Shown here: positions 1-64,000 of the stretch, piece by piece
Layout of the letters: each line of letters begins with the position of its first letter
How positions within the stretch are numbered: the stretch's first letter is position 1
NCBI RefSeq assembly: GCF_918797505.1
Contig: NC_092798.1
Span: 13,281,501 to 13,345,500, forward strand
Source of the DNA: Bemisia tabaci
Lineage: Eukaryota > Arthropoda > Insecta > Hemiptera > Aleyrodidae
Length of the DNA stretch: 64,000 nt
Direction: 5' to 3'
Translations under genes and position numbers: made by a program
Notes under the pieces: model-generated
Database searches by the model: none
Told to the model about the DNA's origin: nothing
The model's input: the letters and a program-made list of their open reading frames with translations, nothing else

Positions 1-225
1 TTGGTTTTTTTCCTTCATAATTTTAAAGCTGAGTTATTTGAAGGAAAATCAGAACCTGTCGACACACTGGAGCTCTTCGTGAGATTGAATGGCTCCCAAC
101 AATCAATTAATTCCAGAAATAGAATCTTCAAACTTTTATCATTTTTCCTTCTGTTAAAATTTTAAATAAAAAAGAGAGTTATGATATGATGAATAGACAG
201 GTTAATCAAATAAAAAAGGACTTAC
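1..225 (-). other. TRPM intron, partial
   Basis: AT-rich intron sequence downstream of the pre-S1 exon donor. I see no exon or repeat in it. Confidence 0.8.
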
Positions 226-447
226 AGCATTAGCCCAAAATTTGGTAATTGGAGCCGTGTAGAATTCATATAATTTCCTTTTGAGCTTCAGCGGTCTATT
301 CTGTTTGATATCAAAAGTGTACTCAGTTGGCATTGGTATAAACTGGCTTCCACTTTCTGAGCCGGAACTCCCCATGTTTTCGGTCAACACTTTCCCATTT
401 TCCGTAACAACCGTGTCACGCATACAGGTTTCTTGTGAAATCAGGGC
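226..447 (-). CDS. Trpm: TRPM exon: pre-S1 segment
   Basis: Acceptor gtatttttcag and donor gtaagt. Only phase 0 is open. It reads [20 protein letters not shown], a Ser/Gly-rich linker, and then [20 protein letters not shown] followed by WANA. This last block leads directly into transmembrane helix S1, which must be encoded left of the window. Confidence 0.95.
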
Positions 448-3400
448 CTGAAAAATACGAGCAGACTAACTTGCTGTTAATAACAGGCTCATAAAAACGA
501 AATTCAACCACAAAAATTGATCTTCATTGATAATACAGTCATAAATCGATGATTTAAGTGCAAAACCACTTAAGTTGACTGCGGTATTTCAAAATTTTCG
601 CTTCTATTTTATTTTTTCAAGGAGGCACAAGCCAACTTTGTAGATTGAAATTTTTACAGATTATTCTGTGGACGGAGAAGAATTATCAGAGAACTTTTCG
701 AGAAAATATGTTGACTAGTTTTGTGGATGATATAACTGTATTGATGAAGGGGCAAAAGTATCTCAGTTTACGGTGTTGCATGTTGCAGACTTCTTTTCAT
801 ATTTAATTTTCTGCATGGAAAACTATTAAACACAATTTTTTGAAAACTTCAGTGATTTTCCTTATCTATGTAAAAAAAAATTTCTGTGAAAACCAGCCAT
901 GATTTTGGTTTGGTCTCCAGTTAATAAATAAAATCGGAGTAAAGATTTTAAAACACCGCAACTGAAATATGCATTTCTGAAGTTTCAAATACAATGATAA
1001 CGCTCACTAAAGTTACTGATTATGGATGGGTGATTGTATGTTTTCACCTTCACTTTTTCAACTACATACTCTCAGACATAAAAGTTATGGGCAATGGCTA
1101 AAAATCCGCAATACTGCTTAAATTAACAGCAGACTCAGGGGTTTACATTGCTTACTCTGCTGGCTGACTTGTTGAAGCTTTAGTTAGCACAAAAAGACAT
1201 CGCAAATCCACATATTACATGGTGCAGGTAGGGCTATGTCTTCTTTTATCTTGCTGACATAGAAAAAAATAGTTTTAACTATCAGCCTGCAGGTGAGCAT
1301 TGAGATTTCATGATCTTTTGAAGTCTAATCAAACAACGTTTAAATTCAAGACATGCAATGTAGAAGAATATTAATAAAAGATATTAAGAGAAGGCTAAAA
1401 TAACTCAACAAAGCTTAGACAATGATATGAAATAGAAAATATTTTTCACAAAATATTACAATCATAGTGAACGTCGATGGTGACAAGTTCTTTCAATGGA
1501 TAAAAAACCAAAAAAGACAATTGAATCAGTCAGTTACAAAAGGGCTCAAGCGCGAAAAATGAGAATTCGAGAAAAATGGTAATATCCGTTTTAATTGACC
1601 CCTTATAAATCTCAAGCTCTAAAATATTTAAGTGATGAATTAATTAATCATATTATTAATTAATCTACAATTTAAAATGGGTTGATTCATACAGTTTCTA
1701 CTGTTTTTTTTTCGCATTTTTATAACTGGTGCTTAAGTTCTTTTGTAACTGACCGATTCATTTAAGATATTACAATACAAACAACAGAAACTGATCAAAA
1801 ATTTCAAATTTTATAGGACTCTAATGGTGTGTTATTAAGCAGCAGCAATCCTGACAACAACATTTATTAATTCTTGTGTGGTGATTGTAATCAACAGAGA
1901 GACACAGTAATAGGAACATGGGTCAGTACCGATGTGTCAATTGTCAAGAACTTTTCCATCAATACTAAAGGTCATGATCAAAATTGAAAATTTCTTTTAG
2001 GAAAACTTCAAGATCACAACTGAAAAATTTGAAAATATATAATTGCCACCTTTTCGAATTTTGTTTGAAATATATTTGACAATTACATTTAATATCAGCT
2101 TGCCAGAAAAAAAAAACATTCTTGATTGATGGTTTTGCTTGTAGCATGAGTTACTCAAGCTTATTAGCAAAAGCGTTAGAGCAAATAATTTTTTATAAGT
2201 CAAATGATTCACCTAAAATTGTCATAACATTGTACATAGAGAGAAAAAATTAGGAATGAATACGACAAAGTCTACAGTTGTAAAAAGTTTGAATTAACTG
2301 AAAATAAGTAACGAAAAGAGGCAATAACGATACAACAAAAACCCAGCTAGGACGACAACAGAAACTAGACAAAATAAAAAAAATTAAGGAGAAAAAAAAC
2401 AAAAAAAACAAGAGGCTACTAGACGTCACAAAACGGAAGTGAATTCCAAATACCTTGACGTTAAAAGTCTGACTGGATGATTTGCTCCGAACACTTAATC
2501 TGTTCGTTTTCTAGGAAACAATAAACAAACATCACAAATTTTCGAAATTTCTGATTAATTCAGAGAAACACTCAAGAGACACAACCAAACTACAATTAAA
2601 TAAAGCCTAACTGAACATATAAAACTTTTAAGAAACAGCTTACAAAATCAAGATGCGGGTCATCTTGAAAATTTGGTCACCATTATGAATTAAATTATTG
2701 GTATCAGCTATAGTAATAGAAGAGGAAAACTGAAGACCCATCAACTTGATGATACCTATGTAACTTTCTAATGAATTTCAGCTCCATCAAAAGCGTTTGG
2801 TTTAGACTTTACAGATACAATAAATTATCGAATTAGAACTACTTTCAGAAAGTGACATAAAAAACACTCATCATATGTCTTGGCAAAAATCAACAGATGC
2901 TCACTCTCTTCCCTAAAAAATTGCTTCATAAAATCTTTCACTCTGTCCTCATAAAGATCTTTCTCTTCCTATAATCAAAAATTTAAGAACACTAATTTAG
3001 AAGAGATAAATTTTTGCGCTCAGAATGTGTTTTGTAAAATGGCAGAAAACTTATGGGATAGATACCTCTATGTCAGCTTCCGTATTTCGATGTTGACCAT
3101 TATGTTCTCCTGTGTCAAATTTTTCATTCTCTTCCTCCAGTCCATACAAATGTTCTTCTTCAGTTTGCGGCATCAACTGGAGCTCCTCTTTTGATTTGAA
3201 TTCCAGCCGAGTGATGTAAATTGGAAAGAAGAGACCCAAAATGATCTGGACAACAACAGAAAGGGCAGAATAAAGACTTTCAGCTAAAGCTTTTTGACAG
3301 ACATCAGTTAGAATGCCAGTAAAATAATCCTTGGAGTCCCTTGAAGATCTAATTTAGCAGAAAATTTATTTGTCAAAGTAATGTGAATAATGATGAAATC

Positions 3401-6400
3401 ATTATATTGGTGGACAGCTCCTTAAAACTTCGCAACAATAAAAATATACATGTTGCGACTCATTCTAGCTAACAGCATATGTGAATTTTTTTGATACATG
3501 ATCATTTCATTTAAATTATTTGCCTAAGAGGTGATCACCTCCTTTGAACATGAATTTCTTTCAACTGATTATCTGCACGGGGTGTGAATAAAACAATCCT
3601 GTTTTCCCACTATGTGAACATCTATTACATAAAAGATATATTTCAACTGATTCATTAATTCCACTGAGGTGATTTGCTTACTTTCAAATTTGTATTCTTC
3701 CTAGTTCTCAATCCTCCCATCCATAGATCGGCAAGGATAATTTGACTACATGGATGCGCCAGCAACGGCCGATGGTTAGCTGCTACAGCCAGGGATAAGC
3801 ATGTTTGTCCACTCCAGTTCTGTAATTCACACGTCAGCAATTGTTGTGTTTGATCATCATCTTGCCGGTAACTAAAGTCTAAAAGCTCTAGGGCTGAAAA
3901 TTGAACAAAAATTAAGCATGAGCATTACCTTTTTGCAAGGAAAAGTCTATCATAGTTGAATGATGGTTGTGTTTGGAACACTTTCATGGCTTTTAAGTAA
4001 GTAACCCTGATTAAGCATTTAGAGTTGGATGCATTCAAATCAAAACGAACTTCGATCGTACTCCTTTTGATTTCTCCAAAGGGGAATCAGAATTTATCTC
4101 AGGATTTAACATTGAATTCAGAAGAGTGAGTTTTATAATTGTTATTGTGACATGAGCCTTGTAATGCATGTACTCTTACGGATCTCATGCTCTCATACTC
4201 ATTTGAGCTATGAGAGAGAGAGATGTAATTAGAAGCTTTGAGAAAACCTTCTTCGGTAGTAGGAGAAAAATCAAGATAATCACCGATGTCTTCAAAAATT
4301 TTCCCATAGTTCCTGAGTTCATCATAAATTTCAGTTTCTAGATCATCTTCAGCAGCTTCATGCGCCATTGCTTTGTACAATTTACACGCGACAAGCGCTT
4401 TGGCAAGCGCTTCTTCACCGTGCTGCCACATAAGTAGGGCCATTTCTTGCCGTTTTGTTAGGACAGCCCAAATCTGCAAGAGATAAACGGAAACAAAAAT
4501 ATATTAAGCAAGCAGAAGTTCGGATATTAACGCTGTAAATGATGCGATATTTGCCAATAATTTTCTTTGCATCAAATTTAAACAAATGCAGACTAGAAAA
4601 AGCAGAATTAATGAATGAAAAGCCAGAATTAATAGAAGAATAGATTTGAATGTTTCCTACCAGCTATATTTTCTTGTCACATCCTGAGACGTGGACACTA
4701 TCATGTAGGTTAAAATTTGATGGAATTCATACTGGAATAGACTCAATGCATACATTGTGATCAACCAAGAATGGCGTTTAATTTAATTATACTTGCAACT
4801 CAATGTTAAAATTTAAAACTGAATAATAAGGATTTATAAAGCAAGGCTACACGGGGGGGGGAGAAATGACACATATTTATGGTAATTACTTACTAAAAGC
4901 TCATTAAAAGGGTAATCAAACCGAGGCATCTCTTTCGTTGTAGGCAGTGTTTCCGCTAGAAGACTGAGTGTTAAATTAGTGTTACCATAATACCGGATAA
5001 AGGAAGAGCTATTGCGATGAAAATGAGGCGATTTTTTCATAACTTTAGTGTAAATTACACGAAATTTTCGGCGGGTATATGATGCTCTGGAAAACACAAC
5101 AATGAAAAGGGATGGTTAGAATTTAACGTGAAAAAAGAGAGCGAACTACTGTCAATGATTTTGTTCCAGACAATTACCTGGCAAAAGATAGTAAAAACAT
5201 TGCCACAATGTTCCTGAAAAAATAACACTGTGAAAACTTATTGCAATGTTTCTACAACCACTTCCACGACATTTTCAGCAACTTCGGCTACCAATTTAGC
5301 AACCACTTGGCAAGAGGAATGTTCATATTTGACACTTTTTAAGGAATTTCTTTGATCATAGTTTTACAGTAAAATTTTATTTCTTTCATGATATTATGCC
5401 AAGATAAGTAAAAGGTGAGGTATTGCTTCAAAATTTCCGGGAGTTGGTGGTATTTGTTACTATGATTATTTTGCCTTTGAATTAAACGAATGCTTTAAGA
5501 GATCTATCTCAAGCAAAGCAGCTTTATGACATGAGATGAGGAATTAATAAAAATTAATGGGTGACGACTCTCTCAACTATGATTACTTATTGAAAATAGA
5601 CAAGCGTCAGAATTTAAATTAAAGTTAAAGGAGTGAAAAAGCAAATCGAATCATACAAGTTATCCATTTTGCAATTAGTGTCAATATATCGATGCTGCAC
5701 TCACAAAAATGCATTCACCGATTAAAGTGCCTCAAAACATGTGATTAGACTTTATATTATGAAGAGAATATTACAGGATGTTTTGGGATGCAATATCCTA
5801 GGAACATTCTTGAGAGTAAGAAGAAAAATTAGACAAATTTTAGAGCAATGATGATGCCCAGTTTTTCTTCATGTGTCGATAAATCTGTGGTGTCACAAAC
5901 CTGAGATAAAGAGTTTCACCAGCGATATGCTGTAAATATTTAAAATAGAATGGTTCCCTACAATTTTTTAACAAACTTTGCATTTAGTTTTTCACAGCAC
6001 CAGTGGAGATTACAAATGAAACAGAGTACATACCTGTATGCACCACCCATTAATTTATTTATCACAAGACCGATATCGTGTAAAGTATAAATGTAGCCCC
6101 GAGGTATATTTGGTCGGACATCTCTAAGAATATAACCTAAAGTATTGGTAGGACCTTGTTTCTGAAAACGAACAAAAAAAAGGCGGCAATAATTATCAGG
6201 TCGTAATAAAAATATTAGGAATTATTCACAAAACAGACAGAACAATTTTTATTGGCCATTTGAACAATGTATTTCAATGTCATTTAGAGTGAAGTATTTT
6301 CATCAGTCATAAGAAAACTGGATGGACCATATTCATAAAGTTTAAAGTTAAAAAGCCATGATCCAAGAGAAAGCTACTAGAAAATATAAAAAAACAAGTA

Positions 6401-9400
6401 CAAAAAAGAAAAAAAAATACTGGACTTTTCATGATAGTTGCAAACTCATTTTTAACGCAAAAAAGAAAGACATTATGAGTCATCGATTTGCTGTTGTTGC
6501 AAGACTAAAACAGTCTTGGTTGCTTATCAGTTGGTCTTGGTCTCGCAATTATAGCAAATCAACAATGTACATTTTCTTCCTTTTTCCCAGTAGAAAATGA
6601 GTTTGTAACTACATATCTCAAGACACCTGGGTTTTAACTTAATTTATTGAATTTGATAACCGATATTTTGCAGCAGCCTTCTCCTAGATCAAGTTGTCAT
6701 TTTACTGTATTTTTGGCTGATTAAGTTGTTCTTCATTAGTTTAGAAGACTATTGAAAGATAGTTTTTGACAAAGGAAAATCTGACGACAAAACTAATGGG
6801 AGCTTTATGGGATTCAAGGCCAAATGTTCGGGTAAGTGCATTTTTATGTGTGTTTAATATACAAATTAACGTTACTCACGGTATTGTACAGTTCTTCTAG
6901 CCTTGGAATTGTCAGGAATTTTTTCATACTGACACCATTTTCTAATAAAAGTTTCACAAAATCAATCCTATCGTGTTCCAATGCTTGCATCATGGCCTCA
7001 TCGAGGGCACCTGGAATAAAATGGATTTTTAAAAAAAAACATTAGAAAAAAGAGCAGATAAATATTGTGGCTGCTAAAATATTTGCGACTTATCTTCTTT
7101 ACAAAAAATTAGTAGGGTTTATACTGCCTTTTCTTGCTATTGCGTGAGTTTATTTCAGAAGTAACTTTGATGACAGCATGTTCGAAATATCCTTCCTCAT
7201 TCAATAATAATTTATAGGGACACTTTTTAAATGTGTAAATTTTTGTGTAGGTATGTGTGGCAAAAGTTATATCTGTCGATAAAAAAATTATGATCTCATT
7301 CATCAGTTTGTAAATAGAACATTAGGATTTTCAGATAGTGCAACTGACTAAAAATTCCAGTTGGACCGACCAAAAACCCTAGAAAAACTGACCTGAGATC
7401 CTAATCAGACTGACTGGAAATTGTGGTCTGACGATTAGAAATCTGAGTCAAACCGACTAAAAATTAAGTCGACTGGCCCAATTGCCTACAACTTTTCGGA
7501 TCATTCATCATTAGTCATCATTTTAATCAGGGTGAAATTAATGTAAGATTTAACTTAATTCACGGCTGAGGAAAATTATTAGGTTTGCGAGGGATAATTC
7601 TTGATTGCTTACCTGTTGGCCATTCTTGTCCATAGACAAAAATTTCTGAGCGCGCAATATCCACTCGATTCCACGTTAAGGCTAAGGAAAGTTGCTCGGA
7701 AGGAGAAAGGTGCTGACTCTTGAACAGAGCAGTTAAAATTGTTTGATCTAGCTCCTGTGTTCCAGCTTCTGTTGAACGCTCACTTATCCTAAATACAGTT
7801 ATCTGAAATGAAAAAGCGTAAATTATTGTCTTGATATGTGGTGCAGTTAAAAAAAAAAATTTAAAACGGGGGAGGAGAGAGTGAAAGAGAGAAAAAAAGA
7901 TAGAAAATGGTTGATGGTAAAACATGAGAATATCTCTATAAGAAATCATGTGTAGGGCAAGGGTGTGCATTTCCTAACCAGCCTTAGAGCCGCGAGCCTA
8001 GAGTGGTTAAAATTTTTTGTATTTTTGCTTGGTTTATACGGTTGTAAAAAGAGAGATTCTTCATTTAACTTATACCTATACAGTTTTTAGAAGGAAAATT
8101 AAATGTATCTGTGACAGATCCTTTGATACGTGGTTTAACCTATCTCTTTCTCTCCTTTTCTTCAGACATTAAACATTTTACCTAGACCGCAAGGTGAAAA
8201 AAATTTATGCTTGTTGTAGCAAGGTTTTTAAGTTACTGTACATACTGTCAAATTGCAAACAAACAGTGACTAAATTTGTTTCTCTGCATCTTTAAAAAGC
8301 TGTAGCTGAAATAAAGTTCCGTATAGGCAACACAGAAAATACATTGGTACTTACCAAATTTTTTTTCCGGGTGCATTCTAAAAGTTCATTGTACAAACAT
8401 TCTGCTTGGTCAGATCCTACTTCAAAAGTTCGTTCAATAGTGTTAATCAGGTACTCTTTCATGCTTTCCAGCACAGTTTGTTCTCCAGTTTCAGAGGCAT
8501 ACCTACAGAAAAAATCAAAGAAATTAAGGATTGATTTGAGTACTTAAAGATAGGACTGAACGCTTTGCTTCTTCACCCAAACTCAAAAGAGAAAATAATG
8601 ACATTACAACGGGAAAAAAGCTAGAATTGTCTCCTGAATAATTCGAATAATAAAATTAATATTTTTCCATTGACAATTTATGACAGATTTTATTCACATT
8701 CATCTACAAACAAATAAATTAATCTCTTAGCTTGTGAATAATTTTGTTTACATTTTAAGTAGTAGGTAGTAGGGAGTCCTCAAGTGGTGTTGACTTTTAC
8801 ATGAAGCAAGTATTTCATCAAATTACTACGAATTTATGGAAGACAGTTGGCCTTTTGAAGGACACTGTATTATCATCGAGACAAAACTCATACTCTGATA
8901 AAATTTTAGAAAGTAAGTAAGGGCCGGGCTGACCAGCCAGACGTCCTCCAGGGGCCAAGGCAACTGTCAAGAACTATGCCATTGTGTGCCCCGAAGTTGG
9001 ACCGTGCTCCTTATTTTCGTACCATTCTACATGGTGAATTCTACACTCTATATTCTCGTAAGGCTCAGCGGCCATCTGAAAGCTAACGGTAGGTCTTATC
9101 AAAGACTGTGGCAGACGCCGCAGAGCACGGATTTTCGGAGCACAGCCACCGAGTTGGACTGTGTTGTTTCAATCTTTACTGATAGATAGCGCTGGAAGTA
9201 GCGCACACTACAAGTGATCACTGATTTTTTCACAACCCAGTCAAACAGCACAGACGGATTACTTACTGAGTGACTATGTCCCTCCCACACCCAGTTACCT
9301 CAAAGGGTCAGGGTATTGAAGTGGCATAGTCATCCACGGCCACGATGACTGATTTTAAAGTGTCCTCAAATATCAGTCACCTCCGAGGATTTAACCCAGG

Positions 9401-12058
9401 ACCTCAATGTTGGCAGCAAACTGCCTTGACCACTACTACATCACTGAGGCTGTGAAATTTTAGTACAAATAGTTACTTGTGCACGAAGGCTAGGAGGTCA
9501 GCCGCTCGACCAGATCCATCGCAAACAACTACAGGGACAGGGGGAGAGTCAGTCACATATTCCAGAACAGCTCGGATTGTGTTTGTACCTCCTTCTATCA
9601 CTAAACAAACGACTGGTGTGCTACAGTGTGTGCCTGAAATCAGAGAATTAAATTGAAAATATAATGATACAGCACATTCAACAGATTAAAAAATTAAAAT
9701 TTGACTGTTGGCACCTTCTGATCTCTCAGAGATCGGAGATCAGAAGGTACCATTTGCCCGATGCTCTGTGGGAGGATAGGTTTTGATGACTATTGGGAGA
9801 CAAAAAATGCCCTGACGCGCTGAATTCGAAATTTAGTTGCATACATACAAAAATAAATTCACAGATTTCGGGAAGGAATTAAATATTTTCACTTAGTTAC
9901 GTCACTTATGCATACCAAGTAAGCGTATCAGTGGGTTGAAAGGGGGGGGGGAGGAAATTCTCGGATAACGTCAAATGACTAAGTATCAAAAAGTGAGTTG
10001 GAACTTTCTTTCCACCATACGGCTCCATGTATTTTTGAAACTTTAAGCCCGGCACCTATTTCTCCAGACCCCTTATATGTAAGGAGGAAAAAAATGAAAA
10101 AGAAAAAACTGTTTATTTAAATTAGAAACCCTTTAATCGTAGCTCATTCTTCCAGATTTATTGGTTGGATACCTAATCTTTCCTTTTTTGTACAATTCCC
10201 TGTGCATACTTTGACTATACAAATAAATTTTACTTCTGCTTAGTTAGCAAGATTTTGCTTCCTTTTATTGTGAATGCAATAAAAAAATAAATTAATAAAT
10301 AAATAAAAATGCAGGTGTAAGGACATTTATCATTTCATTGAAAAATGAAAACTACTGAGCGAGAATTAAACATGGTGTCTTTGATTGTTAAACTAGGTAC
10401 TAAGCCATTCAGAGGCAAATGTTCTCACTTTAAAATTGATTATTTATCTCTGGTGTCTCTCATTATAGAAAAGAAATGTTGTAAGATATAGTAAACCTTG
10501 CTCTTCGCCTCTTCGGGCACTTCCATGTCATCATCTGCGGTACGTTATCGACACCTATCTATCAAAAATCGCTTATGTAGAGTTGGTCAGAATGTGACCC
10601 TAATGTTCCAAGATAAATAAAATTGACCGGTTTAAAACTAGTTGCTGGCACCAAAAACATGGTGAAGATGTGATTGAGGGGATTAAATAGACTGTCATAT
10701 GCATCCCTTCTCTTGATGCTAAAGGCAGGACTGCCAGTAGGTATAATGTACTGAAAACTCCTGGCGCCTGCGGCAAAACTGAAGCGACATTATCTATCCA
10801 TCAAAAATAATTTTATAATATGCATGAAAAAACCAATCACTGTTGGAAAGGGAAAATTGAGTACTCTAAATTAAGTTAGCTATGGGACTGGCACAACAAG
10901 AACTTACATGGATGTAATTTTTGAATTGATATGTATTTTTCCAATTTCCGACGTAAGATAATTTCAGCTCCGTAACGTCCGCCAGTCCCATTATCAACAA
11001 GAAGAAAATAAGCATGTCGATTATTGAGAACAGCGTATTTGGACCTGGAATAAATAAAGGCAGGTGTAAAAATAAATAGTGTAAAGAGATAAAAATTTAA
11101 GAAAGTAGGCATGCTTACAGTACTTATGTACTCTTAGATAGGATTTCTTTCATGGATGAGAAAAGTCAGAGAAAACACATGAATTTTTGGGGTTGATTAT
11201 TTTTCTGACAGTGAGTATTTTATTCGAATAAAGGAGATGTAAAAAACATTTAAAAAAAAACAGTGTTCCAAAAATGTTCTTCAACATTGTGCACATTTTC
11301 CAGGAGGAAATGAGGAAGAACTCAACAAATTACTATCAACGCACTCGTAACCTTTTATCCATTATGAGAATGATTTTGATTGGCCAGAAGTGGAACAAGA
11401 ATAATGTAAACAAACAGCGTTCTCAACTTCAGAAACTACAATCCACAGTGTCCACAGATTTTTGCCTCGCGGGATTTTCCATAAATCTGATAAAAATTGA
11501 CAACTCATTACTCAAAAAAATAAGTAAAAGAATATTGATTTCAATCAAACCAACGAACATTCAAGAGTGGAAAATACTACCACTTCATTGTAAGATAAAT
11601 CATAGTTTTGCTTTTGAACAGTTAGCACAAACTGTAGCCGTTCGAGGCGGTAAAATTGACGGAATTTGAATCGACGGCAACAGGTAATAGTAAGATGATT
11701 TACCTGGGAGAGGAAATGGAATGATAAGGAACGTCCCGGTTGTGTCCGATGAGCTCATGATTATTCTCGACGATTCCCCAAGGTGCAATTCCGATGCTCA
11801 CGATACGCCCACTTCGCTGCGATCTTTCCATGAGTAAGGCATCGCCAACTTGTCTCGTAACACCTGAAAAGTTCGATGGTGAAAAAGGATTATGAAGTCT
11901 TCGTTGAGAGCTGTTAGACTCTGAATATCGGATAATATCGGGAGTAAGTTGGACGGAATATTAAAAAAGTGAGCCCTACTGGCACGCTTAATTTTGAGGA
12001 AAGGGGGGGGGGGGATGCGCTGGAGGCAAATATCCAGGAGAAATTTCTTGAAACGCCC

Positions 12059-12094
<36 letters not shown>

Positions 12095-15000
12095 CCAATT
12101 TTGCCCAGAAAAGGACCAACAAGGACCCGAGGGAGGGAGAGGCCATATTCCTTCCCTCTCTTCCTTAAATTGCACCTCTCTTAGGCTTTTGAAACAGGTT
12201 AAATCCAGAAATTCTTAAACCATAAATAAAAATTATAACTTTTGTCGATAAATTTAAAGACCTAAATTTAAATTGATTAACATAAAAAATGTTGTACTTT
12301 ATCAAAACATTAATTAATCAACAAAGCATAGCTACATATCTTGCAAAATATATTAAAAAAAAATCTTAATCTAATTCTTATACTATAAATAAACCAACAA
12401 ATATTAACTATAGACCTATACCCCATTATTTTTTGGATATTACTGTTGTTTAACCCTATCAAACTACCAAAGATAGCAGAACACATTTCTTCATTCTAAC
12501 CAAGAAACCATCTCAGGAGTCTTCTTATATGAAATTCGAGTTAAATGTACGTAAAAAATTGATGAAAATTTTCATCAAGATTATATTATACTTAGGGGTC
12601 GATCATTTATGTAAATGGTTTTAAAACTCCGAGTAGCAGAGAAAAATACATACATACAATACATGAAACTAGAGATGCAGGTATACGTGTAAGCATATTT
12701 TGAAAATAATTCCAGAACAACCGAAGTTAACATAAAACTAGTAAAAATGATTAGGTACGCCTCTCCTGGCTTCGCATGCGTTGCGTTGCTCACGTAGCCC
12801 TTGAAATACTACTACAAATAAGACAAACGGCACCGAGACCAACACAACATGGAAATAAAGCGAGAGAAAGGACGCGCACTGATAACGGCGCAGAGATACA
12901 ACTATTCGTGCTTGATGGATGTCCGTATCACATCTGCAAAATTGAAGGCGCTATGGCAAGAGGCGTGAGCTCGCAATGCTCTACTCTACGCTGCCAATGA
13001 GGTGCCGCTCGGATTCGGGAGAACAGTTGAAAGAAGAGGCTCGAATACATCTAGTCCAGGCATATTAGATCAAAAATCGGCGATTAGAAAAAAAAAATTT
13101 ATATATAAGGTTTTATGTGCCCAAGTTGTTCATTGGGGTGCCAGGGACTCCCAGCAAAAAGTCCCCAAGAATCCCCTGTACGCTCGACCCCCCGCCCCCC
13201 CCCCCCCCAAAACCCCCAAAAAATCGACCTTTCCTCGGTTTTTCGTAAATATCTCAAAAATAATTGGTTTTAGCGAAAAATGAGTTATCTAGTGAATAAA
13301 AGTTCATAAAATTTCCAATAAAAATGACTTCTATGAATTTTTTTGTAAAACGACTTTGAACCCCTCAAAATGGCCGCCGAAAAAACGGGCATTTACGGAA
13401 ATTTCAGTTTTTCCCCGAAAATGCCCATTTTCTTTGAAACGGCTGCTCTCATGTAAAAGTTAATGGCGGATTCTGAAAGAGCGTTGAATTTCACATCAGA
13501 AATGATTAACATCGATCATTTTAGACTCACAGTAGATTTACGGATCAACTGTATTGACATTGGCTTTTTTATTTTCTTTCAGTTTGGTGTCTAATTATTT
13601 TTTAAGAATGTATTTGTAGACCTATTATCTAAAACTTCTATCGTGTGTACTAACCCTATACAACCAGACGGGGTATGTGTTTGTGGCAAGCCTCAGGTCA
13701 ATTTGACCCGGTTTGGGCATCTAAGGGCTAAGCATTCTGATGTATGTTTCTTCTTAAAAATTTCACACAGAACACGATTTGTGCAACTGAATTACTTAAA
13801 TTAACTCACAACCAATATTTTGAGGTTTCATTCAGCATAATTCGTCGCGAAAAATTCGAGTTTCCCGCTCACATGAAAAACCGGAGTCTCCTTGAATTGG
13901 ATCTTGCACTACAACGTTTTTGGTGAGTCACTTATTTTATCCCCGCCCTATGTTGTTTAACGTTTTAAAAACGTACAAAAGCTGAGCCGCAGCACCGATA
14001 TTGAGGTTGTTATACTTACATTCTGCAAAGACTGTCGCGGTAACGTTAAGAGGGCATGCAATCTGACGTACTCCAGTAGATTATGAGTATTACAGTATTT
14101 AAGAGCGCTCCTTTATTAGTGGTCCCTTTGGACTATGTTTTGCATCCCGGAGCTATAATTTCTGGCTCCGTTAAGAAACAACGTATACACCATTAGTTTC
14201 CCAATGCACTTAAGTGTTTCTACGGATGAGCCAGAAATTGTAGTTCCAAATCGCAAAATGAAGTCAATTTAAGTGAACTGCGATGAGAGAAAATCCTCTG
14301 AATTGATGAATTGAAGACCCACCCGTATTTGTTCCTCCTGTGAAAATCCAGGCTCCTGTTGTTTTGGCTGCTTTCAAGAGTCCCTTCCTCAGAATCTTCT
14401 TGAGTTTGGGCTGAAGCTCGAAATTAGCTTTGCCTCCTTGAACCGTGATCAAGAGCTTCGGTAGTTCCAGAGACCATTCTCGAGTGAAAAGCTGAAGAAT
14501 GAGCTCGGGCCGAGTGTCGTACGCCAAACGAACATACTGTAGGACAAAAAATAAAGGGTAATAAGTTATGACGTCATAAAAAGATAAGTCTTGGAATTAT
14601 TCTGCCGTAACGAGGAAAAACGCCGTATGAGCCTTCAGACATCGCCAACTTTCTTTCGATAAAAACATAATTTACTGGGAAAATTGTGAATATTTGTTTC
14701 CAAAATTTTCACACAATTTTGAACGAAATTTCATCTAAAATATCTCAAAATTTCGAGGGAAAATGTGCATGAATGTTGTCGAAAGTGCATGTTTTACCCA
14801 AGAAAATTTGGCAAATCTCAAATTTTCATACGGTGTTCTTCCTGCACGGCAGTATTCTGCTCCTTTATGATTACAGCTAAAAAACGCCGCACTAAGAAAC
14901 AAGTTTCGTAATCAATACAGCCTAACTTTGGATCACATTGAATGTCTAACTTTTTCAGTGGAAAAAAGGTTCGATGATTTCGACTCAGTTGAGCCGAATT

Positions 15001-18000
15001 GGTGTAGTATATTAACTCACTGGTGCCTGCTGTACAGTAAACTTATCAGAGTTGTATACTCTCACTTTGTGTGCTACTGGAATAAATTAAAGTACATACG
15101 ACTAATAAGCTTGCGGCACAATACCGGTAAGTTTGTGTGCGACGAGGATTAAGGTTAGCTGAGGCGAAATCATCCTGCCTTTTTTTAGTGTTCAATTAAA
15201 AAAACCGAATTTTTCGATCAAATGAACCGAAGCTCAGTTTTTGTGACAAAAAGTACGGTTACTTGAGACAAAAAATATTGGTACTCATATTGGGAAAAAA
15301 GTTTAATAATTTTTACTGAACTCATTTTCTCAACGAGTACAGCGAGAACAGTTTTTTCAACACCGTGAGATAATGATGATAGAAAAGTTTCCAACAAAAA
15401 GTACTTGCTCAGTAGATTTACGAAGTCTTGAAGGAAAAAAAGAGGGATTCGAAAATTAGGTAGCGGTTAGATCGACGTTAATTTTCCAGTGATATTGCGC
15501 AGGGTACCCAAAGCTTAGTAAAAAATAAAGTTTCGATGAAACCTGCGCATGTCCGAGCGAGGCCCAAAAGAGCCAGCATGCCGTTAAAAAACGAATGAAG
15601 TAAAGACTAATCAATTTGCTGGGAGTAAAAGTTGGAGGAAAAAAAATAGCAGGTGGGTTTTTATTTTCCGTCGTTTTCCCGTTTTTCTATCCATCGACTC
15701 CGGGACAAGTAATTGGATCATTATTCCTCCAGGGAAATTTTCAACGGCCTTTCGACACGGGGTTTATAAATGGGACACTTAATCCGAACATTACATTGTG
15801 TTAACACTGAACTAACGACCGTCCAAAGCCTAATGCGTCTCTAATCATTCGAAAATATGCTGAAACGAAAGGACGGATAGAAAAAAACTCCTACTCTTTC
15901 TGGAAAAAGAGGGAGAGGGGGAAGGACAAGGGAGAAGGGATTGGGAAGGGTGGGGGAAGAGGGGGCAAGGGGTATTTAGGGGGGAGGGAGAGAGGAGAGA
16001 GGAGAGAGGAAAGAGGAGAGAGAGAGGAACGAGGAGTGAGATTAGTAGGAAAGCCCGACTCAACGAAAAAAAAAACGCCTTAAATTGAGAATGATACTGT
16101 GCAACACAGGGAAGCTCGAATAGTTGTATCATTCCATTATTTACGATATTCCGATGGTTAAAGTTTGAATTCACTTAGGAGGAGAAAGGGAGGGAAGAAA
16201 CGGGGTAGAGAGGGGGGAGAGGGAGGGAGGGAGACATAGAGAGAAGAGAGGGAAGACTGGAGAAATAAAATAGGTAAGAGGATGGAAACCCTGCGGGCGT
16301 ATGGTATACTTTTGTTAACTTCGAATCAGACGAAATGACACGACGGGGATTCTACCAGTTTTTGCGTGAAACTTCATAATAATGCAGCACCTAATTTAAT
16401 TTAATCTGGTTAAAGTTTCACGTAAAAATTTTACTCGGTGCATCCCTTACGGCGGCAGTGAGTTGAGACAACAATTAGGCAACTGAACATAGTTGTAAAC
16501 ATCGTTTGCGTACATCTTTCATTGCCATGAGCGTTTCAATGGTAACTGCTGACTAAACTGGGCGCGAGAATATCCTTGGTTTTTAGACGAGTGAATGCGA
16601 TTATTGGAGGCAATATATGACAAAATGACCGAATTTGTTGAAATATATGTATTTAAATGGGAAATGCCGCCTGATGACGTCACAAGGCGGGAAATATTTT
16701 CACTTTTAAATCTACTTATCGACAATTTCCCGTTTCGGAAAAAATTATAAAAAAAAAAAAAAACCGCAAGCTCGGCGCATTAAAATCTGCCAGATAAAGC
16801 AATAAAATTTACTGCGTAAATTCTCGAGGGATTCCAACCTAGTGATTTAAAATTGGATACGCAAGCCAATAAGCCACCCTAGCCGGCGAGAGGGGGTTGA
16901 TTTCCCAAAAAATCTGGCAAGGATCGATGCGCGATTGAAACGTGCGAACGATTTGAGCCTCGGGCGATTAATCTTTTATTCCCGTCAGAGAAGGCGCGAA
17001 GGCACTTTATTTGGGCAACTCTTTGCCGGAGTATTAAACTTTTCGAAGAAGGCTAACTCAAGGTGTGACGTCTCGACAGTCCAGAATTCGACTCTAGCGA
17101 GCCCGTGTCACCGCAACCCTTTCCTCCCGATTCTGCGTCAATGTTGCCAAATTTTAGGATAACATTTTCACAGTGCACGGAAAATTATACGTAAAATAAT
17201 GGTACTTTCAGGCACAATCTGGCGACAGCGATCGGTGTCGAGTTCGGGAAAGAATAAATCACGACGACAGCCGTTTTTGACGGCGCGGAACTTAGTCAGT
17301 GAACCGAAACGGGTGGAACGGTATTTTGCTCTGCACTGCTGAGCGAAGGAAAAACACCGTATGAACAATCAAATGTTGCCAAATTTCTTCCCGGAAAATA
17401 TTAATTTTATAGAAAAGCTCTGAATATGGATCCTTGAAATTTTCAGACACTTCCGATCAAATTACGAACAAAATTCTCTAAAAAATCGGAGGAAAAATAT
17501 GTACGCAATTTCCCGAAAATTCGTGATTTGTCAAGGAAAATTTGGCAACGTCTGACGGTTTTCGCAGCCTTTTCCCTTAGCACGGCAGAACATAGAGTAC
17601 AATAGAGTCGCAAAGTACTGGAGCGGCGATGAAGCCAATCCATGAACAGGCGTTTCCGAGCCGCGTGTGCTCCGAAAATAGTGAACCATTTGCGAACCCA
17701 ACGGCATTTTGTAACACGGCGGCTTATGGAGAAATCAAGAACTGCTTGTGTTTTTTAGGTATTTCATAATTCAATCAGCATTAATTTTTGCAAATTTTGC
17801 TATTTAAAGGTAGTCAAAGCCATAATGAATCCATTGATGTATATTACTCCTGGATAATATTCATATTGGGATTTAATTTCTGACTTATACCAAGTGTGAA
17901 CCAACCGGCATTTCTTATCACGGCGGCTTACGGGAAAAGCAACGACTGTCCGTGTTTTTTCGACATTTTTTAATTTCATCGATATTAATTTGTGCAAATT

Positions 18001-21000
18001 TTGCTATAATTAGATAGTCAAAGTCATAATGAATCCATTGATGTATGTTACTCCGAGATAATATTCATATATGGACTCAATTTCAGACTTATTACCGGCC
18101 TACTTATTTTAGCTGGTTCAGTGTGTGTCTAGCCGACGAACGGAGCCGAGTCGGGACGGTCGGGAGTGGGGAGCGCTGAGCGCGAGTCTCTGCGTATGCG
18201 TCATCGCTAGTCGCCGCACACTAGTCTCCGGAGAACTGGACAAAACAGCCTCGAAAAGTGACTTCATCGGCGATCCAGTACTTTGCGACTCTATTGTACT
18301 CTATGGGCAGAACAGCAAAATACTCGAGTTATATTCGGATAACCTCAAATCAGGTTCTGACCAAGCTGTGAGTGAGGAGTTTGTCACTCGCAGACAAATA
18401 CAGATCTCCAGAGACAAGTAGAGACGCTTCACTAGCATCTCAGCGATTCTGGGAACTTTGACGATCGGAGTTTCAACAAATCGACAAGTGCCGAGGCGGG
18501 AATGATCGATTTTCGGTATTTCCCCATTTGAGGCTGTGGTAAAGAATCGATTTATTGAGGTGTCCGCTGCGAACACCCTGTTTATCGATCCTTTTCCATA
18601 GGTTTAAATTACAGATCGACCGATATATCGCAAAGCACGCCACGCCACTGATATCGACGACTTAGGTCGAGAAATGAGTATCTTCCACTGAAACTTAGCA
18701 AATTTCCGTTAATGTTTTATTTTTATCGGCAGCTTTTCTTTGAATATTTTCGAATGAAAGCAGAAAACTCACGGAGAATCAAGTGTACATGTAGGCATTT
18801 GGATTAGCTGCCTTAGTGGACCAAAAAAATAACACAATATTACATACACCAAGCCTGTTAAATACAAAATAGGTGAATGACGACTAAAACGGTGCAGCAA
18901 CTTATTGAACTCCTGAGAAGGTGAAAGTGCATAAACATCTAATTGAAGGCGACTTGCGTGTTCCGTTTTCTCAATTATTTTTCTCTCACTTTTTTACTCA
19001 ATGCCACCTTTGTGATTATAATTATTTGCTACTTTTCAGCTGTATCCGCTCATTTGACTGACAGAATGAAGAAATTTTTAGCGTTGCAATGAGCTTTAGT
19101 TTTTTATAATTTATCCGATGCTTTTGCCAGGATTCGTCGAAAGAAGAGTAAAAGCTCGTTGAATTTTCTGCGAGTCCCGACAAATGAAGCAAAGCATTGA
19201 AAAAGGGTTCCGAGAGATTTACAAAAATCTTCGAGTCAAATTTGGTTGGAGACGTCCCAATTTAAATGGACCGCATTTAGCAGAGAGGAACCAAGCCAAA
19301 TCAGCTACTGCCAAATTTCATTGGGAAATTAAATACTTTTACATAAAATGGTTGTGCGGCTTTTGTGCAAATTTCAGTGAATTTTCAGCACAGTGCAAGG
19401 CAAATTCCACAAAATTCCTAAAGGAATGCGCACAAACGTTCTCTCGTAATAAAGTAAATTGCCCCGTTACATCTGGCAATACCTGATGTGGCTTAGTTTC
19501 TTTCTGCTAAACGCGGTCCAAATTGCTGTCGCATCATTGTGTAGAGAACCATTTTTAATGATAGCATGGTAATTGATTTAAAAATCGAGCTACAAGTCAA
19601 AATAAACACGTGATATTTCAAACTACATGTAGATGAGAAATGAGATAAAACTAGCGAGAAACAAAGCAAACGTTCTTATAAGTTTTATATTATTTCTCAT
19701 CTACATGTAGTTTGAAATATTACTTGTTTGTTTGGCTTGTAGCTCGATTTTTTAATCAATGGACCACTAGACAAGGTACGAATTTAAGCAATCTGATACA
19801 TGTTTCTTAACCAGAATTTCACGTAAAAAACGATTCACACAACGAAAATTACGGAAACCAACTCCTAACGAAGATATTAACGTTTTTATTTCACATTGGT
19901 TACGAGGAATTTGAACTGCCCGCTCACAAGAAACTCAAAACTCTACGTGAGTCAAATCGCCCACTACAACGGTTTCAGCAAGCTTCTCAATCGAGCAATG
20001 TTCATTTCCCATCATGTGTTGTTCAAACTATTAGCAATTTGCTACAACTGAGCCAAAGCGTCAAGATTGAGGTTGCCAGATTTTTATAGCGCAGAGACTG
20101 TCATGATAACGTTTAGCGCGCGATGTGAATCACGTAGAGCATTGTGTTTTCATGAGCGGGTGGTCTGAATTCACGCATTAAGAATCATTAAATATCTTCG
20201 TAAGGAGTTAATTTCGGTAATTTTCGTTGTGTGCATCGTGTTTTACGTAAAATTTTGGTTAAGAAACATGTATCAGAATGCTGAAATTCGTACCTTATCT
20301 AGTGGTCCATTACAATGTTCTGCCCAAATTAGCCAGCCAAAGAGCTTGATGCAAAAAACGGCTTTTTTCGCCCCCCCTCTGGAAGTTCTTCAGACTTGTC
20401 TATTGATTACTCATACTTGAGCGCTTCTTTTCCCAAATTTTCAGACCCCCAAAAAATTTTGGGGGGGAGCTAGGGGGGGTGGAAGTCAAAACCTGTGAAC
20501 CTCGATATCTCTTGAACAAAGAAAGATATCGAGGTCCGGTTTGGACGAAAAATCGTCTAAAATTGCATACTTTAAGATTCTAAAGGTCGAAATCCCGATA
20601 TCACATTTTTAAGTCAACATATGTGCTTTTTTCCAGTTTTTAGGTCTAGAAAATTTCTTTTAAACGAAAAATTTACAAAGATCTCAATTTTTTATTTGAA
20701 CCAAAACCAGTTTTTTAAATTGTTCGTCTTTTTCCGCATCCAACGAGTGGTCCATTAAGCTGGGGAACCAAACGGTTCCGGAGTTATGATCGATTGAAGT
20801 TTTCGCTCAACGCGCGCCGACCGATTTTCGCGTGCAAAAAAGTCGGATTTGACTGTTATTAGATCAGATTGAATGTTCAAACTGAGCAAAATGCTTTATT
20901 AGGGACTCTTGAGGGTCGCTGAGTTCAGAAATTACCGATACTTCCAAAAAATTCACGTTTTTTAAATTGCAGCTTCGGACAGGACCACTGAGCGGCCGGT

Positions 21001-21877
21001 CGGCGCTCAGTGGGCCTCTAAAATAGCGCTGCGGAGCTGTAATTTTAAAAACGTAAATTATTTGGAAGTATCTGTAATTTCTGAACTCAGCGACCCTCAA
21101 GAGTCCCTAATAAAGCATTTTGCTCAGTTTGAACATTCAATCTGATCTAATAACAGTCAAATCCGACTTTTTTGCACGCGAAAATCGGTCGGCGCGCGTT
21201 GAGCGAAAACTTCAATCGATCATAACTCCGGAACCGTTTGGTTCCCCAGCTTAATGGACCACTCGTTGGATGCGGAAAAAGACGAACAATTTAAAAAACT
21301 GGTTTTGGTTCAAATAAAAAATTGAGATCTTTGTAAATTTTTCGTTTAAAAGAAATTTTCTAGACCTAAAAACTGGAAAAAAGCACATATGTTGACTTAA
21401 AAATGTGATATCGGGATTTCGACCTTTAGAATCTTAAAGTATGCAATTTTAGACGATTTTTCGTCCAAACCGGACCTCGATATCTTTCTTCGTTCAAGAG
21501 ATATCGAGGTTCACAGGTTTTGACTTCCACCCCCCCTAGCTCCCCCCCAAAATTTTTTGGGGGTCTGAAAATTTGGGAAAAGAAGCGCTCAAGTATGAGT
21601 AATCAATAGACAAAGTCTGAAGAACTTCCAGAGGGGGGGCGAAAAAAGCCGTTTTTGCATCAAGCTCTTTGGTAATAAAATGTATTTAAATGATAACATG
21701 AAATAAGGACTCACCTGGGCTTTGCTTGGGTGTGGGCCGCCTTGGAATTCAATGGTCCCATAGGCGTCGGTCGGGGACGCCATCGTGTGCTTGGAGGGGC
21801 TCCATATTTCGTCCCCCGCTTTCTCCGCTTGCGCAACCGAGGAGCTGTGATAGGCCAACGATTGCCCGCAGCAACAT
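226..21877 (-). CDS. Trpm: TRPM channel gene, N-terminal half (multi-exon, partial at both ends)
   Basis: Exons, in coding order: 21877-21715, 14536-14323, 11863-11704, 11044-10908, 9633-9477, 8502-8355, 7802-7613, 7010-6880, 6161-6034, 5086-4894, 4473-4284, 3893-3682, 3245-3066, 2968-2843 (uncertain) and 447-226. All but the uncertain one have AG acceptors, GT donors and phases that join without stops. They give roughly 810-850 residues. TRPM hallmarks seen in order are [130 protein letters not shown] and [19 protein letters not shown] proteins are tetrameric plasma-membrane cation channels; the single insect member is linked to divalent-metal homeostasis (family knowledge). The encoded part is cytosolic. 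The six-helix pore domain and coiled coil are left of the window; the start codon was not found. Confidence 0.95.
448..2842 (-). other. TRPM intron, 2.4 kb
   Basis: AT-rich intron with short A/T runs. No TIR element, no recognisable coding segment. A further small exon here cannot be excluded because the donor of the preceding exon is uncertain. Confidence 0.6.
2843..2968 (-). CDS. Trpm: Probable TRPM cassette exon, 42 codons, 3' end uncertain
   Basis: After the acceptor gattatag the phase-0 frame reads [20 protein letters not shown] and stays open. The next exon only tolerates phase 0, which allows donors after codon 9 (gtgaaa) or after codon 42 (gtagtt, used here). A stronger-looking gtgagc at codon 21 would break the frame. 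Charged helical composition fits the variable linker before S1. A 126-bp, phase 0-0 exon could be optional. Confidence 0.45.
3066..3245 (-). CDS. Trpm: TRPM exon: [30 protein letters not shown]
   Basis: Acceptor gttgttgtccag and donor gtatct, both phase 0 (60 codons). Encodes [20 protein letters not shown], then an acidic, low-complexity stretch ending TEADIE. This is the pre-membrane linker, variable in length between TRPMs. Confidence 0.93.
3682..3893 (-). CDS. Trpm: TRPM exon: [19 protein letters not shown]...[14 protein letters not shown]
   Basis: Acceptor caattttcag and donor gtaagc. Encodes [20 protein letters not shown] and [19 protein letters not shown], near-invariant in insect TRPM. 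The other two frames contain stops, which fixes the incoming phase. Ends in phase 0. Confidence 0.97.
4284..4473 (-). CDS. Trpm: TRPM exon: [28 protein letters not shown]
   Basis: Acceptor ctcttgcag. Encodes [20 protein letters not shown] and [19 protein letters not shown]. The 3' end was set at gtgatt because only a one-base carry avoids stops in the next exon, and the junction [15 protein letters not shown] then matches the TRPM pattern. The frame stays open past this donor to 4099, so retention or a downstream donor is possible but looks unlike TRPM. Confidence 0.9.
4894..5086 (-). CDS. Trpm: TRPM exon: variable linker ending [11 protein letters not shown]
   Basis: Acceptor gtgttttccag and donor gtaagt. 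The first base finishes an Arg codon; the exon reads [13 protein letters not shown], a basic and Ser-rich linker, and then [12 protein letters not shown]. The linker is the family's variable loop and the last motif is conserved. Ends in phase 0. Confidence 0.93.
6034..6161 (-). CDS. Trpm: TRPM exon: [19 protein letters not shown]
   Basis: Acceptor cgttttcag and donor gtatgt. Encodes [20 protein letters not shown] and [19 protein letters not shown], conserved across TRPM1/3/6/7-type proteins. Leaves in phase 2. Confidence 0.97.
6880..7010 (-). CDS. Trpm: TRPM exon: [25 protein letters not shown]
   Basis: Acceptor tttattccag and donor gtgagt. Encodes [20 protein letters not shown] and [15 protein letters not shown], a canonical TRPM helical-repeat sequence, ending in phase 0. 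Confidence 0.97.
7613..7802 (-). CDS. Trpm: TRPM exon: ITVFRISE...[15 protein letters not shown]
   Basis: Acceptor tcatttcag and donor gtaagc. It reads [10 protein letters not shown] and then [20 protein letters not shown], a diagnostic TRPM block in which each ankyrin-like helical repeat begins. It leaves in phase 1. Confidence 0.97.
8355..8502 (-). CDS. Trpm: TRPM exon: [18 protein letters not shown]
   Basis: Acceptor tttctgtag and donor gtaagt. The frame gives [20 protein letters not shown] and ends ECTRKKNL in phase 0. This is the helical region following the SLOG fold. Confidence 0.93.
8911..9454 (-). repeat. tRNA-derived SINE
   Basis: Read on the minus strand, it begins GCCTCAGTGATGTAG with an A-box-like TAGTAGTGGTCAAGG (complement of 9424-9438) and a B-box-like GGTCCTGGGTTAAATCC (complement of 9387-9403). 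It ends at 8911 in a short CTTA-type repeated tail. The 9-bp AAATTTTAG flanks both sides (8901-8909 and 9455-9463), a typical target-site duplication. It lies in the TRPM intron, in the same orientation as the gene. Confidence 0.8.
9477..9633 (-). CDS. Trpm: TRPM exon: [12 protein letters not shown] / [12 protein letters not shown]
   Basis: Acceptor gatttcag and donor gtaact. It encodes [20 protein letters not shown] and then [20 protein letters not shown], the end of the nucleotide-binding fold. The junction with the previous exon reads LHPCTHCSTPV, a slightly variable loop in the family. A tRNA-derived SINE lies about 14 bp beyond the donor hexamer. Confidence 0.96.
9634..10907 (-). other. 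TRPM intron
   Basis: Besides the short hairpin at 9713-9755 and a G run near 9941, this AT-rich intron holds nothing I can identify. Confidence 0.6.
9713..9755. repeat. Short hairpin (AGAAGGT.CC arms)
   Basis: GGCACCTTCTGATCTC and its near-complement GGAGATCAGAAGGTACC face each other across a short loop in a TRPM intron. Confidence 0.6.
10908..11044 (-). CDS. Trpm: TRPM exon: [16 protein letters not shown] segment
   Basis: Acceptor tttattccag and donor gtaagt. The exon reads [20 protein letters not shown] and then [19 protein letters not shown], among the best conserved TRPM blocks. It enters in phase 2 and leaves one base into a codon. Confidence 0.97.
11704..11863 (-). CDS. Trpm: TRPM exon: [11 protein letters not shown] segment
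   Basis: Acceptor aacttttcag and donor gtaaat. The split codon joins to give [12 protein letters not shown], followed by [20 protein letters not shown] and a loop ending YHSISSP. Phases in and out (1 and 2) match the neighbours. The intron before it carries the polyA/poly-C-rich and family-U sequences around 12.0-13.3 kb. Confidence 0.97.
12060..12090. repeat. A homopolymer, 31 bp
   Basis: Uninterrupted A run in a TRPM intron, preceded by a G run at 12004-12013. Confidence 0.95.
12872..13005 (+). repeat. Family U repeat, copy 1
   Basis: Shares about 120 bp with 52750-52880, including AACGGCGCAGAGATACAACT and TTGATGGATGTCCGT. Weaker relatives lie at 24546-24660 and 30848-30962. Nature unknown. 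Confidence 0.75.
13006..13730. other. Unclassified intronic stretch with C run and GGTCAATTTGACC palindrome
   Basis: Contains a C run at 13189-13208, a GGCCGCC-rich part and, near 13700, the palindrome GGTCAATTTGACC. It may be one unidentified element; no second copy was seen in the window. Confidence 0.4.
13733..14110 (+). repeat. Family C, divergent copy C6
   Basis: Follows the C consensus loosely: TCTGATGTATGTTTCTT, AGAACACGATT, a GCACTACAACG box and a truncated tail with TGACGTACT. Terminal repeats are lost. Confidence 0.55.
14323..14536 (-). CDS. Trpm: TRPM exon: start of SLOG-type fold
   Basis: Acceptor tttgtcctacag and donor gtgggt. It reads [20 protein letters not shown], then [18 protein letters not shown] and [11 protein letters not shown], all invariant TRPM segments. 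This is the first half of the Rossmann-like (SLOG/LSDAT) N-terminal domain that binds nucleotide in some vertebrate TRPMs. It ends one base into a Gly codon, which is completed by the next exon. Confidence 0.97.
14602..14854. repeat. Family A TIR element, copy A1
   Basis: Outer arms CTGCCGTAACGAGGAAAAAC and GTTCTTCCTGCACGGCAG face each other over about 250 bp, with the second-tier motif GGCAA / TTGCC inside. Non-coding, so a MITE-like element. It lies just upstream of the acceptor of the 14323-14536 exon, in the 7.2 kb intron. Confidence 0.8.
15185..15890. other. Unique intronic sequence
   Basis: No gene or repeat recognised. The short open frame 15616-15804 has no family features. Confidence 0.5.
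15890..16265. repeat. Purine-rich (GGGAGA)n tracts
   Basis: Two G/A-only blocks (about 15899-16034 and 16176-16265) of degenerate GGGAGAGGA units flank roughly 140 bp of normal sequence. Confidence 0.85.
16519..16735 (-). repeat. Family G repeat with TGACGTCA core, copy G1
   Basis: Matches copies at 47778-48096, 53739-53990 and 62764-63040 around the core GCCGCCTGATGACGTCAC, with a shared GGGAAAT, TATGACAAAATGA arm. Both flanks resemble F1's interior. Confidence 0.75.
17331..17588. repeat. Family A TIR element, copy A2
   Basis: CTGCACTGCTGAGCGAAGG at the left and CCTTTTCCCTTAGCACGGCAG at the right, with GTTGCCAAATTTC / TTTGGCAACG inner arms. Confidence 0.8.
17692..18098 (+). repeat. Diverged tandem duplication, unit about 203 bp
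   Basis: Units at 17692-17890 and 17895-18098 share CACGGCGGCTTA, ATAATGAATCCATTGATGTA and GATAATATTCATAT in the same order with many substitutions between them, so the duplication is old. Confidence 0.8.
18110..18470. other. CpG-rich unique segment inside the TRPM intron
   Basis: Locally CpG-dense sequence (18120-18260) unlike the AT-rich flanks. An open frame 18125-18421 (+) has no recognisable domain. It could be a regulatory segment or remnant; nothing more can be said. Confidence 0.3.
18486..18650. repeat. Family E (hAT-type) TIR element, copy E1
   Basis: Arms AAGTGCCGAGGCGGGAATG and CACGCCACGCCACTG, with inner ATCGAT, CTGTGGTAAAGAATCGAT and GATCCTTTTCCATAG boxes. The flanking 8 bp match at 7 of 8 positions (AAATCGAC / ATATCGAC). 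Confidence 0.85.
19267..19521. repeat. Family R TIR element, copy R1
   Basis: Ends TGGACCGCATTTAGCAGAGA and TTCTGCTAAACGCGGTCCA are inverted repeats. Second copy at 23326-23586. Confidence 0.8.
19572..19760. repeat. Hairpin element with about 65-bp arms
   Basis: ATTGATTTAAAAATCGAGCT with CTACATGTAGATGAGAAAT is mirrored at the right end by ATTTCTCATCTACATGTAG and AGCTCGATTTTTTAATCAAT. Its right end touches the start of C1. Confidence 0.85.
19760..20309. repeat. Family C TIR element, copy C1 (full length, 550 bp)
   Basis: Starts TGGACCACTAGACAAGGTAC and ends with the complement GTACCTTATCTAGTGGTCCA; the inverted arms continue inward over roughly 90 bp. Interior boxes (CCCGCTCACAAGAAACTC, GAGCCAAAGCGTCAAGATT) are shared with C2, C3 and C4. 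No coding capacity. Confidence 0.88.
20337..21672. repeat. Giant near-perfect palindrome, 1.34 kb
   Basis: Left arm from CCAAAGAGCTTGATGC to the centre is repeated as its complement up to GCATCAAGCTCTTTGG. Arms are about 660 bp and differ only at scattered positions (for example GAACAAAG versus GAACGAAG, and small indels near the centre). The centre at about 20999 is itself a palindrome, CCACTGAGCG / CGCTCAGTGG. Boxes mirrored in both arms include GATATCGAGGT, the G run GGGGGGGAGCTAGGGGGGG and TTCAATCGATCATAACTCC. No open frame of substance. Could be a foldback transposon or a recent inverted duplication; transcription through TRPM would give a long hairpin RNA. Confidence 0.95.
21715..21877 (-). 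CDS. Trpm: TRPM exon: CCCGQ and [11 protein letters not shown] motifs
   Basis: Acceptor tttgttgcag precedes the exon and donor gtgagt follows it. The first base completes a codon begun in an unseen upstream exon, and the frame then reads [10 protein letters not shown] and later [20 protein letters not shown]. This is the conserved N-terminal cysteine-rich start of the TRPM homology region (humans have FCG in place of CCCG). It ends in phase 0 after SKAQ. It sits only 42 bp upstream, in gene orientation, of a 1.34 kb palindrome. It is separated from the next exon by a 7.2 kb intron full of repeats. Confidence 0.95.
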
Positions 21878-22144
21878 CTGCAACAAAAATCACCACCATC
21901 AAGTTTCAGATCTCACTCGGTTACATTTCTATATTTCACCGGCCCCTGAGTCAAATTTAGAAAACCATGACTCACTTAAAGCTCATTTTCAAGCTGAGAG
22001 TATGAACGATAAAATAAGTTTTCAAGTTCCGTTCCATAAATCTAAAATATTCGCGGGGGTAAAAATAGTGAAACTTGCGCATTGAAAGATCCTGGTATAA
22101 TGCGGGTGAGTTGCTTCTAGTCAAAACGTCCAATTTACAGGGTA

Positions 22145-22384
22145 CACTGGAAAAAAAAAAAGAAAAAAAACACATTGGATCTAGAGTCCAGACTCTTGAA
22201 AACATTGAAAAGAAAAATGACTCTTGATTCAAGCAGATTTAAGCTTAAATCAAAAGGAAATCCGCTCGAATTAAGAGGCTTGGCTCTTGATTTAAGCTTA
22301 AATCTGATTGAATCAAGAGTATTTTTTCTTGTCGATGTTTTTAAGAGTCTGGACTCTAGATCCAATGTGTTTTGTTTTCCAGTG
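22145..22384. repeat. Family B (CACTA-like) TIR element, copy B1
   Basis: Begins CACTGGAAAAAAAAAAAGAA and ends TTTTGTTTTCCAGTG, with long inverted arms carrying TTGGATCTAGAGTCCAGACT and its complement. Flanked by TA on both sides. 240 bp, nearly all hairpin. Confidence 0.9.
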
Positions 22385-22431
22385 TATCTATTAAAATACG
22401 CTGGCTAAAAATCAGTACTTTAACGGTGCTT

Positions 22432-22672
22432 TTTCAGTACATTCCCAAGAAATCCAATACCTCCTCGACTGAAAATTACAGTACTTTTTCAGCACCTCCA
22501 ATTGGTAAAATTCGAAAAACTTCAAAAATTTGAATTTCTCGCTTAAATTGCGACAAAAATGACAAAAATTTCCGGACCTTCTTGCAGAATTCCCGCACTT
22601 TCTCAATACTTCCGAACCGCCCTTAAAAAATCCGTACTATTTCCAGACCGGAAATTCCGGACTTGTAGACAC
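22432..22672 (+). repeat. Family S dispersed repeat, copy S1
   Basis: Shares AAAAATTTGAATTTCTCGCT, GCGACAAAAATGACAAAAAT and GACTTGTAGACAC in order with 49958-50162. Function unknown. Confidence 0.75.
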
Positions 22673-22741
22673 TTTGGATTTACGATGAAACTCTCTACAG
22701 CCTTGTGTTTTAGCTTATAATTGTTGGAGAAAAGGATTTGA

Positions 22742-22927
22742 GGAGGACATCGCGGAATTAAGCCACTTTAGATACTCACGTAGACGGGCAACAGTATAAC
22801 TATGGCTCGGCTTCAGAATCGGGTCAAGCGGAATACACTTATAATCATGCCTGCTAATTTTGCCCGGAAATTCCAAAATAACTCTCGATTCAAAACCTCC
22901 CGGAGGCCGAGCTGTTCGTCCGAACAC
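22742..22927 (-). other. Unrecognised open frame ending at a good splice donor
   Basis: The minus frame from 22927 reads GGFESRVILEFPGKISRHDY then KCIPLDPILKPSHSYTVARL. A gtgagtat donor follows at about 22784. It has protein-like composition and no stop, but I do not recognise it, and its phase does not join the 21715-21877 TRPM exon. Could be an exon of another transcript, a repeat remnant or chance. Confidence 0.2.
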
Positions 22928-23325
22928 TACACCGGTATTTGCACGCTGGCGATTCTATTTGATTGTATTCCCGACGGAACTTGGTTGAAGAGGCTGATCC
23001 GTAGCCCTTCGCGGGGCAAAAGTTCAAGATTAATAGAAGGCAAATAAACGTAAACTTAAAGGCTGACTGATTACTCCTTCTCTCCTGAGCTCGCGCTAAC
23101 AAAAGAGGTTTTAGAGAACTTCGACAAATTAGAATACAACCCACTTTTTCTTCCTTTCTTCTAGTTCTCTGTCCTGAATGCAACTTCAGTCTTATTCCTT
23201 TCTCCGATTACGAAATGCCGTGAGCTATGGGAACGGGAGCTTTCCTTGGCTTTTTCCTTTCTTAGACTGATTAAACTTGATCCTAGAGGCGTGTATTGCC
23301 TCTCCGTGAACATGCTGCTCGAACT

Positions 23326-23586
23326 TGGACCACGTCAAGCAAAAAGGAACCAAGCCACATAAGCTATTGCCGAATGTAATGGGGCAATTTAATTTGTTAT
23401 ACATGAAAGTGGTTGTGCGGATTTTTTGGTGTAGATTTCAGTGAATTTTCTGCGTAGTACGAGGCAAAATCCTTAAATTTTTTTTTTAAAAAAATCCGCA
23501 CCAATGTTGTCTTGTAAAAAATTAAACTGCTTGGTTTTTGACGACGGCTGCTGTGGCTTGGTTCCTTTCTGCCAAACGCGGCCCAC
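23326..23586. repeat. Family R TIR element, copy R2
   Basis: TTGGACCACGTCAAGCAAAA...TTCTGCCAAACGCGGCCCA ends; shares GGAACCAAGCCACATAAGCT, GTGGTTGTGCGG and TTTCAGTGAATTTTC with R1. Confidence 0.75.
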
Positions 23587-24545
23587 TTGGGATGCAACGT
23601 GAATGTACTCATTCAAAATTGAGAAAACTTGGAGGTTTCCTAAAATTGGAAACTTTGGCGGTAATTCTGATTCTAAGTGTAGAAAAAAGAAATTTCTAAA
23701 TTTCTTATTATTGGAGATTCTCTTTTCAGTATGTTTATTGCCCCCGGTGTAAAATTTTAAGCAGGGCTTTCGCACCATATCACCCTTACTATTTCTCACT
23801 CTTTCTCATCGTTCATTATGTTATAATGCCTATTAGGCCCTCTCCTAGTGATGCAAAAAGCTCCAAAACGCCTATCTCTTGTCGCTCGAGATACGACGTT
23901 TTCACCCCACAACAAAGTTTTCGATTAGTTTCACGGAAAGTGTCCGCGTTGCTCCTGTAAAATTTGGCAACAGACCCATACGAGGTCAACACTATGCAGG
24001 CACTCAGACACTTCTGCGAACAGAAAATAAAATAACCCATTAAGTTTGTTGTGATCGCGTGATATTTGTTTCTCTCTCTAAAATTCCCAGCTCATACTTC
24101 ACTGCTTAAATATTTTTAAAAAAATAATAATAGGGGAAAAAATTATTACTTGTTGTATTAGACAGACATTACGAGAGTACAATAAGATTGAAAGTCATTG
24201 TTTTTCTTTTTTCTTCGTGAGAATATCAATATCAGCATCTCAAAACTTGATGCAGAGTTCACGAGTTGAAAAATGTTTAAACCTTGGATGTTGGCTCACG
24301 TAAATCATTGTAAGAGACCGAGAAAGTTGGACATTTTTGTCATTTCGGTCGTAGCAAATCTGGGAAAGTTCAACATTTTCCTCTTAAGCTTTTTGAACGC
24401 AAAGCACCTATAAATAAACGAATGAAGCAACAAAAACAACGACGGCGACATATTTTCTTTCTCTTCATCGGAGGAGAATAGATTTGTCTTATTTTGCTCC
24501 ATTGGTTCTCTCGGCATCCCGCCCAATCGGTGTCTGAAGCGAAGC

Positions 24546-24870
24546 GGAGTTAGGTTAGCGCCTTGATGCAACTATTCGAGCTCAGTGGCTGTCCGTGTTG
24601 CATACCTACGAAATTGAAGGCAATCTTACCCGCGTAGATTATTCCGTGCGCTTGTTGCTGGACAACGTCGTACAGTAAATCGAGTCAATGTCAGATGTTG
24701 GACATGATGTAAAAACTTTAAAAACGTATTTCTTCATGAATAAGAAATGTTGACGTTTTCGGAGTAGTTTCATAGGTTTCCTCGTAAAATTTTCTGTAAA
24801 AATAACCCCTTGAAATTAAAATTGTGACGAGATAAACGTGAAAGTTTACAATTTTTGTCACAAATTCTTT
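24546..24870 (+). repeat. Composite repeat: family U-like head plus N-like piece, copy 1
   Basis: GTTAGGTTAGCGCCTTGATG, CTCAGTGGCTGTCCGTGTTG and a tail with TTCTTCATGAATAAGAAATG recur in the same order at 30846-31137, in both cases running straight into a family C copy. Confidence 0.75.
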
Positions 24871-24874
24871 ACAA

Positions 24875-25325
24875 TGGACCACTAGACAAGGTACGAATTT
24901 GAGCAATCTGATACATGTTTCTTAACCAGAATTTCACGTAGAACACGATTCGCACAACGAAAATGACTGAAACCAACTCCTAACGAAGATATTAACGTTT
25001 TTATTTCACATTGGTTACTAAGAATTTGAACTGCCCGCTCACAAGAAACTCAAAGCTCTACGTGAGTCGAATCGTGCACTACAACGGTTTCAGCAAGCTC
25101 CTCAATCGAGCAATGTTCATTTCCCACCATGTGCTGTTCACACTTTAAGCAATTTGCTATAGCTGAGCCAAAGCGTCTAAATTGAGGTTGCCAGATTTTT
25201 AAATCGCAGATACCCTCATGATAACGTTTAGCGCGCGATGTGAATCACGTAGAGCGTCGAGTTTTCATGAGCGGGTGGTTTGAATTTACGCATCAAGAAT
25301 CATTAAATATCTTCGTAAGGAGTTG
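24875..25325. repeat. Family C TIR element, copy C2 (right end lost)
   Basis: Complete left end TGGACCACTAGACAAGGTAC and the interior boxes of C1, but it stops at AATATCTTCGTAAGGAGTT without the right terminal repeat. Confidence 0.85.
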
Positions 25326-25335
25326 ATATCATATC

Positions 25336-25575
25336 ACAATTGTCATGCGAAGTTTCAAAATGTCCGCCGCCATTCTATTTTTTTTATAGAGAAATTGTTC
25401 ACCAAAGCTGCTCGAAAATTGCACTGAATTTTCTTTGTGCCGCCGATAGAATTCAGTGAAATTTCCTGACAAATTCAACCAACAATTTTTTTGTAAAAAA
25501 TAAAGTGGCGGCGGAAATTTTGAAACGTCGCATGGCGCTTGTGATACTTTGGCCGGAAGGTGACGATTTGAAATG
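25336..25575. repeat. Family O TIR element, copy O1
   Basis: GCGAAGTTTCAAAATGTCCG at the left mirrors GGCGGAAATTTTGAAACGTC near the right; relative at 51552-51820 with the same right end TGATACTTTGGCCGGAAGG. Confidence 0.7.
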
Positions 25576-25867
25576 AGGCTCAAGTGCGAGTAGATAGCTT
25601 AGTTCTGAGCCTGTTGCTGCTGTCCTCTTGTTGCTCGGATCTTCCTCGGACCCTAATTGAGGCCCCAGATGGGAATTTGGGCTACGGTATTCAGCTCCGT
25701 TCGCTTCGGTCGAAACCCCGAGGGATTTCATTCTACCCGGTTCATGCCGTAGCGGAGTTCGCGCCTGCCCTCTGGTTCCCTTATTCAATTACAGAATTAC
25801 GAGAACTTGATTTCGCACCGTGGGCAAAATTCGATACTCGGTGGCCGAAAATCTGGGATGATTTACC

Positions 25868-25953
25868 AGGCGCACAGTGGATCGAGTCAATCAGTGAGTC
25901 GGACATGAAATGTTTTGCTAAAACTGCAAATGTTGATGTTTAATTTGTCACAA
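25868..25953 (+). repeat. Family N, left end only (N0)
   Basis: GCGCACAGTGGATCGAGTCA and GTCGGACATGAAATG match N2; cut off where C5 begins. Confidence 0.65.
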
Positions 25954-26048
25954 TGGACCACTAGACAAAGAACGGATTTCAGCGTTATGATACATGATTC
26001 TTAACCAAAATTTCACGTAGAACACGAAGCGCACAACGAAAATTACCG
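25954..26048. repeat. Family C, left-end fragment C5
   Basis: TGGACCACTAGACAAAGAAC through AACGAAAATTACC matches the first 90 bp of C1, then F2 begins. Confidence 0.75.
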
Positions 26049-26496
26049 CAGAGTCTCTTTATACCTAGAGTTACGACATCTCGATTATCAGCTGGTCTGG
26101 GCTGGCCATGATGTCACAAAAGTGTGCACCTGAACGAACGATATTGAGGGATGAGGATAAGGAATCCTGCGATGTCTGACATCCAAAAACAACCACATCA
26201 ACAAAACTTATCAAAACCTAACCATAGAAATGGCAATAAAATATTGCTTTGTGGATAATTTCTTAAGCTGTTCTCATTTTGGTGCGATGAAAATAACAAT
26301 TCACTCTTGATAAATCACAATTCGGATACATTTTCATTATTTTTGTTCACGTTCGGGCCACCGCCATTTTGGTGCACTCTTTCGTGACTCCATGAGCGAG
26401 GAACCAATCAGAATTGGATTTTTTTTGGGCCACATTCAGCCCAACCAAGCCCGACCAGAATGAAGAAGTCGTAACTCTGGGTATAAAGGGACTCTA
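26049..26496. repeat. Family F TIR element, copy F2
   Basis: GAGTCTCTTTATACCTAGAG and CTCTGGGTATAAAGGGACTC with GTTACGAC / GTCGTAAC behind them face each other over 448 bp. Confidence 0.8.
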
Positions 26497-26836
26497 ATTG
26501 TTACAAAAGGAGGCACAGTATAGTTAAAACGGCGAAATGAAGACAATTTCCGTGGATTTCAGCTCAACGTGGCAACGAGGGCGAGAGATTTCTTGATGGC
26601 AAAAAGAACACGAGAGCGGCCACTTGTTTCTTCATTATAATCAAGCACTCTCAGCATGGATTATACGGGGGCTCGGGCCAAAGAAGTATCAGATCAAGCT
26701 CCATAAGCTCCAACCCTCCGGCAGAGGATTATCCATTACACATTTTCCACCGTTGCCAAATCGGAGACGAATATAAACGACATCCACAAGCGTATACCTC
26801 GTACCTGCTCTTCTAAGTAATGCGTAATTTATAAAA

Positions 26837-27095
26837 TGGATTGCATTTTGCAAAAAGGAACCACTAGCATTGCAATGATGCTAAGATTGTGCAACTTCAT
26901 CCTTTGCAATAAAATTGCGGAAATTGTGAAAAACTATGAAATTTAGATGGTAATTTTTGTCTTAAATTTACAGTTTTTAGCGAGTAAAATAGAAACTATT
27001 AAGGGATAATCGGGTTTTTCCTCCAAGACAAAAGAAATTGCACAACCTTAGCAACATTGCAATGCTAGTGGTTTCTTTTTGCAAAATGCAATCCA
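26837..27095. repeat. Family Q TIR element, copy Q1
   Basis: TGGATTGCATTTTGCAAAAA and TTTTTGCAAAATGCAATCCA are perfect inverted ends; GGAACCACTAGCATTGCAAT and its complement follow inside. Confidence 0.9.
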
Positions 27096-27404
27096 AATTA
27101 TGTACAGAGCACTATAAAGCTTCCGGATCTGGGAAGCTTTCCTTGAGAGGGGAGAATATGTGAAAGTTGACGATAGAGCGAAACCACGTATCTACACTTG
27201 CAACGTTGTAGACTCCCTATAATAGTTGGATCGCATTTAACAAAAAGGAACCAACGCGATTACAGTGTTTTCAAAATCGTGCAATTTCTTCTTTTCTTTT
27301 AAAAATACTTAAGACACATACAATATTGAAATTTACACAATCATTTTCCTTTCAAATCAACAGCTTTTTGGTGGAAAGCCAAACTACAGTACTATCTCGC
27401 TATG

Positions 27405-27560
27405 ACAAATCGGCAAGGGACCGGGCGATTCCTTCGCAAAAGAGAGATTTTCGTTATAATGAGTGTCGTTATAGCGAGAAAATTGTTAAAGGAACCGGAC
27501 GATTCCTTCGCAAAAGAGGGATTTTCGTTATAATGAGCGTCGTTATAGCGAGAGAATACT
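27405..27560 (+). repeat. Two-copy tandem repeat, unit about 70 bp
   Basis: GATTCCTTCGCAAAAGAG followed by TTTTCGTTATAATGAG and GTCGTTATAGCGAGA occurs twice in succession. Confidence 0.85.
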
Positions 27561-27577
27561 GCGTGTACTAATCTGGG

Positions 27578-27579
<2 letters not shown>

Positions 27580-27637
<58 letters not shown>
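27580..27637. repeat. T homopolymer, 58 bp
   Basis: Uninterrupted run of 58 T inside Q2. Either a retroposed poly(A) tail on the minus strand or slippage expansion. Confidence 0.95.
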
Positions 27638-27638
<1 letters not shown>

Positions 27639-28136
27639 ATAATTAAGAAGTAGCAACATTCTTACAACACTAATCGCGCTGGTTCCTTTTTGCTAAATGC
27701 AATCCAGTTTATCCTTGGAAAATAAGTCAACGTAATTTCTTGAAAGCTTCCTTGAGTTTTCTCCTCTGTTAGCGCAATATTTTTTTTTTTTTTGAACTTT
27801 AAGCTATCAAGTTGGCTCCTTTTTCTTCAAATAAAAAAAATAGAAGCGCACATGCTGAAACATCGCAATGGAGATACGTTGTTTCGCACTTTGGCCATCG
27901 GTATATAAAATGATGTATTAGGTGCGGCACTGCGGCAGGCTACCTCACCCTATGCGTCATTTCAAGAGCTTGACAGACGCTGGCGAAATCAAAACGCCTT
28001 CAAGCGTTCGTGGATGCAACACGCACATCCACAAAGGTCGAATAGTTGCATCCAGGCGTTGATATCCATCTTACGTCCTCGCGTCGCGTTATGCCGCTTG
28101 AATATTACCTAAAAGGCCATTTCAATACTACAAATA

Positions 28137-28254
28137 GACTTATTTCTGTCAAACGGAACTATGTGCATCAAGACATGAGCCCCGAGATCCATAAGAATGT
28201 ATGCATAACAGAGCTCACGTCATAATGCACAGTTTCGTTTGACAGAAATACGTC
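28137..28254. repeat. Family J hairpin element, copy J1
   Basis: GACTTATTTCTGTCAAACGG faces CCGTTTGACAGAAATACGTC variant across 118 bp. Flanked by perfect 6-bp CAAATA (28131-28136 and 28255-28260). Confidence 0.85.
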
Positions 28255-28313
28255 CAAATATGTTCGCAGGATATTTTGTTATAAGTTCAATCCGTAAAGT
28301 TAACTTCTTTCTT

Positions 28314-28314
<1 letters not shown>

Positions 28315-28346
<32 letters not shown>
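28315..28346. repeat. A homopolymer, 32 bp
   Basis: Uninterrupted A run, followed by AGCGGAAATTTTGAAA, a motif shared with the O/P elements. Confidence 0.95.
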
Positions 28347-28348
<2 letters not shown>

Positions 28349-28534
28349 GAATAGTAGCGGAAATTTTGAAAAACTGCAAGTAAGGAAAGAGTCTCGCACT
28401 TTGGCCGTGGACTATCTCCTAAAAGAGAAACAAAGAGGAATCATTGGATAGTTTTTGGGTATTTTAACAACAAACTAATTTTTTACCTGATAGAGAAGAG
28501 GACGAAATAAGGTTTATTTTTAGAGGCAAGTAAA

Positions 28535-28810
28535 ACCCTCCACCCCCCCCTCTCTCTCCCTCACTATCTCCCTTCTTCTCCTTCTCTCTCCTTACTCTCA
28601 CTTCCCTTTTCTTTCTCACTTTTCTTCTCTATTTTCTTTTCTCTTCTTCTCTCTTTTCTTCTCTCTTCTCCCTCTCCCTTTCTCTCTTTTCTTCTCTTCT
28701 ATCTTCTCTCTAATCTTCTCTCTTTCTCCCTCACTTTTCTTCTCTCTTTTTTTCTCTCTTTCCTTCTCTCTTCTCTCTCTCCCCCTCCCTCCCTCTCTCT
28801 CTTTTTTATC
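28535..28810. repeat. Pyrimidine-rich (CTTCTCT)n tract
   Basis: About 270 bp of almost pure C/T on the plus strand, mirrored by Glu/Arg/Lys-rich open frames on the minus strand that are composition artefacts. Confidence 0.9.
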
Positions 28811-28889
28811 TCGCGATTCTTCGCCATGAAAAAAGAAAAAGAAGAAGAAGAGGAAGAGCTGAGAAGAAAGAAAAAAATCCCAGAGCCCA

Positions 28890-29290
28890 CCTAGCTTGTC
28901 ACGATCGTGTCGAAATAAACAAAAAAGCTCCCCTGAGATTCCGAACGGAGGGGGAAAGCGTTCATCTCGGAATCGGAGAAATCGAGCGTTCGACCGTTGG
29001 GTTGAAAGACTGACCTCTTCTGGGCGGCCGGCCCGGGGCATTAATCAAATCACCACCGATTCAAATCAGTCCTCATTGAGTAGCTCCAATCGGTCCGCCA
29101 GTGTAAGCAAGCTCATCGAACGGCGCGATTCGATCGCGATACACAGGGGACCCACCCACACACACGCGCGCCGATCGCACACACACGCCACCGGGGCAAA
29201 TATTGACCTGCGAGCCGTGTGTTCCCCGCAGAAACCACACTCCCGAGAGCGGGGCTTTCAGATTGTGCCGGGGAACTTGGAAATTTGACT
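28890..29290. other. CpG-rich unique segment
   Basis: GC- and CpG-rich with a CACACACACGCG-type stretch at 29153-29190. Candidate regulatory sequence or unmethylated remnant; no gene recognised. Confidence 0.3.
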
Positions 29291-29795
29291 TTTGTTATTG
29301 TTTGTGCGAGTCGGAATCCTGTGAGCAAATGGGCCTGTTGCAAACTGTAGCTAGTACAAAAAGAAGAGTATAATGTCATTTAGAAAACGGCTTGAAAATC
29401 GAGATGAGCGCATTAGAAAAGTCTGGAATTGACTCCTACCTTCACAATCTGTGTAAGGTATATGCGCATGTTTTGGAAGGTTCCCGCTTCAAAAACGATA
29501 CTACGGCACAGGTGAATATTTCGTAAGATAAGTCGTTCCATCCAACTCTTGCGCACTGGGATGCTACCCAATATTCAACATGGCCGATGCCAAGCCACCA
29601 AAACACACGTGACGAGACAGGGTTTCATCAACCGGCGTCGTGTTAAAACTTACATTTTCCTCGCGTTCATAAAAACCATTGTGCTTCCTCACAATTTGCG
29701 CGCGGGAACATCAGCAATGTTGAATATTGTGTGGCATCCTAAAGCGCAAGGCCAGGGGTTGGATGGAACAACTTCCCTTACGAAATGTCCACCTA

Positions 29796-29984
29796 GGGAG
29801 CCGTTCCTAAATTACGTGATGCACTTTTTCGGCATTTTTAACCCCCTTCTCTCTCCTCCTTGTAACTCTTTTGTGACGCAGGTCCCTATCCTTTAACGCG
29901 TGAGAACAAAATGGCGTAACGCTCTCATCGACCCCCCCTCCCCCCCCCCCCCGGGCAGTGTTACGAAATTCAGGGACGGCCTCT
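29796..29984. repeat. TIR element with GGAGCCGTTCCTAAATTACG ends, nested in I1
   Basis: Left GGAGCCGTTCCTAAATTACG is mirrored by GTTACGAAATTCAGGGACGG; the interior has a C run at 29925-29953. Confidence 0.65.
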
Positions 29985-30059
29985 CTGTCGTCGCACTGTT
30001 GTTGAAGCGCGGAGCTTAGAACCCGCATATTTCTTACGCAGAGTGCGTGAAGTTCACAG

Positions 30060-30276
30060 AGAAAAACTGTGGCTCCATATATAAACCAATAAGTGGTTCA
30101 TATGGAACACCACTAATAGTCGTAAATAAACTAATGATTCCCAGTCTGTGAACCATACAAGGTTATCTCGTATCATACTGAGGTATACAAACCATCACTG
30201 AGGTATAAGTTCCATTATTACTATTAGTGGTGTTCCATACGAACAACTGATTGGTTTATAAGCCATAGCTTTTCCT
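30060..30276. repeat. Hairpin element nested in I1
   Basis: AACACCACTAATAG and its complement CTATTAGTGGTGTT lie inside outer arms TATAAACCAATAAGTGGTTC / GAACAACTGATTGGTTTATA. Confidence 0.85.
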
Positions 30277-30845
30277 TGGTGCTAGGAGTATATTTCACAC
30301 TTTTCTGATGCGCTCATCATGACTTTTGGGACATTTTCTGCAGAAAACGACGGTTTCTTTTACTATAGCTGAAGTTTGCAACAGGCCCATTCCACCTGAC
30401 TTTATTTCCGAATTTCGACAACGCCGAAACGAAAGCGCACGAAGAGAACAAACAGAATAAAGACAATAAGCGCCGGCGGCATTACGAGAAAGACAAGGGG
30501 CAAACACGGAGCCCACCGCGCCGCGCCACCGCGAAAAGCCCCGTGTTGATACTCCATTATCGAAGATTGAATATCAGGGGAGCCGCAATACACGCCACAC
30601 GCAATACAAGTCACACGTCCTCGCTACATTCGACTCCGTTAGGCCGGTGACAGGGAATATTTCAGCGGCAAACAAGCCTCCGAGCGCCAATGTTTGGATT
30701 AGACGCCCTGGAAAATTTCGCGACCTCACTCATTCCGATCGGCGTTGGGTCCCTTCTATAAAGCTTCTATTCGGCGAGATCGCGTAGGGCAAGACAGGCA
30801 TGGATTGGAAGCACTGAACTTTCGCACTACTTCAAATGGACGACG

Positions 30846-31137
30846 GATGCCGAGTTAGGTTAGCGCCTTGATGCAACTATTCGAGCTCAGTGGCTGTCCG
30901 TGTTGCATACCCACGAAATTGAAGGCAATCTTACCCGCGTAGGGTATTCCGTGCGCTTGTTGCTGGCCAATGTAAAAACTTAAAAATCGTATTTCTTCAT
31001 GAATAAGAAATGTTGACGTTTTCAGAGTAGTTTCATCTGTTTCGTCGTAAAATTTTCTGTAAAAATAATCCCTTAAAATTAAAATTGTGACGAGAGAAAG
31101 GTAAAATTTTACAATTTTTGTCACACATTTTTTACAA
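30846..31137 (+). repeat. Composite repeat: family U-like head plus N-like piece, copy 2
   Basis: Near-identical to 24546-24870 in order and sequence, also abutting a family C copy, but lacking about 40 bp after GCTTGTTGCTGG. Confidence 0.75.
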
Positions 31138-31530
31138 TGGACCACTAGACAAGAAACGAATTTAAGCATTCTGATACATGTTTCTCAACCAGAATTTCAG
31201 GTAAAACACGATTCAAGCAACAAAATGACTGAAACCAACTCCTAACGAAGATATCAACGTTTTTATTTCACATTGGTTATACGAGGAATTTGAGCTGCCC
31301 GCTCACAAGAAACTCAAAGCTCTACGTGAGTCGAATCGAGCACTACAACGGTTACAGCAAGCTTCTCAATCGAGCAATTTTCATTTCACACCATGTGTTG
31401 TTCACACTATAAGCAATTTGCTATTGCTGAGCCAAAGCGTCAAGATTGAGGTTGCCAGATTTTTAAATCGCAGATACTGTCATGAACGTTTAGCGCGCAA
31501 TGTGAATCATACGCAAAGCATTGAGTTTTA
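31138..31530. repeat. Family C TIR element, copy C4 (right end lost)
   Basis: TGGACCACTAGACAAGAAAC start, interior as C1, ends near GTTTAGCGCGCAATGTGAAT. Confidence 0.8.
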
Positions 31531-32230
31531 CACTTGAGTGTTACACTTATCTGCGTAGCGAAACCGATGACATATGTGGTTCTTAAAATGAGCCACAAGT
31601 AGTGCTTCTTTATTACGAGATGTAGAACAAATGTCGCATCAATAGAAACTATACACGAACCTGAAGTTGCGTGCAAAATTGTAGTCCAGCCCGTGAGTTC
31701 TGCCTCTCTGGTATAGTAATGAGCGAGCTAGACTCTTGTTTACGAGATAGAGATGCCTTTGTGCCGCTGCGTCCCTCATGAACAAAGGCGTTTCGCACGG
31801 ATGCTATTGTTGCATGAGGGATTCGGGCCGTCGAAACTAACAGATGCATATGCTGTTCGTCGGAAATTGGAAGGGGCATCTTTAATGATGCGCACTTCGA
31901 GCTTTCGGTTTCTGCGACTGGGTCGCATAATCAATGGCGGTTCTTGTACTTGTTCATTCCTTCAAATGTACATATCGATTGCCAAAGTGCCTGCATAGCG
32001 ATGAATCAAAATTTTTGCTCTTACACAATTTTTTAGAGAGAAACACCTAGGCATAAACATGGTCTGAACTTCAATTAAAATTTTCGGTCTAAATGACTGA
32101 AGTTGTCAGGATCAAACCTAAGTTCAGATAACCAGAATATTTCGAAAAGAATGCGAGTCTTAGTATGCGGCTAACAAGCACTTCGGTTATCCGATCTCAA
32201 GTTCAGTTCCAAAGACTGGAAACTTGCAAG

Positions 32231-32375
32231 TGGGCCTGTTGCAAACTTCAACTAAGTAGAGCAAAATGAAGAGTTGATTCTTATAGTGAATGACTCAAAA
32301 ATCACGATAAGCGCATCGGGAAAACCTGAAATACACTAAACTTCACAATCTGCGTAAGAAATACGCTTCCCACTC
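32231..32375 (+). repeat. Family I, left-end fragment I3
   Basis: TGGGCCTGTTGCAAACTTCA and TTCACAATCTGCGTAAGAAA as in I1/I2; no right end. Confidence 0.7.
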
Positions 32376-32508
32376 AACACTTCCACCAGTCAGCAAATTT
32401 GAGCGTTGACTTCCCAAACTGACTTTTACACATTACAAAAGATATAGCGCGGAGTATTTAAAATATTGTCTCCGCTCGTGAACAATAACTTTCCCTTGTG
32501 TAAACAAT

Positions 32509-32764
32509 ACTTCCATGCTAAGGAAGAACGTCGTATGAGCCTTCAGACTGTTGCCAAAGCCCCTCCGACAAACCACAAAAATTAGGCGATTTTATAAATA
32601 TCCCACTACCCCACCCCCACCCTCCCCCATTTGTTAAAGAAATGTGTTCGTTATTTGATCTAGAGTGTCTATAAATCACAACGTTTTTCGTAACTAAATA
32701 TTTTCTGAGAGGCAATTTGTCAACCTCCGAATGCTCATACGACGTTTTTCCTCAGCACGGCAAA
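32509..32764. repeat. Family A TIR element, copy A3
   Basis: ATGCTAAGGAAGAACGTCGT and ACGACGTTTTTCCTCAGCAC ends, 256 bp; interior is C-rich and diverged. Confidence 0.8.
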
Positions 32765-32944
32765 ATAAGGATTGGGGTCTCTCGCAGTTCGGGCTCGACC
32801 GCGATAACACGAAAATTAATCGGGAAAAATGCAAGGCGAGGGCTTTAACATAACCTTAAGTTCTCTGCGCGGTCTCTAATTTAAAATCCCTCGAGCACCG
32901 TGAGCGATGCGTTAAGATAAAACCGCTCTCAAAAACCTATTGCA

Positions 32945-33200
32945 GCGGGCGGCGCGGCGCACAGTGGATCGAGTCAATTACAGAGGTCGGACATGAAATA
33001 TTCGACTAAAACTGAAAATTTTGATGTTTATTTAGTCACATTTTAAACTTTAAGGGGTGCTCCTGGAGGACAATTCCACGGGGAAACCAGTGGGACCACT
33101 TTAAGAACCTCAAAATTGTGCATACACGGAGTTAAAAGCGTTTTAAAGTGTCCAAATTTTGTCCGACCTCTCCTATTGACTTGACCCTTTGTGCGGCGCG
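32945..33200. repeat. Family N TIR element, copy N2
   Basis: GCGCACAGTGGATCGAGTCA, GAGGTCGGACATGAAAT and the mirrored TTTGTCCGACCTCTCCTATT, GACTTGACCCTTTGTGCGGC. About 255 bp, non-coding. Confidence 0.8.
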
Positions 33201-33604
33201 TTGCGGTAATGATATTCGAGGGAGGCGACCCGAGATTAAAAAGCGGGAGATTTAAAATCCCACCGCGCGGGGCTGTGTTTGCCCCCGGCCCGGACCGGGG
33301 GGAGGGGGTGGCAGATGGCCGAACGAGTAATGCCCGGTTGACCACCGCCATCATGCGCTGGGCAAAGGGAAAAGTTTGTTTTATCGCCGACCAGCGCTAA
33401 CTACGAAATCTCCCTGCTCGGAGACCACGAAGCCGGGTTTGCGCTTTAAATGCGCATTTTGCACTCATTTGAGTGGGTCTGCTGCACGCTAGAGATACAG
33501 CCAAACGACGATATTTTAGTGGTAAAATCGCTTGAGAAGCACGGTGGGCACATCAAAAAAGTCTGAAATCCACCCCTCAACGCACAATCTGCGTAGTTTG
33601 TAAC

Positions 33605-33643
33605 ACTCTGGGCGCCTCTCCGTTAAAAGGTCTCTAAAATGAT
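33605..33643 (-). pseudogene. LINE (non-LTR retrotransposon) fragment, downstream piece
   Basis: On the minus strand this resumes the frame of 33912-34140 after the B2 insertion: DHFRDLLTERRPE. It then runs into unrelated sequence, so the LINE is truncated. Confidence 0.6.
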
Positions 33644-33911
33644 CACTGGAAAAAAAAACACATTGGATCTAGATCCAGACTCTTGAAACTTGACAGAAGA
33701 CTCTTGATCAATCGATTTTTGCTATCAAAGGATAGACAGAATGACTCTTGATTCAATCAGATTTTTGCTTAAATCAAAGGAAATCCACTTGAATTAAGAG
33801 GCTGGGTTCTTGATTTAAGCAAAAATCCGATTGAATCAAGAGTATTTTTTCTTGTCGATGTTTTTAAGAGTCTGGACTCTAGATCCGATGTGTTTCTTTT
33901 TTTTTCCAGTG
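33644..33911. repeat. Family B (CACTA-like) TIR element, copy B2, inside a LINE fragment
   Basis: CACTGGAAAAAAAAACACAT to TTCTTTTTTTTTCCAGTG, 268 bp. Flanked by AT on both sides (33642-33643, 33912-33913). Removing it with one AT rejoins the LINE frame. Confidence 0.9.
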
Positions 33912-34140
33912 ATCCTCCACCTTTTTAAGAGATATCGGAGACAAGATATTACGCTTCATGTCTCTGCGTAAACCTTCAATTAGCTTCCAACTCTCGGTGC
34001 TTTTTTTCCCCCCTAGGTAGGAGTTGATTCGATTGCAGTTGCTTTCCCAAGCTTCATTTTTCTTTCTTGTCATTAGGCTCCTGACCTCTGACTGAGCTTT
34101 CCTGTAAACAACTTTATCTTCTAGTTTGTAACACAATTTT
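33912..34140 (-). pseudogene. LINE (non-LTR retrotransposon) ORF fragment
   Basis: Minus frame YRKAQSEVRSLMTRKKNEAW, NRINSYLGGKKSTESWKLIE and ISLKKVEDH resembles the spacer between endonuclease and reverse transcriptase domains of RTE/Jockey-type LINEs. The catalytic domains are absent; stops lie just upstream. A dead fragment, interrupted by B2. Confidence 0.65.
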
Positions 34141-34499
34141 TCAAATTTACTGCGTTCGAACTAATCCTGAATCATCCTCTATTGTTCAAAACTTGGCAAC
34201 GGCATTATGATGTTTGCTTGAGCGCGGGCTGCACTACGGCTACCAACTTGAAAAGTCAAACACTTTACGAGCAGGCTGGAAACAGTGCTGACATTTTTTC
34301 GGAAAAATCCTGATATTTATAAGCTAACGTAATTAAAGGGTAATGGAACATCGTTAAATCTCGGTCTTTGTTCTACGGGGTGCACTGAGTAAACACTTCA
34401 GTAAATTTACTGATCCTCCCGATGTCGGATTGACGGTAGTGGAGACCCATTAGTATGTTTTTACATGAGCTCTCAGCGAGGTGAGATCCAATAACTCTA

Positions 34500-34649
34500 A
34501 GGCTTTGTCCACACGTGCGCAGTTTGGAGAAATTAGTTCCGCGAACTGGGTAGTTCGAGGAGCCAGTAATAGCTGAGTTATAACAAGTTCCTGGAACTAT
34601 AGCACCCGAAGTTCCGTGAACCGCGTGCTCGTGTGGACAAGGCCGTAGT
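34500..34649. repeat. TIR element with GGCTTTGTCCACACG ends
   Basis: AAGGCTTTGTCCACACGTGC and GCTCGTGTGGACAAGGCC are inverted ends of a 150-bp element with GTTCCGCGAAC-like inner boxes. Confidence 0.85.
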
Positions 34650-34922
34650 TCTGCATCCCAAATATCCAATTTAGCTTAGACCATGAGCGTCGACCGTAAA
34701 ACAATTGTAATATCCCAGCCATAAGCAACTTTAAGCAGTAAAAAACGCAAAAATCACGCAATTCACGCTCTCATTAATTTGTTCATCCTACCCCCTTGTG
34801 ATGTTTCCGTGACAAAAATCACGACTTCTATCTCTCAACCGGATTTCTAAGTACCCCTGAGTATTTTTCTCCCAAAATTATTATGGAATTATTCTACATT
34901 TGGATCGGTCTGTTGGACCTTC

Positions 34923-35175
34923 CTGCAGTGCTGAGATAGAGCTCCATATGAGAGCTTTCGGAAGTTGCTAAATATTTTCTGCCAAAGTATTAACTTTTAT
35001 GAAAGGTATGGATATTTTTCTTTGAAATTTTGGTTCATTCCGTATGATTCTGTAAATAAACTTCTGTCGAAAATTCAGGGAAAATTACACGTAAATTTTC
35101 AGGTACATTCGATTTTCATCAGCAGAAATTTGGCAAGATCCGAGAGGATATACGACGTTTTTCTTCAGTACAGTG
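34923..35175. repeat. Family A TIR element, copy A4 (diverged)
   Basis: CTGCAGTGCTGAGATAGAGC and ACGACGTTTTTCTTCAGTAC ends; internal GTTGCTAAATATTTTCTGCC box. Confidence 0.7.
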
Positions 35176-35245
35176 GCTTGGTTCCTCGTTACCCTCGTAT
35201 TGCACCATTATGGGAATTTGCAGCTTCCATCACCTTCATTCCTGC

Positions 35246-35445
35246 GAGCTGATTATTAAAAATGATAGACAAAGCGAACATAGAGGGGTCCTATTGATGG
35301 AAGCGGGTGGCTGTAATGGATAACGTGGCTAATTAATAGACGAACTAACGGCAACTCTCGAGATTGAGTTGGTCCACCATTTTCCTCAGTCCATAAATAC
35401 CAGCCGTTTCAACCAATAGACTTGCTCCATTTCCCTCAATTTCAA
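35246..35445. repeat. Family K repeat, copy K1 (partial)
   Basis: GCTGATTATTAAAAATGATA, GGTCCTATTGATGGAAGCGG and TTTCAACCAATAGACTTGCT follow the K order; the right terminal repeat is missing. Confidence 0.75.
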
Positions 35446-35710
35446 CAAGAAGCCAGGAGCACCTGTGCGTGTGTTTCTTTTTTCGGTAGATTTTCAGGAT
35501 TAAGTTAAGCTGGAATCACTTCACATGAGAGATTATCCTATGGTTATTTTTCATAAGAGCGTCAAGTTATTTTGGATCCATTTGGAAAATTGAGTCCTTC
35601 GGCGAATCGAGATTGAGGAATAAAATCACTCTTCATATTTGGAAATGGACTGCTTCATTGTTGCCAAGTATTTTTGATAGATCCACGTCGATCAAATCCA
35701 TACCCTACAA

Positions 35711-35966
35711 TACTGCCGTGCTAACAAAGCACGCCGTATGAACCCTCAGGCGTTGCCAAATTTTCTTTGATAAAACACGAATTTTTTGGTAAACTTATGA
35801 ATGATTTTCATCCAATTCTTTAGATATTTATACAGCAATTTATCTTTAAGTTCCTGTAAATTTCAAGGAAAATTATTCACAACTTTCCTCAAAAATAAGC
35901 ATTTCATCGGAGGAAATTTGGCAACTCTCGAATGCCCATACGACGTTTTTCCTTAGTACGGTAGAA
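35711..35966. repeat. Family A TIR element, copy A5
   Basis: TACTGCCGTGCTAACAAAGC and ACGACGTTTTTCCTTAGTAC ends with GCGTTGCCAAATTTTC / GGAAATTTGGCAACTC arms. Confidence 0.85.
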
Positions 35967-36277
35967 TACCGGCGAGGTCGGTCCGAAAAAAATTTCACGA
36001 GAACCGAAGTCAGCGATGCATACTATAATTTCTGTTTATTTGATTCGAATTAGGACGAGCAGAATTTCCACCAAAGAACCTCACTGCATCAGAGTCGATC
36101 ATTTTCAATTTGAACCCAGATGCTACAACCCCCCCCCCCCCCCCCATCCTGCTTACCCCTGTCACTTCATTAGCCGGTTCAAATCATTCCCCTGACGGAG
36201 AGAGTTTACAAGTTATTGAAATTCATTTCACCAGTTCGGCACGCTCCAAACACTCATTTTGAAAGTTGAGTAAATAC

Positions 36278-36525
36278 AGGGTTGCCACAGAATTTAGAGA
36301 ATGGAATTCCCTGACATTTCCCTGACACATTTTGTTGAAATTCCCTGCCAATGACAGGTAGTTTTGAAGACATCATAATTGAAAATAGTTCTCAGGCAAA
36401 ATTTGTTGTTCGAAACCTCAAACCCATTCTAGAAAGCAAATAAAGGTGATTTGACAAATTTTTCCTAACATTTTCGTCATTTTCCCTGACATTCCTCGGT
36501 TTTCCCTGACTTTAAAAAATTTAAA
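36278..36525. repeat. CCCTGACATTTCCCTGAC-type repeat
   Basis: Several TTCCCTGAC words on both sides of a unique core; a weaker relative lies at 44494-44590. Nature unknown. Confidence 0.55.
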
Positions 36526-37606
36526 CTTTCATCGTCTTCTCATGGAATTATGAATTTAATTTGTTTCATTTTTTTTTAGCCTTGATTCCTTATTTTGTTT
36601 GATTTCTTCCTACTTACGTTTGAGCTACTCGATATTTCTCTACGCAATGCTAAGATATGGGTAGATACTTAGATATTAGCGTGAAACCGAAAATCCATGG
36701 TTGATACCTCAGAAAAAACTGCATTGCATAAACGACGGGCAGAATCAAACTTTTGATTTAGATATTAGTACAGCTATTAGTATTGAATATCATGGAATGG
36801 CGTGTTTTCGACCTCTGAGAACTATCCTTGCATGTATTTATGATGGGGGTGTGTTGGGTAAACTCTGATTTGTTTACATTCCCGCCGAGTATTCAAGTCG
36901 TTAATTGGGGTGTAATTATACTTTTCATCTGATGGCGTGCACTGCGTTATAATTGGTCCTTGTCATGTCAGATTGTTGCCAGCGTGGAAGACCCTCTTAT
37001 TCCACGAAAGCTAATGCATGATTCTCGATTGCTTGACTCACGTATTCGATCTCACAAATTGAGTTTTAGAGCTCAACTTTCAACAAGCTTACACCGCACG
37101 GCCGGAAAGATCTCGAATAAGTTGTCCACCCTTCAGGAACTTTAAGTTCGAGGCTCTGGTTGCTCGTCCATCGAAAACGACGGAAATAACATCACCACAC
37201 CAACATTTCTCGAGGGTGAATGTGAAACATGTTTATCGACCGACGAGTTCTCGAAAAAGCTCATGCCAACGCCAGATTTCAGTTTCGGCTTTTGAACTGA
37301 CATTAAAGTCCAGTGCAAAATTAAAGCGTTCTGGTTGAAGTTGGCAAATGGCGCACTTAACCTTCAAAACCCGAAACTCGGGATCTGGACAATTGGACAT
37401 GGTACATTGCTCTCCGGAATCTGTTGCCACATTGTTACGATATCTGCTACACTTTACAGGCTACGCCGCCGGAATTTTTCACTCAATTTTGCATGTTCGA
37501 TGTTCACTTTGCCTCATACTTGGAAAAAGTATTTGTCTTTTCGTGCGCTACGATAAAACTTGATTTGCGGAAGTGATTTCGCAACCTACTTCAGTTGATG
37601 AGTCTA

Positions 37607-37917
37607 CAGGGTGATCCAGGTTAAACGGTCGGACTGCAGGAGCCGAAACACCCCCAAACCCCCTCTTTAAATTGAGATTTCGACTTTTGAAAGATCATCT
37701 AAGAATTCAGGGCGTGCAAGTACAAGGAAGTACAATTTTTCATGAGATTTGGTTCACAACCGTTGCCAAAATTCAGGAAAAACTTTTACTTTCCGAAATG
37801 GGGGCGTAGCTCCGACTGAGGACACTTTTGGAAAAGACCTTATATGCAACAAAAAAGTCTTATTTTGACCCATAGAAGACGCTCCTGCAGTCTGACCGTT
37901 TGACCCTGGATCACCTG
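37607..37917. repeat. TIR element with CAGGGTGATCCAGG ends and 4-bp duplication
   Basis: CAGGGTGATCCAGGTTAAAC and GTTTGACCCTGGATCACCTG ends, second tier CGGTCGGACTGCAGGAGC / GCTCCTGCAGTCTGACCG. Flanked by TCTA on both sides. Confidence 0.85.
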
Positions 37918-38215
37918 TCTAGTCTAATGGACCTTGGACCATCTAAGGTACCATGATGTAAAAAACTGTACTGATATGGCTTGTAGATTAGTAAAAAAAA
38001 AAACAATGATCCGTTGCACACGAAAATTACAGCCACTTCGCAGACTTATTTTGAAAAGTTTACATACGAGCGTTTATTTTCTCTTTAGTTGGAAGAAAGA
38101 AAAGAAAAAAAAATAAATTTTTCACGTAGATTGAAACACGCATCAAAAAGATTTGCAACAGGGTGCCGGATTATTTATTCCTTTAGATTAGGATTTCTTA
38201 CGTTTCCCTTTGGAC

Positions 38216-38400
38216 CAGTGGCATGTCGCGCTTTGCGATGAATCGTTGATCAGTCATTTAAACATATGGAAAAGGATAGATTATCAGGTAGTTTGCAAGG
38301 AAGAGACCTTAAAAATCCATTCTTTACTATAGATTCAAGTAGAAAACTATCGATAGTCGACGATTGACGCTTCGCCAATGATTTGGACATACCTAGTGGT
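38216..38400. repeat. Family E element, degenerate copy E6
   Basis: CAGTGGCATGTCGCGCTTTG, TATGGAAAAGGATAGATTAT and TCTTTACTATAGATTCAAGT follow the E order; the right end is not clear. Confidence 0.6.
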
Positions 38401-38566
38401 CGGTGGTAAAGGAAAAAATTAGGACGCACGCTAAAGAAAATTTCTGATGCAGAGTGCAAAGATTAAGCTTTATGGAGTAGACTTTAGACATTTGATGCGC
38501 TTAACGTGATTTTTTGACAATTTAGTCTTTAACAGTTTCCTTCAGGGACGAAAGTTCCTCTCCCTA

Positions 38567-38824
38567 TACTGCTATGCTAAGGAAAAACGCCGTATGAACA
38601 TTTGAGAGTTGCCAAATTTCATCCAATGAAATATTTATTTTTGGGAGAGAGTTATGAATATTTTATCGTGAAATTTTCCGATATTTAAGATCCAATTACG
38701 AAGAAAATTCTCTAAAAAATTAAACGGAAAATATTCACGAGTGTTCCTGTAAATTCGCATTCAATCTAAAGAAATTTGGCAACTGATGAAGGTTCATACA
38801 GCGCTTTTCTTTAGCATGGCAGTA
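38567..38824. repeat. Family A TIR element, copy A6
   Basis: TACTGCTATGCTAAGGAAAA and TTTTCTTTAGCATGGCAGTA, flanked by TA on each side as expected for a TA-targeting element. Arms nearly intact. Confidence 0.88.
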
Positions 38825-39433
38825 TATAACATTCACTTATTTCTCCCTGTAGTTTGCTGTCAGATAAATTTAACGGTTCGCAAGTGTTTGCCGTCAATTC
38901 AATCAAGGAAGCTCAAAGTGTCTTCAGCTTTGTCTCTGTTCCGAGGCGAAGCTTTCATGGCCGGCATTCAGCACTGGCGGATCGATGAATGACCATGCTT
39001 GACCGATTAAATTGATTGTACAAACTCATAGGAGCGGAAAGCACCATCAAAGGAACGACCGAGCGTTTCATAAGGACGACCGTCCGATTCAAGACCGGGG
39101 ACATGGTGGTAAGAAGTTATTTAATTAAAGTTGGGAAACGACAAACGAAACAGCGGGAGTGAAAACAGAAAAAAGGGAAAAGAAGTTCGCGAAGCTCAGA
39201 GATACATCAAGTCGGCCGCTGCTAACATCTTGCGATTCTGAGAAAGAGCCGGCGGCAGGTGTGAAGGTTGCCAAATAAATATTTAAAGGCAGCAATGTGT
39301 GAGAAATTTGCTCCTGTTTACTAGAGTACCTATATAGGGAGAGTCGAAAAGTTTGAGGTTAGGTGATGGAGCTCTTAGACCCCAAAAGGTAGGCAATCTA
39401 TGAATTCAAATTATCCTGGGTGATTTGTGGGTT

Positions 39434-40940
39434 ATAGGACATTTCGTCAACGATTTTTTGTCCGCGCACCTGTTTTTTCCAGTAATTTACGTCCACGCGT
39501 TTTTTCGGCACGGAAGTTTTGGTCCACGTGCCAGTTGAGACCCAAAGTTAATTGGCTCACATGTACATACAAACGACCATTGCTCACGACGTTTTTGGAT
39601 GAAAATATATAATGTCTTGGAAGAATGAGGGTTTGCTTGTTTTTTTGTTTTGTCTGTTTGGTCCAACGGAGAATAATACATAGTTGAGAGTTTTGGTAAA
39701 AATGGGGGAGCGTCAATTCCATGAGACAAAATTCACTAAAACTCTCTACACCTCTTTGGTGTAACAGGACTTAATTATCTTTCAAGAAATTCCCACCTTG
39801 TTATACCTGAACCGGATAAACCTCTATATTTGCCTCAGCTAAAGGCTCTTAGATTTTTCCTGTGTACGATAAGTATCTTGATTTATTTTGCGAGGAAAGA
39901 TCTGTACTTTTAAAGGATGCCTGTCATTCTTAATACGTTCAATATCGTATTATACTGTGCAACAACTCCGTTGTGAAATAGTTGCTTCAGGCGCCACCGC
40001 ACGGCGGCCGGCGGCCAGCGCCAAACGCGCATTGGCGCCTACAAACCTAAGTGGATACTTCAAGCATTGCGCAATGCGTGAAGTATCCACTTAGGTTTGT
40101 AGGCGCCAGTGAGCCTCTCGCGCTGGACAGCACGCCGCTCCGCTCTGTTAGGCTTTAATATTTATCCTCGCATAGTCAGCGTTTTTTAACTCATGATTTT
40201 GAAATGTTTGCACACTCTGCATTGATTATTCTCATTTAAATTGATGGGAAAAAATATGTATCAATTATTTATCAAAGGAGAATAATAATATAATGTGTGT
40301 TTTTTAAATATTGGTGGTTCCGTGTCAAATTTAATGATTTCCAAAGCACTTGAATTTTTTCTTTTACATTTTGTGCTTTTATTGTGCTGCAGCGAGGTGT
40401 ACGCGCAACGAAACGCTCAAAATTTGACGTATTTGACTCTAAAAGATCGATGTACAAATGGGTTAAAACTAAAGATTGCGTGCTTCTTGGTTTTTTCCCT
40501 CTTTTATTCATTTTTGCAGTTTCTGTCGGCACAACTACGGCTCATTGAGATTAATGTCGCTTGGAAAAGGTTTTACGAATATTTGTCACGTTTTAAAAGT
40601 GTGAATGTTTCCAAAATGAAGTAATAATTTCGTAAAGAAAAATAAAAAAAATAAATAAAAGAAAAGTACTTACACATATATAAAGGTATATTGTACATTC
40701 AATATTTTAAGGATAGAAATAAAACCAAATATTAACCAATGATAATTTAAAAAGATGTTTCAAAAGGAGAAAGTAATAATATTTCATTTTAGGAAATGAG
40801 CAACCATAACAACACCTCCTTCTCTCTTAATTTCTCATTTCGATATTGTCAATATAATTTAACATACCGACTAAAATATAACGCTTGGACCAAGTCACTG
40901 TTGCTTGTTTTACGTGTGGGCGTAAACTGCTGGACAAACA
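39434..40940 (+). repeat. Family D long dispersed repeat, copy D1 (1.5 kb)
   Basis: GTCAACGATTTTTTGTCCGC, TTTTTCGGCACGGAAGTTTT and on to GTGGGCGTAAACTGCTGGAC match D2 with high identity. It has about 400 bp (40110-40505) that D2 lacks, immediately after a long hairpin at 40036-40110. No convincing coding frame. Confidence 0.88.
40036..40110. repeat. Long perfect hairpin inside D1
   Basis: TGGCGCCTACAAACCTAAGT through ATACTTCA pairs with TGAAGTATCCACTTAGGTTT GTAGGCGCCA around the self-complementary loop GCATTGCGCAATGC. Confidence 0.95.
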
Positions 40941-41029
40941 TTTCTTCGGATGATATTTGAGTCTAATAGAAAAGTAATGACTATTTTCTTCGAATATTGC
41001 AAAGAGTTTCATTTGCGATTCCAATAAGA

Positions 41030-41250
41030 ATCTGGAAGTTTCAAAGAAACATATTCACAACTTCTTCGAAAACGATATCGTCTACCTGAAGAAAAATTGC
41101 ATCGTCCAAAAGCTCATACAGCGTTCGTCCCTCCACACAATAGAAGGAAGGATTGAAGGAGTCCGATTTTTCCAGGACGAGCAAATTCATTTTCTGTTGA
41201 CACGGGATGGGGAAAATAGATTTTCGATTGGGAAACATATTTTTTGGACG
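41030..41250 (-). other. Unrecognised open frame
   Basis: Minus frame with LEKSDSFNPSFYCVEGRTLY and ELLDDAIFLQVDDIVFEEVV. Composition looks protein-like, but I recognise no family and no splice context is convincing. Confidence 0.15.
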
Positions 41251-42263
41251 ATGCGTGTTTTTATGATATATTATTAATATGCCTCACTAAACTGTGTTCT
41301 GCAGCTACTGTGTTTTCGCAAGAACGCAAAATTTCTTTTTCTCCATTTTAAACCATTGAAAATGATTAAAAGTAGGTGGCGCAGTCTGCATCGATAAATG
41401 CCGAGTTTTTTATATACATTTCGAAAGACAAAAAAGAGTATTACCAACTTTGCGAAAATCACCACTGATTAGGAGATGCTCCACCTTGCAGCAAAAAACG
41501 TATTCAAAGGGAATATAGATAATTCTGCATACAACTATTCCAACTCCTAAATGGGTGAAATTGCATAACCGCTTGGTTGAAGGCGAACCAATATTTTAAA
41601 CTTCTTGAGTCAAGAACTCGAGCATGGACGGGTCTAATAAAATGACTGCTTCATAACGAGTGGTTGACGAGCCAATCCTTTTTCTTGTAGGTCCAATACT
41701 TAAAAGCAAAAAAATTCAGGATTTTTCCCACTTATCAAAAAAGATGAAAAAAGGTTACCTACAAAAGTTTCCTTGCAAAGATCTGCAGAAACTTTGAAAC
41801 GTCTCCATGTCGAATACTTTCCTATCTGCTCAAAACAACGCAATCAGAACTGCAGTTCCTAAAATTACAAACTCATGTACCTACTCTGTTGTAAAAATCG
41901 TAAATAATTTTACAGGATTCGTCGTTCGTCCCGGAGGAAGGAACCTAATTCTATTCCGAGGTTGCAAAATTGGCTCAAACAATTTAATCTTCTATAAGAG
42001 TGTACCGGCGCAATTTTTGTTCAAAATTTGTACGATTTTTGTATGAGATCAAGGGAAAAATCGATTGAATTTTCAGTTAGGAATGCTCAAGATTCTCTCG
42101 GTAAGAATGCAATTTCCTAGGGGGAATTTGACAACATTCGAATGAAGTTACGTTCTTTTGTAAGGGGAACGACGGATTATGAGCGATCCTTGATGAGTTC
42201 GGTATTTTGATTTATCCTCGTAATCCCATCTTGATTATCCGGTCGAGTACACGTCAACAATTG

Positions 42264-42383
42264 GACGTATTTCTATCAAACGGAACTATGTGCATTAAGA
42301 CATGAGCCCTGAGACCCATAAGAATACACGCATTACAGGGCTCACGTCATAATGCACATAGTTCCGTTTGACAGAAATACGTC
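42264..42383. repeat. Family J hairpin element, copy J2
   Basis: GACGTATTTCTATCAAACGG and CCGTTTGACAGAAATACGTC ends; flanks CAATTG / CACTTG match at 5 of 6. Confidence 0.88.
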
Positions 42384-42445
42384 CACTTGGGACAAACAAT
42401 CCTTCTTCCTCTTATTCTTCCTTTCTTGTATTGCTTGTAGGGATA

Positions 42446-42525
42446 GTTAGACGAGACGGGAGGAGGCGGAGGGAGGGGAGGAGGGGAGGGGGGGAGGGAG
42501 GGGAGGAGGGGGGAGGGTTATTATA
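42446..42525. repeat. G-rich (GGGAGGAGG)n tract
   Basis: About 80 bp of G/A sequence with runs of up to seven G; could form G-quadruplexes. Confidence 0.85.
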
Positions 42526-42820
42526 AAATAAAAATAGCGAAACGGGAGCAAAAAGACGCGGCGAACCCGTAATCTCATTAAAAAGTTGAGCGAGTCTCAA
42601 GATCCAACATCGCGATAAGTCTGAGGTGAAATTATCGGATTAAAATATAAACCGAGCGAAATTCAATTAAACATTTTTTTTATGGCGACGCAAGATTTAA
42701 TTATCACCGGGAAACTTTCCGCGTCCCGGTGCGTTATCGACGCTTTCAATCTGTGAAAAAGCCTCCCAAGCGTGATGTATTGGCGGGTGAGGCGTGACAG
42801 AGGTGAGATTATACCGAGGA

Positions 42821-43067
42821 TGTGCTAAGGAAAACCGCCGTATGAACATTTGAGAGTTGCCAAATTTATCCGCATAAAACGTGTATTTTTTATAAAATTT
42901 GTACATATTTTTTCGTGAAATTTTCGGATGTGTAAGATCAAAATACGAACAAAAATATCTGAAAAATTGGAAAATGAATATTCACAATTTTTCCAGTAAA
43001 TTCGGTTTTTAGTGGAGATAATCTGGCAACGTCTAAAGGTTCATACGGCGTTCTTCCTTAGCACGGA
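42821..43067. repeat. Family A TIR element, copy A7
   Basis: TGTGCTAAGGAAAACCGCCG and CGGCGTTCTTCCTTAGCACG ends. Confidence 0.85.
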
Positions 43068-44727
43068 TGTAGAGACGACACGATTTTGAAATCCGGCGAA
43101 CGGTTACTGAATCGGAAAATTCGGAGAGGTAGCGTCTTCTTACTGAAATTCACCCTCATAACTCACTAAAAAAAACAAGTTATTTTCAAACATATTTAAT
43201 TTTGATCTTTAAGAGACACATTTTCAAGAAATAATTAGAAAATGTTTTAAAGGGATATTACATGACAATTACTAAGATTACAACTTACGATTAGGCCATT
43301 GCCGTGGTTCAGAATCACTTCATGAGAGAAAAACACGCACCTGTAACAGAAAATTATGATACAATACAATTATTGATACAAATTATGATACAATTATTCA
43401 ACAATATTCATAAATTATTTTCTAAAAGAACACAAACTCAGGTGTTAATTTCAAAATTTGATATGTAAATTTACAATTCCTTAAAAAATTAAAATTTTCT
43501 GGATTTTTCGATAAGCTGTCGAAAGAACTGAAAATAAAGAAGAGATAGTCGAGCGATGAGACAAAAGTCCAGTTTCTCCACAAAAAAGGCAAAACAAAGT
43601 GGAATCTTCCGTTGAAAAAAGTAAGAATGCTTCTCCATGGCATTTTTGGTAAAACATGTTTCTCTTGATTTTCCGAATATTTCAGGTTTTCCAGCCCTAC
43701 GGGCACCTGGAGCACTGCTCTGTTATATACCCTTACAATTCAAAAAATAAAACTGAACATTTAAACAATTTTATTCGAGATAAGAGGTTTAAGAAAAAAA
43801 ATGGATTCAGATAAAATCCTTTTTCTCTTAACTGAAAATTTTTCACTAATTTCGTACTAAAAAGCAATCAACCTACAAAAAACTGCAGCACGCGAAAAGA
43901 ACAGCAGAAATTAACAATATTTAATGGATGCGCCTGACTTACAATTAAGAAAAAAGGAAGATGAAACAAAAGGAATAAAATCAAATTAACGCAATATTGG
44001 CTCGCTTGAAATTCTTGGAAACTTTTCCTCTTTTTAATGAGGGAGAAAATGTTGCGCCTCCTCGTGGGATGACTGCTTTTTAGCGTGATAAAATCGCTTA
44101 ATACTGCATTGTGCTGCTGAGAATAAAACGCGACATTTTATCATTACTCCGCAACAATGCCATTGAGTGTTGACATTTTCTAGATATTCTCCTTTTCATT
44201 TACGGCACGATGCAGAATAGGCGAATTTTTTTTTCTCGTTAAAATTGGCCGCATTGACAAAAAAAAGCAAGAATCATCGATGGAACGATAAAAAGAAAAT
44301 ACTTTAATGATCGCCACCGTTCAACCTTATTAGTTAAATTTATTTTTGCAGAAAAGAGTGTGACTGAATTATGCTATCAAAGGAAGAAGTCATAGGAAAT
44401 GAAAATGGAGAAAATACAGGTGGAGTAAGAGTTTACCCCACAAGTTGCGAATGTCACATTCAACGAGGAAAATGGGCCAAAAGTAGGGTTTCCATACGTT
44501 CATTTTCGAATTCTCTGACTTCCCCTGAATTTTTATACTTTCCTTTGCATTCGAAATTTCAAAATTCCCTGATCTTGGATCAATTAAGACTTCCACATGG
44601 ATTTGCTTCCTTTTACTTACGCAAACTTCAGCTAAACTATGACGGTATCTCCATTTCTAGAGTTTCAAATCAAGGAAAACTGCTACGATAACGATTCATT
44701 GGACTATACATTTAGCAATTAGGAACT

Positions 44728-44840
44728 AAAAATTCGGGCTTAGTTCATAAACAACGTATGTGCAATTAATTTCCCTATGCACATAAATGTTTTTACGGCT
44801 GAGCCAGAAATTGCAGTTCTCAATTGCGAAATGTAGTCAG
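44728..44840. repeat. Repeat related to 14150-14262
   Basis: AAACAACGTATGTGCAATTA, TTTCCC.ATGCAC and GAGCCAGAAATTGCAGTTC recur at 14150-14262 in the TRPM intron. Short and undefined. Confidence 0.5.
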
Positions 44841-45022
44841 ATTGATCAGGCTTCATTCAAAGACGAGTAAACGATCAATCTCGAGTTTCATCTCTAGCTG
44901 AAGCTCAAGTGCCGAGATTGGGAGAGTATATTGACAGATCTCTAATCCAAAGAACCCATCATGCCTTCGCCGATGCCTCCGCCAGTAAAATTAAAGGGCA
45001 AAAAACGTCACCCTTCTGACAT

Positions 45023-45240
45023 AGACATAAGAGCGTAACGCGATTTCCACGTGAGCCCTGTTTCACATATACATCCATGTTTCCTAGGGCTCATGCGGAA
45101 ATTGAGATACGCCCTTACGTCAGAGAAGCGACGATAAGACATAAGAGCGTAACGCGATTTCTACAAGACCCTAGTTTTACATGTGAATCCATGCTGTATC
45201 CCGAAATCGAGATACGCCCTTACGTCAGAGAAGCAACACA
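45023..45240 (+). repeat. Tandem repeat, two units of 114 bp
   Basis: Units begin AGACATAAGAGCGTAACGCG at 45023 and 45137 and both end GAGATACGCCCTTACGTCAG; a related third piece lies at 48434-48500. Confidence 0.85.
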
Positions 45241-45484
45241 AACGCAGCCAACGAGTGATTTCGAGTAATCCGTTGCTTTATCACGCAAGTTCACGTTTTT
45301 ATAACAATCAAAGATCGCCTGAAGGCTATTATCTGATGTTACACTTTCGATCAGTTTTGAATTGTGAAATATTCTTAAATCATGTTCTGAGTCAATTTTT
45401 AAAACAAATAGGTTTCACTTTAGACCTCTCCCAGTGTAACCAACCTGCTTCCCATCCAGTGAAAAAGTTGGTATCAATTCAGCC

Positions 45485-45741
45485 GGCTATTAATTGCAAT
45501 TTATAGACAAAGCCATATAGATAAAAAATTCAACGGGAAAATGGACCGACCCTGTTGGTTGAAACGGATGCTACCATAAACTAAAAAGGGAAATGATGGA
45601 CTAACTATATAAGGACCCCCATGAGTTACTTAGTTAATCTATTACGTATTTCCTTTGTCCATTGCAACCATTCACTTCCACCAACAGGATCCCTCTATTT
45701 TTTGTTTGTCTATAGCTTTGTCTATTAATTTCAATGATCGG
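45485..45741. repeat. Family K repeat, copy K2
   Basis: TTATAGACAAAGCC, CTGTTGGTTGAAACGG and TCTATAGCTTTGTCTATTAA; inverted ends. Confidence 0.75.
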
Positions 45742-45837
45742 ATATTTTATGAGGGAAGGTTGGCTACCTTTTTTACTATAAGGCTTCCATTAAACTATCC
45801 GTACGCACTCTCCCAGTCCAGCGGGCTCGACCACACA

Positions 45838-46053
45838 ATAGACAAAGAGACAAAAAAATATAGAGGGATCCTGTTGGTGGAAGCGGGTGGTTGCAATGGC
45901 CAAAAGAGGTAGGTGATAGACTAACTACATTTAGTTAGTCTATCATTTTCTCTCTTAGCCCATGGGAACTACCCATTTCAACCAATAGGCTCGTTCCATA
46001 CTCCATATGTCTTCTTCATCTATCGCTTTGTCTATAAATTTCAACATTCAGCC
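45838..46053. repeat. Family K repeat, copy K3
   Basis: ATAGACAAAGAGACAAAAAA, GGATCCTGTTGGTGGAAGCG, GATAGACTAACTAC and its complement, then ATCGCTTTGTCTATAAATTT. Confidence 0.8.
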
Positions 46054-46460
46054 CGCACGTACTCCAGCTGCCGAAAATCGAAAATTCAGGCGCAAAGGTG
46101 AGTCCAGCCGCGGGTGACAGAAGGACGAAATAAGCCTCGTTAGAGCCTGGATCCACCCTGAGTTGCGGGCGGAGACATAATTTCGGAGGGACTTACCGCC
46201 GGCGAGAAAATTTAACTCGGAGCAAACGTTAATCGTGAGAATTAGTGTAGGGCGAGAGCTTACGACGCGTGCGGGGGAGAGGGGGAAAAGCGGCGATGTC
46301 TGGGAGGTGGGATTTACGAGAACTCTATTACAGAGCGAGGTTAGGCGGAGTGAGGTGGTAATAGTGTCGCGGCGACTCCTATCGTGTATGCAACACTCAC
46401 GACCGCCGCAAAGTGGAGCGCGCTCCTCAGAATGGTCGGACGAAAAACATTTTACAAAAA

Positions 46461-47012
46461 TGGACCACTAGATAAGGTACGAATTTCAGTATTCTGATAC
46501 ATGTTTCTTAACCAAAATTTTACGTAAAACACGATGCACACAACGAAAATTACCGAAATTAACTCCTTACGAAGATGTTTAATGATTCTTAATGCGTGAA
46601 TTCAAACCACCCGCTCATGAAAACTCAATGCTCTACGTGATTCACATCGCGCGCTAAACGTTATCATGACAGTCTCTGCGATATAAAAATCTGGCAACCT
46701 TAATCTTGACGCTTTGGCTCAGTTATAGCAAATTGCTAATAGTTTGAACAACACATGATGGGAAATGAACATTGTTCGATTGAGAAGCTTGCTGAAACCG
46801 TTGTAGTGGGCGATTTGACTCACGTATAGAGCTTTGAGTTTCTTGTGAGCGGGCAGTTCAAATTCCTCGTAACCAATGTGAAATAAAAACGTTAATATCT
46901 TCGTTAGGAGTTGGTTTCCGTAATTTTCGTTGTGTGAATCGTTTTCTACGTGAAATTCTGGTTAAAAAACGTGTATCAGATCGCTTAAATTCGTACCTTG
47001 TCTAGTGGTCCA
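46461..47012. repeat. Family C TIR element, copy C3 (full length, 552 bp)
   Basis: TGGACCACTAGATAAGGTAC and GTACCTTGTCTAGTGGTCCA ends. The interior is in the opposite orientation to C1. Confidence 0.9.
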
Positions 47013-47267
47013 TTGCAAATTTTGATGTTAATTTTCTCGCACTGGAGACTTCAAGTGGTGCTTCTCGTCGAAAATTTTACTAGACAATCGATGGAACCAC
47101 TTTTTATAACTTCCCAGATTCTTATTTACAAAAGCACGTGTGGACCGAGTTCATCAGAAAGGAACCAACCCACATTTTGGAAGAGAACGAATGTATGCAT
47201 TTTATTGGTTGGTGTTACTGGGAAACTACCTAGTATAAATCCTCTTAAGATTTTGTGTAATAGATCT

Positions 47268-47492
47268 GCACTGGGGAAAAAAACACATTGGATCGAGAGT
47301 CCAGACTCTTGAAAACATTGACAAGAAAAAGGACTCTTGATTCAATCAGATTTGAGCTTAAATCAAAAGAAAATTCGCTTAAATTAAGAGGCTTGCTTCT
47401 TGATTTAAGCTAGATTCTGATTGAATCATACTTTTTCTTGTCGATGTTTTTAAGAGTCTGGACTCTAGATCCAATGTGGTTTTTTTCCAGTG
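47268..47492. repeat. Family B (CACTA-like) TIR element, copy B3
   Basis: CACTGGGGAAAAAAACACAT to GTGGTTTTTTTCCAGTG; hairpin arms as in B1, 225 bp. Flanking dinucleotides TG/TA differ at one base. Confidence 0.88.
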
Positions 47493-47657
47493 TAGGCTAT
47501 AAACCTAGAAACATCCTTCAAGTTTGAAATTTTCACCTCAAGCAAGTAAAAAGTTAGAGGGAGAAAAGGGACTTATGGATCACCCCGTGAGCATGACGTA
47601 ACATCTTGCCGACGAAAATATTCACGCCATGTCCGGCCCCCTTCACTGACTGTTCCT

Positions 47658-48289
47658 AGAGTCCCTTTATACTGAGAGTCAAGACAATTTGAATCCATTT
47701 CTGATTGGTTCCCGTTGTTTTAGGCCTCCACAGTGTCACAAACGGGAATAAAGATTACATTTTCACCAATGGAGAATTTGCACGCAATTTTTTTATCGCT
47801 TCATCTGAAAGTGCCTAATGAGCTGAGTTCGCAATATTTTTCATAATTTTTTTCTGACATGGGAAATTGGAGAAAAATTGATTTAAAAGTGAGAAAATGT
47901 GCCGCCTTGTGACGTCATCTGGCGGCATTTCCCATTTAAACACCTGTATTTTAGCAGAATCGGTTATTTTGTCATATCTCCTCTAATAATTGCTCAATTT
48001 ATGAATCAAGGGTATCTTCGTGTTCAGTTCACTCAGAGGATTCCACTTAAACAGGAAATTCATCAAATTTCAGACCCTTGCAAATTCTCCATTGCAAAGA
48101 TTATAATCTTGAATGGACCAGGGAATTACGGGTTCGGCAAGGAACAAACGAAATGAGAGGAGGAACGGAGGAAGGCATTTGAGAATGGGCCGATCAAAGA
48201 TTACGAAAAACGTTCAATTTCTGTAATCTTTATTCCCGTTTGTGACATCCATGAGCCGAATTGTCTTGACTCTCAGTATAAAGGGACTC
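47658..48289. repeat. Family F TIR element, copy F1, with G2 inside
   Basis: AGAGTCCCTTTATACTGAGA and CTCAGTATAAAGGGACTC ends with GTCAAGACAATT / AATTGTCTTGAC behind. The 632 bp include G2. Confidence 0.85.
47778..48096. repeat. Family G element, copy G2, nested in F1
   Basis: AATGGAGAATTTGCACGC at the left and TGCAAATTCTCCATTG at the right face each other. The core TGTGACGTCATCTGGCGGC is shared with the other G copies, complementary in orientation to G3/G4. Confidence 0.7.
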
Positions 48290-48712
48290 CGTTCCATTGT
48301 GCGCCGCGCTGTTGGCACCGCCACGAGATTCTACTATGATTTTCGTCGGCACAAAGGACCCAGATATAGTCGCTCCTCCGCCTTCAAGGCGTAACTACTT
48401 TTTGAGTTGAGCCCTGCTGTCCATGGCGCTCTACGTGTCTCAGGATTCAAGCGGAAAATTGAGATACGCCCTTACGTCGGAAAAACAACGATATGACGCG
48501 ACGTGCTGCGACGCCCCTCTCGGAAATGAACACGGTGATTCCTCGACGAGGTTGTTGGGTGAGTTGCTCCAGTCATGAAGAAAAGTGGTGGAAAAATGTA
48601 AGAGGAAAAAAGAAATCAAGGTGGTTCAAACAATTCTAGTTTTGCTTGATTACGATCCCACACGCTATACCGAAATTAATATAATGCTTATTCTCTTTAT
48701 GGTTATACGGAT

Positions 48713-48843
48713 AACATTTTGCAATAAGGAATCACTATCTCTGGCTCTTCCATGAAAGCACATATGTGCTTCGGGAAACCAATGACGTGTGTGTTGTTTC
48801 TAAAATGGGCCAGAAATAGTGGTTCCTTGTTGCAAAATGGTTG
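48713..48843. repeat. Small hairpin element next to D2
   Basis: ACATTTTGCAATAAGGAATC and GGTTCCTTGTTGCAAAATGG arms over 131 bp; ends resemble the Q family. Confidence 0.75.
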
Positions 48844-49957
48844 TAGGGCATGTCGTCAACGATTTTTTGTCCGCGCACCTGTTTCTTCCAGTAATTTACG
48901 TCCACGCGTTTTTTCGGCACAGGAGTTTTGGTCCACGTGCCAGTTGAGACCCAAAGTCAATTGGCTCACATGTAAATACAAACGACAATTCCTCACGACA
49001 TTTTTGGATGAAAATGTATAATGTCTTGGAAGAGTGAGGGTTTGCTTATTTTTTTGTTTTGTCTGTTTGATCCAACGGAGAATAATATATAGTTGAGGGT
49101 TTTTGGTAAAAATGGAGGAGCGTCAATTCCACGAGACAAAATTCACTGAAACTCTCTACACGTCTTTGGTGTAACAGGACTTAATTATCTTTCAAGAAAT
49201 TCTCACCTTGTTATACCTGAACCGAATAAACCTCTATATTTGCCTCAGATAAAGGCTCTTAGATTTTTCCTGTGTACGATAAGTATCTTGATTTATTTTG
49301 CGAGGAAAGATCTGTACTTTTAAAGGATGCCTGTCATTCTTAATACGTTCAATTTCGTATAATACTGTGAAACATCTCTGTTGTGAAATAGTTGCTTCAA
49401 GCGCCGCCGCGCGCCGCACGACGGGCAGGCGGCCAGCGCGAAACGCGCATTGGCGCCTACAAACCTAAGTGGATACTTCAAGCATTGTGCAATACGTGAA
49501 GTATCCACTTAGGTTTGTAGGCGCCAGTGATTCATTATTCATTTTTGCAGTTTCTGTCGACACAACTGCGGCTCATTGAGATTAATGTCGCTTGGAAAAG
49601 TTTTTATAAATATTTGTCACGTTTTAAAAATATACATTTTTCAAAATGAAGTAATAATTTCGTAAAGAAAAAATTAAAAAAAAGTACCTATACATATATA
49701 AGGTATATTGTACATCGAATATTTTAAGGATAGAAATAAAACCAAATATTCACCAATGACAATTTTAAAAGATGATTCAAAGTGAGAAAGTAATAACATT
49801 TCATTTAGAAAATGAGCAAGCATAACAACACCTCCTTCTCTCTCAATTTCTCATTTCCATATTGTCAATATAATTTAATATACCGACTAAAATATAACGC
49901 TTGGACCAAGTCACTGTTGCTTATTTTACGTGTGGGCGTAAACTACTGGACAAAAAA
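48844..49957 (+). repeat. Family D long dispersed repeat, copy D2 (1.1 kb)
   Basis: Matches D1 from GTCGTCAACGATTTTTTG to GTGGGCGTAAACTACTGGAC but skips the 400 bp after the hairpin at 49448-49529. Confidence 0.88.
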
Positions 49958-50162
49958 TACTACAATACAGTACCTTCTCAATAGAGAAATTCATTACCTT
50001 CATTTGACGGAATTCGAAATATTTCAAAAATTTGAATTTCTCGCTCAAATAGCGACAAAAATGACAAAAATTCTAAACCTTTTGGCGGAATTTTCCCACT
50101 TTTTCAGTACTTCCAGACCGCCCTTAGAAAATCAGTACTATTTCCAGACTTGTAGACACCCT
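49958..50162 (+). repeat. Family S dispersed repeat, copy S2
   Basis: Abuts D2; shares GAATTTCTCGCTCAAA and CTTAGAAAATCAGTACTATT with S1. Confidence 0.75.
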
Positions 50163-50704
50163 GCCCGTGACATTTGTTACGTTGTCAGACAAGGTACGGT
50201 GAAGGTCCCGGAGTCAATATTCGCGCGGGAAACGTTGTGAATTTTCGGCCGGGGAGCTTTCGTCGGGTATTCCCTTGCCTAACCGCGGCTAATGACTGCG
50301 CCTGCAACATCCAACCACGCCTGCCGCCTTTTCAGCGCGTGGCGGCCGCGGCGTGGCCCATTAATTTCCGCTTAAATGCCTTCCCCCGAGCCCAGCCCGG
50401 TCCGGTCAGGCCTCTCAGGTGCCGCCAGACCTTTTTTAGGCCGCTGCATCTATAATGAAGCCGTAGGGCTCCATATCGACCAACCTCTCGGGAAGAACCG
50501 CGGATTTATGCTGAGTTTTCGTTGGAGTTACGCTTTTCTTGCTGAGCCAAGTTGTTCGTGGCCAACGGCGGGTGAATTTCGCCGTCGAGTCGGGACCCCG
50601 GGAACGTTCGCACCGCGCTACCTTCGCTCATTGATGTTAACGCTTCCTGATGAAAAACCCATTTTACCTGCATTGCCTTGTAATTTTTCTCGCGGATTGG
50701 AATG

Positions 50705-51203
50705 GAAATGTTGCATGTGTGAGGAATTTGCGATTTGACTGTTGATTCTTATGTAAAAGTTCGCGAGAAACACGATGGTGCCACTGGTTTTCTCTGAAAC
50801 CAACTCCCAAGCTCAAAAAAAGCTCTCAAGTTGAGGCCAAAATGGAGGGGATATCCCATCCTACCCTGAGAGTCCACATCTACATCAAAACAAACTCTCC
50901 ATAAGATAGGGAGCAATACATTAGCAGGGTTGCCGTGTTTTCAGTTTTGGAGTCCCCAGATAAAGTGGCAACCTTACTAATGTATTTGCTCCCTATCTTT
51001 GCATGGAGAGTTTGTTTTGACGTAGAGGTGGACTCTCAGGGTAGGGTGGGATATTCCCTCCATTTTGGCCTCAACTTGAGAGCTTTCTTTGAGCTTGGGA
51101 GTTGATTTCAGAGAAAACCAGTGGCACCATCGTGTTTCTCGCGAACTTTTACATAAGAATCAATGTTCAAATAGCAAATCCCTCACACATGCAACATCTT
51201 CAT
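50705..51203. repeat. Family H TIR element, copy H1 (long arms)
   Basis: ATGTTGCATGTGTGAGG faces CCTCACACATGCAACAT, and the arms continue for over 200 bp each (TTATGTAAAAGTTCGCGAGA, AGCTCTCAAGTTGAGGCCAA and complements) around a short centre. Confidence 0.92.
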
Positions 51204-51485
51204 TTTGTATGATACTGTGCAACACCTCTGACGTGAAATAGTTGCTTGAGGCGCCGTGGCACGCTGCGCCGCCGCGAAACTCGCATTGGCGCCTACAAAC
51301 CTAACAGGGATACTTCACGCATTGCGCAATGCGTCAAGTATCCCTGTTAGGTTTGTAGGTGCCGATGCGAGTTTTGCTTCGGCATGCTCGTCACGCGGCG
51401 CGGCGCCGCCGCTCCGCTTTGTGCTGGGCTCTAATATTTAAACTCGCAGAGTCAGCGTTTTTCAACTCATAATTATGAAATTGAT
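51204..51485 (+). repeat. Family D fragment D3 with variant hairpin
   Basis: GATACTGTGCAACACCTCTG to GCAGAGTCAGCGTTTTTCAA matches D1 39950-40195. Its hairpin at 51287-51362 has CAGGGATAC in place of GTGGATAC on one arm and the complementary change on the other. Confidence 0.85.
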
Positions 51486-51551
51486 ATGAAAGCAATTGTC
51501 AAATCGCAAATTCCTAACGCATGCAACATCTCCATTCATGTCGTTACCTAC

Positions 51552-51820
51552 CGGCCAAAGTATCAAAAGCGCTAGGCGACATTTAAATATTCCCGCCGCC
51601 ATTTTAGTTTTTTACAGAGAAACTGTCCAACGAAGCTGTCCGAATATTCCACTTTTCTTAGTGCTGCCGATAAAATTCAATGAAATTTTCAAACCGATTC
51701 AACCAAGAATTTCTCCAACATTTCTTTTCTTCCAACACTTTCAATATGGGAAAATAAAATGACGGCCAAAATTTTTAAACGTCACATGGGGCTTGTGATA
51801 CTTTGGCCGGAAGGTGACGA
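51552..51820. repeat. Family O TIR element, copy O2
   Basis: CCGGCCAAAGTATCAAAAGC and GCTTGTGATACTTTGGCCGG are inverted ends. Confidence 0.85.
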
Positions 51821-51891
51821 TGTGTGGCCTTCCGCGGGACTAACAGTCACATGCTACTGAAAGAGATTAACAATAGAGTCAAATTTCTTAA

Positions 51892-52583
51892 ATGGGCCTC
51901 TTGCAAACTTCATCTAGAGCAAAAAAAAGGGAATGCCCTCTACAATAAAATGGCTTAAAAATCATGATGAACGCATCGAAAAAGTCTGAAATAAACTCCT
52001 AACTTCACAATCTGCGTGAGAAACATGCGTTTTTTGAGCTTGCCGCTTCAAAAATGCTGCGGCACAGGTGGAAATTTCGTAAGAGTACACAAAGAGAAAT
52101 TTCAAAACAAAAGTTTGGTTAATACGGAAAGTAAAACACAAAATAACCCTGTCCTTGCGTTGACAATTTTAAGAGCAAATGCCAGCCAGTTTCCTTGAAG
52201 AAATTTTATGAAAAAATGAGTGGTAGGTACCAACGTTTTGTTTTCTGCGCTAAATTTACCACAAACTTTACCAAAACGAACGAAAACTTTGTGCTGGTTT
52301 GTGTTTCACTTCCTATATTAACCAAAAGTAACATGTTTATAAGTTAAGTCGTTCCATCAAACCCTTGCGCTCTGAGACGCTGCGCAATATTCAACATGGC
52401 TGATGCTTCCGCGTGCAAATCGTGGGGAATCACCATCGTTTTTGTCAACGCAAGAAAATGGTAAATATATACACGCCGGTTGATAAAATCCTACCTCGTC
52501 ACGTGTCATCGTGAAATTTCGTGTCATTTTCTGTAAGAAATAACTCTTCTTTTTGTTCCGGCTGCAGTTTGCAATAGGCCCAT
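51892..52583. repeat. Family I TIR element, copy I2
   Basis: AATGGGCCTCTTGCAAACTT and TGCAGTTTGCAATAGGCCCA ends, 692 bp, uninterrupted. Confidence 0.87.
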
Positions 52584-52749
52584 TGTGAGAGAGTCCGTTC
52601 AGTAATTTCTTATTATTTCATATTTTAAAGATCGCAACCTATAAAATTTGCTAAGGCGTTTTCTTTGACCTAACGGTTCTGACGTATTGCTAATTAAACA
52701 ATCCAATATTGCCCATTCTTACTGCAACCAGCGACCACGAGTCTCACTC

Positions 52750-52880
52750 ACACACACTTATAACGGCGCAGAGATACAACTATTCGTACTTGATGGATGT
52801 CCGTGTCGTATCTGCAAAATTGAAGGCGCGATGGCGCGAGGCGTGAACTCACAATGCTCCGGTCTGGGCTGCCGATGCAA
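52750..52880 (+). repeat. Family U repeat, copy 2
   Basis: AACGGCGCAGAGATACAACT and ATTGAAGGCGCGATGGCGCG as in 12872-13005. Confidence 0.75.
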
Positions 52881-53045
52881 TGTCCCTCAAATGCGGGAGG
52901 AAAGTTGCAGAACGAGGCCAAAATACGTCTCAAATACGGACAAATTTCAATATTTTTATCTAATAAATAACGGAAATAATCAAAAAACTATATTCTATGA
53001 CTAGAGAAACTGACCCATTCCTTGATTCCCCAGTTTTTAAGACCG

Positions 53046-53250
53046 CACTGGTAAACCTCTTGGTTCAAGAGTGCAGTTTCTTGTAGCCGGATTTAAGAGT
53101 CTGGACTCTGGTTTCAAGCGGATTTTGAATTGAATCAATGTAAAGTCCGCTTGAAACAAGAGTTCAAGACTCTTAAATCCGGCGACAAGAAACTACACTC
53201 TCAAGTCAATGCACCGCGGCAATGGTCCAAGAGGTTTTTTTTTACCAGTG
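53046..53250. repeat. Family B relative B5 (CACTGG ends, different arms)
   Basis: CACTGGTAAACCTCTTGG and CCAAGAGGTTTTTTTTTACC plus AGTG; inner AAGAGTCTGGACTCTGG box as in B1. Flanked by CG on both sides. Confidence 0.85.
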
Positions 53251-53738
53251 CGCTGTAAACAGTGGTTGTCTAATTTACCGCAGATGTTAGACTGGCTTTC
53301 GACTAAAAATGAGCAACAAGCGATGATTACTTTCCGAACATAATCGCACGATTTCATCATAAATCAAATGAGGGACTGCAGATTAAAAAATAACCTTCAA
53401 CTGATCCAGGTGAGGAAAAATACCTAGACTTTCCTCCATTTTTCAAGTTCTCCAGACCTGACCCGACGGCTACGGAGTGATGAATGCACCGACGCTTCCC
53501 GAACACCCTCAGGTTAATCATTTGCGATTCAGGGCGTACAACCGCCACCCGACCAGGAATCTACCGGTGTTGCCATAAGGTTCATAGTGTCTTCTCGTGG
53601 ATGGAGAGGATTCGGGGCAGGGCTGGATTAGCGCTCAGGGGCTCGAGATGCTGGTTATTGGGGGTCCTAAGTACTAAAATTTAAGGGCCCTATGAAGTAT
53701 CTGTAATTTGATAAAATTTCGTGTATAGGTGAAAACTA

Positions 53739-53990
53739 CTGGGTGAGCTAAACACCAATGTCCCTCTGTTCATAAATTGAACAATTTTTGAAGAAGATAT
53801 GACAAAATGATCGAATTTTCTAAAAACATGTTTTAAATGAGAACTGCCGCCAGATGACGTCACTAGGCGGTGCGTGTTCCCTCTTCTAAATCTATTTTAT
53901 ACTGTTTCCCATGTCAGAGAAAAACTATAAAAAATACTGCGAAATCAGCTCTTTAAACACATTTAGACGAATCAATTGAAAGTTTCCGTG
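53739..53990. repeat. Family G element, copy G3
   Basis: Core GCCGCCAGATGACGTCACTA GGCGG with TATGACAAAATGATCGAATT to its left. Confidence 0.75.
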
Positions 53991-54134
53991 CAATTTCTCT
54001 AGGCTTAGGGTCTCTGTTAATCTGTTTTTTAGACTCAAGGACCCCTGGAGGATCTGGAATTTTAAAAAAAATCGCCCATGGAGGCCCGGGGGACAGCAGT
54101 TTTGACTCGGAAGCCAATAACACAGTGCAACCTC

Positions 54135-54299
54135 CCAGAGACGAGGTGTGAATGATCGATTATCGATAATTCACCCTTTAAAGCTATGGTAAAGAATCGA
54201 TTACTAAGGTGTTCGTTACGAACATCCTCTTTATCGATCCTTTTCCACAGATATAAATGGCAGATCAATCGATATATCGCACAGCACACCACGCCACTG
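54135..54299. repeat. Family E (hAT-type) element, copy E2
   Basis: CAGAGACGAGGTGTGAATG to CACACCACGCCACTG; inner boxes intact; flanking 8-mers match only 5 of 8. Confidence 0.8.
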
Positions 54300-54487
54300 C
54301 ACCCTGTGGCGATTAAACTCAGGCACACGTGTGGCTACAGGGTAAATTGAAAAAAAAACCAACTAGTTTACAAAATAAAATCCCTTTTCATCCCTTGTTA
54401 TGGTTCCGCAATCAGGTTTTTTCCATAGCTCATTCCGCGAAGAGTTCCTGCTGGGCCTCACTTATAATCATCGACAGTCGTGAATCG

Positions 54488-54717
54488 ATGGCCATAGTGC
54501 GAAACCACGTATCTCCGTTCGCGACGTTGCACACTTCCTTATTTTGTTCTGCAAATTTCTTGAAAACGTATTAATTTATTCTTTTTCTCTGGGAGCAGAA
54601 TATTCTGTATAAATTTTGAGTTGTAAATTGGCTCGTTTCTCTTCGAAAAAATAAAATAGAGCGGGAATTTTGAAACACCGCAATGGAGATGAGTGGTTTC
54701 GCACTTGAGCCATCGAT
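54488..54717. repeat. Family P TIR element, copy P2
   Basis: GATGGCCATAGTGCGAAACC and GGTTTCGCACTTGAGCCATC are inverted ends. Confidence 0.87.
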
Positions 54718-54963
54718 TGTAAACAAGTCGCACCTCCCTATATCGAACTGCAAAACTGCTGTGCTAATGGGGAACGCAATAAGAGCATCCTAATGTTGCC
54801 GAAGTGCTTTCAATAAAATAATTATTGTAAGGAAAATTATGCATATCTTTCCATGGCATTTTCAATATCGCTGGATTAAATCGTGAGTAAATTTCTAGAG
54901 ACAAATTTTGAAAAAGTCATAAGCTTGCGGGAAAATTCGCATTTTTAACAAGGAAATGAACGA

Positions 54964-55205
54964 CGCACGATGGAACAAGTCTTTGGAAGAGGTCGGACCT
55001 CGGACATGAACTTTTTGCCAAAAAGTGTAAAATTTTGTTTTATCTCGTCACAATTTTAATTTAAAGGAGTGCTTTTTACAGGAAATTTTACGATAAAACC
55101 AATGAAACCACTTCTAGAACCTCAAAACTTTGTGCAAACGGAGTTATAAGCATTTAAAGTTTCCGAATTTCGTCCAACCTCCTCCATAGAATCGATCCGC
55201 TGCGC
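54964..55205. repeat. Family N element, copy N4, nested in A12
   Basis: GAGGTCGGACCTCGGACATG, CAATTTTAATTTAAAGGAGT and TTTCGTCCAACCTCCTCCAT follow the N2 order. Confidence 0.78.
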
Positions 55206-55216
55206 AACGTCCGAAG

Positions 55217-55380
55217 CAGTGGTGTGGCGTGAATTGCGATATATCGATTGATCTACCATTTAAACCTATGGAAAAGGATCGATAAACAGGGTTTTCGCAG
55301 CGAACACCTTAATTATCGATTCTTTACCATAGTTTCAAATGGGGAAATATCGATATATCTCGAAGTACGCCACGCCACTG
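55217..55380. repeat. Family E (hAT-type) element, copy E3
   Basis: CAGTGGTGTGGCGTGAATTG to GTACGCCACGCCACTG. Perfect 8-bp duplication GTCCGAAG at 55209-55216 and 55381-55388. Confidence 0.95.
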
Positions 55381-55835
55381 GTCCGAAGGCACATACGGTG
55401 TTTTTCCGGAGCCCGGCAGAAAAGCGTTCTGGATACGCGGAAACACGTGTTTGAACACGCCTGCCTTTGACAGGGACCAACACAGCATGAAACCAACCCA
55501 ATCCCATTCATAATAACGGCGGCCCGCCAACTGCGAGATGTGCGTCGGCGTTTGATGTTGTTTGGATTCTGACAGAGCCAAACTTTGAGGGTTGATGAGC
55601 GTTGTCGAATCGCTCCGATTCGGATCGACGCGCAGAGAAAAATCGAGAAAATACGCGGCGGTTTGGCGGCGGCCTTTGATTGATAACGAATAATGGACGC
55701 AAATGCCGCGCCGAGCAAAGGCTCGTGGCAACACAATCACAATTCGCAATTAACCTACAACTCAGTCAGACGGAACGCGACCCTTCCAGCCGATTGGGGT
55801 TGCCGAGTCTAATCTGAAAAATTCGGACCTTTTAT

Positions 55836-56086
55836 TCTGCCGTGCTACGGAAAAACGCCGTATGAACCTTCAGGCGTTGCCAAATTTCTTTTAATAAATA
55901 ACGAATTTTCGGGAATTTGTAATTATTTTACTTCTGATTTTTCAGATATTTTTGTTCGCAATTTCACCTGAAGTTCTTGAAAATATTTCGAGGAGAAATA
56001 TTCAGAGCTTTCCTGAAAAATAGACATTTTATCGAAGGAAATTTGGCAACTATCGAATGTTCATAAGGCGTTTTTCCTTAGCATAA
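55836..56086. repeat. Family A TIR element, copy A8
   Basis: CTGCCGTGCTACGGAAAAAC and AAGGCGTTTTTCCTTAGCA ends; close to the consensus. Confidence 0.87.
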
Positions 56087-56285
56087 AAGTGACTTTTTTT
56101 TAAATGGCAACCATATTAACCGTTTCGTGCGTATCAATACAGGTGTTCTATTTTGTTCTGTGTGTTGCATGTAAATACTTCTATTGATAGAACTGTGAAT
56201 GGATGAATCATTGAAATGCTAGTTATTTCCTGTCAAGGGTTAAATGTTGGAGGGATTCAGATTTTTCGCGAGAGGTGGTTTCTAT

Positions 56286-56449
56286 CGATGGCGAGGCGTG
56301 AATGATCGATTACCGGTAGCTTCCCATTTGAAGCTGTGGTAAAGAATCGATTATTAAGGTGTTCGCTGCGAACGCCCTGATAATCGATCCTTTTCCATAG
56401 ATTTAAATGGCGGATCAATCAAAATATCGCAAAGTATGCCACGCCACTG
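56286..56449. repeat. Family E (hAT-type) element, copy E4
   Basis: CGATGGCGAGGCGTGAATG to ATGCCACGCCACTG; flanking 8-mers GTTTCTAT / ATTCCTAT match 6 of 8. Confidence 0.85.
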
Positions 56450-56791
56450 ATTCCTATGGCCAATTTACGAGGCTAAAAAAAGGGCCATTTTATGAGGAAT
56501 TAAAGAATACATACTTCAATGAATTGCAATTTTATCCCAACAGAGGACAAAGAAATCAAAACAGTTATGATGATCTTAACTAAGATTGAGCCAATTTTAG
56601 ATTCTATTCCAGTTCAGTTACGTCATTTTTACAATAACAATTAACTCGCTGCTCCTTGGACACAAAACCCTATGCAAAAACTTCTTTTTAGCATGGATAA
56701 GTCCATTTGTACCCGTATTTCACACAGTGTGAAAGTCAACTACAAAAACAGCATTGAATATATAAGATTTCCGTGTATTTGTTCTGCCCTC

Positions 56792-56792
<1 letters not shown>

Positions 56793-56826
<34 letters not shown>
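56793..56826. repeat. A homopolymer, 34 bp
   Basis: Uninterrupted A run; no retroposed gene recognised upstream of it. Confidence 0.95.
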
Positions 56827-56828
<2 letters not shown>

Positions 56829-57566
56829 GGTATGGCGTTGAGACCCATTCAAAATGGCAAAGTTAGAAACAATTTCGGATTGGCAAGAAAAACCATTCAC
56901 CGGTATGGGCGAACTGTTCAGGCTGGTGGCATATACCGAATGGAAATAATTCCGTTAACACTAGTTTTACCAAAGATGGCGGCCCATAAAAGCTGACTTC
57001 GCGTCGCGTCTCGTAGATAATTCCGAAAAGGAGTGAATTTCTCAGAATTTCATTTATTTATAGACATTTGTTTTATTATATTTTTTTCATTTTAAAGTAA
57101 ACTATAGGTAGAGGGTAAAAAAGTACATCATTTGGCAACACCTGCAATAGTTTGACTAACCGTGGCTAGTGCCGTGCAATTAGTCGAGGAACGAGCGGCA
57201 AAAATACGCAATGCAACAGTTTCAACGCTCAAGCACCTCGAATTGCATACACACAGGAATGAGGGCGTACTTAATCAGCGAGCGGGAAATTACGACAAAG
57301 TACAGGCGCATAAACGAGCGTTATTACATTCCGCGAGACGAGACTCTGCGAACTGTCGTTTATCATCTTTGCAGGAATTAGCATCCGAGCGTGAGGTGGG
57401 ACTAACCTGTTAGTGATCGGGGTCGAACTCCGGCTAAGGGCGGGAGAAACGCCACCTGTTGGCGCGAAAGTCTAAAAAAGCTGTCTCGAGTCGGGTCGAG
57501 GGTGGTGGAGGAGTGAGGGAGATGGGGATCGATGGAATAACTGCAGCGGCGGCAGCGGCAGACAGC

Positions 57567-58318
57567 GTCGCACAGTGGATGGAGTCAATGGAGACGTTGC
57601 ATGTGTGAGGAATTTGCGATTTGACTGTTGATTCTTATGTAAAAGTTCGTGAGAAACACGACGGTGCTACTGGTTTTCTCTGAAATCAACTCCCAAGCTC
57701 AAAGAAAGCTCTCAAGTTGAGGCCAAAATGGAGGGAATATCCCACCCTACTCCGAGTCAGTAGAGTCCACCTCTACATCAAAACAAACTCTCCGTGCAAA
57801 GATAGGGAGCGAATAAATTAGCAGGGTTGCCGTGTTTTCAGTTTTGGAGTCCCCAAATAAAGTGGCAGCCCTGTCAATGTATTTGCTCCCTATCTTTGCA
57901 TGGAGAGTTTGTCATGATGTAGAGGTGGACTCTCAGGGTAGGGTAGGATATCCCCTCCATTTCGGCCTCAACTTGAGAGCTTTTTTAAACTTGGGAGTTA
58001 ATTTCAGAAAAAACCAGTGGCACCATCGTGTTCCTCGCGAACTTTTACATAAGAATCAACAGTCGAATCGCTAATTCCTCCCACATGCAACATCTCCATA
58101 AGAGAGGTCGGACATGAGATTTTTCACTAAAAATAAAAGAATTGATGTTTATTTCGTCACAAATTCAATTTTGAGGGGTGTTTCTGCGAGGAAAATTTAC
58201 GAAAAAACTAGCGGAACCACTCTTGAACCCTTTTGCTTCATATTTTTTGAAAATATAAGCTTTCAAAGTTTCTACGTTTTGTCCGACTTCTCCTATTGAC
58301 TTGGCCCAGTGTGCGTCG
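57567..58318. repeat. Family N element, copy N3, interrupted by H2
   Basis: GTCGCACAGTGGATGGAGTC ends at 57589; AGAGGTCGGACATGAG resumes at 58102 and the right end GACTTGGCCCAGTGTGCGTC closes it. Confidence 0.85.
57590..58098. repeat. Family H TIR element, copy H2, nested in N3
   Basis: GGAGACGTTGCATGTGTGAG and CTCCCACATGCAACATCTCC ends with long arms as in H1; AT on both sides. Confidence 0.92.
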
Positions 58319-58401
58319 GTGGGAAAGCGGAGTGCTCGTGATAAGCATCTGGTGGCGGCGCGAGAGCACATAACGTGGAGCAACGTTTTAACGTTTAGGC
58401 T

Positions 58402-58648
58402 ACACTGTCGATCTTAGTAAATACGCCGTATGAGCCTTCAGGCGTTACCGAATTTCTTTCGATAAAATACGCATTATTGGGAAAATTTGGAAAAATTTTC
58501 TTCAACATTTTCGAAAAATCTTGTACATAATTTAATATAAAATATCTGAAAATTTCAAGGAGAAACATGCTTAACCAACCTCAAAAATACATGTTTTATC
58601 CGGGGAAGTTTGACGAATATTTACGGCGTTTTCCCTTAGCACGGCGGT
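58402..58648. repeat. Family A TIR element, copy A9
   Basis: AAATACGCCGTATGAGCCTT and ACGGCGTTTTCCCTTAGCAC; the left outer end is degraded. Confidence 0.8.
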
Positions 58649-58737
58649 GTTCGATGCACCGGTGAACAGGGAAGAGGTTAAGTAACTAAATTATGTTTTC
58701 TCATCAAACCGCCGGGAGAAATTTGCACTTGCCAATG

Positions 58738-59007
58738 CGGGCTGATTGTTAAAATTGATAGACAAAGCGATAGACTTAGAAGACATGGGGGAAATGGAGC
58801 TATCCTATACTGGTGGAAGCGGTTGGCAGCAATGGCTAAGGTGGTAAGTTTACTGGAGTAACTAACGGCATCCTGCGAGAGATCCAATGGTTAGTCCATC
58901 ATTTTCTCCCCCTAAGTCTTTACCAAGCACTCGTTTCAAGCAATAGAATCGCTACACTCCCCTTGAATTTTTTTTCTATCGCTGTATCTATCAATTACAA
59001 TAATCAG
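58738..59007. repeat. Family K repeat, copy K4
   Basis: GGGCTGATTGTTAAAATTGA, ACTGGTGGAAGCGGTTGGCA and GTATCTATCAATTACAATAA. Confidence 0.8.
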
Positions 59008-59168
59008 CCTGGAGGCAATTAATCATATGCCAGGGCAGACATTTTGAATTTGACCGCAGTTTAGGAGGTTTAGTTTGTTTTTGAAGAAGGGCCCTCGAGT
59101 TTTGAACTTTTAGTGTTGCAAGTAATAATGTATCTCAACTACGAACTTCTCTTATGCTTTGCTCTCTA

Positions 59169-59437
59169 AAGGTTTCTTTCAAGTTTTTACATTAAAATTT
59201 TGAAAAATTTTCATTTTATGACATGCTGCGAATTTCGAGATAAATATTTGTTCAGGGGCCAGCATCAAGTACGACGAAATGAGATACAAATCAATGTGTT
59301 GGTTTCTTTAAAATTTTTACCTTCAAAATTTTGAAAAGTTTTCACGATTTTACGATATGCTGCAACTTTCGAGATAAATGTTTTTTCAAGGGCCACCACC
59401 AAGTACGACGAAATGAGATACAAATCAATGTTTCTCA
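59169..59437 (+). repeat. Tandem repeat, two units of 134 bp
   Basis: GGTTTCTTT, ATTTTGAAAA.TTTTCA and AAGTACGACGAAATGAGATA repeat with period 134; about 10 percent different. Confidence 0.88.
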
Positions 59438-59994
59438 GGTTCTAGTCTCCTAGAGAATTGGACGTACCACGCTGGTCATTAGAAAGTAGCATACAACAGA
59501 CTAAATTTTAAAACGATGGCGTGTGAACATACTGCAGTAGTCCCTGAAAAATCTGACAACACTGCTCTGAGCCAGGTCTCAGTATCATTTCGCGCGGTGC
59601 ACAACACTTTCGGTAATTTTTCACGCCTGCAGATGGAGACGTAGGGACAATGCATTTCTGCCAGGAAGCGTTGCAAAATGCATCGGGAACAAACCGGCTT
59701 TTAAGGACTTACACACGTTATTTTTTCCTCAAAAGCTAGGCTTTCACCAAAATACTTGACAATATGGCAGAGTGCAGCACACGCTACATTGCTCCCGAGC
59801 CGAGCCGATAAGCTCGGAATTAAACCTGAACTTACGAAACTCGCTACGGTAACGGACCACGTTGCCAGAACGTCGGAAAAATGATCGAATTACTCTTCGC
59901 GTAACATCGAGTGAATTTGTGCGGCCGGCAACACTGGAAGAGCATGAGAAATGCGCTCGATGACTGCAACTCGCAGTGACTGATCTTATAGCTT

Positions 59995-60247
59995 TACTGC
60001 TTTGCTGAGGAAGAACATCGTATGAAGGTTGGAACGTTGCCAAATGTCTCATTTAACGACACAAATTGCACGGAGAACTCTGAACCATTCCTCGTTGAAT
60101 TTTTCAGAGAGTTTCATCCGTAATTTTAGTTAACGCACGTCGACATTTGAAGAACCAATATTCAAAATTTATGCAGGAAATCATTACATCATGAAACGAA
60201 ATTTGGCAACGCATGAGAGTTCTGGTGTTTTTCTTCGGCACAGGAGC
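59995..60247. repeat. Family A TIR element, copy A10
   Basis: TACTGCTTTGCTGAGGAAGA and GTGTTTTTCTTCGGCACAGG; ACGTTGCCAAATG / TTTGGCAACGC arms. Confidence 0.78.
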
Positions 60248-60693
60248 TTAGTAGGACAGTTGCTGCGATTCCGTGAGAACGGATGGCGATAGGAAAAATT
60301 GGACGGTGGAACGAAGTCAGCCGAGTGGCAAAATCTGCAGGTTGTAGATTTTGATCCTAGCTTGGCGTTTGGCATCCGAGTTATCTCTATTCTCTAGACA
60401 ACATACGGCAGGTTTCCGGAGGTTATTCGCTTCTTCTTATCTGGTATTTTGCGCTTCGCTCACAGTGAAAATGAATCCTTAGAGAAAATCTATGACATGT
60501 GGATTTGCCTTCAATTGACGATGTAGGCAAACCGAGCTCCCTGGGGTTAAAATAGTGGTATCTCGTTATTCACCGAACTGCATGCTAGTGTGCGCCTATT
60601 CTCGCGAGTTGGCAACACGAAAGCTTTGGGTTATTTCTATACACGTAAAAATGTAATTATTTATTTACGAAAGCTTATCTGATCACCGCCCAA

Positions 60694-60964
60694 GGGCTGA
60701 TTATTGAAACTTGATAGACAAGGCTATAGACAAAGAAGACAATGGAAGTACGGAGCACTCCTATTGGTTGAAATGGGTGGTTTGCATAGACTAGGGGAGA
60801 AAATGATAGACTAACTATAGGGTGTCTCATGGGTTGCCGTTGGCTAGTCTATTATTTACCTGTCTCCATTGGCCATTGCAACCACCCGCTTCCACCAATA
60901 GGATCCCTCCATATCCTTTTTGTCTTCTTTAGCTATAGCTTTGTCTATCAATTTGAATAATTGA
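60694..60964. repeat. Family K repeat, copy K5 (complete)
   Basis: GGGCTGATTATTGAAACTTG and TCTATCAATTTGAATAATTG inverted ends; GACTAACTATAGGG core. Confidence 0.87.
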
Positions 60965-60971
60965 CTCGCTA

Positions 60972-61454
60972 GGGGCTGATTATTGAAATAATAAACAAAG
61001 CTACGGACAAAGGAGACAAAGAGAAAACGGAGCGATCGCTATTGTTGAAAGCGGGGAGATGCAATGGACAAAAGAGGTAAGTAATAAATTACTTAATCGC
61101 AACCCACGAGCGACCGTATTATAGTCCCACTTAGTGCCAACTACACAGAACGAAGCAGAAAGAAAAAACTCCGGCCGTGGAAACCGTACTTACGGGCTAC
61201 ATAGACATGCCGTCCTCGCGTTCCGGGCTCAGAGGTCGAAAGTTCCGGGCGCAGCACCCGGAACAATCGAAGTTACGGCTCCAACAACCGCAAATTTCGA
61301 ACTCTAGGCCCGGAACGGACGGTATGTCTATAGAACCCGTGATTTTATTTTAGCGTATCCGTTTCAACTAGTGGGATCGATTCATTTTCCCTCGTATCAA
61401 GGGTTGTCTCCTACATGCGTCAATAGCCTTGTCTATCAATTTCAATGATCAGCC
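60972..61454. repeat. Family K repeat, copy K6, interrupted
   Basis: GGGGCTGATTATTGAAATAA at the left and TTGTCTATCAATTTCAATGA at the right; a 149-bp hairpin element sits in the middle. Confidence 0.82.
61192..61340. repeat. Hairpin element nested in K6
   Basis: ACGGGCTACATAGACATGCC and GGTATGTCTATAGAACCCGT arms, then CGTTCCGGGC / GCCCGGAACG inside; GC-rich. Confidence 0.87.
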
Positions 61455-61585
61455 GACAGATTTTCGCGACAAGTGTGTAACAAAAAGCGCCCTGCTCCCT
61501 TGTTATGATCTGTCTGTTCAAAAGACCACGGAGGGAAAAAAAGGGGGGAACTTTAAAACTGAAAGTCCCATTAAGTGTATGAATC

Positions 61586-61820
61586 GCTGGAAAAAAACAC
61601 ATGGAATCATAGTCCAGACTCTTAAAAACATCGACAAGGAAACATTACTATTGATTCAATCGAATCTAGCTTGAATCAAGAACCAAGCCTTTAATTTAAG
61701 CGGATTTCGTTTTGATTCAAGCAAAAATCTGATTGAATCAAGAGTATTTTTTCTAGTCAATGTTTTCGAGAGTCTGGACTCTAGATCCAATGTGTTTTTC
61801 TTTTTTTTTTTTTTCCAGTG
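61586..61820. repeat. Family B (CACTA-like) TIR element, copy B4
   Basis: GCTGGAAAAAAACACATGGA to TTTTTTCCAGTG; the first bases of the left end are altered. Confidence 0.85.
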
Positions 61821-62198
61821 CACGCTCGCCAAGCTACAGCAACAACTGTTTCTTGCGCCTCACTATAAATAACGCCCTAAGTGAAGTAAACTCTTGGAAT
61901 GACTCGGCTCAACCTCCGCGTCGTTATGTTAAAAGCATCTTTTGTCCCGCCCGGAAAATCCTGGATGCTGATCTGGAAGTTTCGAGCTCCTCAGAAGTAT
62001 CAATGGAGCTGAATCAATCTAAGTTTTTAGCTCGGCGAAGAAGCTCGTTAAATTAGCAGTAACGAGGGGGAGTTAGAGAGTCGCTTTGAGCCAACTTCAC
62101 ACCGACTAATTTCAGCCAACTTAACCGTCGGCCGAGTCGCTTGGAGTGCTTTGCTCAAAATTTGAAATGCTCAGCGTCGAACCTCGAAAATTCTCACG

Positions 62199-62495
62199 TG
62201 GGGCTCTTTCTGTCGGAAAACCTGTGGAGGGAACATTGCTTGGGCACCGTATGAGTGCTGTTATTGTCAATTTGAGAGCTCGAGGTATACATTCGAAGTT
62301 CCCGATGTCCTGCTTGTTCGCTTAATTTGTCCTAGAAATTTAGTTTAAATTCTTAAAGTGGGACTCTTTCTGTCGGAAAACCTGTGGAGGGAACATTGCT
62401 TGGGCACCGTATGAGTGCTGTTATTGTCAATTTGAGAGCTCGAAGTATACATTCGAAGTTCCCGATGTCCTGCTTGTTCGCTTAATTTGTCCTAG
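62199..62495 (+). repeat. Direct repeat, two 137-bp units 160 bp apart
   Basis: CTCTTTCTGTCGGAAAACCT to CGCTTAATTTGTCCTAG occurs at 62199-62335 and 62359-62495 with only about two differences; 23 bp of unique spacer. Confidence 0.95.
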
Positions 62496-62504
62496 GTTTA
62501 TACA

Positions 62505-62655
62505 ACTGTATCCGATAGATTCAGAGGTTTACTTACACAATTTAATCTGAAGTAACTGAACATTTCAAAGGAAGATATCCGTAAATTCGCTGATTAATAA
62601 TTATTTTATCAGAAGTGAAACAGTCCCAAGGTTCACACGGCGTTTTTCTTCAGCG
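62505..62655. repeat. Family A, right-half fragment A11
   Basis: GGTTCACACGGCGTTTTTCT TCAGC right end preceded by diverged interior. Confidence 0.6.
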
Positions 62656-62763
62656 CAACATCGATTACTTCTTTTACTCCTGATTTCACTTCGATATATC
62701 GATGGCCAAAGTGCAAAACTATGTATCTCCTTTTCGGAGTTTCAAAATCTCCGCTCCGATAAG

Positions 62764-63040
62764 TGGAAGCTACTGAATGAATTAAACACGGGGATACTCT
62801 TGGTTCATGAATTGAACAATTATTGGAGAAGATATGACAAAATAATCTAATCTGCTAAAATACGTGTGTTTATATGGGAAATGCCACCAGATGACGTCAC
62901 TGGGGGGTGCATTTTCTCACTTTAAATTCCATTTTCGTACATATTTCCTCATCAGAAAAAAATTATAAAAAATACTATGAAATCAGCTCTTCAAGCATTC
63001 AGGTGAAGCAGTAAAAAATTTGCTTCCAAATTCTCCATTT
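62764..63040. repeat. Family G element, copy G4
   Basis: Core GCCACCAGATGACGTCACTG with TATGACAAAATAATCTAATC and a right end CCAAATTCTCCATTT. Confidence 0.75.
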
Positions 63041-63539
63041 GGAGTTATTGTGGTCTGAGCTTCCTTTCTGCATGTACCTTCTTTAACATATATTTCCACG
63101 TGTAATACCACATTTTACTTTCCGCAGAGTCTTCACCCCGACTTGCATCCAAGCTCCAAATATAATTTTCCCTGCAAACATAAAAAATCCAGCTTTTTCC
63201 ACCTCTCAAAAGGGGGAAAAACAGAATTTTTACGACCCGCCGCACGTTTCCGAAAGTCCACCGGTCAGCACGGGTCAAAGATCGAGTAAATCAACGGCGG
63301 AGGGTTGGCCGATAAAAAGGTCTGCTCCGTCTTCGCGCCCCAGTTTACGACTGATCCGATAAATAAGAAATGGCGAGCGCACTCAAAGGCAGAACCTCTC
63401 GAGTGAATGAGTAAACGTCGCGGCAAATGCGCGAAAAAGGCTCCGATGCTTCGAGCATTTTACGAGTCGAGAAAAGTCCCCATTTACAAGTCGTAAACCA
63501 GCCTTGCAGTCGCGGCAGCTCTCATAAAATAAGCGTCTA

Positions 63540-63567
63540 CTTCTTCTTCTTCTTCTTTTTCTTCTCT
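63540..63567. repeat. (TTC)n microsatellite
   Basis: Nine TTC-type units with one interruption. Confidence 0.9.
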
Positions 63568-63631
63568 ATCATCGATGGACCTCCGCGGGTTCAGGTATAA
63601 CTCTCGCTTCCGGTCAACGCTTCGTCAAAGG

Positions 63632-63796
63632 CAGTGGCGTGGCGTGAATTGCGATATATCGATTGATCTACCGTTTACACCTATGGAAAAGGATCGATAA
63701 ACAGGGTGTTCGCAGCGAGCGCCTTAATAATCGATTCTTTACCATAGGTTTAAATGGCATAACAATCGATACATCGCAATCCACGCCACGCCACTG
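63632..63796. repeat. Family E (hAT-type) element, copy E5
   Basis: CAGTGGCGTGGCGTGAATTG to CCACGCCACGCCACTG. Perfect 8-bp duplication GTCAAAGG at 63624-63631 and 63797-63804. Confidence 0.95.
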
Positions 63797-64000
63797 GTCA
63801 AAGGTGAAATTCATCGTTTTCTCGCAGAAGGGACCTAACTCCAGTGCGGCCTTGCAAAATTGACTCAAAGTATCCAATGTTTCATCAGAACATGACTGTG
63901 AAATTTGTATCTAAATTTTGTTTATATGCGCGCCTCATCAGTGGGGAAAAATCGCTGACAATTTCCATTAGAAACGCCCGTCAGTTTCCTGATAAAAACG

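Follow-up and report, generated by a model that had tools for sequence, protein, structure and literature searches.

Spy transposons, which belong to the PHIS superfamily, show a strong preference for AAATTT without producing any target-site duplication, and their natural terminal repeats reach 467 bp in cgSpy from Colletes gigas, about 60% of the insertions of which in human cells were at AAWTT, according to the parts of the published accounts dealing with their targets and ends (PMC4482050, PMC11304231). ISL2EU, from the same superfamily, is described in those parts as having the AT-rich target A|AT|T (PMC4482050, PMC11304231). Galileo, a Drosophila foldback element of the P superfamily, is described, in the parts of the account devoted to its repeats, as having long terminal repeats, copies made up of hardly anything more than these and a likeness of 98–100% between the repeats of one copy, for which conversion has been proposed (PMC3573991). 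No published report of a foldback or palindromic Spy element was found in the open-licence literature.

The Bemisia tabaci palindrome described here resembles Spy, as far as these parts of the accounts go, in its insertion at AAATTT, the absence of target-site duplication and the long terminal repeats; it differs in that it carries no transposase and that its terminal repeats form nearly the whole element, and the comparison concerns target and ends rather than transposase kinship. With Galileo, within the same limits, it shares long terminal repeats, little other content and near-identical repeats within a copy, whereas the superfamilies differ and the within-copy likeness was tested here against shuffling. 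The target of ISL2EU, as published, is likewise AT-rich, but ISL2EU leaves an AT duplication, and none was found in 38 copies of the foldback element. The P superfamily, Galileo included, duplicates several bases of its target, and no such duplication was found in these 38 copies either. The element is very probably a non-autonomous foldback DNA transposon which inserts in the manner of Spy (PHIS superfamily) and the arms of which are homogenised within each copy.

Structure, copies and target site of the element

The palindrome occupies positions 20342..21667 of the window, i.e., the whole stretch of 64,000 nucleotides analyzed, and is 1326 bp long (GAGCTTGATGC...GCATCAAGCTC), its ends being fixed by 38 copies and by empty sites at three other loci. 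The two arms, or terminal inverted repeats, are each 636 bp long and about 99% alike; the left one (20342..20977, + strand) and the right one (21032..21667, − strand) were delimited by self-complementarity and copy comparison, and they flank a 54-nt centre (20978..21031) found to be asymmetric by inverted-repeat analysis, with arm-specific bases close to it. The inner match (20396-20977 / 21032-21613) covers 582 nt at 99% complementarity and extends outward at 100% (20354-20397 / 21613-21656) as far as 20337 / 21672; comparison of the copies showed that the outer CC/GG of the interval 20337-21672, taken earlier as the palindrome, belong to the flank and not to the element. The earlier note had described a near-perfect palindrome of about 1.34 kb adjoining a TRPM donor, and this palindrome is real and recurs at many loci, whereas the centre that it called palindromic is not so. 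Since the inverted repeats account for 636 + 636 of the 1326 bp of a dispersed mobile element, the element is of the foldback type, and as it carries no transposase, the longest stop-to-stop frame lying fully within it having 80 codons, it is read as non-autonomous.

All the comparisons between copies were made within one assembly. A genome search with the left half yielded 939 first-look candidates, 40 of which were scored; the element was present in 40 of these 40 loci, 39 having both arms and one (L039) being shortened in one arm. The left-arm matches at the scored loci were 98–100% alike and the mirror-arm matches 96–99%, and the copies were 98–99% alike to one another. In the whole genome, a 31-base end pattern with at most two mismatches was present at 662 places (319 forward and 343 reverse), as against 0 for the reversed control. 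Among the 100 exact end matches listed, all of which are on contig C1, 56 form 28 facing pairs 1315–1355 bp in length, 14 form seven pairs of other lengths (0.66–4.7 kb), and the remaining 30 are without a partner in the list.

The flanks were analyzed in 38 of the 40 loci, L039 (short in one arm) and L036 (changed end) being excluded. The ends of these copies are exact, and their flanks are unrelated from the boundary on. The bases adjoining the element are AAA or TTT at 75 of the 76 ends, a stricter rule than that published for cgSpy in human cells (about 60% at AAWTT, in the part of the account concerned). No target-site duplication was detected in the 38 copies at lengths of 2–10 and offsets of −4 to +4: at offset 0, the left and right flanks matched at 0.20–0.27, as compared with 0.23–0.26 between copies (lengths 2–10), and the highest value at any length and offset (−4 to +4) was 0.33, versus 0.26 between copies. 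The two bases on each side of the element were complementary slightly more often within a copy (0.36) than between copies (0.27).

Empty sites were sought by comparing the joined flanks of the copies with all the fetched sequences, and read-through alignments were obtained for four copies. For L024, three other loci have AAATTT exactly at the junction. For L042, ten distinct places were aligned, seven of which have AAATTT, one AAGTTT, one AACTTT and one neither. For L022, AAATTT is present in L103, in L004 and in the window, a second alignment with L004 being less clear, and the single, gapped alignment obtained for L017 lacks AAATTT. At the first three of these loci, a paralogous empty site AAATTT corresponds to a filled site AAA-element-TTT, which means that both the AAA and the TTT belong to the host and that no base was duplicated or lost; in the window copy, these triplets are at 20339..20341 and 21668..21670, respectively. 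No empty site for the window copy itself was found among the sequences compared. A family of repeats, each about 245 bp long, is present in the window at 14613-14860, 35715-35956, 38566-38815, 42821-43066, 55833-56082 and 58413-58640, and many of its copies contain the AAATTT site struck by the foldback element in L042.

In the earlier note, a genome search for the arms was proposed and a foldback transposon was left unproven for want of a target duplication. The search showed the element to be dispersed; the duplication is indeed absent, because insertion goes into AAA^TTT, and the doubt cast on the foldback element does not stand, since this absence is the rule in the family.

The putative enzyme responsible for movement

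A Spy-like transposase encoded elsewhere would cut at the terminal repeats and join the element into AAATTT, and the element itself would be the remnant of one in which the gene between two long terminal repeats had been lost, bringing these repeats back to back. The membership of Spy proposed here is based on the insertion signature (target and ends), from which we infer the moving enzyme. It is improbable that the mover belongs to another group of enzymes which likewise act without duplicating the target, so that the resemblance to Spy would be convergent: both the exact AAATTT target and the absence of duplication agree with what has been published on Spy in the parts of the accounts cited above, which speaks against this explanation, whereas the assignment from target and ends, together with the fact that no enzyme was found in the five matches read, is in its favor.

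These matches were five of the 103 obtained in the genome in a profile search for DDE_Tnp_4, and no Spy transposase with the ends of the element was present in them (around the gene in L103 and after the domain in L104–L107); in particular, no arm occurs in the 540 bp following the domain in L104–L107. L104 and L107 run into what we take to be a SWIM-like motif. L103, which was considered as a possible partner, has a DDE open reading frame and another which on our reading is YqaJ-like, but does not have these ends; it is presumably an ISL2EU-like element of the same genome. Inspection by eye showed no C1 DDE_Tnp_4 match within 5 kb of any of the 100 exact C1 end matches listed. A search with variants of the end pattern yielded one facing pair at C2:74605520-74607368 (1849 bp) and another at C1:87878744-87879807 (1064 bp), and by eye no DDE_Tnp_4 match lies within 5 kb of either. 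Two candidate source elements were rejected: 855 bp of the approximately 1975-bp centre of L083 are another high-copy repeat, the longest open reading frame encoding 139 aa, and L084 has 3.36 kb within one arm, with a longest frame of 128 aa. L012 and L098 appear to be truncated ends.

Some other repeats were observed during these searches. Copies of the motif AAAGAGCTTGATGCAAAAATACCTAAT, all in one orientation, number three on contig C102 and seven on contig C128, where the spacing is 1.5–2.2 kb; this is a tandem array, the unit of which contains the end-like motif. A recently multiplied DDE_Tnp_4 family (e.g., C4:48074009-48074509 and C3:13876777-13877283) has frames reaching about 680 aa and many equal-scoring copies, followed by a motif labelled SWIM-like by us.

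The copy located in the TRPM gene

The exon located transcript-upstream of the element (21715..21877, − strand, the end at 21877 being provisional) was identified by its protein match and by its donor CAG|GTGAG, the GT of which is at 21714-21713 (−); the next exon is at 14321..14536 (−), with approximate ends taken from the reading frame. When joined, the two exons run on without a gap along TRPM3, the best match (E 1.7e-46), followed by TRPM7 and TRPM1, which bears out the TRPM assignment made previously. The element corresponds to positions 48-1373 of the 7178-bp intron. On the − strand, which is that of TRPM, the RNA from 20337-21672 is predicted to fold into a single long hairpin (−1187.4 kcal/mol, raw value). 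A transcript crossing the palindrome would fold into a very long RNA hairpin, and the element in TRPM would be an intronic passenger placing this hairpin in the pre-mRNA.

Other inverted repeats are present nearby. An element at 19758-20311, ending 30 bp to the left of the palindrome, has 121-nt arms 312 nt apart, and its relatives are located near 24873-25324, 31136-31254 and 46459-47014 and at L103:2195-2749. A near-perfect short hairpin element (22163-22377), with arms of 104 nt separated by 7 nt, is located 286 bp beyond the TRPM exon, which is therefore flanked by two hairpin-forming repeats; relatives of this element are located near 33740-33900, 47267-47492 and 61584-61799. A long inverted repeat with 202-nt arms, 94% alike and 100 nt apart, is present at 50701-51204.

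It might be argued from the start of the element at intron position 48 and from its predicted folding at −1187 kcal/mol that it has a selected role at TRPM, where the RNA hairpin would govern splicing, undergo ADAR editing or yield small RNAs. This we judge to be very unlikely, in view of the several hundred similar copies with unrelated flanks and of the fact that no Rfam family matched the window between 18000 and 24000. Nothing was found which links the element specifically to TRPM, the copies being genome-wide and their flanks unrelated. The sequence comparisons suggest instead that the palindrome is one of several hundred copies of a defective transposon which happens to be present in TRPM, where an incidental effect without any selected role is possible.

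Likeness of the arms within each copy

In the 38 copies, left and right arms differ by 0.62% within a copy, whereas the differences between copies amount to 1.24% for left arms, 1.71% for right arms and 1.50% for left versus right arms. Forty variants are shared by two arms, and no more, out of the 76, and in 36 cases these are the left and right arms of a single copy; single-arm variants number 74. The sister arm carries the same variant in the case of 220 of the 363 variant-bearing arms, as against 29.7 on average, and never more than 64, in 500 random re-pairings. Compared with the majority arm, the 51 intact copies show 383 and 376 differences on their arms, of which 215 are mirrored, and the eight most diverged of these copies show 125 and 121, with 84 mirrored. 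In L079, there are 22 and 18 differences, and 18 are mirrored. Since the variants are at mirror sites, the only routes are copying between the arms or correction of a paired hairpin.

These data show at the sequence level that the arms have been homogenised within each copy, and the view previously expressed that the near identity is recent or kept by conversion is borne out by the arm comparison and the shuffling. The likeness of the copies to one another (98–99%) is what would be expected if the arms were alike merely because the insertions are young, without any homogenisation, but the fact that the arms are closer within than between copies and that copy-private variants are present at mirror sites on both arms, as in L079, makes this explanation highly improbable. 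Read-through palindromes do arise as artefacts of library preparation, but the probability of an assembly artefact is negligible, given that 38 loci with two differing flanks apiece have identical ends and an identical centre, and that empty sites were found.

Homogenisation would take place via hairpin or cruciform pairing and mismatch correction, or via gene conversion from arm to arm, during or after transposition. Mirrored variants common to several copies may derive from conversion in a shared ancestor. The one-arm variants include 20 G-to-A and eight C-to-T changes, a weak difference (p 0.036).

Nine odd copies, hand-picked for their odd length or missing partner, were also compared (differences on the left and right arms and mirrored differences, respectively). 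Some copies in which the centre is enlarged or damaged lack homogenisation: L083, with its centre of about 1975 bp (12, 7 and 1), L085, with a 254-bp insert (7, 8 and 2), and L087 (7, 2 and 1). L084, which has a 3.36-kb insert, shows mirroring but few changes (2, 3 and 2). The values were 5, 5 and 4 in L091, 6, 8 and 5 in L090, 10, 10 and 7 in L086, 34, 34 and 20 in L099, and 20, 22 and 19 in L097, which has a short centre. The contrast between L083 and L085 on the one hand and the short-centre L097 and L079 on the other hand is suggestive only, in these few hand-picked copies, of a dependence of homogenisation on arm spacing. We regard as possible but doubtful the further idea that in a foldback Spy lineage the arms are reset to identity via a hairpin intermediate whenever the element moves, in-place conversion continuing as long as the arms are close. 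If this were true, the divergence between arms would date insertions, as the divergence between LTRs does in retrotransposons.

Non-autonomous foldback transposons are a known kind of element; this one has an uncommon mode of insertion and gives a clear signal that its arms are homogenised. What was an odd palindrome adjacent to a gene becomes a well-delimited family of mobile elements with a rare mode of insertion, and its hundreds of palindromes of the same length are replicates with which the likeness of arms can be studied outside sex chromosomes. A copy reads almost the same on either strand, so that any transcript running across it, whatever its direction, would contain a hairpin of 1.3 kb, and such transcripts would be a plausible source of double-stranded RNA.
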